Made by a program: the position numbers and the translations under genes
The notes under the pieces: generated by a model
What the model saw: only the letters and a program-made list of their open reading frames with translations
What the model was told of the DNA's origin: nothing
Databases searched by the model: none
Part shown: positions 1 through 34,638 of the stretch, one piece after another
How positions within the stretch are numbered: the first letter of the stretch is position 1
How the letters are laid out: each line of letters opens with the position of its first letter
Source: Gemmatimonadales bacterium
GTDB lineage: Bacteria > Gemmatimonadota > Gemmatimonadetes > Gemmatimonadales > GWC2-71-9
Direction of reading: 5' to 3'
NCBI GenBank assembly: GCA_025928645.1
Contig: JAICJD010000016.1
Coordinates: 1-34,638, forward strand
Length of the DNA stretch: 34,638 bases

Positions 1-19
1 GGTCTGGCAGGACCCCGCC

Positions 20-2296
20 ATGGCGGGCATCTTTCCCTCCTCCATGGACACTTTCCAACACCAGCTCGAAGCCGGTCTCGCCGGGCGCTACCGGCTCGAG
101 CGCGAGCTGGGTCAGGGCGGCATGGCGGTCGTGTTCCTGGCCCAGGACCTCCGCCACGACCGCAAGGTCGCTCTCAAGGTCCTCCGTCCCGATCTCTCGG
201 CTGCCATCGGGGCCGAGCGGTTCCTCCGGGAGATCAAGCTTGCCGCCGGGCTGAACCACCCGCACATCCTCCCCGTGTACGATTCCGGCCGGGCCGGCGA
301 CCTCCTCTTCTATGTCATGCCCAACATGGAGGGCAGCTCGCTCAGGGAGCGGCTGCAGCGCGAGCGGCAGCTCCCGCTGGCCGACGCCCTGGCCGTCACG
401 GCCGAGGTCGCCTCGGCGCTCGACTACGCCCATCGCCACCACGTGGTCCACCGCGACATCAAACCCGAGAACATCCTGCTCCACGAGGGCTCGGCGATGG
501 TGGCCGACTTCGGGATCGGGAAGGCGCTGAGCGCCGACGGCTCGCTCACCCAGACCGGCATGGTCGTGGGCACGCCGACCTATATGAGCCCGGAGCAGGC
601 CTCCGGCGAAGGCGACATCGACGGGCGGACCGATCTCTACAGCCTCGGCTGCGTTCTGTATGAGATGCTGACCGGCGAGCCGCCCTTCACCGGCGCCACC
701 GCCCAGGCCGTCATCGCCAAGCGTTTCATCTCTCCGATCCCGAAGGTGCGGGTGACTCGCGACGTGCCCGAGGCGGTGGACGACGCGCTGACCCGCGCCC
801 TCGCGAGGACCCCGGTCGACCGCTTCGCCACCGCGGCGCAGTTCGTCGACGCTCTTCGCCAGGCAAACGGCATCGGCTCGGCAGGGCAGGCGACAACCGC
901 CGTCCGGACGCCGCCCTCGTCGCCCGCGCGCAAGGCGATCGCGGTGCTGCCGCTGGCCAACCGGAGCGCCGACCCGGAGAACGAGTACTTCAGCGACGGC
1001 ATGACCGAGGAGATCATCAACGCCCTCGCCAAGGTTCCGGGGATTCAGGTCGCCTCGCGCACCTCCTCTTTCACCTTCAAAGGGAAGGAGGTCGACATCC
1101 GCGAGATCGGCGAAAAGCTGGGGGTGAGCTCGGTGCTCGAAGGGAGCGTGCGCAAGGTCGGGAGCCGGGTTCGGATCACCGCGCAGCTCATCAACGTGGC
1201 CGACGGCTACCATCTCTGGTCCGAGACCTACGACCGCCAGCTGGAGGACGTGTTCGCCATCCAGGACGAGATCTCCCGCGCCATCGTGGACGCGCTGAAG
1301 CTGCGCCTGGGCAGCGATGCCGACACGCTCGTGGCGCCGGCCAAGAACATCGAGGCCTACACGCTGTACCTGAAGGGCCGCTTCGTCTTCAACAAGGATA
1401 CCGAGCCCTCGACCCGAAAGGCGCTCGACCTCTTCCAGCAGTCGCTGCTCCAGGATCCGGGGTACGCCCGCTCGTATGCCGGCATCGCCGATTGCTGGAC
1501 CCAGCTCGCCGACGACTTCGTCGTGCCGGACGACGCCTATCCCCGCGCCAAGGCGGCCGCCACCCGGGCCCTGCAGCACGACCCCGACCTGGTCGAGGCG
1601 ATCACGTCGGTCGGCAAGGTGCTGTGCTGGTACGAGTGGGACTTCGACGGCGCGGAGCGGCAGCTCCGCCGAGCGGTGGAACTGAACGAGAACCACGCGG
1701 AGGCCCACTGGGCGTTTGGCAGCGTGCTCCCTACCGTGGGCCGGCTGGGCGAGGCCGTCGAGGAAATGCGGAAAGCGCTCATCCTGGATCCGCTGTATGC
1801 CGTGTACAGCCGCTGGCTGGGGCGCTTCCTGCTGTTCGGCGGCGACTACGCGGGGTCGATCGCGCAATCGCGGAAGACGATGGACCTGAACGCCGACTAC
1901 GCGTACTCGTATCTCGATATCGGCTCGGCCTACCTGGAGCTGGGAGACGCCGAGGCCGCGCTGCAGTGGTTTCAGCGAGGACAGCGGATGGAGACCAGCG
2001 TGCGGTCCTACGATGCCCTCATCGTGCGGGCGCTCGCCCCGCTGGGCCGCCGCGACGAGGCGGAGGAGATCCTTCAGCGGCTCGACGAGGAGTCGCGCCA
2101 GCACTACGTGCGATCGGAAATCATGGCGATGGGCTACGCCGCCGTGGGAGATCTCGATCGCGCCTTCGCCTGTCTCGAGCGCGCCTTCCAGGTCCGGTCG
2201 GCGGGGCTCATCTACCTGCACGTAGACCCCGCCTACAAGGCGGTCCGGGAGGATCCCCGCTTTCGGCAGCTGGTGCAGCGGATCGGACTGCGCTAG
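20..2296 (+). CDS. Ser/Thr protein kinase with TolB-like and TPR domains (cytosolic)
   Basis: A 758-residue Hanks-type protein kinase. The kinase domain covers about residues 24-280, with the glycine-rich loop GQGGMA, ATP-anchoring K53, catalytic H144-R145-D146 and the DFG metal-binding D163. A TolB-like/FlgO-like domain (about 305-430, starting KAIAVLPLANRS) follows, then tetratricopeptide repeats to the C terminus (about 440-750). I see no hydrophobic span between kinase and TolB-like domain, so unlike the other two kinases here this one should be soluble. Such proteins phosphorylate Ser/Thr of partner proteins, with the TPR region offering a binding platform; the substrate is unknown. Start: ATG at 20 is the first in frame, and ATG at 44 (residue 9) is equally possible because upstream context is cut by the window edge. 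It ends convergently 94 bp from the ferritin-like gene. Confidence 0.9.
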   Translation: MAGIFPSSMDTFQHQLEAGLAGRYRLERELGQGGMAVVFLAQDLRHDRKVALKVLRPDLSAAIGAERFLREIKLAAGLNHPHILPVYDSGRAGDLLFYVMPNMEGSSLRERLQRERQLPLADALAVTAEVASALDYAHRHHVVHRDIKPENILLHEGSAMVADFGIGKALSADGSLTQTGMVVGTPTYMSPEQASGEGDIDGRTDLYSLGCVLYEMLTGEPPFTGATAQAVIAKRFISPIPKVRVTRDVPEAVDDALTRALARTPVDRFATAAQFVDALRQANGIGSAGQATTAVRTPPSSPARKAIAVLPLANRSADPENEYFSDGMTEEIINALAKVPGIQVASRTSSFTFKGKEVDIREIGEKLGVSSVLEGSVRKVGSRVRITAQLINVADGYHLWSETYDRQLEDVFAIQDEISRAIVDALKLRLGSDADTLVAPAKNIEAYTLYLKGRFVFNKDTEPSTRKALDLFQQSLLQDPGYARSYAGIADCWTQLADDFVVPDDAYPRAKAAATRALQHDPDLVEAITSVGKVLCWYEWDFDGAERQLRRAVELNENHAEAHWAFGSVLPTVGRLGEAVEEMRKALILDPLYAVYSRWLGRFLLFGGDYAGSIAQSRKTMDLNADYAYSYLDIGSAYLELGDAEAALQWFQRGQRMETSVRSYDALIVRALAPLGRRDEAEEILQRLDEESRQHYVRSEIMAMGYAAVGDLDRAFACLERAFQVRSAGLIYLHVDPAYKAVREDPRFRQLVQRIGLR

Positions 2297-2349
2297 GCGG
2301 AAGCCCCGGCATCGGCTGGCGGGGACACGGTCAACCGGCCCGGTGCCCT

Positions 2350-2379
2350 GTGAGAAGCCAGGCAGGCCTGGCTTCTCAC
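2350..2379. terminator. Bidirectional hairpin between convergent genes
   Basis: A perfect 14-bp inverted repeat (GTGAGAAGCCAGGC at 2350-2363 and its complement at 2366-2379), separated by only two bases. It lies between the kinase stop (2296, plus) and the ferritin-like gene stop (2391, minus). It has no T-tract on either side, so termination activity is inferred from position and symmetry. Confidence 0.55.
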
Positions 2380-2390
2380 CTGGCGCCTGA

Positions 2391-2990
2391 TTATCGCCCG
2401 GTCTGCGTGAAGGACTCGGCTGCGGGAGCCTCCTCGACCTCGTCCCACGCTTCCTTGACGGTCCGGTTCACCTGCGACACGACGTCCGTGGCCGGGAGTC
2501 CCTCCTGCTGGAGGTACCGGACCACCGACGCCGGCACCAGCGTGTCGAACCGCAGAATTGCGTCGGCGTAGTCCCGGAAGTGCTGGCGGCCAAGGTCGGC
2601 CACTTCCTGATCGCCCAGCGCGAGCGCCGTCGTGTGCAGCATGAGATAGCCGATGTTCGCCAGATTGAACGCCGTGTAGTCGTCGCGCAGGTTCTTCGGC
2701 AGGCCTTCCGACCGAACCAGGTCGATCACCCCCGCCGCGGCGCCCGCCACGGCCGACCCCGCCCGCTTGACCGTCTGGGCCACCCCGCCGGAGTTGCGCC
2801 GGTCGCTCAGGGCTCGAAGGTCCGAGATGTGGTGCTCGACCTGGTGGTGGATCTGGCGCAGCTCGGTCACGACGTCCGGATAGTCCTTCAGATCGGTGAG
2901 CTGGCCCTTGAGCGCCTTCTCGATGTGGTCCTCGAGGGCCAGCATGTCGCCGATGTAGCTGTTGATCGCTTCGTTCTTGTCGCGTGCCAC
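2391..2990 (-). CDS. Ferritin-like four-helix protein, function unknown
   Basis: A 199-residue, mostly helical protein. Helical stretches near residues 10-30 (SYIGDMLALEDHIEKAL), 43-62 (QIHHQVEHHISDLRAL) and 100-150 contain Glu and His at spacings reminiscent of ferritin-like/DUF892 proteins, which bind or buffer metals or respond to stress. A short Ala/Gly segment near residues 75-90 joins the first two helices to the rest. Start is GTG at 2990, with an AGAGG ribosome site about 6 nt upstream; this fits better than any internal ATG. The gene begins 16 bp after the stop of the broken MFS gene and shares its strand, so it may be the last gene of the ArsR-MFS unit. The family assignment is by helix and His/Glu pattern only. 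Confidence 0.6.
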   Translation of the reverse strand: MARDKNEAINSYIGDMLALEDHIEKALKGQLTDLKDYPDVVTELRQIHHQVEHHISDLRALSDRRNSGGVAQTVKRAGSAVAGAAAGVIDLVRSEGLPKNLRDDYTAFNLANIGYLMLHTTALALGDQEVADLGRQHFRDYADAILRFDTLVPASVVRYLQQEGLPATDVVSQVNRTVKEAWDEVEEAPAAESFTQTGR

Positions 2991-3006
2991 GATTGACCTC
3001 GCAGAG

Positions 3007-4007
3007 CTATAGCGTGAAAAGATGTCCGGCCCGGCCAGGCGCGGACGCCCAGAGCCCGCTAAGATGGGGCCGGGGCAGCGCTGCGGCTGTGCGTGGGGTC
3101 ACCGCTATCGGCGTGATTCTCCTGGGCGCCTGTGTGGGCCGCTGGCACGCCCCTCCACGCCACCACCGCGCACTCAGCAGCAACCCCGCCGCCGCCAGAC
3201 TCGCCGCGTGCATCCCGCCGACGATCCGCGACGGCTCAAGCAGCGTCCCGAACGCCGCTACCCCGATCACGCCGCCGGTCTGCCGCGCCGCGTTGAGCGC
3301 CGCCGTCCCGGTGCCGGCGCGCTCGCGCTCGACGCTCGCCAGCACGCTGGTCGTCATCGCCGGTACCGCGAGCCCCATGCCCAGCGGGATCACCACGAAC
3401 GCCGGCAGCATCGCGAGGTAGGAGGAGCGGTCGCCCAGCCAGAGCAGCATCGCGTACCCGGAACGTGAGCCCGCCGAGCGCGACGACCGCGAGCGCCTGG
3501 CCGGCCGGGTCGATCCGCCCTGAGGCCGGCGCGCCCGTGTCGAGCAGGCGGAGCGCCATCGCGATCGCGACCGCGCACACCGGCAGGTTGACGAGAAAGA
3601 TGCTGCGGCGCCTTCGAGTCGCCTTCGAAGGCGCGGTTGAGCAGCGCGAGCGAGGTCGGCACCAGGAGCGCCGCGCCCACGCCCTGGGTCGCGCGCGCCG
3701 CGAGCAGCTTGCCCGGGCTCGGCGCGAGGCCGCAGGCCAGCGAGGCGAGCCCGAAGATCGCGAACCCGGCGATGTACGGCCGCCGCGCGCCGTGCCGGTC
3801 GCCCGTCGTGCCGCCGGAGAGCAGCACCGCGGCGAACACCAGCGCGTAGGCGTCCACCACCCACTGCAGCAGCGCGACGCCGCCGCCCAGGTCGGCCCCC
3901 ATCCGCGGCAGCGCCACGTTGACGATCGTGACGTCGAGCTGCACCACCACGAAGCCGAGCGACGTCGCGGCGACGATCCATCCGCCGCGGGCCGGGCGCT
4001 CCGTCAC
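3007..4007 (-). pseudogene. MFS drug exporter (DHA2-like), decayed by internal deletions
   Basis: Begins at GTG 4007, overlapping the ArsR stop by 4 bp (GTGA). The first 130 residues are a normal start of a 14-helix MFS exporter: VVQLDVTIVNVALPRMGADL, WVVDAYALVFAAVLL, the GDRHGARR loop and ATQGVGAALLVPTSLALLNRAF. Near 3612 the reading moves to another frame, resuming at RSIFLVNLPVCAVAIA without the helix-5 region. Near 3468 it moves again, resuming at GYAMLLWLGDRSS without about helices 7-11. The remnant ends with the usual ERAGTGTAALNAARQTGGVIGVA motif. About 333 codons remain against 460-520 in intact relatives. Both junctions lie at GC-rich spots, and the first contains the direct repeat CGCCTTCGA twice. 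It should not make a working pump. Confidence 0.85.
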
Positions 4008-4711
4008 CAGACCTCGACCCCGAGCCGCTGCCGGAGCACCCGGCGTCCCGACGGCGTGACGCGCGTGATCCGGCTGTCGCCGTTCCGCTCGACCCAGCCC
4101 GCCTCGAACATCCGGTCGCACAGCGCGCCGCCCAGGGCGCCGGCCAGATGGTAGCGGCGCTCGCTCCAGTCGAGGCACGCGCGGGCGAAGGTCCGCCGCG
4201 CGCGCCGCGCCATCTCGACGTCCACGCCGAGCGACTCGAGCCCGCGCGCGCCGCTGTCCGAGAGATCGTAGAACCGGCCGTCGAGCGACAGCCAGCCTTC
4301 GCGCACCATCGCGTCGGCGAGAGCGACGCCGAGCACGCCGGCGAGATGGCGGTAGCAGGTGCGTCCCCGCCGGAGGGCGCTCGAGGCGAAAACCTCATCG
4401 TGCGGCGCCGGCCCTCGCGGCGCCGGGGCCAGCGCGGCGAGCGCTTCGAGCAGCCCGGTCAGGTGCTCCGGGTCGCGGAGCCGGAAGTAGCGGTGCCGGC
4501 CCTCGCGCTCGACCAGAAGCAGGCCGGCGCGGCTGAGCCGCGAGAGGTGCTCGCTCGCCGTCGCCGCGGAGATGCGTGCCGCGCGGGCCAGCTCCGTCGC
4601 GGGCCGGGCGCGGCCGTCGGCCAGCGCGAGCAGGATGGTGGCTCGGGCGGGCACCGCGAGCAGCGAAGCCGTCCGGGCCACGGGAGCGTCGGGAAGGGGC
4701 GATCTGGTCAT
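4004..4711 (-). CDS. ArsR/winged-helix transcriptional regulator
   Basis: A 235-residue regulator. The N-terminal 85 residues form a winged helix: ATILLALADGRARPATELA, then recognition helix ISAATASEHLSRLSRAGLL and the wing VEREGRHRYFRL. This is the ArsR-family arrangement. The C-terminal 130 residues are Cys-poor and contain a second winged-helix-like region ending RVTPSGRRVLRQRL, a layout seen in longer ArsR-type repressors of drug exporters. I see no typical metal-binding CxC motif in the recognition helix, so a metal ligand is unlikely. Its stop overlaps the start of the MFS gene, so it presumably once controlled that pump. Divergent from the kinase gene at 4969, with a 257-bp shared upstream region. 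Confidence 0.85.
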   Translation of the reverse strand: MTRSPLPDAPVARTASLLAVPARATILLALADGRARPATELARAARISAATASEHLSRLSRAGLLLVEREGRHRYFRLRDPEHLTGLLEALAALAPAPRGPAPHDEVFASSALRRGRTCYRHLAGVLGVALADAMVREGWLSLDGRFYDLSDSGARGLESLGVDVEMARRARRTFARACLDWSERRYHLAGALGGALCDRMFEAGWVERNGDSRITRVTPSGRRVLRQRLGVEVW

Positions 4712-4735
4712 GCCGGAAGACTAGACGCAAATCGG

Positions 4736-4812
4736 TTCGGCGGCGGCCGAAGCGTCACGCCGGTCCCGGAAAATCGAACCGCCGCCGGAATGGCAACTTC
4801 CGGCGGCGGTTC
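4736..4812. promoter_or_regulatory. Inverted repeats in the divergent ArsR/kinase promoter region
   Basis: The 257-bp divergent gap holds a perfect 15-bp inverted repeat, GAACCGCCGCCGGAA at 4776-4790 and its complement at 4798-4812, with loop TGGCAAC. A smaller symmetric element, TTCGGC-N4-GCCGAA, lies at 4736-4751, 24 bp upstream of the ArsR start. Either could be an operator or an RNA hairpin; I cannot tell which. The rest of 4712-4968 shows no convincing -35/-10 pair or small gene. Confidence 0.4.
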
Positions 4813-4968
4813 ATCGCTGCATGGTGCGACGTGCCGACTACACTCCCACCCGCCGCTCCTGCCCACGATAGCCCGGGTCCTGCCGGCGCCGGCGCTCCTT
4901 GAGGGGCCCGCGAATCGGCGGTACTATCTCCAGGTCCTTCCACCGGCCCTCCTGCCTCCGAGTGTCGG

Positions 4969-7900
4969 ATGAGCGAGCGCGACAACGCCTCCGGCGCACC
5001 GCCCCGATACTGGGAACGCCTGAACGAGATCTTTCACGCCGCGGTCGCGCTGCCACCGGGGGAGCGGGCCGGCCTTCTGGACCACGCCTGCCCGGACGAC
5101 CCGGACCTGCGGGCCGAGGTCGAACGGCTGATCTCCGCGCACGAACGGGCGGGCGGGTTCATCGAAGGCCCGGCGATCGCCGGCGCCGGACCATGGCTCA
5201 CAGAAGAGATCCTTGCGCCGATCGCCGGCGCGCGAGTGGGCTCCTACCGTGTGGAGCGCGAGATCGGCCGAGGCGGGATGGGGGCCGTGTATCTCGCCCA
5301 CCGTGCCGATGGCCACTACGAGCAGAAAGTCGCGATCAAGCTCATCAAGCGCGGCATGGATACCGACCTCGTGCTCGAGCGGTTCCGCGCCGAGCGCCGG
5401 ATTCTCGCCTCGCTGGACCACCCCAACATCGCCCGCCTGATTGACGGCGGCACTACCGACGACGGTCGGCCGTACTTCGTCATGGAGTACATCGAGGGAA
5501 AGCCGATCGACGAATATGCCGACATCCACCGCCTCGCGGTGCCCGAGCGGCTTCGTCTTTTCCTCCAGATCTGTGGGGCGGTCGCCTACGCCCACACCCG
5601 GCGGATCGTCCATCGGGATATCAAACCGGTCAACATCCTGGTCACCGCCGAGGGCGTCCCCAAGCTCCTCGATTTCGGGATTGCCAAGGTGCTGCACCCG
5701 GCCACCGACGAGCCCACCGCGACCATCACCGGGTTCCGGCTGCTGACCCCCGAGTACGCCAGCCCCGAGCAGGTGGAGGGCCGCCCGGCCACGGCCGCGA
5801 GCGACGTCTACTCGCTCGGCGTGGTGCTCTACGAGCTGCTCACCGGTCGGTCGCCGTACCGCTTGCGAAGCCGAGCCCCCGCGGACGTGGTGGAGGCGGT
5901 TCAAACGACCCGGCCCGAGCGACCGAGCCTGGCCGTTGCCCAACCGGGAGCAGCAGTAGACGCAGTGCCCCGCCGCACGGGACTGAACCCCGACCGGGCA
6001 GCGGCCACCGGCACCAACAGCAACGCCCGACTGTGCCGCCAGCTTCGGCGCGATCTCGACGACATCGTACTCACCGCGCTCCGCAAGGAACCGGCGCGGC
6101 GCTATGGGTCGGTGGCGCTGCTCGCGGAAGACATCCGGCGTCATTTGGAGGGGTTGCCGGTTCGGGCCCGGCCGGACGGGATGCTCTACCGCGCCGGCAA
6201 GTTTCTGCAGAGAAACCACAGCTCGGTGGTTGCCGCAGGCCTGGCGGCGCTGGTCGCCGTCGCTCTGGCGGGCAGCTTCGTCGCGTTCCGGGCTCGTGCG
6301 GCGGATGATCTGGACGGCTCGTTGCTCTCCACCGGTGCCTTGGCCCGACGGGATCGCATTCTGGTGGCGGATTTCACCGACCTCGCCAACGATTCCACGC
6401 TGGCCCGGGCCCTGACCGATGCGTTCCGGACCGATCTCGGCGAGTCCCCCGTGGTGCAGGTCATGAGCCTGCGCCAGGTGCGCTCGACCCTCATGCGCAT
6501 GGAACGGTCTCCGGAAGCGGTCCTCGACGATTCCCTGGCCCGCGAGATCGCGGCGCGCGAGGGCGTCAAGGCGTTCGTGAGCGGGACCGTGGCGCGGGTC
6601 GGCGGGGGCTACACGCTGACGGTGCAGTTGATCAGCGCGCAACGGGGTGAGGCGCTGACCGGCCTGCGTGAGACGGCCATCGACTCCTCCCAGCTGATCG
6701 CGGCTGTGGACAGGGCCAGCAAGGGCCTGCGCCACCGGATCGGCGAATCGCTCCGGGAGCTGGATGAGATGCCGCAGCTTTCTCAGGTGACCACCGCTTC
6801 GCTCCCGGCACTCCGTCGGTACACGGAAGGGAATCGGCTCTTTGTGGCCGGAGATCGCACCAAGGCCATCCGGTTGTTCGAGGAGGCCGTGGCCATCGAT
6901 ACCGGATTCGCGACCGCATACGAGGCGATGGCGAAGGTGTACGGGGCCTCGGCCGAGCCGGGCCGCGCCTTTGCGGTGGGGCAGCACGCCATGGCGAACC
7001 AGGCTCGGCTTTCGCTTCGCGAGCGTGAGGTCCAGCTCGCCTCGGCGGCATACGGCACCGGCGACTATCGGACGGCGATCGACCGCTACGGTCGACTGCT
7101 CGAGCGTTACCCCGACGACGCGGCAGCGCTCAGCAACATGGCGCTGGCCTACCGTGATTGGCGGAAGTTCACCACGGCCGAGAGCGTCTACCGGCGCGCC
7201 ATTCGAGCCGATTCCACCATTCCCGTGATCTACTTCGGACTGCACAGCGCGCAGCTGCTCCAGGGCAAATTCGGCGACTCCCGGCGGACCTTGGAGCTGA
7301 TCGGGCGGCGTTGGCCGAACGATCGGATTCTGCCGGTCGTAGAGGTGCAGAATGCTTCCGCACGTCAAGACTGGGATGAGGCGGAGCGGCTCGCGAAAGC
7401 GCGCATTGCCACTCAACGCGGCGACACCCTGCAGCTGCTGGACGGAGTCGAGGCCTTGGCGGGGATCGTGATGACGCGAGGACGTATGGCGGAGGCGGCG
7501 CGGCATTGGCAAACGCAGCTCGCGATGGCTGCCGCATCGGGGTCCTGGGGCCGCTATCTCTTCGGTGTGCAGGAGCTCGGGTATTTGCAGCTCCGCTACC
7601 ACGACGCACCCGGTCCGGCGCGAGCGCTGCTGGACTCGGTGCTGGTCCGTCACCCGCTGGAGAGCATTCTCCCCGGCGACCGGCCGTACTACGAGCTCGC
7701 CCGGTTCTACGTGGCTCTGGGGGATGTTTCTCGCGCGCGCGCCCTGCTCGCATCGGCCGACAGCACCGACCGCGCATTGGGCCGGAATCGCCCAGCCGAC
7801 CGAGCTTGGACGCGCGGGGTGATCGCGTTTGCCGCAGGGCGATCCGCCGAGGCGGAGGCCGAGCTTCGGCAGGCGGCCGAGACCGATTTCTGCGCGATCT

Positions 7901-8196
7901 GCGCGCTGCCGGACCTGGCGCGGGCGTACGAGGCTGCCGGCAAACCGGACTCGGCGCTAGTCACGTACGAGCGCTACCTCGCGACTCCTTGGCTGTTTCG
8001 GTACGAGGTCGACGCAGTCGAGCTCGGCTGGGCGCTGAAGCGGCTGGGTGAGCTGTATGAGGACAAGGGCGATCGGTCCAAGGCCGCCGCTGCTTTCTCC
8101 AAATTGGGTCTGCTCTGGGATCGGGCAGATCCCCACCTGCAGGGCGTGGTCGCGGACGCACGCCGGCGGGCCGAGTTTCCCGGCCCGCTGCGTTAA
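4969..8196 (+). CDS. Membrane Ser/Thr protein kinase with TPR repeats
   Basis: A 1075-residue kinase. Residues 1-70 are the helical leader typical of this kinase group (WERLNEIFHAAVALPPGER, then AHERAGGFIEGPA). The kinase domain runs from about 93 to 385, with loop GRGGMG, K124, H215-R216-D217 and D235 of DFG. It carries an unusually long insertion (about 305-360) between TGRSPY and LRRDLDDIVLTALRKEP. One transmembrane helix lies at about 418-440, then a TolB-like domain (ILVADFTDLANDSTLARAL, about 460-590), then TPRs to the end. The kinase should face the cytoplasm and the TolB-TPR half the periplasm. ATG 4969 is the only start that keeps the leader. Its stop TAA interlocks with that of the ECF sigma gene, hinting at a kinase-sigma pair. 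Confidence 0.92.
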   Translation: MSERDNASGAPPRYWERLNEIFHAAVALPPGERAGLLDHACPDDPDLRAEVERLISAHERAGGFIEGPAIAGAGPWLTEEILAPIAGARVGSYRVEREIGRGGMGAVYLAHRADGHYEQKVAIKLIKRGMDTDLVLERFRAERRILASLDHPNIARLIDGGTTDDGRPYFVMEYIEGKPIDEYADIHRLAVPERLRLFLQICGAVAYAHTRRIVHRDIKPVNILVTAEGVPKLLDFGIAKVLHPATDEPTATITGFRLLTPEYASPEQVEGRPATAASDVYSLGVVLYELLTGRSPYRLRSRAPADVVEAVQTTRPERPSLAVAQPGAAVDAVPRRTGLNPDRAAATGTNSNARLCRQLRRDLDDIVLTALRKEPARRYGSVALLAEDIRRHLEGLPVRARPDGMLYRAGKFLQRNHSSVVAAGLAALVAVALAGSFVAFRARAADDLDGSLLSTGALARRDRILVADFTDLANDSTLARALTDAFRTDLGESPVVQVMSLRQVRSTLMRMERSPEAVLDDSLAREIAAREGVKAFVSGTVARVGGGYTLTVQLISAQRGEALTGLRETAIDSSQLIAAVDRASKGLRHRIGESLRELDEMPQLSQVTTASLPALRRYTEGNRLFVAGDRTKAIRLFEEAVAIDTGFATAYEAMAKVYGASAEPGRAFAVGQHAMANQARLSLREREVQLASAAYGTGDYRTAIDRYGRLLERYPDDAAALSNMALAYRDWRKFTTAESVYRRAIRADSTIPVIYFGLHSAQLLQGKFGDSRRTLELIGRRWPNDRILPVVEVQNASARQDWDEAERLAKARIATQRGDTLQLLDGVEALAGIVMTRGRMAEAARHWQTQLAMAAASGSWGRYLFGVQELGYLQLRYHDAPGPARALLDSVLVRHPLESILPGDRPYYELARFYVALGDVSRARALLASADSTDRALGRNRPADRAWTRGVIAFAAGRSAEAEAELRQAAETDFCAICALPDLARAYEAAGKPDSALVTYERYLATPWLFRYEVDAVELGWALKRLGELYEDKGDRSKAAAAFSKLGLLWDRADPHLQGVVADARRRAEFPGPLR

Positions 8197-8789
8197 CCTC
8201 GCGGATCCCGGGGCGCTCCCTCGATGGCGCCGTAGAGCCACGCCCGGGCGAAGGTCCACTCGCGCTCGACCGTCGCATCCGAGATCCCCAGCACCTCAGC
8301 GATCTCCCGGGCCGATAGCCCGCCGAAGAACTTGAGCTCCACCACCTGGGCCTTGCGCGCGTCGAGCGCCGTGAGCCGCTCGAGCGCCTCCTCCAGCGCG
8401 ATCATTTCCACGTCCGGCCGGCCGGAGGGTGCCTCGACCAGACTCAGCGACACCGGTTCGGCACCTCGCCCCCGCTTGAGCGCCGCTCGGCGCCGGGCGT
8501 GGTCCACGAGGATCCGGCGCATGATGCCCGCGGCCACACCCAGAAACTGCGCGCGGTTCCGCCAGTCCACGCGCCGCTGGTCGATGAGCCGCAGGTAGGC
8601 CTCGTGGACCAGCGCGGTGGGCTGGAGCGTGTGTCCCGCATCCTCGTGGCTCAGGTACGCCTCGGCCAGGCGGTGCAGCTCGTCGTAGAGCACGGGCAGC
8701 ATCTGGTCCAGGCCGGACTTGTCGTTCCGGCCCAGGGCCAGGAGCCAGTCGGTGACCGCAGTGGGACTCTCGGGGGACAGCTCGCTCAT
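8193..8789 (-). CDS. ECF-type RNA polymerase sigma factor, TIGR02999-like
   Basis: A 198-residue sigma factor. Region 2 is at about 28-95: LYDELHRLAEAYLSHE, LQPTALVHEAYLRLID and RAQFLGVAAGIMRRILVDHAR. Region 4 is at about 135-190: VVELKFFGGLSAREIAEVLG followed by ISDATVEREWTFARAWL. The HTLQPTALVHEAYLRL signature marks the TIGR02999/Sigma70_ECF group. These are often encoded beside Ser/Thr kinases rather than classical anti-sigma factors, and none is visible here. It would direct RNA polymerase to a private promoter set. The neighbour at 4969-8196 is convergent and shares the TTAA stop, so control by phosphorylation is an inference from position. Upstream on the same strand lies a secreted protein gene (8883-9395) 93 bp away. 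Confidence 0.92.
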   Translation of the reverse strand: MSELSPESPTAVTDWLLALGRNDKSGLDQMLPVLYDELHRLAEAYLSHEDAGHTLQPTALVHEAYLRLIDQRRVDWRNRAQFLGVAAGIMRRILVDHARRRAALKRGRGAEPVSLSLVEAPSGRPDVEMIALEEALERLTALDARKAQVVELKFFGGLSAREIAEVLGISDATVEREWTFARAWLYGAIEGAPRDPRG

Positions 8790-8882
8790 GGCGACCGGCG
8801 GAAGGGCGAGGATGGAACGCCTCCACCGGGAGTCTACGGTCCGATCGACCGTTGCTCAAGGGCAACGTGCTCTTCCTTCGGG

Positions 8883-9395
8883 TCACCGGACTCTTCCCGC
8901 GGCGATCCGGGCCAGTCCGACCGCGTACGGCTGAGCGGATTCCGCCGGCTGGCCGGGATTCGGCTTGACCCGTACGGTCAGCGTCCGGGACCCGACATAG
9001 GCCACCAGAAAGCCTTCGGGCTCCTTACCCTTGGCCGTGAAGTAGATGGAAGCGGAGTCGCCCACCCCTGAGACGGCGTGCTGGGTCTGGTCGAAGCCAT
9101 TGCCCGCCATGATCCGGCTCACCGTCTTGTGCGGCAGGGGCGTCGATATCAGCGCGACCTGGGTTGACGCCTTCCAGAAATCGCATGCCGACTCGGTGTG
9201 TTGAACGGTGCCGAGGCGCCCGGGGGGGTCCGTCAGGTGCCGGCTGGTTACCCGCTCGACCTCCGCATTGCTCACCAGGTCGCAGGCGTGGACATAGCCC
9301 CTCGGCGCGCTGGACTGGCCAACCAGTCCCGATCGTGCCGGGATGAACCAGAGCATCGCAATCATCAGGATAGGTATCAGCCTTCTGCATTCCAT
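8883..9395 (-). CDS. Secreted two-cysteine domain protein (DUF3558-like), copy A
   Basis: A 170-residue exported protein. The N terminus is a signal peptide (LIPILMIAMLWFIPARSGL). The mature part has C38 with Glu seven residues on (CDLVSNAE), then C71 followed at +2 by an aromatic (C-D-F). The later part contains GVGDSASIYF, GFLVAYVGSRTLTV and ends ARIAAGRV. The same order of motifs occurs in three other exported proteins in this window (13951, 14472 and 17699). The layout recalls the actinobacterial DUF3558 secreted family; the two cysteines probably form a disulfide. The function is unknown. The GC is slightly lower than that of its neighbours. It lies 93 bp upstream of the sigma gene and could share a transcript with it. 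Confidence 0.7.
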   Translation of the reverse strand: MECRRLIPILMIAMLWFIPARSGLVGQSSAPRGYVHACDLVSNAEVERVTSRHLTDPPGRLGTVQHTESACDFWKASTQVALISTPLPHKTVSRIMAGNGFDQTQHAVSGVGDSASIYFTAKGKEPEGFLVAYVGSRTLTVRVKPNPGQPAESAQPYAVGLARIAAGRVR

Positions 9396-9580
9396 GAGTT
9401 CCCCATTTTCGTCGGGCCGAGTCCGGCCATCAGGTGTACCGACGAGGAGCGAGACTTGGCGGGCGGGTCGCTCATCGCGATCAGCGAAGGGGTGGTCTCA
9501 ATGTGGGTACTAAGTGTGTTCACGGCACTGTCGGGCGTTTCTCAATGGGCAACCTATGGGCACTAGGACGCGCTCAGCCG

Positions 9581-11266
9581 CTAATTCTTGCATAGGTGTA
9601 TCGCGGGGTAGGTTGTATCCCAGTGGAAGACCGGTTTGCTGTAGTCGATCAAGTCCGAGTCCAGCTTTGCGTGCGTCGAGGCATTTCTAGAAAACATGCT
9701 TGCCAGCACGTCTATAAAAGCCGGTTCAAGCTTATAACCAACGCCACCGTTCACGGCGATATCCGTCGATGCCATTCGGCACACCAAGAGGCCGAGGTCG
9801 GAGCCGCGGGTCACGGTGAAGGAAGCCGTGAGCCCAGCGTGGGGACCCACGAATGCCGCCGGGATGCCGAGTCCCAAGACAAGCCGGATTTGATAGGCGA
9901 CGACCACCCCGTTCACGCCCAGTGAGGCACCCCGCAACGCGCTGAGAAGACTCTGCTGAATCTGGATGTTGGGGGCAGAGGCGCTGGTGCCGTCAGCGTC
10001 GGAATTGCTGCTCAGGGCACCCGAGATGACGTAGGACCCATGGGCCAGCAGGGTGGAATTCTTGGCGGTGAATGCGGTCTGGATCATGAATTTCTGGCGC
10101 ACGGCAATGTTGAGCGGAAGCCCGAGCGTCGGCGCGACTGGAAGCACGAGGTCGACCGGCATCTCGATCCGTTGGCTGAGATTGTCCGACAGTCCGAGCC
10201 TGCTTCCTGCCCCGATATCGACGTCGATCTGTCTGATCCCGTCGACTCGAAAATTGCTCTGTTGGATCCGGCCGTCGCTGATCACCGTGTTGGCGTGCAG
10301 CCTGGGCTCCTGCAGGTGGAGTGTGAAAGTGATTCCGAGCTCGAGACCAGCAGATACGCCGGACCCTTCGAGCGGCTGGCTGCTCCAGGGCTTGGTGCCA
10401 TCCTTGTTGTCGGGCGGCCGTTTACGCGATTGGCTCGCGCTCGGGCCATAGGCAACCCGTACGACGAGCACTTGCTGGTCCGCAGCCTGGTACGGCCAAG
10501 TGCTGTGCGGCACAGATTGCGACATCTCGACCACGAAGCGCCCGACTCCAAACGCCAGGGAATGACCTACCGTAGCCGGTGGCAGCGTATTCTGTCCCCC
10601 TTGCGTCGATCGGTCCACGGCGATCAGACGCGTGACCGGCAGTGTCACGTCCGACGCCCGCCAGTCAGCGTATCGGACCGGCTCACCCTGGTATCGGTCA
10701 CTGACAAGTGAAGGGGCTGCCCGCACTGCACCGGGGAGCTCGGGGGTCTGAACGAAGGCAAAGTTCCGGAAATCGATCGGTTGGTCGACCTTGATCACAC
10801 CATCCCGAATGACATCGGTAAGGTCCACGGGTCCCAGCCAGACCGACACGTCTGGACCGACCCGTTCGAGCTTGAGAACCCGACCGACTCCCCGACTGGT
10901 TACGAACATGACCATTCCGGGGCGTACCTCATCGATATGAGGTGCATTTCCACGGATCGTCCATACGATCCCATCGGCGCTCACCGAGCGAACGGAACCC
11001 GATCCACCACCTACGATCACGACATCCGGCTGATAGGCCACCTTTGCGTCAGGCACGGGACCCAGGCCGTACAGGTATTCCGCCTGACTGAACTTCGCTG
11101 GACCACCCGGACGGAAATCGCCCGCTGCCCTGCCGGCCCATCGCAGTCCCAGCCAGATCGTAGCCGCGAGGACCCCCAGTGCGACCAAGGCGACGAGCGA
11201 GGTTCGATACCGAGTCAGCTTGCCAGTCAGCGTCTCAGTGGGTCCAGACTTCGCGTCGTGTGTCAT
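9581..11266 (-). CDS. Membrane-anchored protein of unknown function, low GC
   Basis: A 561-residue protein I do not recognise. One N-terminal transmembrane helix (SLVALVALGVLAATIWLGL, about 24-42) follows a short polar leader, leaving about 510 residues likely in the periplasm. The rest is rich in beta-type alternation (for example VVIVGGGSGSVRSVSADGIVW and VWLGPVDLTDVIRDGVIKVD) and has very few cysteines. Base composition is unlike the surroundings: 9661-9720 is about 48% GC against roughly 65-70% nearby, suggesting recent arrival. Start is ATG 11266, 37 bp after the secreted protein gene 11304-11927 on the same strand, so the two probably form an operon and may act together. A 185-bp gap (9396-9580) follows its stop, in which I see no gene. 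Confidence 0.7.
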   Translation of the reverse strand: MTHDAKSGPTETLTGKLTRYRTSLVALVALGVLAATIWLGLRWAGRAAGDFRPGGPAKFSQAEYLYGLGPVPDAKVAYQPDVVIVGGGSGSVRSVSADGIVWTIRGNAPHIDEVRPGMVMFVTSRGVGRVLKLERVGPDVSVWLGPVDLTDVIRDGVIKVDQPIDFRNFAFVQTPELPGAVRAAPSLVSDRYQGEPVRYADWRASDVTLPVTRLIAVDRSTQGGQNTLPPATVGHSLAFGVGRFVVEMSQSVPHSTWPYQAADQQVLVVRVAYGPSASQSRKRPPDNKDGTKPWSSQPLEGSGVSAGLELGITFTLHLQEPRLHANTVISDGRIQQSNFRVDGIRQIDVDIGAGSRLGLSDNLSQRIEMPVDLVLPVAPTLGLPLNIAVRQKFMIQTAFTAKNSTLLAHGSYVISGALSSNSDADGTSASAPNIQIQQSLLSALRGASLGVNGVVVAYQIRLVLGLGIPAAFVGPHAGLTASFTVTRGSDLGLLVCRMASTDIAVNGGVGYKLEPAFIDVLASMFSRNASTHAKLDSDLIDYSKPVFHWDTTYPAIHLCKN

Positions 11267-11303
11267 GGCCTGGCTCCGGTTAAGGCATCGACAGCAGGGC
11301 CGG

Positions 11304-11927
11304 TCACCGCTCCGGCTTACTGACCGCCGCGGCCACCGCTTCGGCCGCCTGCTGCGCGAGCGGCGTCAGCAGATCCTCCCCGTCCGACCCCGCCTTCCTT
11401 TTCTCCGTCTTCTCGCTCAGCACCTCCCCGGCCGCCGCCTCCAACCGCCAGGTGAGCGACAGCTCGTCCTTGGTCCGCACCCCGGACGCCATATCCGAAA
11501 CCGCGCCGCCGGCCGCCCCGCTGACCGCACTCGCCGCGACGCCTCCCGCGGTCGACCCGACCGAGCTGGCGGCGCGCCAAGCTCCCGCTTGCACGGCCTC
11601 GCCCGCGGCGCGACCGAGAATGTGGCTGCCCGACTTGCGCCGCTGCTTGACCGTCGTGAGCAGGAGATAGCGGCAGTTGGCCTGGTGGGCCTCGGTGCGT
11701 ACCTGCGACGTCAGCCGAGAGCTCAGCGGTTGCACGCCCAGGGTGGGCCCGGTGAGGAACTGGGTGAGCCTCTCTCCGACCGCGCTCACCACGGTGTTGG
11801 CGTCCCCCGTACTCGCCTCGACGGTCGTCGGCGCCAGACACACCCGGGTGGTGTCCGCGGGCTCCTTCGCTGCGGCCGTAGCCCATGGGAGGAGCGCGAG
11901 CAGGAGCGTTGCTGGACGGCGTGTCAT
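11304..11927 (-). CDS. Exported protein of unknown function
   Basis: A 207-residue protein with a signal peptide (MTRRPATLLLALLPWATAAAK). I start it at ATG 11927 because an ATG at 11954 would add nine polar residues ahead of the signal. The mature N-terminal half (VCLAPTTVEAS, GERLTQFLTGP, LSSRLTSQVRTEAHQANCRYLLLTTVK) has two cysteines and resembles the fold of FlgO/TolB-like periplasmic domains in motif order only. A glycine/alanine-rich hydrophobic stretch (about 110-150) might be a membrane or oligomerisation segment. The domain after it begins SLTWRLEAAAGEVL. It lies directly upstream of the 561-residue membrane protein on the same strand. I cannot name a family. Confidence 0.7.
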   Translation of the reverse strand: MTRRPATLLLALLPWATAAAKEPADTTRVCLAPTTVEASTGDANTVVSAVGERLTQFLTGPTLGVQPLSSRLTSQVRTEAHQANCRYLLLTTVKQRRKSGSHILGRAAGEAVQAGAWRAASSVGSTAGGVAASAVSGAAGGAVSDMASGVRTKDELSLTWRLEAAAGEVLSEKTEKRKAGSDGEDLLTPLAQQAAEAVAAAVSKPER

Positions 11928-11995
11928 TGGCACCCCCTCGAATGGACCGGTCATGCGGCGCGTGGGCCCTCCATGGACTAACGCGTAGCGCGACC

Positions 11996-12020
11996 GACGC
12001 CGCCCTCAGCCAGCGGCGTC
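11996..12020. promoter_or_regulatory. Inverted repeat in the divergent promoter region
   Basis: GACGCCGC at 11996-12003 and GCGGCGTC at 12013-12020 form an 8-bp inverted repeat with a 9-base loop. It sits in the 229-bp gap between the divergent genes starting at 11927 (minus) and 12157 (plus). It may be an operator or a hairpin; no clear promoter boxes accompany it. Apart from this element I see nothing in 11928-12156. Confidence 0.3.
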
Positions 12021-12156
12021 TCGAGGCTGGGAATGCTCCGACGGGCGAGAGTGAGGGTATCCGGTGAGCCCTGACGCGTATCAGGCAGAGGGGAGTGCGC
12101 GAGCGTCAACCGCCGCCGGTCTGCCTCGGACCGGCTTCCGTCCAGGAGATCAGACC

Positions 12157-12672
12157 ATGAAGGGCGCCATTCGCGTCGTCGGGTTGCTGGCCATCCCGGT
12201 ACTGGTGGCTGGTGGGCTCCAGGCGCAGTCTCCGAAAGCCCGCATTACCCTCACCGGCGGCGCCCAGGCCGGCACCTACGAGATGACCGGCTCCCCGATG
12301 TGCAAGACCTTCGACTCCGGCTCTGAGGACCACGGCTTCGGCGCCGAGTTCGTGGCCGACCCGCCGCACGGCTGGCGCAAGGGCCCGCCCTACCTCTCCC
12401 ACCTCTGGCTCACCACGCCGAGGATGCAACACCCGAAGCCCGACGCGGTCTCGATCGGCGTGACGTTCACCAAGTGGGGCACACCCGCCATCGAGATCGA
12501 CTACAAGGTCTACACCATCCCGCCCGCGCTCGATAACAACCCCGAGCTCGGCCGCAAGCAGACCGGCAAGGGGCAGGCGATGGTGACACGTGCCGGCGGC
12601 AAGCTCGGCGCGACCTTCAGCGGGGAGACCGCGGACGGCGTGCGGCTGGAAGGGACCCTGGAGTGCCAGTGA
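12157..12672 (+). CDS. Secreted protein of unknown function
   Basis: A 171-residue exported protein. ATG 12157 is chosen over an earlier in-frame ATG at 12064 because it is preceded by an AGGAG ribosome site and begins a clean signal peptide (IRVVGLLAIPVLVAGGLQAQ). The mature part is probably all beta: ARITLTGGAQAGTYEM, VSIGVTFTKWGTPAIEIDYK, AMVTRAGGKLGATFSGETA and RLEGTLEC. It has two cysteines, one near the mature N terminus (SPMCKTF) and one near the end (LEC). No family recognised. It overlaps the OmpA-family gene by 4 bp (GTGA), so the two should be translated together and may form an envelope pair. Confidence 0.75.
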   Translation: MKGAIRVVGLLAIPVLVAGGLQAQSPKARITLTGGAQAGTYEMTGSPMCKTFDSGSEDHGFGAEFVADPPHGWRKGPPYLSHLWLTTPRMQHPKPDAVSIGVTFTKWGTPAIEIDYKVYTIPPALDNNPELGRKQTGKGQAMVTRAGGKLGATFSGETADGVRLEGTLECQ

Positions 12673-13793
12673 CCGCCCCACGCTGGGCTCTCGTCGTTGC
12701 GCTCGTGGGCGCACGCCCGAGTGCGGCCGCGGTGGCGCAGGAGAACGCTCCTCGGATCCCCCTGGTCACCGGCCTCGTCCTCGGCTCGGTCCTCCACTCG
12801 CCCCTCGGCGAGCGCGAGGATGTCCTCGAGATCGCGAGCGCCGACACCAGCGGCGTCCACTACGCCTGGCACGAGCGGACGATCACGGCAAAGGGCGACA
12901 CGACGAACGGCTTCCGCAAGCGGTTCGTCCGCGCGAACGATCTGGCTGGCGCGCCGCGGTTCGACGACGTCTTCGGCACGGAAGAGCAGGTGCGCCCTGG
13001 CTTTACGGCCCTCTCGGTCTCGACCGCGGTGTATCGGGAGCTGCGCGACGCCGGGAGCACCCCGTTCAGCATGATCGTGACCCCGCTCGAGGCCCGTACC
13101 ATGACCGCGAGCGCGACGTCCCTGAGCGGTCTGCTCGCGCCCCCCCGGGTACGCTACAAAGGAAGTCTGACCCGCGTCTCGCCCCGGCCCGAGCCGTTCC
13201 CCCTGCTCGTCAACGGCAGCCGAGCCGAGCTCCCGGCGATGCATCTGAAGGGGAGCTTTGCCGACGGGTTGCGGCGGGAGGAATGGGACCTCTGGGTCCT
13301 GGCCGACAGCGCCCATCCGCTGCTCCTCAAGTCCGTGCTTGGAGAGGACGTCTTCCAGATGGTGCGGGCCGATCTGCCCGGCACGCCGGCCGCACGGGAT
13401 GGTGGGCTGCTGGCCTCCCGGCCGTTGAAGGCTGCGCTCGACGAGAGCTGCCGGCTGGAGCTGCCCGGCGTCTACTTCGCCTTCCGCACCGCGACCATCG
13501 ATCCGATCTCCGATCGCGCCCTCGCCGAGCTCGCGCGCGCCCTCGCCGGGCACCCCGCCTGGAAGTTCACCATCGAGGGCCACACCGACAGCGTCGGGAC
13601 CGCGTCGGCCAACCAGGCGCTCTCGCAGCGCCGAGCCGAAGCGGTGCGCGCCCGTCTGGCCGAGCGGCACGGACTGGACACGCACGCGTGGGGAGCGGTC
13701 GGGTACGGCGCCACCCGGCCGAAGGAGTCGAACGCCACCATCGAGGGCCGGGCGCGAAACCGCCGGGTCGAGCTGGTTCGGGACTGCCGCTGA
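12669..13793 (+). CDS. OmpA-family peptidoglycan-binding protein
   Basis: A 374-residue exported protein. The GTG at 12669 overlaps the upstream TGA stop (GTGA) and is preferred over the GTG at 12663. A signal peptide (APRWALVVALVGARPSAAAVAQ) precedes about 230 residues of unknown N-terminal domain. The C-terminal OmpA/MotB domain (about 262-372) begins LPGVYFAFRTATIDPISDRAL and holds the peptidoglycan-binding signature GHTDSVGTASANQALSQRRA, with D307 and R365 at the positions known to hold diaminopimelate in the family. It should anchor an outer-membrane or periplasmic assembly to the cell wall. It has no Lol-type lipobox. The N-terminal domain has no recognisable beta-barrel pattern and could be the functional part of an uncharacterised complex. 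Confidence 0.9.
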   Translation: MTAPRWALVVALVGARPSAAAVAQENAPRIPLVTGLVLGSVLHSPLGEREDVLEIASADTSGVHYAWHERTITAKGDTTNGFRKRFVRANDLAGAPRFDDVFGTEEQVRPGFTALSVSTAVYRELRDAGSTPFSMIVTPLEARTMTASATSLSGLLAPPRVRYKGSLTRVSPRPEPFPLLVNGSRAELPAMHLKGSFADGLRREEWDLWVLADSAHPLLLKSVLGEDVFQMVRADLPGTPAARDGGLLASRPLKAALDESCRLELPGVYFAFRTATIDPISDRALAELARALAGHPAWKFTIEGHTDSVGTASANQALSQRRAEAVRARLAERHGLDTHAWGAVGYGATRPKESNATIEGRARNRRVELVRDCR

Positions 13794-13822
13794 TCGCGCG
13801 CGTGTGCATCGCGGCGAAATGG

Positions 13823-13916
13823 GAGTCACCCTGAGCGAAGCGAAGGGGACCTGCCCTGATGTATGGCTCCTTCGCGAAGCCTGCCCTGAGCGAAGCGAAT
13901 GGGCTCAGGGTGACTC
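13823..13916. repeat. REP-like palindromic element
   Basis: A 94-bp structured element. The outer arms GAGTCACCCTGAGC (13823-13836) and GCTCAGGGTGACTC (13903-13916) are a perfect 14-bp inverted repeat. Inside are two direct copies of CCCTGAGCGAAGCGAA and a smaller GCGAAGG/CCTTCGC pair. The core GAGCGAAGCGAAGG resembles the core of the 84-bp palindrome at 32822-32905. These are extragenic, dispersed repeats of the REP type; upstream ATGs in this stretch are only chance readings through the repeat. Confidence 0.75.
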
Positions 13917-13950
13917 TCTCGGATTTCGAATGCGCACTACGGAGGTTTCC

Positions 13951-14469
13951 ATGTGGAAGAAGGCAGCCCTGCGCTCCGCCATCGCGACGGCCTGCGCCTG
14001 CGCCCCGGGAGGGGTGCTGTCCGCCCAGTCCCCCGCGATGGACGCGTGTTCGGCCCTGACCCGGGACGAGATCAAGGCCCTCTCGGGAAACCGTGACCCG
14101 GGAGCACCCTCCCCGGGCAGTTTCAAGCCGGGCGATCCCGTCACGACCTGTTACTGGCAGCAAACCAGTCCGAAGAGCTCCGTGAACCTGTGGTCCAACG
14201 TCAGCCCGAAGGAGCCCAAGGGCCTCGCGCTGAAGCAGATGGTCGCCCGCGGCAAGAAGGCCCGGCCCGTCCCGGGTCTCGGCGATGACGCGTTCTTCGT
14301 GGAGGAGCCGAGCGAGCACCCGGGAGGAACGATCTACGTGCGGGTCGGCCACTGGCGCGTGGTCATTTACAGAGAAGCCGACACGCCGCTGTCGAAATCC
14401 GAATCGGTCTTGCCCACGCTCACGGCGCTCGCCAAGGCGACCGTGCCGAAACTGCAGAAGGCGGGCTGA
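13951..14469 (+). CDS. Secreted two-cysteine domain protein (DUF3558-like), copy B
   Basis: A 172-residue exported protein. ATG 13951 is fixed by GGAGG 5 nt upstream; an earlier in-frame ATG at 13804 only reads through the repeat element. The signal region (LRSAIATACACAPGGVLSAQ) is followed by C33 with Glu seven residues on (CSALTRDE) and C67 with Trp at +2 (CYW), 34 residues apart as against 33 in copy A. Then come LGDDAFF, IYVRVGHWRVVIY and an ending LAKATVPKLQKAG. Its stop is two bases before the ATG of the next family member (14472), so the two are one transcription unit. A likely disulfide-linked domain; function unknown. It starts 157 bp after the OmpA-family gene. Confidence 0.75.
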   Translation: MWKKAALRSAIATACACAPGGVLSAQSPAMDACSALTRDEIKALSGNRDPGAPSPGSFKPGDPVTTCYWQQTSPKSSVNLWSNVSPKEPKGLALKQMVARGKKARPVPGLGDDAFFVEEPSEHPGGTIYVRVGHWRVVIYREADTPLSKSESVLPTLTALAKATVPKLQKAG

Positions 14470-14471
14470 CG

Positions 14472-15680
14472 ATGCCGGCGCCTGTTGGTCGTCTCCTGCC
14501 GCTCGCGGCGCTCACCCTGCTGTCGGCCTGTGACCGGGGCGCCAGTCCAGCCGCTGCCGCGTCCGCCGCCACCGCGTCCGCCGCCACCGCGTCCGCTGCG
14601 GCCCCCGAGCATGCTCGCGAGGCCGACCGCGAGGCCGACCGCGACCGAGCTCCTGCCGCTTCGGCGTCGGCCGTCCGCATGGCGGCGCGCCCGGCCAATG
14701 CCTGCGGCTGGATCTCGGCGGCCGAGGTCGTCAGGATCGTCGGCCCGCTCACCGCGGCGCCGTATGCGACGGAGGACGGCTGCGTGTACCCGCTGCCCCT
14801 GGACACGGCCGCCGCGCACCGGCACGACGAGGTGGTCGAGCTCCGTCGCCAGCTCGCGGCGGCCTACGGCAAATCCGATCTGCCCGAGGTCGAGCCGGAC
14901 ACCAGCGGCGTGATCGTGGACGTCGTGCTCTACGCCGATCCCACGATGGCGCGCGGCATCGGCGCGGCGTTGGCAAAAATTGGACACGACATGTGCGACG
15001 ACTCGGCCAGCAGGAACATGCCCTGGTGCAGGGCTGCCGAGCGCAGCGCTTCGTCGCCAGCACCCCCGCCTGCCGGATGGGACAGGTCCAACGATCCGCC
15101 CTCGCCGTCCTTCTTTGGCCAGCTCGGCCATGTAGTCGTGGACGTGAAGGTCCGCGCGGCCAGGGTCACGCGCGAGCAGAGCATCGCGATCGCCGACCGC
15201 ATCCGCGACGCGATGCCCGACCTCCCGTTCCCCTCGGAACGGCCCGCCAATCTCGCCGGTCCCGACCCCTGCATCCTGCTCAAGGTGGAGGAAGTCGAGC
15301 CGGTGCTCGGCAAGCTGGTCGTGCCGCCGTACCGCTCCGACGAGGAGACGCCGCTGGCGATGGCGCAGGGCAAGAGCTGCGCGTACCTGACGGCCGGCCA
15401 CCACGCGCTGGTCCTGACACCGACCTGGGCATACGGCGGCATAGCCTTCGACGGGATGCGGGCGGTCGGCGGACTGATCGAGCGGGTCGCGCCCGTCCTG
15501 CACGACGACGCGGCGGACACCCTCGATACCGGGCCGTGGGAGGACGCCGCCGGTGATCCCGCGACCGGCCAGCTCTACTTCCTCAAAGGCGACCGCGCCC
15601 TCGAGCTGGGCTTTCTCGTCTCCTCGACCGGTTTCGATGGCGCGGTGCGGCTGGCGCGCATCGCTGTCGGGCGGCTGTGA
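14472..15680 (+). CDS. Lipoprotein with two copies of the two-cysteine domain (C1, C2)
   Basis: A 402-residue lipoprotein. The signal ends in a lipobox, LLSAC (about residues 15-19), so it should be lipidated at that Cys. A low-complexity linker (Ala/Ser, then EADREADRDR) precedes domain C1: CGWISAAEV, second cysteine in CVYPL after 26 residues. Domain C2 follows from about residue 265: CILLKVEEV with second cysteine in CAYL after 36 residues, ending ARIAVGRL, close to the ARIAAGRV ending of copy A. C1 also contains an extra Cys pair near 170-190. Function unknown; the tandem repeat suggests duplication inside the gene. Cotranscribed with copy B. A tandem 15-bp repeat encodes the linker. Confidence 0.72.
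   Translation: MPAPVGRLLPLAALTLLSACDRGASPAAAASAATASAATASAAAPEHAREADREADRDRAPAASASAVRMAARPANACGWISAAEVVRIVGPLTAAPYATEDGCVYPLPLDTAAAHRHDEVVELRRQLAAAYGKSDLPEVEPDTSGVIVDVVLYADPTMARGIGAALAKIGHDMCDDSASRNMPWCRAAERSASSPAPPPAGWDRSNDPPSPSFFGQLGHVVVDVKVRAARVTREQSIAIADRIRDAMPDLPFPSERPANLAGPDPCILLKVEEVEPVLGKLVVPPYRSDEETPLAMAQGKSCAYLTAGHHALVLTPTWAYGGIAFDGMRAVGGLIERVAPVLHDDAADTLDTGPWEDAAGDPATGQLYFLKGDRALELGFLVSSTGFDGAVRLARIAVGRL
14557..14601 (+). repeat. 15-bp tandem repeat, three units, inside the lipoprotein linker
   Basis: Units CCGCGTCCGCCGCCA at 14557-14571 and 14572-14586 are identical, and the third (14587-14601) differs slightly. They encode the repeating Ala-Ser-Ala-Ala-Thr linker after the lipobox. 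The count could vary between strains. Confidence 0.8.
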
Positions 15681-15755
15681 CCACCGCTTGCGCTGATGAG
15701 GGAGTCTCCGGGCCTCGCACGCGTTGAGTAATGGACGCCAACGCGGAGACGCCCC

Positions 15756-17623
15756 ATGCCCCCCTGCACCCGCCCCACCACGCACCTGCGGACGCGCGCT
15801 CTGCCGGCGCCCTGGCTCCTCATCGTCGCTCTCGCGTGCGCCGAGCCCGACGCCTTCGGGCCGGAGCCACCGGAGCGGGCTGCTCCAGTGCCGGCGATTC
15901 CGGTTGCCACGGCCACCACCAACGTGTGGGCCAGCAAGGCCGCCATGCCGACCCCGCGGCACGCGCTCGCCGTCGGCGTCGTGAACGGGATCGTCTACGC
16001 GGTCGGCGGCACGCGAAACGGCATAAACCAGGCGACGGTCGAGGCCTACAACCCGGGCAGCAACAGTTGGACGGCCCGGGCGCCCCTCCCCCAGTCACGG
16101 AGCGGCCTGAACGGTTCCGGGACCATCAACGGCGTGCTCTACGTCGCCGGCGGATTCGGCACCAACGGCGCGACCAACACCCTCTACGCCTACAATCCGT
16201 CGACCAATACCTGGGCCACTCGGGCACCGATGATCTACAGCGCTGTCTGCGGCGGGAGCGGCGTGATCGGTGGCCGCCTCTACGTCTACGGCTACACCGG
16301 CTGCACCGTCGGCGGCGTCTCGTTCCAGCGTTACGATCCCGCCACCAATAAATGGACGGCCCTGACCGTGACCACTTGGCCGCACTCAGGGCCGACGGTC
16401 GGCGTGGCCGGCGGAAAGTTCTATCTCGCCGGCGGTGAGGACAATTTGGGGCAGACGACCAGCCGCCTCGAGGTCTACGACCCCGCCACGGATACCTGGA
16501 CGACCAAGACCTTCATGGACCAGCAGCGCTCCGGAGCCGGGGGTGCGGTGATCAACGGTCTCTTCTATGTGGTGGGCGGATGGGTGCGGGCCGGCAACAC
16601 CTACCTGAACACCGTCGAGGCGTACGACCCCGGCAGCGATACCTGGCGCTATGTGACCGCGCTCAGCGCGGGACGGCCTTCTTCGGCGCGGCGCCCGTCG
16701 GGAAAAAGCTGTACGCCGTGGGCGGCTTCAATCCGACCCTCGGCGAGCTGGCGACCAACCAGGCGTACACGCAGGGTGATATCTGGGTGACCAAGCGTCC
16801 CCTGACGACCGCGCGCGTCGGCCCCATGGCCGCCGTGATCGGGAGCAAGCTCTACGTCGTGGGCGGCATCTCGCCCAGCAATCTGGCGCAGCTCGCGACC
16901 AACGAGGCGTACACGCCGAGCACCGACAAGTGGACCAGCCGCGCGCCGCTGCCTCAGGCGATCGTGGACGCCGACGGGGCCGCGGTCATCAACGGCGTGC
17001 TCTACCTGCCGGGCGGCCGGCACGGCGGCAGCTACGTGAACACCCTCTATGCCTACAACGCCTCGACCAACAGCTGGACGGCCAAGGCGGCGCTGCCGGT
17101 GGCCGGCGCCAACGGGGTGAGTGGGGCGATCGGCGGTAAGCTCTACGTGCTGACGGCCGCCGGTGCCGGCGGCTACGTGAAACGCCTCGATCGCTACGAC
17201 CCGGGAACGGACACCTGGACCTCGGTCGCGCCCCCGCTGGGTTACCACGCCAGCGCGGCGGCCGGGGTGATCAACGGCAAGCTCTACGTGGCCGGGGGCG
17301 GCACGCCGAGCGGCATCACGAACGCGCTGGAGGTCTACGATGCGTCCGCCAACACCTGGCGCGCGCTCGCGCCGATGTCGACGCCGCGCTCGGGCGCGGC
17401 GGCGGCCGTGGTGAACGGCCGGCTCTACGTGGCCGGGGGGCAGGACCCGTCGTTGAACAAGGTGCCTGCGATCGAAGTGTACAACCCGGCCATTAATACG
17501 TGGAGTAAGCTCGCCTCGATGCAGACCGCGCGGTCCTTCGTCGCCGGCGGGGCGACCAACGGCGCGTTCTATGTCGTCGCCGGTCTGTCCAACGGCACGC
17601 TGAACCAGGCCTACCTGCCGTAA
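15756..17623 (+). pseudogene. Kelch-repeat exported protein, broken by a one-base frameshift
   Basis: An exported protein of about 620 residues with twelve kelch motifs, each of the form [ST]W....APMP..R.......INGKLYVAGG, apparently two six-bladed or one twelve-bladed beta-propeller. The N-terminal signal region (PAPWLLIVALACAEP) may be lipidated, though the lipobox is weak. Five motifs are in frame before 16675. There the GGACGGCCTT stretch has apparently lost one G, since adding it restores AGR-AFFGAAPVGKKLYAVGG. The remaining motifs run in the next frame to 17623. As read, the first part ends early at 16790. This may be real inactivation or a base-calling error. Kelch propellers bind proteins or sugars; the partner here is unknown. 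Flanked by two genes of the cysteine-pair family. Confidence 0.85.
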
Positions 17624-17684
17624 GGGAGATAGGCGAGTGACGCACGCCCGAGCTCGTAGCCACCGCCACTCGGTGAAACGATGT

Positions 17685-17692
17685 TGAGGAGG
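17685..17692 (+). promoter_or_regulatory. Strong ribosome binding site
   Basis: TGAGGAGG lies 6 nt before ATG 17699. It selects this start over an earlier in-frame ATG at 17681 that overlaps the ribosome site itself. Confidence 0.75.
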
Positions 17693-17698
17693 TACCAT

Positions 17699-18673
17699 AT
17701 GCCTTCCAGATTTCGGTCGCCGGGACTCCTTCTGATCACCGCGCTCGGCACGATCGGTTTCGGGGCCTGCGGGGACGGTGCATCGGGCCAGGCGACGTCC
17801 GGTGCGTCCAGGTCGAGTCAGCCGCCGTCTCTCTGCCCATCGTTCGCGGACGTGAGCACCGCGGCAGGCTTCCCCGTCACATTGAAGACCTCGGGCGGGA
17901 GCAAGGACAGCTTTCTCTGCTCGTACGGGCTGACCGGCCGCTACCGGGGCACCACGATCGAGCTCACCGGCGAGCCCGCCTCGCTGGCGGAGGATGTCTT
18001 CACCAAGGTGAAGCAGTCGGCGAAGGTCCTGAACGGCCAGAGTGCCGAGGCCGAACGGATCGACCTCGGCTCGGGGGGGTGGGCCTATGGCGGCGACGGC
18101 GGGGAGGCCGCCGCGGCCGGCGGCGGTCACGTGTACCATGTCACGCTCCACAGCGGCCCCCTGTCCAGCATTGGCGACCAGAAGGATGCGATGGTACGCA
18201 TCCTGAAGCTCACGCTCCAGGCCGCGCCGGCAGGCCAACCCGAATCGGGGCAGCACGGCTGCATGCTGGTCACCAGCGCCGAATTCGACCAGGAATACGA
18301 GACCGACCCCAGGATGCGCGGCATGGCCTCTGATCCGATGGCGACCGACATGTCCTGGGGACCGCATTGCGACTACGATGGCGGATCGATCGACCTGTTC
18401 CAGACCAACCCGCCGGATAAGGAACTCGATCGGGTGCTCGGGTTGCTGGAGGCCGGCAAGCAGCCACGGCTGCCGGTTCAGGGCCTCGGGCAGCGCGCGT
18501 TCTTCACGGTCATCTACCCGGACGACGAGAACCGGCGCCGCGGCTTTCTCGCCGTCTATACCGGCCCGCGGATCGTGAGCTTCAGCATGGATGCGCACCC
18601 GAACGAGGCGATCGAGGCGACGCGGCCGAGGCTCGAGCGCCTGGCCAAGCTGGTGCTGCCGCGGCTCAGGTGA
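17699..18673 (+). CDS. Exported protein with two copies of the two-cysteine domain (D1, D2)
   Basis: A 324-residue exported protein, possibly a lipoprotein (signal LLLITALGTIGFGAC, with a non-canonical Phe in the lipobox). D1 starts at CPSFADVSTAAG with second cysteine in CSY 28 residues on. D2 starts at CMLVTSAEF (Glu seven residues on) with second cysteine in CDY 36 residues on. D2 then has GLGQRAFF, RGFLAVYTGPRIVSF and an ending LAKLVLPRL, close to copy A (GFLVAYVGSRTLTV, LARIAAGRV). The region 110-150 is Gly/Ala-rich. Function unknown; it is the most complete member of the family in this window and follows the kelch gene by 75 bp. Confidence 0.75.
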   Translation: MPSRFRSPGLLLITALGTIGFGACGDGASGQATSGASRSSQPPSLCPSFADVSTAAGFPVTLKTSGGSKDSFLCSYGLTGRYRGTTIELTGEPASLAEDVFTKVKQSAKVLNGQSAEAERIDLGSGGWAYGGDGGEAAAAGGGHVYHVTLHSGPLSSIGDQKDAMVRILKLTLQAAPAGQPESGQHGCMLVTSAEFDQEYETDPRMRGMASDPMATDMSWGPHCDYDGGSIDLFQTNPPDKELDRVLGLLEAGKQPRLPVQGLGQRAFFTVIYPDDENRRRGFLAVYTGPRIVSFSMDAHPNEAIEATRPRLERLAKLVLPRLR

Positions 18674-18743
18674 GGCGCACCCGGCGTGCGCCTGATCGCT
18701 CGTGTGCTGATCGTCGCCGCACTGGTGGCGGCGCCTCGGGGGC

Positions 18744-19178
18744 ATGCTCGTCCGGTGCTTCCCCGCGGTGTTCCCGCTCGGCTTCGCCGTCTTCCTGCTC
18801 ACCACGATCGAGCCTCCGGCCCACCCGGGCGAGGCGACCGGCGGCTTCGAGCGCGGCCTCACGCTCGTGCTCGGACTGTCCGGCGCGGGGCTCGTGGCGT
18901 ATGCCTGGTGGGACACCCGCAACTGCATGGTGCCGAAGCAGACCAGCGTCACGCTCGCCTTCGACTTCAGCCCCGACATCTCGGACATACTCGACCATGC
19001 TCGGCGCCGCGGTTACGCGATGCGTGACCCATCCTTCGCCCAGGCGTTCACCGCGCTCAATCGGGATCGGCTGTGGCAGCCGAACCCGGCGGCGGAGCGG
19101 GCGGAGAAGCGGGTCTGGATTGCGTGCGCGATCTTCCTCGCGCTCGCGGCGATCGCGGCCGCGGTGCTCAACCGGTAA
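18744..19178 (+). CDS. Small integral membrane protein, unknown
   Basis: A 144-residue protein with three hydrophobic segments: about 5-22 (CFPAVFPLGFAVFLLTT), 37-56 (RGLTLVLGLSGAGLVAYAWW) and 122-142 (VWIACAIFLALAAIAAAVL). No family recognised. ATG 18744 has no clear ribosome site. An upstream GTG at 18686 opens MRLIARVLIVAALVAAP, a good extra membrane segment, but in a different frame, so the true N terminus may have been lost to an indel near 18738. Ends 12 bp from the convergent lipoprotein gene. Confidence 0.5.
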   Translation: MLVRCFPAVFPLGFAVFLLTTIEPPAHPGEATGGFERGLTLVLGLSGAGLVAYAWWDTRNCMVPKQTSVTLAFDFSPDISDILDHARRRGYAMRDPSFAQAFTALNRDRLWQPNPAAERAEKRVWIACAIFLALAAIAAAVLNR

Positions 19179-19190
19179 GCGTCGCGGCGC

Positions 19191-20276
19191 TCACCGATTC
19201 GTCACCGCCGAATCCGGCGGCACCGACCCCGGTGGCGTCGAATCCGGCGGCACCGGCCCGGGCGGCGGACCCGGCGGCACCGGTGGCGGCGTCCAGGAGA
19301 CGAGCGCGAGCCTCACGCCGTCCACCTCGCTCGATGCCATCGTGATGGTGTGCTCGCCGCCGGTACCGTCCGGATCGCCGCCCATGAGCGGCGTCGGTCC
19401 GCCCGCAAAGGGCAGGGGCTGGACCCGCATCGTGAACTGGTAGCGGAACCGCGCCCCCTCGCAGCGGAACTCGGCCCAGTCGAAGCTCGCCTGGTCCGAC
19501 GTGCAGGCGCCGCCCGAGCTCGCGAGCTCGTTGGTCTGGCTGCCCTCGGCCGCGAACCAGATCCCCTGGTCGTCCACCAGGTACTCGCCGATGAACCCCG
19601 GGAAGCCGGAGCTGCCGCCGCTCCCACCGCTCCCGCTTCCACCTCCGCCTGCCGTGTCGGGAGGCAGCGGATCCGGCCCGGGGCCTGGGTCGACGCCGGG
19701 CGCGCTGTCGCGCGCCGGACTCGAGGAGACGCCGGTCATCACGTCGGGCACGCCAGGGTTCACCTGGTTGCTGCCGAGGTCGGCGACCAGGCGCACGACC
19801 TCCGCCATCCGCGCCGGCTCCCAGGCGATGAGCGTGCGCATGGAATAGGTGCCGACCTCGGTGCACTCGGTGACCGGGCCCGACGAGGGCGAGGTGGCGC
19901 TGCTGCCGCTGTCGGGATCGACGAAGACGGTGTCGCCAGGCGGCAGCCCGGTGCTGTCGGCGGGCCACCAGCATTGGATCTGGGGAAAGTCGAGCTGCTC
20001 GGCGACGGCCTGGAACGGCCGGCTTCGGCCGTCGATCGTAAGCGTGACCGGCGTAGCGTGGCCGGTGAGCCGGACGATCTCGCCGGCGTGGCGGAGTGCC
20101 TCCGCCGTGGGCGACAGGCCCGCGCCGGCCACCGAGTCGGCGAGCCGGTTGAACCGGGCGGCGAGGCGCGCGGCCTCGTCATCGCCTCCGCCCGGCGAGG
20201 GCCCGCTGCCATCGCCGCTGCATGCCACCGCGCCTGCCAACGCCGCGCCGATCAGCCACGCAAAGCGATCCCGCAT
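19191..20276 (-). CDS. Lipoprotein with Pro/Gly-rich regions, unknown function
   Basis: A 361-residue exported protein. I start it at ATG 20276, since the extra residues from ATG 20354 would precede the signal peptide FAWLIGAALAGAVAC. Cleavage before that Cys would make it a lipoprotein (AVAC box, weaker than consensus). After a Ser/Gly linker come a helical part (LAARFNRLADSVAGAGLSPTAE) and a domain with CWWPADSTGLPPGDTVFV and TECTEVGTYSMRTLI. A Gly/Ser-rich hinge (about 218-235) leads to a second domain with GEYLVDDQGIWFAAEGSQTN, CTSDQASFDWAEFRC and YQFTMRVQPLPFA. The last 35 residues are Pro-rich (PPPVPPGPPPGPVPPDS). I do not recognise the family. It could bind a surface partner. Confidence 0.72.
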   Translation of the reverse strand: MRDRFAWLIGAALAGAVACSGDGSGPSPGGGDDEAARLAARFNRLADSVAGAGLSPTAEALRHAGEIVRLTGHATPVTLTIDGRSRPFQAVAEQLDFPQIQCWWPADSTGLPPGDTVFVDPDSGSSATSPSSGPVTECTEVGTYSMRTLIAWEPARMAEVVRLVADLGSNQVNPGVPDVMTGVSSSPARDSAPGVDPGPGPDPLPPDTAGGGGSGSGGSGGSSGFPGFIGEYLVDDQGIWFAAEGSQTNELASSGGACTSDQASFDWAEFRCEGARFRYQFTMRVQPLPFAGGPTPLMGGDPDGTGGEHTITMASSEVDGVRLALVSWTPPPVPPGPPPGPVPPDSTPPGSVPPDSAVTNR

Positions 20277-20423
20277 GCATCCCTCCGGTTTGGGTCGCGG
20301 AGTTTCGGGATCCAATATGCAGCGGGGATGTAACGGGCAAGCCGGCTGTTCCATCCTGATACCGGCCGCGCCTCGCTCCGAGGCTGCGCCAGGCTCCTAC
20401 GTGAGTCTCGTATGCGCGCGACG

Positions 20424-20451
20424 AGAAACCGCCGACGCATTCCGTCGGCGG
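20424..20451 (-). terminator. Intrinsic-type terminator after the DUF4142 gene
   Basis: CCGCCGACG (20429-20437) and CGTCGGCGG (20443-20451) form a 9-bp stem with a 5-base loop. On the minus strand the stem is followed by TTTCTC, a modest T-rich tail. It lies 26 bp downstream of the DUF4142 stop. The rest of 20277-20476 shows nothing more. Confidence 0.55.
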
Positions 20452-20476
20452 CGACTCGTTCGTTGCGATCGGACTG

Positions 20477-21049
20477 TCAGCGCGAAGCGCTGGTCGTCAC
20501 CTCCGCGGCCCCGACCGCCCCCGCCGCCTTCTGCGCCAGCGCCTGATCCTGCTGCAGATCGGGCAGCAGGCTCGCCGCGAGCTGCTTGAGCGACGCGACC
20601 TTGCCGTCCTTCGCCTCCTGCTCGAACAGCCGCACCGCTTCGTCGTGCTGCCGCACGGTCTCGACCATGTACTCCTTGTCGAAGTGCGACTTGCTCATGT
20701 AGTTGAACCGGTCCACGATCTTCTGGTGCGGCCGCAGCAGCACCGGATGGGGATAGGCCGCCTGCCTGGCGCCGGTCGCGAGCTGCTGGTTCAGCGTGGC
20801 GTAGTCCGCCACGATCCGCTTGGCGTAGTCGCGAACGACGTCGTTCGTCCCCTGTTCCTGGGCCATTTTCCCGAGCTGCGCCTGCAGCAGGCCGACGCTC
20901 ATGGCCGACTGGATGAAGTTGCTGTCCGTCGCGAGCGCCGTGTGCTGCGCGGCGGTCTGTGCGGCGGCCGTGGTTGGAGTGAGTATGCTGAAGATGGCGT
21001 TGAGTACGAGGCTGGTAATCGCTGCGGTGGCCAGGAATCTGATCCCCAT
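20477..21049 (-). CDS. DUF4142 exported four-helix protein
   Basis: A 190-residue protein matching the DUF4142 pattern. A signal peptide (FLATAAITSLVLNAIFSILTPTTAAAQ) is followed by FIQSAMSVGLLQAQLGKMAQEQG, VVRDYAKRIVADYATLNQQL and HFDKEYMVETVRQHDEAVRLFEQE. These are the usual helices of this ferritin-like, predicted outer-membrane or periplasmic family. The function is not established, though family members are often linked to stress. ATG 21049 (MGIRFLATAA) is preferred over ATG 21145 because AAAGGATCAGAG ribosome-like sequence precedes it and the extension would bury the signal peptide. Same strand as the hybrid kinase gene, 235 bp downstream of it; I see no gene in that gap. Confidence 0.85.
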   Translation of the reverse strand: MGIRFLATAAITSLVLNAIFSILTPTTAAAQTAAQHTALATDSNFIQSAMSVGLLQAQLGKMAQEQGTNDVVRDYAKRIVADYATLNQQLATGARQAAYPHPVLLRPHQKIVDRFNYMSKSHFDKEYMVETVRQHDEAVRLFEQEAKDGKVASLKQLAASLLPDLQQDQALAQKAAGAVGAAEVTTSASR

Positions 21050-21284
21050 GCTCTGATCCTTTCGGGTTGTGCCGTCGAGTCCCGCCGCGAATTCGGCATC
21101 AGCGCGGCGTCGCGGATCATAGGGAACTCGCCATTCCACAACCACCGCCGAGGGAGGGGTCCACGACCTGACCGGAGACAGGGGTTTCCCAGTTGGTTAC
21201 GTGCCGTCCTTCGCGCCTCCGTGGTGAAAGGCAACCCGCCGCAGGAACCGCGACTCCGCCCGAAGCGGCTCGCCCGCTCGCCTG

Positions 21285-23480
21285 TCACACCGACTGCGGC
21301 GCCGCCGTCTCCCGGGCCAGCACCCCCGCCACCGTGCGCACCAGCACGTCCGCCGGCGTCGGCTTCTGCAGGAAGGGATGCGCGCCCGCGGGTCCGCCGC
21401 CCGGGCCGGCGTCGGCGAACGCCGTGTCGTGCGGATGCCCGGACATCCAGATGACCGGCAGGCCGGGGTAGTCCACCGCGATCCGCTCGACCAGCTCGCG
21501 CCCGCCGAGCACCGGCATGACGACGTCGGTGAGCACCAGGTCCACGCGGCCGTGTCCCGCCAAACGCTCGAGCGCCTCACGCCCGTTTCGCGCCTGCACG
21601 ACCTCGTAGCCTTCCTCCTGCAGCATCCGGCTCACCATCCAGCGGAGCGCATCCTCGTCGTCCACCACGAGCAGCCGCGCCGCGCGACGCGTTGTCGCGG
21701 GGTCGCCGTTGCTCAGCGCGGGGCGTTCGTCGCTTGAGCCCCGTCGCTCGTCGGTGCTGCCCGGCTGCTCCTCCGTCCCCTCCGGGTGTCGGACGGTTTC
21801 GCCGGTGCGACCGTCGGTACCGCGCACGCCATCGGTACCCTGCTCGTCGGCGATGTCCGACGGCGCGGCCACGGCGGGGAACAGCACGGTGAACTCGCTC
21901 CCCTCGCCCGCGCGGCTCTCCACCCGGATCTGACCGCGCGACTGGGTGACGATCCCATGCACCGTGGCGAGCCCGAGCCCGGTGCCCTGCCCCTGCTCCT
22001 TGGTCGTGAAGAATGGCTCGAAGATGTGGGGCAGGTGCTCCGCACGGATGCCGGCGCCGTTGTCGCTTACCGCCAGGAGCACGCACGCGCCCGATGGCTG
22101 CGGGACCTCGACCCGGCCCGTGCGGATGCCCAGACTCCCGCCCTTCGGCATCGCGTCCCGCGCGTTGATCGCCAGGTTCATCAACACCTGCAGCAGCTGC
22201 GCGCGGTCCACCCGCACCCAGGTGGGATCGGCCGTGAGGTCGAGCCGCATCTCGATGTCGGTGCCGATGAGCCGCTGAAGGAGTGCGCAGCCGTCCAGCA
22301 CCGCGGCGTTGAGCTGCAGCGTCTCCGGCTGGAGCACCTGCTGCCGGCTGAACGCCAGGAGCTGGCGGGTGACGCCCGCCATGCGCTCCGTCGCCTTGAT
22401 GACTTCTTCGAGGTCGCCCCGGGCCCGCTCGCTCATCCCGCGGTCGCGGGCCGCGAAGCTGGCGAATCCCATGACCGCGCTGAGCTGGTTGTTGAAGTCG
22501 TGGGCGACGCCGCCCGCGAGCCGCCCGATCGCTTCCATCTTGCCGGCCTGGCGCAGCCGCGCCTCGTTCTCCTGCATGGTCCGGCTCGCGTCGGCGAGCG
22601 CGCGCTCGTGATCCCGCACCGCCGCGATGCACCACCACAGCACCGCGGTCATCGCGATGATGAGCGCGAGCACGAGCAGCGAGTAGCCCAGGCCCCGGTC
22701 GAACCACTCCGCGCGCCGGCCCTGGATCGCGAGCAGCCCGAGGGCCACCGGCACCACGACGACGAAGGGCAGGGCGCGCCGGGCCAGCAGCCCAGCGGCG
22801 CTTCGCTCGGTAAGCGTGCGCATCGGCTGGCTGTCGGGCAGCGCCGCGACGAGCGCGGCGCCGGCCGCCAGGACCATGGTCGCGGTCTGGAGCGCGATGG
22901 CCGTGAGCGGAGCGATCGCGTACAGCGGATTGGCGCCGAACAGGTATCCGATGAACGAGAGCGAGCCGAGGACCATGGTTACGAGCCCAAGCGCCGCCGC
23001 CCCCTGCCGCTTCTGCCGGCCGCCGAGCGCCAGCAGCATGCCGATGCCCAGCAGGGTCCAGCAGGTGGAGGCCGGCGGTCCCATCCGTCCCGGGGCGACG
23101 GTCGCGGTGCCGGTCCAGGGCCGCCCGAACGTGAGCAGGGCGTCGATGCCGAGCTCGAGGCCCGAGGCGTGCTCGAACAGGGTGGCGAGCCCGATGAGCC
23201 CGGTGAGCGCGGCGAACGGGACGACGGCGCGCCGGCGACCGTGGGCCAAAAGGACGAGCCCCGCGCCGGCCGCCGTGGCGGCGAGCGCGGCGTTAGGCTG
23301 GATCGAGATGGCGCCGCCCCAGGCGGTGAGGCGCCGCACGTCCAGGACCCATCCCATAAAGGAAAGGAGCCCCGCCACGCAGGCGTACCAGCCCGGGGCG
23401 GCGGCAAGCCATACGGCTCGGCGGGAGGGCTCCGTGGCTGAGGTCGGAGCGGCGGAAATCGGAATGGCGGGTTGGGTCAT
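21285..23480 (-). CDS. Hybrid sensor histidine kinase with receiver domain
   Basis: A 731-residue two-component hybrid. Residues about 25-290 hold seven or eight hydrophobic segments (for example GWYACVAGLLSFMGWVLDV, LGLVTMVLGSLSFIGYLFG and SLLVLALIIAMTAVLWWCI), a membrane sensor without a PAS domain I can name. HisKA follows, with H327 in GGVAHDFNNQLSAVMGFA, the autophosphorylation site. The ATPase domain has NLAINARDAMP, DNGAGI and GTGLGLATVHGIV. After a low-complexity linker (about 550-605) comes a receiver domain (about 608-725): VVDDEDALRWM, phosphoacceptor D652 in LTDVVMP, and the conserved Lys in LQKPT. Start ATG 23480. No separate response regulator lies nearby, so output probably passes through a distant partner. 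Confidence 0.92.
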   Translation of the reverse strand: MTQPAIPISAAPTSATEPSRRAVWLAAAPGWYACVAGLLSFMGWVLDVRRLTAWGGAISIQPNAALAATAAGAGLVLLAHGRRRAVVPFAALTGLIGLATLFEHASGLELGIDALLTFGRPWTGTATVAPGRMGPPASTCWTLLGIGMLLALGGRQKRQGAAALGLVTMVLGSLSFIGYLFGANPLYAIAPLTAIALQTATMVLAAGAALVAALPDSQPMRTLTERSAAGLLARRALPFVVVVPVALGLLAIQGRRAEWFDRGLGYSLLVLALIIAMTAVLWWCIAAVRDHERALADASRTMQENEARLRQAGKMEAIGRLAGGVAHDFNNQLSAVMGFASFAARDRGMSERARGDLEEVIKATERMAGVTRQLLAFSRQQVLQPETLQLNAAVLDGCALLQRLIGTDIEMRLDLTADPTWVRVDRAQLLQVLMNLAINARDAMPKGGSLGIRTGRVEVPQPSGACVLLAVSDNGAGIRAEHLPHIFEPFFTTKEQGQGTGLGLATVHGIVTQSRGQIRVESRAGEGSEFTVLFPAVAAPSDIADEQGTDGVRGTDGRTGETVRHPEGTEEQPGSTDERRGSSDERPALSNGDPATTRRAARLLVVDDEDALRWMVSRMLQEEGYEVVQARNGREALERLAGHGRVDLVLTDVVMPVLGGRELVERIAVDYPGLPVIWMSGHPHDTAFADAGPGGGPAGAHPFLQKPTPADVLVRTVAGVLARETAAPQSV

Positions 23481-23599
23481 GTGAGGCGTTCCTTCTTCAA
23501 CCTACTTCGGGCGCCTTCGGCGTCCAATCGGCCACCGCATCTTGGGGCGGGGCGCGGCCGGTGCTACAATGCCGGATAGCGTTCTTCAGGATGGTGCGC

Positions 23600-23998
23600 A
23601 TGAAGCTCAAGCCGGTGCTCATCTCGTCGGCGATCTACCTCGCCCTCGTCGGCCTCGGCGTCCTGTTCGCCCCGCGGTACTTCGGCATCGGGGCCGTTCC
23701 GCCGAGCGCGCCACCCGCTCTCATCGCCTTTCTCCGGATCTTCGCCGGGCCCTGCCTCGGCATCGCCGTCCTCAACTGGAAGGCGCGCGACGCGGCGCCG
23801 TCTCCAGCGCGGGACGCCATCGTGCTCGCCAACACCGTCGGGTTCGCCTGCGTCACGGCCACCGACGTGTGGGGCGTCTCGAGCGGCGACGCCCGGCCGA
23901 TCGCGGGCGCCTTCCTCGTGGTGCACCTGCTCTTCACGCTCGCGTTCGTGCTGGCGGGGCGCGGCGCGCTGCGGGCGACCGCGGGAGCGCATCCGTGA
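23600..23998 (+). CDS. Small four-helix membrane protein, unknown
   Basis: A 132-residue integral membrane protein with four hydrophobic segments: PVLISSAIYLALVGLGVLFA, LIAFLRIFAGPCLGIAVLNW, IVLANTVGFACVTATDVWG and FLVVHLLFTLAFVLAG. The motif FAPRYFGIGAVP after helix 1 looks like a conserved loop, but I do not recognise the family. ATG 23600 has AGGA 8 nt upstream; in-frame ATGs at 23561 and 23591 are less likely because they add a charged leader. Divergent from the hybrid kinase by 119 bp. Its TGA stop overlaps the ATG of the following broken membrane gene, so the two were once cotranscribed. Confidence 0.65.
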   Translation: MKLKPVLISSAIYLALVGLGVLFAPRYFGIGAVPPSAPPALIAFLRIFAGPCLGIAVLNWKARDAAPSPARDAIVLANTVGFACVTATDVWGVSSGDARPIAGAFLVVHLLFTLAFVLAGRGALRATAGAHP

Positions 23999-24365
23999 TG
24001 ACCGTGATCGCGCTCGTGGTCGGGATCCTGCCGCCGCTTCTACGCCATCGGGCTCGCGGTCACGGCGCTCATCTACGTCGTCTTCGCGCTGATCGGCGGG
24101 GGCGGTTCGCGGTCATTGGGACTGGAACTGGTGGGCGTGCTGCTCTATGGCGCCGCGGCCTGGATCGGCTATCGAAGCTCCGTCGCCATCCTCGCGCTCG
24201 GCTGGGCGCTGCGTCGTGTGGGACGTGACCCTCCACCTCCAGGGCGCCGGCGCGGGATACACGCCGGACTGGTACCCGCGGGGCTGCGTGAGCTTCGACC
24301 TGATGGTGGCGGGCGCCGCACTGACGCTCGGCGCCGGGGCGGAGCGGCGATCATCACGAACGAAG
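23998..24365 (+). pseudogene. Small membrane protein gene broken by two frameshifts
   Basis: ATG 23998 overlaps the previous stop (TGATG) and reads MTVIALVVGILPP. The reading then continues one base out of frame from 24038 as FYAIGLAVTALIYVVFALIG and VGVLLYGAAAWIGYRS, and shifts again near 24215 to VVWDVTLHLQGAGAGYTPDW and CVSFDLMVAGAALTLG. Each piece is plausible membrane-protein sequence, and joined they make about 120 residues with three or four helices. The first shift is next to CCGCCGC. The W-D-x-x-x-H pattern recalls small DUF-type membrane families such as DUF6010, but I am not sure. The end coordinate is approximate because the original stop cannot be seen. Confidence 0.6.
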
Positions 24366-24428
24366 AAACGGTCGGCGGTGACTCCTTGCCAGGGCGACCC
24401 CTCGACAGCGTGCCTCCCATCAGAGGGC

Positions 24429-27397
<2,969 letters not shown>

Positions 27398-27425
<28 letters not shown>

Positions 27426-27943
27426 GCCGCCAGGAACTCCGTGCGGTGCCGCTCGACCCCGCCCACGGGGAACTCCGCGGTCGTCTTGTACGACCCCGCT
27501 CCATCCGCGTAGCGCATGGTCGCGTGCCGGTGCCCGCTCACCCACGCCAGCAGGCTGTCCTGCGCGATCGTCAGCAGCACCTTTCCGCCGGTGCTGGTCG
27601 TGCCGGCGAATCCCTTGATGCGGCGGGGCGGCGCGCTGTCCAGGCTCACCCGGACGTCGGTGCGCCCCTGCCGCAGCGCCTGGTCCGTCATGATGGCGAC
27701 GGTTGCATTGTCGCCGAAGCAATCGAGACTGAGGACGACGTCATGCGTCGGCGCCTCTCCGTCCGGCCCCTCCTTGCCGTTGGTCCGGAGCGACGCCGTC
27801 GTCCGAGCGGCGCGCTCCGCCCCGGCGTGCACCGTGTCCACCCTGATCGTCCAGTCGCCGCCCGCATCCCGGCGGCCGCACGCGGCGAGGACCAGGCCGG
27901 CCAGCGCGACCGCCGCGCGGACGAGCGGGTTGGCACGTCTCAC
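27398..27943 (-). CDS. Lipoprotein of unknown function
   Basis: A 181-residue lipoprotein. Signal PLVRAAVALAGLVLAAC ends in a canonical lipobox (LAAC, Cys about residue 22). The mature part (about 160 residues) has a strongly beta pattern: DWTIRVDTVHAG, DVVLSLDCFGDNATVAIMTD, RTDVRVSLDSAPP, GGKVLLTIAQDSLLAWVSG and ATMRYADGAGSYKTTAEFPV. It is not a family I can name, but the pattern resembles small beta-sandwich lipoproteins. Its GTG start at 27943 overlaps the DUF47 stop (GTGA), and its stop lies inside the start region of the kinase fusion gene. It is therefore tightly coupled to both and is a good candidate ligand or partner for the outer half of the kinase. Confidence 0.75.
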
Positions 27944-28554
27944 GCGTGCTTGACCGTGAGGGTCTCCAGCTCGTTCGCCACGTCGTCACACGCGTCGAGC
28001 GTATCCTCGAGCTGGTCGTACAGCGACTTCCACCGGATCACCTCGATCGGATCGGGCGCGCCGGCGAACAGCTCGGCCACCGCCGCCTGCCACGCGGCAT
28101 CCCCCTCCTCCTCGGCCCGCTTGACCTCCCGGCAGCGCGCGAGCACCTCGTCGCTCTCGCGAACGTGGCGGACGGCCGCCTCGATCTCACCCACGGCCCG
28201 GACCAGGATGCGGGCCAGGCCGACAGCCGCCTCGCGACGGGAGGTGGCCTTGAGACTGACCGCGCGCCGCGCCGTGCCGCCGATGAAATCTCCTACCATG
28301 GCCAGCCGAGTCGAGAGGAGGTGGATGTCCTCGCGGTCCATGGGCGGGATGAACAGGTTGTCCATGTGGAGGTCGAGCTCGCGGGCCGCGTCGTCCGCCG
28401 CGGTCTGCAGGCGGCCGATGGTGACGACGGCATCCGGCAGGCGCGCGGGCTCGTCCAGCGCCTGCTCGAGCAGGATCGCTACCCTGGTCAGATGGGCGGC
28501 AATCGCGCTGAAGTCCTCGAAGAACCGCCGCTCGTCGGGAAAGAGCCAGCTCAC
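27940..28554 (-). CDS. DUF47 / PhoU-like phosphate transport regulator family protein
   Basis: A 204-residue all-helical protein of the DUF47 (TIGR00153) family: SWLFPDERRFFEDFSAIAAH, then DLHMDNLFIPPMDREDIHLL, which is the family signature, and WKSLYDQLEDTLDACDDVANELE near the end. Family members usually accompany Pit-type phosphate transporters and are thought to damp or tune phosphate uptake. No transporter is near here. Start GTG 28554 has GAGGGGGAG 6 nt upstream, far better than an in-frame ATG at 28638. It opens the operon DUF47 > lipoprotein > kinase fusion, which suggests it acts with that signalling protein, perhaps on phosphate status; this is inference. Confidence 0.85.
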   Translation of the reverse strand: MSWLFPDERRFFEDFSAIAAHLTRVAILLEQALDEPARLPDAVVTIGRLQTAADDAARELDLHMDNLFIPPMDREDIHLLSTRLAMVGDFIGGTARRAVSLKATSRREAAVGLARILVRAVGEIEAAVRHVRESDEVLARCREVKRAEEEGDAAWQAAVAELFAGAPDPIEVIRWKSLYDQLEDTLDACDDVANELETLTVKHA

Positions 28555-28774
28555 GACATGCTCCCCCTCACTCCCGCACGTCAGGGACTCCCGTACCCCG
28601 TGAACACGAAATCGCTGTTCTTGACGATGGTATGGCACGCCGTGGTGCCCGGCCTGAACTTAACGGCTCCCACACCTCGCCGGCCGGTCCGATCTCGCAG
28701 GAACTCGGTGGCTCGGGTCGTCGTTCTCGAAGGTCACGGTCCTGGAGTGCAGGGTAACACAGCGGAGGCAATAC

Positions 28775-29701
28775 ATGCGAATCTTCATCACGGGCGCGAG
28801 CGGCGTCATCGGCCGGCGCGTCGTTCCCCAACTGGCTGGGGCCGGTCACCAGGTCTCGGCCGCCGTTCATCGTCCGGCATCGCGCGGCAAGCTCGAGACG
28901 CTCGGCGCCCGAGCCGTGCCGGTGGACCTGTTCGACCGGTCATCCATCGCTCGATCGGTGGCCGGCCACGACACCGTGATCAACCTCGCCACCCACATAC
29001 CCCATTCCACCGCCAAGCTGCTGCTGCCGGGCGCCTGGCGGGAAAACGACCGGATCCGCCGGATCGCCTCCGGGCTCCTCGTGGACGCGGCGATTGCAGG
29101 CGGCGTAGCTCGCTTCATCCAGGAATCCTTCGCGCCGCTGTACGCCGGTCAGGGCGACGCCTGGATCACCGAGGCGTCGCCCCTCGCGCCGGTGCGCTAC
29201 AACCGCACGGTGCTCGACGCCGAGCGGTCGGCCGAGCGATTCGCGAAAAGCGGAGGCCGCGGCATCGTGCTCCGCTTCGCGGGGTTCTACGGGCCCGACT
29301 CCACCCAGCTCGGCGACATGCTGCAGAACGTCCGCCGCGGAATGCTGCCGCTCCCGGGCGATCCCGGCGCCTACTTCACGTTCGTGTCGCACGACGACGC
29401 GGCCGGCGCGGTCCTCGCGGCCCTCTCGCTCGAGTCGGGGACCTACAACGTCGCGGAGGACGAGCCGGTTACCCGCCGGATGATGGGTGACATCGTGGCC
29501 GGCCTGCTCGGCGTGAAGCCGCCCCGGCGCCCGGTTCCCAGGCTGATCACCCGGCTGCTCGGGTCGCTCGGCGAGCTGATGTCCCGGTCGGAGCGGATCT
29601 CCAACCGCAAGCTGCGCGGCGCGAGCGACTGGCGGCCTCGCTATCCCGGCCTGCGCGAAGGCCTCCGCGCGACGCTGGAGCAGCGGCGGCAGGCGGCATA
29701 G
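28775..29701 (+). CDS. NAD-dependent epimerase/dehydratase family (extended SDR)
   Basis: A 308-residue protein with the Rossmann start MRIFITGASGVIGRRVVPQL (GxxGxxG at 7-13), and HDTVINLATHIP and RFIQESFAPLYAG in the usual extended-SDR positions. Further motifs are VLRFAGFYGP and YNVAEDEPVT. Instead of the catalytic Y-x3-K it has Y-N-R-T-V, so if this is the equivalent site the Lys is missing, and the protein may be an atypical reductase or a binding protein. GGAGG lies 6 nt before ATG 28775. The 220-bp gap to the DUF47 gene is a divergent region in which I see no gene. It is followed by the TetR gene 45 bp on, same strand. Confidence 0.85.
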   Translation: MRIFITGASGVIGRRVVPQLAGAGHQVSAAVHRPASRGKLETLGARAVPVDLFDRSSIARSVAGHDTVINLATHIPHSTAKLLLPGAWRENDRIRRIASGLLVDAAIAGGVARFIQESFAPLYAGQGDAWITEASPLAPVRYNRTVLDAERSAERFAKSGGRGIVLRFAGFYGPDSTQLGDMLQNVRRGMLPLPGDPGAYFTFVSHDDAAGAVLAALSLESGTYNVAEDEPVTRRMMGDIVAGLLGVKPPRRPVPRLITRLLGSLGELMSRSERISNRKLRGASDWRPRYPGLREGLRATLEQRRQAA

Positions 29702-29711
29702 CCGCGCGTAC

Positions 29712-29727
29712 TTGACATATCGGTCAA
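29712..29727 (+). promoter_or_regulatory. TetR operator overlapping a -35 box
   Basis: TTGACATATCGGTCAA (29712-29727) is TTGAC-N6-GTCAA, an inverted repeat that includes the -35 hexamer TTGACA. TATCGT at 29735-29740 is a possible -10 at 17-bp spacing. Transcription would then begin at about 29747, that is, at the ATG itself. The TGAC/GTCA half-sites recur before the next gene at 30346-30361, as expected for autoregulation plus target control. Confidence 0.6.
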
Positions 29728-29746
29728 TAATTACTATCGTCGATCC

Positions 29747-30328
29747 ATGGCGCGCCCCAGATCTTTCGATGAAGCCGCGGTGCTGGAGCAGGCAGTCGAG
29801 CTGTTCCGGGCCCGCGGCTACGAGGGCACCTCCCTCGCCGACCTCGAGAGCCATCTCGGCCTCGGGCGGCAGAGCCTCTACAACACCTTCGGCGACAAGC
29901 AGGCACTCTTCCTCAAGGCGCTGGACCACTACCGCAACACCATGGGCGAGGCCATCGCCGATTGTCTGAGCGGGCCGGACGCCGGGCTCGAGACCATTCG
30001 GGAGTACTTCCGCGCCACCATCCGGAATCTCACCGGGGAAGCCCCGCGGAACGGCTGCCTCATCGCCAATACCATCACCGAGCGCGGGCCGGACGATCCG
30101 GCGTCGCTGCTCCGCTGCAACCAGTCACGCGAGCAGCTCGAGCGCGGCTTCCGTCGGGCGCTGTCTCAGGCCAAGAAGCGTGGGGAGCTGCCGCCGCAAT
30201 TGGACGTGGACGCCACGGCAACGCTCCTCGTCATCCAGAACTACGGGCTCAACGCCCTGGCCAAGACCGGCGCCACTGCCGCGGAGCTCGAGGCCGCCCT
30301 GGAGGCGCTGCTGGCGGGGCTCGGCTGA
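29747..30328 (+). CDS. TetR/AcrR family transcriptional regulator
   Basis: A 193-residue repressor. Residues 8-55 form the TetR helix-turn-helix: DEAAVLEQAVELFRARGYEG, TSLADLESHLGLGRQSLYNTFGDKQALFLKAL. The C-terminal ligand-binding half (60-190) includes APRNGCLIANTITERGPDDP and LLVIQNYGLNALAKTGAT, typical of the YcdC/AcrR-type. No ribosome site is visible before ATG 29747, which fits a leaderless mRNA. Its likely operator overlaps its own promoter, and a similar site precedes the SDR gene at 30384, so it probably represses itself and that gene; the epimerase upstream has no such site that I see. Confidence 0.9.
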   Translation: MARPRSFDEAAVLEQAVELFRARGYEGTSLADLESHLGLGRQSLYNTFGDKQALFLKALDHYRNTMGEAIADCLSGPDAGLETIREYFRATIRNLTGEAPRNGCLIANTITERGPDDPASLLRCNQSREQLERGFRRALSQAKKRGELPPQLDVDATATLLVIQNYGLNALAKTGATAAELEAALEALLAGLG

Positions 30329-30345
30329 CCTTTGTCTTGCCTTGT

Positions 30346-30361
30346 TTTTGACCGATCAGTC
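30346..30361 (+). promoter_or_regulatory. Second TetR-type operator before the SDR gene
   Basis: TTTTGACCGATCAGTC contains GACCGATCAGTC (30350-30361), an imperfect palindrome with half-sites like the site at 29712-29727. TTGACC (30348-30353) could be a -35, but I see no convincing -10. A ribosome site GGAGGG (30374-30379) lies 4 nt before ATG 30384. Confidence 0.5.
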
Positions 30362-30383
30362 TCTAACGTGAACGGAGGGCGTC

Positions 30384-31142
30384 ATGTCCGCAGCATTCAG
30401 GATCGAGGGACGGGTGGCATTGGTAACCGGGGCCAATCGCGGCATCGGCCGCGCACTGGTGGAGGCCCTGCTCGCCCGGGGAGTGGGAAAGGTGTACGCC
30501 GCCGCGCGCCGCACCGAGACGCTGGCCGACCTGGTTGCGGCAGCGCCGGACCGGGTCCCGGCCCTGCGGCTCGACGTCACCCAGCCGGCCCAGGTGCGGC
30601 GGGCCGTGGCGCAGGCGGGGGACGTGGATCTGGTGGTGAACAACGCGGCCATCCTGAGCCACGCGTTCGCCGGATTCGAGGATCCGGTCTGGCTGGATGC
30701 GGCGCGCCAGGAGTACGAGACCAATGTTGTTGGCGCGCTCCGCGTGTCGCAGGGGTTCGCGCCGGTGCTCAAGAGGAACGGCGGCGGGACCATCGTCAAC
30801 CTGAGCTCGGTGGCCGGCCTGGTCGGCATGCCCCCGGTGCTCACGTACAGCTCGACCAAGGCGGCGCTCCACTCGCTCACTCAGAGCACGCGCCAGATGC
30901 TGCGCGAGCAGGGGACCCGGGTGGTCGGCGTCTATCCCGGCCCGGTGGAGACCGAGATGGCAGCCGAGCTTCCGATGGACAAGGCGTCGCCTGAGGCCGT
31001 GGCCGAGGCGATCCTGGACGGGCTGGAGCAGGGGCTGGAGGAGATCTATCCCGATCCCTTCGCTGTGGAGTACGGCAGGACGTACGCGGTCAATCCGAAA
31101 GGGCTCGAGAGCAGTTTCCCGGCGCCCGCCTCGGCGGCGTGA
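30384..31142 (+). CDS. Classical short-chain dehydrogenase/reductase
   Basis: A 252-residue classical SDR. It has the cofactor motif VTGANRGIGRAL, the NNAA motif in DLVVNNAAIL, the conserved Ser in VNLSSVAGLV and the catalytic Y-x3-K in TYSSTKAALH. The residues after VTGA are Asn-Arg, and AAARRTET follows beta-2, which tends to favour NADPH. It probably reduces a carbonyl or oxidises an alcohol; the substrate is unknown. The length is typical. It is the only gene downstream of the TetR-type operator at 30346-30361 and likely the regulator's target. A strong hairpin follows the stop. Confidence 0.9.
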   Translation: MSAAFRIEGRVALVTGANRGIGRALVEALLARGVGKVYAAARRTETLADLVAAAPDRVPALRLDVTQPAQVRRAVAQAGDVDLVVNNAAILSHAFAGFEDPVWLDAARQEYETNVVGALRVSQGFAPVLKRNGGGTIVNLSSVAGLVGMPPVLTYSSTKAALHSLTQSTRQMLREQGTRVVGVYPGPVETEMAAELPMDKASPEAVAEAILDGLEQGLEEIYPDPFAVEYGRTYAVNPKGLESSFPAPASAA

Positions 31143-31170
31143 ACCTCGGGCGCATCAGTGCGGTGACAAG

Positions 31171-31205
31171 CCGCCCCGTGCAGGCTCGGTTCCTGCACGG
31201 GGCGG
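31171..31205 (+). terminator. Hairpin terminator-like element after the SDR gene
   Basis: CCGCCCCGTGCAGG (31171-31184) and its complement (31192-31205) form a perfect 14-bp stem with the 7-base loop CTCGGTT. No T-tract follows on the plus strand, so it may act as a Rho-independent terminator only weakly or as an mRNA-stabilising hairpin. Confidence 0.6.
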
Positions 31206-31261
31206 GCTGGTGATCGGATCGGGTTCCCTCGCTCGTCTCTTGGTGTTCGCAGGCTGCTCCG

Positions 31262-32860
31262 ATGTCGCATTCCGGCTCGCATTCCACGTATCGGCGGCTT
31301 CTCGGCGGAGCCATCGTGGCCGCGGTGCTCTTCCTGCTCCTCGGCTGGAGCGACCGGCACTACTGGGACGAGTACTTCTATCTCTTTTCGGCCTACGCGC
31401 ACTCGCCGGCCGAGCTCGTGCGCTACGAGCAGCACTCGACGCTGTTTCCGGCCGGTTTCTTCTCCGAGAAGATCGGCCACGTCCTCATCCTCCACCTGGC
31501 GACCCGCGCACTGGGCGCGGGCGAGCGCGCGCTCTACCAGCTGCAGGCCCTGTACGCCCTCATGCTGGTCGCCACGTTCGGCGCCGCATGGGCACTGCTC
31601 CGCGATCTGTTCGGGCCGCGGCTCTCGCGCGAGGCCACCCTGGCCCTCGCCTTCTCGCCGCTCGCGCTCTATCTGGCCTACAAGACCCTCTCCGAGGTGC
31701 CAAGCCTGCTGCTGGTGACCGTGGGGTGCTGGGCCTTCGTCCGTGCCTGTCTGTCCCGGTCCGGATGGCGCGGGACAGCGTGGCTCGCGAGCGCTGTGGT
31801 GGCCCTCGCGGCCGGGATGCTTTGCCGGGTGACCGCGATCGTCGCCTTTGCGGCCCTCGGCCTGGCGCTCCTCGTGGCGTGCGACGAGCGGTTCGACCGG
31901 CGCCGGCTGCTCATCCGGCTCATCGGGACGGGCGCGGCGGTCCTCGCGCTGTACCTGTGCGGCCTCATGGCGGCTGGCGGCGGCCTGATGCGGATTGGCG
32001 GCCACGTCCGCGGCGTGGTGACGAGCCACTCCCCCGTTCAGCGGCTTTACGCGCTGGCGTGTTTCATCCAGGGGTTCGCGCTGGTGCTGCCCTTCGCCTG
32101 GCGGCGCCGGGGGGACCGGATGGTGCGCCTTGCCTCCGTGTGGCTCGCCGCCGCAGCGCTGCCGTTCGTCTTCGGCTTCGAGCCGCGCTACTACGTGGCG
32201 GCGCTGGTGCCGTTCGCGGTGCTGACCGCGGTCGGGCTCCGCGAGGCCGGGGGCCGCGCGTGGCTGGCGCTCTTCGCCGCACTCGTCCTGACCAACCGAC
32301 TCGTGTTCGCGCCGCTCATGCCGTACGAAGTCGAGCAGTCGAGGCTGCTCTCGCTCGCCCGGGCCGTGCGGGCGGGCTCGCCAGGGAGCACGGAGCTGAT
32401 CCCGTGGATCTCGGACTACAGCCTCCTCCGGTTCGCCGAGCCCGCGCTCCCGGTCGAGCTTTGCGTCAGCGATCTGCCCGGCACCCGGCTCTCGTCGCGC
32501 GGCCACGCCGGGGCGCTGGCCGGCGGCGACCTCTGGTGGGCGGGGAGCGGGCACTACGTCGGCTCACGCCCGGCGCTCGAGCGGGAGCCGCGTCCGTGGG
32601 AGTACATCGGCTGGACCTACAACCCCGCGGGCCTCGCGCTCGTGCGGCTGCTGGGTCCCACCGGCCTCGGCGCCCGCGTCGCGCACGACGCCGGGATGCA
32701 CAACCATCTGACCGGAAGCTGGGTGTGGCACGACCCCACCCTGACGCGCCGCCTCACGGGCCGGCGGGGTGAGTACTACGTGTACCAGCTGGGCGGCGAG
32801 CGGGTGGCGAATGGCACCGCTCTTCATCCCGAGCGCAGCGAGGGACCTGGCCTGGATTAG
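31262..32860 (+). CDS. GT-C type integral membrane glycosyltransferase
   Basis: A 532-residue membrane protein with about ten hydrophobic segments in residues 13-360 and a soluble C-terminal part. The first periplasmic loop has GWSDRHYWDEYFYL (D31, D36, E37), the acidic catalytic loop typical of GT-C enzymes (GT39/ArnT-like) that use a lipid-phosphate sugar donor. It probably adds a sugar to a periplasmic lipid or protein. ATG 31262 starts ten residues before the first helix; a ribosome site is weak. The last 14 residues (TALHPERSEGPGLD) are translated from the left arm of a palindromic repeat, so the ancestral C terminus was probably around GGERVANG. No substrate can be inferred. Confidence 0.85.
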   Translation: MSHSGSHSTYRRLLGGAIVAAVLFLLLGWSDRHYWDEYFYLFSAYAHSPAELVRYEQHSTLFPAGFFSEKIGHVLILHLATRALGAGERALYQLQALYALMLVATFGAAWALLRDLFGPRLSREATLALAFSPLALYLAYKTLSEVPSLLLVTVGCWAFVRACLSRSGWRGTAWLASAVVALAAGMLCRVTAIVAFAALGLALLVACDERFDRRRLLIRLIGTGAAVLALYLCGLMAAGGGLMRIGGHVRGVVTSHSPVQRLYALACFIQGFALVLPFAWRRRGDRMVRLASVWLAAAALPFVFGFEPRYYVAALVPFAVLTAVGLREAGGRAWLALFAALVLTNRLVFAPLMPYEVEQSRLLSLARAVRAGSPGSTELIPWISDYSLLRFAEPALPVELCVSDLPGTRLSSRGHAGALAGGDLWWAGSGHYVGSRPALEREPRPWEYIGWTYNPAGLALVRLLGPTGLGARVAHDAGMHNHLTGSWVWHDPTLTRRLTGRRGEYYVYQLGGERVANGTALHPERSEGPGLD

Positions 32861-32905
32861 CTCGAGCTATTCCAGGCCAGGTCCCTCGCTGCGCTCGGGA
32901 TGAAG
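32822..32905. repeat. 84-bp near-perfect REP-like palindrome
   Basis: The 42-base halves (32822-32863 and 32864-32905) are complementary at every position but one (T at 32857 against T at 32870). The arms contain CATCCCGAGCGCAGCGAGGG and its complement; the centre is TAGCTCGAGCTA. The left arm overlaps the end of the glycosyltransferase gene and supplies its stop. The palindrome could act as a terminator and as a cruciform or REP. It shares its core with the element at 13823-13916. Confidence 0.9.
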
Positions 32906-32963
32906 GCGCGCCCGTTCACCCGCCCGCCCGCCTACCTTTACCCGAATCACCACGGAGCCGACC

Positions 32964-33530
32964 ATGCCCAGCCTCCAGGGCGCGCGTGTGCCGCCCGCCA
33001 CGTACGACGACCTGCCGCCCGCCGCCCGCGCGGCGCACGACGCGCACACCCGCGTCGCCACTATCACCAACATGAAGCGGACGCTGCTGCGCTCGGTGCC
33101 GGCGTTCGAGGCGCTGATGACCTGGTACCCGCTCCGCGACACGGTGCGGGAGTTCCTGGGCGAGCGCCTCACCACGCTCTTCGCGCACGCGGTCTCGACC
33201 GAGACGGACTGCCTCATCTGTTCGACCTTCTTCCGGCGGCTGCTCATCCAGGCGGGCGAGAACCCGGACCGGCTCGTGCTCGACGACTGGGAGGCCGCGG
33301 TCATCGCGTTCGGGCGAAGGTTGGCGCTGACGCCCTACACGGTGCCGGACGAGGTCTACGCGCCGCTCGCCGCGCGGCTCACCCGCGAGCAGATCGTAGC
33401 GCTCACCGCGTTCGGCGCGCTCATGGTGGCGACCAACGTGTTCAACAACGCGCTGGACGTGCCGCTCGATGACTATCTCGAGTCGTTCCGCCGGCCAGAG
33501 ACCGGGCGAGGGGAGGCGCGGCATGGGTGA
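32964..33530 (+). CDS. Carboxymuconolactone decarboxylase (AhpD-like) family protein
   Basis: A 188-residue helical protein with a redox-active C83-x2-C86 in STETDCLICSTFF, the hallmark of the AhpD/CMD fold. Around it, LGERLTTLFAHAVS and DWEAAVIAFGRRLALTP match the family core. Members are peroxidase partners or metabolite-handling enzymes. Start ATG 32964 is the first in frame (32900-32963 is intergenic after the palindrome). Its last 8 bp overlap the following SDR gene, so they are translated together, which suggests a joint oxidation pathway rather than defence against peroxide. The function is not settled by sequence alone. Confidence 0.82.
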   Translation: MPSLQGARVPPATYDDLPPAARAAHDAHTRVATITNMKRTLLRSVPAFEALMTWYPLRDTVREFLGERLTTLFAHAVSTETDCLICSTFFRRLLIQAGENPDRLVLDDWEAAVIAFGRRLALTPYTVPDEVYAPLAARLTREQIVALTAFGALMVATNVFNNALDVPLDDYLESFRRPETGRGEARHG

Positions 33531-34326
33531 GTTCGCCGGCAAGGTCGCGTTCATCACCGGCGCGGCGCACGGGCAGGGCAGGGCAGCCGCGCTGGCGCTC
33601 GCCCGCGAGGGCGCGGCGATCCTTGCCTTCGACATCGCCAGGCCGCTGGCCTACCCGGGCTACGCCATGGGCTCGTCGAGCGACCTCGAGAGCCTCGCGG
33701 CCGAGTGCACGGCGAGCGGCGCCGCCTGCGAGACCGCGTGCGGCGACGTGCGCGACGACGCGGCGATTACCGCGGCGGTCGAACGCGCGGTCTCCCGCTT
33801 CGGCCGGATCGACATCCTGTTCAACAACGCGGGTATCTGCGCGTACGGGCTGACACACGAGCTGACCGAGGACGCCTGGGATGCGATGCTCGACATCAAC
33901 CTCAAGGGCGCCTGGCTGGTCGCACGCCGGGTGATTCCCGTCATGATCCGGCAGAAGAGCGGCGTGATCATCAACAACAGCTCGGTGGCCGGACTCCGCG
34001 GCATGGGCCGGCTCAGCCACTACGCCGCATCCAAGTGGGGTCTCACCGGCCTCACCAAGTCGTGGGCGCTCGAGCTCGCGCCGCACGGGATCAGGGTGGT
34101 CTCGATCCACCCCACTGGGGTTAACACGCCCATGAACGACGGTCTCGCGGAGCTGGAGGGTTTGACGCCGCAGCAGATCGCCGAGCGCTCCGCGGGCAAC
34201 CTGCTGCCGGTGCCCTGGATCGAGCCGGAGGACGTGGCGCAGGCGGTGCTGTACCTGGCCTCGGACAAGGCGCGGTTCATGACCGGGGCGGGACTGGTCC
34301 TGGACGCGGGGCTGTTGACGCGGTGA
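33523..34326 (+). CDS. Mycofactocin-coupled short-chain dehydrogenase (TIGR03971-like)
   Basis: A 267-residue SDR. The cofactor motif TGAAHGQGRAAA, NNAG, VIINNSSVAGL and active-site Y-x3-K in HYAASKWG are those of classical SDRs. Several features are specific to the mycofactocin-coupled group: an insertion after beta-2 (ARPLAYPGYAMGSSSDLESL), the motif SIHPTGVNTPMN, and NLLPVPWIEPEDVAQAVLYL. In that family NAD stays bound and electrons leave via mycofactocin. ATG 33523 overlaps the upstream CMD gene by 8 bp; in-frame ATGs further upstream lie within that gene. No mycofactocin biosynthesis gene is in the window. Substrate unknown, probably an alcohol. Confidence 0.85.
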   Translation: MGEFAGKVAFITGAAHGQGRAAALALAREGAAILAFDIARPLAYPGYAMGSSSDLESLAAECTASGAACETACGDVRDDAAITAAVERAVSRFGRIDILFNNAGICAYGLTHELTEDAWDAMLDINLKGAWLVARRVIPVMIRQKSGVIINNSSVAGLRGMGRLSHYAASKWGLTGLTKSWALELAPHGIRVVSIHPTGVNTPMNDGLAELEGLTPQQIAERSAGNLLPVPWIEPEDVAQAVLYLASDKARFMTGAGLVLDAGLLTR

Positions 34327-34427
34327 GGGACTGCGGAGCGATAGAGCCTCCTCAACGCCCTGATCCGGGCCTGATTCCGCGGCGATGAGCCGATCCGTCC
34401 TTTGATCACGCCAGCGAAGGAGCCCGC

Positions 34428-34638
34428 ATGAACGAGAAGGAGCCGCCGGCGGGATTCATCTCCGCCAACGACATCGCCCGCATCCGCCAGTACTATTGAC
34501 GGCTTGGCCCCGAGGCGGCCGAGTACTTCTCGCCCGACTCCGGCCGATGGCCCGAGAATCGGGCATGGCCCGCGCTCAACAGCGGGCCGGTCGTCGGTTT
34601 TCTGACGACGACCGCGAGCATGGTCGCCTTCCTCGACA
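34428..34638 (+). pseudogene. Gene start interrupted by an in-frame TGA; cut by window end
   Basis: ATG 34428 has GAAGGAG 5 nt upstream and reads MNEKEPPAGFISANDIARIR, then Q-Y-Y. The next codon is TGA (34497-34499). Beyond it the same frame stays open and looks coding (RLGPEAAEYFSPDSGRWPEN, then GPVVGFLTTTASMVAFLD) to the end of the window. A TGG to TGA change would explain this, as YYWRLGP is a natural sequence. The family is not recognised. It is downstream of the mycofactocin-type SDR (101 bp gap), same strand, and might belong to the same pathway. Confidence 0.5.

Follow-up and report, generated by a model that had tools for sequence, protein, structure and literature searches.

DUF3558, a protein domain without an assigned function, is best known from Actinobacteria. 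In the literature, no paper on DUF3558 itself was found, and none that combines Gemmatimonadota, lipoproteins and a domain of unknown function; neither the literature nor a sequence profile compared with solved structures yielded a family member with a known function, and the profile search of solved structures returned no relative by sequence. Two further systems serve for comparison, namely the extracellular domain of the mycobacterial kinase PknH, and PsbP, DUF1795 and DcrB, which form one fold class.

The window, that is, the whole stretch of DNA that was analysed (34,638 nucleotides), comes from a Gemmatimonadales bacterium and corresponds to contig C254 of a 3.9 Mb assembly in 294 contigs (G000). 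The preliminary description had reported six copies of a secreted two-cysteine domain in four proteins encoded within 10 kb, with a layout recalling DUF3558 in a non-actinobacterial genome. The host is a member of Gemmatimonadota, and the copies share with DUF3558 their nature of small exported domains with conserved cysteines; each is 138-184 aa long and has two cysteines, in agreement with the exported, cysteine-bearing domain of about 140-190 aa by which DUF3558 is recognised. In contrast, the occurrence of two- and three-domain proteins and the linkage to an OmpA gene lie outside the Pfam definition.

Four exported proteins and their six domains

Protein A (8883..9395, minus strand; 170 aa) and protein B (13951..14469, plus strand; 172 aa) each consist of a signal peptide followed by one DUF3558-like domain. 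The domain of A, matched by the profile at 8886-9302 on the minus strand, has its cysteine codons at 9282-9284 and 9183-9185, and that of B, at 14026-14457 on the plus strand, at 14047-14049 and 14149-14151; the open frame of B extends upstream to 13804. Protein C (14472..15680; 402 aa) and protein D (17681..18673; 330 aa, with an alternative second ATG at 17699), both on the plus strand, are lipoproteins of two domains, with the lipoboxes LSAC (Cys20) and FGAC (Cys30), respectively. The profile match of domain C1 spans 14688..15224 (cysteine codons 14703-14705 and 14781-14783) and C2 lies at 15255..15677 (15270-15272 and 15378-15380), while D1, the most divergent copy, occupies 17816..18226 (17834-17836 and 17918-17920) and D2, the closest to A, 18239..18670 (18260-18262 and 18368-18370), all on the plus strand. 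The four ORFs were confirmed and have a coding-type GC3 of 0.81-0.87. Export of all four proteins had also been claimed, and it is borne out by the lipoboxes of C and D and by the signal-peptidase-I-like N-termini of A and B, both recognised by inspection only.

The motifs previously read from the sequence were all recovered. Thus, C-x6-E occurs in five of the six domains, D1 having an Asp at +5 instead, and the second cysteine, found 33 (A), 34 (B), 26 (C1), 36 (C2), 28 (D1) and 36 (D2) residues after the first, is followed at +2 by an aromatic residue in every case (C-x-[YFW]: CDF, CYW, CVY, CAY, CSY and CDY). A, B, C2 and D2 share the ending LA[RK]...[KR][LV], and A (GFLVAYVGSR) and D2 (GFLAVYTGPR) have GFL-x2-Y-x-G-x-R in common. 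When each domain was shuffled, the double motif appeared in only 0-0.2% of the shuffles. Both cysteines are kept in 89 of 90 domains collected across Gemmatimonadota, with a spacing of 26-46 residues; an aromatic residue stands two positions after the second cysteine in 87 of these 89, and a Glu at +7 from the first in 60. A second cysteine pair (C175 and C186; codons 14994-15029) lies within an insertion of C1, and is retained in G003 and G013 and missing from the other C1 domains read.

Homology of the domains and their relation to DUF3558

Pairwise identities among the six domains are low (11-28%). The search within the genome itself connected A with D2 (E 5.6e-5, 28% identity across 142 aa), and a first scan of the genome contigs with B as query found no relative. 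Taking into account such low identities, and the fact that D1 is barely detectable, it could be argued that these are unrelated secreted proteins in which two cysteines coincide by chance. However, profile-profile comparison (hhalign) gave P values of 1.5e-11 for A-D2, 1.5e-9 for C1-C2, 2e-8 for A-B, 3e-5 for B-C2, 5e-5 for B-D2 and 4e-4 for A-C2, compared with about 0.02-1 for reversed controls; D1 was not detected in this comparison. Moreover, when each class was removed in turn and sought with a profile of the remaining relatives, B (E 4e-17), A (E 1e-14), C1 (E 1e-6) and D2 (E 1e-5) were recovered, as was C2, whose E value of 1.7e-23 is flattered by C2-type domains from other loci that stayed in the set. 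The recovery of D1 was marginal (11.7 bits, E 0.09), with the alignment in register; its orthologs gave E values of 0.048, 0.006 and 0.009 (best 15.7 bits), and the best shuffle in this test, at 8.5 bits, scored below all of them. A bridging relative (G067:C9, L094:4337-4870) was matched by both the C1 profile and the A/B/D2 profile. Together with the conservation of both cysteines across the phylum, these results refute a chance likeness for A, B, C1, C2 and D2, D1 being the exception, and leave such a coincidence hardly credible for the set as a whole. Since the leave-class-out profiles, the profile-profile comparison with its reversed controls and the bridging relative point the same way, the existence of one homologous family, with D1 as its weakest member, is well supported at the level of sequence profiles.

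The Pfam DUF3558 profile (PF12079) matches B (22.2 bits, E 1.5e-4) and C2 (20.7 bits, E 4.4e-4) over about positions 35-96, its first half, and has no match in A or D; all window copies thus fall under the gathering cut-off of 34.1 bits. The same profile matches seven of the 19 seed domains and, among 41 further relatives, 32 (best E 9.8e-12). Its cut-off is exceeded by proteins in G327, G269, G190 and G325 (39.3 and 35.5 bits in G327:C241, 43.6 bits in G269:C86), and each of these four genomes also gives a match to the profile derived from the domains of the window. Since relatives recognised in this way pass the cut-off, the window domains are, as judged from these profiles, a divergent branch of DUF3558, as their layout had suggested. 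Lying below the cut-off, they are missed by automatic annotation.

Membership of PknH_C (PF14032) was also considered and was dropped because its profile matched nothing in this genome at E 0.001; weak matches were obtained for two of the 19 domains (best E 0.046), and a single match, below the cut-off, in the 298 genomes searched across the phylum. Nothing spoke for a phage origin, the sole PHROG match having an E value of 0.07, and tblastn against plasmids gave nothing useful.

It had been proposed that a profile of these domains be searched against proteomes. The profile made from 19 domains had matches in 32 of the 298 genomes, spread across the phylum. This genome contains a seventh copy (G000:C114:15541-15975, L021), beside a gene for a BTAD regulator with TPR repeats; seven copies each are present in G013 and G262, and four tandem DUF3558 genes, two of them exceeding the Pfam cut-off, are found in a distant Gemmatimonadota family (G327:C241:948-3337, L114). 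In the tree, the six domains fall into separate old lineages, and B, C and D each cluster with their orthologs in further genomes, including another genus, which rules out a recent local amplification. The C1-type and C2-type domains form sister clades that each cover two families, so the two-domain form must be old; the order is swapped, with a C2-type domain N-terminal and a C1-type domain C-terminal, at L090:5000-6112, L091:6071-7360, L109:1273-2511 and L110:1363-2526. Thus, the dense expansion of the preliminary description is real as regards density, which is striking, but its copies are old and similar copy numbers occur in other genomes of the phylum, and the domain itself is a known one.

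Predicted structure and conserved gene neighbourhoods

AlphaFold predicted C and D with weak overall confidence (mean pLDDT 60.8 and 53.1), with better-modelled parts at the start of C1 (80-93) and in the last third of D2 (74-91). The order of elements is broadly alike in C1, C2, D1 and D2 (helix, two or three strands, helix, three strands, helix), with additional helices in C1; the first cysteine directly precedes helix 1, and the second either immediately precedes a following strand or opens it. The four domains agree in the order of elements and in the places of their cysteines, which accords in part with the common fold with facing cysteines that had been proposed as a check, but in models of low confidence. 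Foldseek gave no match below E 0.001 for either protein. D resembled PsbP (probability 0.99, E 5e-3) and, more generally, PsbP, SciW/EagT6 and DcrB (probability 0.8-0.99, E 0.005-0.07, TM about 0.3-0.4 to the target), and the matches of C, all non-significant, were Dip2269 (probability 0.54), TiME and the PknH extracellular domain (4esq). The fold is probably Mog1p/PsbP-like on the basis of these weak models, with no sequence similarity to PsbP, DUF1795/EagT6-SciW or DcrB.

Directly upstream of B and C lies a gene for an OmpA-family protein (12663..13793, plus strand) whose C-terminal peptidoglycan-binding domain is recognised by Pfam OmpA with 77.1 bits (cut-off 27.2; E 1.4e-21); its N-terminal domain has no Pfam match. 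In G003 (L018), of the same genus, and in G013 (L019), from a second genus within the family, the OmpA-type gene is likewise followed by B, C and D in that order; a 4-base overlap joins B to C in either genome, and C to D in G003. The pair OmpA-C is found without the full set in G012, G008, G002, G064 and AG11, the last belonging to another family of the order; G064 has two tandem C genes, and in G008 C1, C2 and D1 lie within a single ORF. The cluster relatives that bear names are MAGs of Gemmatimonadales or Gemmatimonadetes. The L018 and L019 clusters contain homologs of an exported protein encoded upstream of the OmpA-type gene (12154..12672, plus strand), and an exported protein of 216 aa (11304..11954, minus strand), with no family above cut-off, recurs near the OmpA and C genes of relatives (L018, L019, L023, L059 and L088).

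The OmpA-type N-terminal domain (8 carriers) and C (9 carriers) occur together in 7 of 102 genomes, with a P value of 1.5e-8 that overstates the evidence, since related genomes were counted as independent. OmpA is also the commonest Pfam family among the near neighbours of the relatives (8 of 78, mostly in the same clusters). In the rest of the phylum, however, numerous relatives lack an adjacent OmpA gene, and OmpA therefore cannot count as a partner of the domain in general; some relatives there adjoin BTAD regulators (5 of 78 neighbours) or DUF4412 genes.

Two side observations concern the same stretch. A kelch gene, placed between C and D in the window, after D in G003 and not seen in G013, is split over two frames (15756-16790 and 16580-17623, with the switch near 16690); the gene of G003 is also split, at a different place (L018:7711-8163 / 8160-9164), and either indels introduced by the assembly of repeats or genuine frameshifts would account for this. 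At 9581-11266, on the minus strand, a protein of 561 aa without a Pfam match is encoded, whose GC3 of 0.71 is lower than that of its neighbours; it was possibly acquired.

The surroundings of A are different. Just downstream, on the same strand and 94 bp away, lies a gene for an ECF sigma factor (8193..8789, minus strand; Pfam Sigma70_ECF, E 8.5e-53), convergent with that of a Ser/Thr kinase with TPR repeats (4969..8196, plus strand; Pfam Pkinase, E 3e-46). This arrangement, a relative of A in G006 (L055) with a sigma gene within 1 kb, the BTAD regulators adjoining several relatives, and the weak resemblance to PknH in Foldseek and in PknH_C profile matches have led us to consider, as the main rival and one best suited to A, that these proteins are extracytoplasmic sensors, which would pass the binding of an envelope ligand to the neighbouring sigma factor or kinase, as is supposed for the mycobacterial PknH extracellular domain. 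However, no window protein is fused to a kinase, PknH_C is without a match in this genome, regulators of the sigma, kinase and BTAD types are common in these genomes, and B, C and D accompany OmpA, not a sigma gene, in most relatives. A sensory role is, on balance, unlikely.

A possible role in the cell envelope

The gene order and the co-occurrence with OmpA lead us to favour, with somewhat less than even confidence, a reading in which disulfide-pinned binding or adaptor domains of DUF3558 type act in the envelope together with a peptidoglycan-anchored OmpA-type protein. The four proteins carry six divergent domains of this type, small, exported and probably Mog1p/PsbP-like, in which a disulfide probably links the cysteine immediately ahead of helix 1 to one that opens an early strand. 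Homology, shared cysteines, gene order and co-occurrence with OmpA were observed, and from them the disulfide, the fold, the location and the binding or adaptor role are inferred. C and D would be tethered by their lipid to a membrane, with B and A as soluble exported proteins. The OmpA C-terminal domain in general binds peptidoglycan, a property that the OmpA-type protein encoded ahead of the operon-like cluster of B, C and D should share; these three would most likely serve as its binding or adaptor subunits, docking on it or delivering something to it, with A as an additional copy beside an ECF sigma gene.

It might alternatively be proposed that the proteins handle lipids or cofactors in the envelope on their own, in the manner of actinobacterial proteins of the LpqN or TtfA type, the OmpA neighbour being merely co-expressed. 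Pairs of DUF3558-like and DUF4412 genes at L022:4265-5826 and L050:5275-6786, in two genomes of different families, and the appearance of mycobacterial TiME among the structural matches of C would be in line with this, yet such pairing is limited to three genomes, and no ligand-binding residue pattern is apparent besides the cysteines and a G-x-G-D / W-D motif; we therefore look on this alternative as improbable. The adaptor reading admits a stronger version, which we put forward as a doubtful proposal, namely that several diverged and disulfide-pinned domains of DUF3558 type assemble on the peptidoglycan-bound OmpA-type protein into one complex, an envelope module of Gemmatimonadota that would be undescribed, with two- or three-domain lipoproteins among its subunits and with subunits gained or lost between species.

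DUF3558 is thus found in a phylum with two membranes, in proteins of several domains and accompanied by a partner gene that is both specific and conserved. This conserved OmpA partner offers a first testable lead on what DUF3558-type domains may do.
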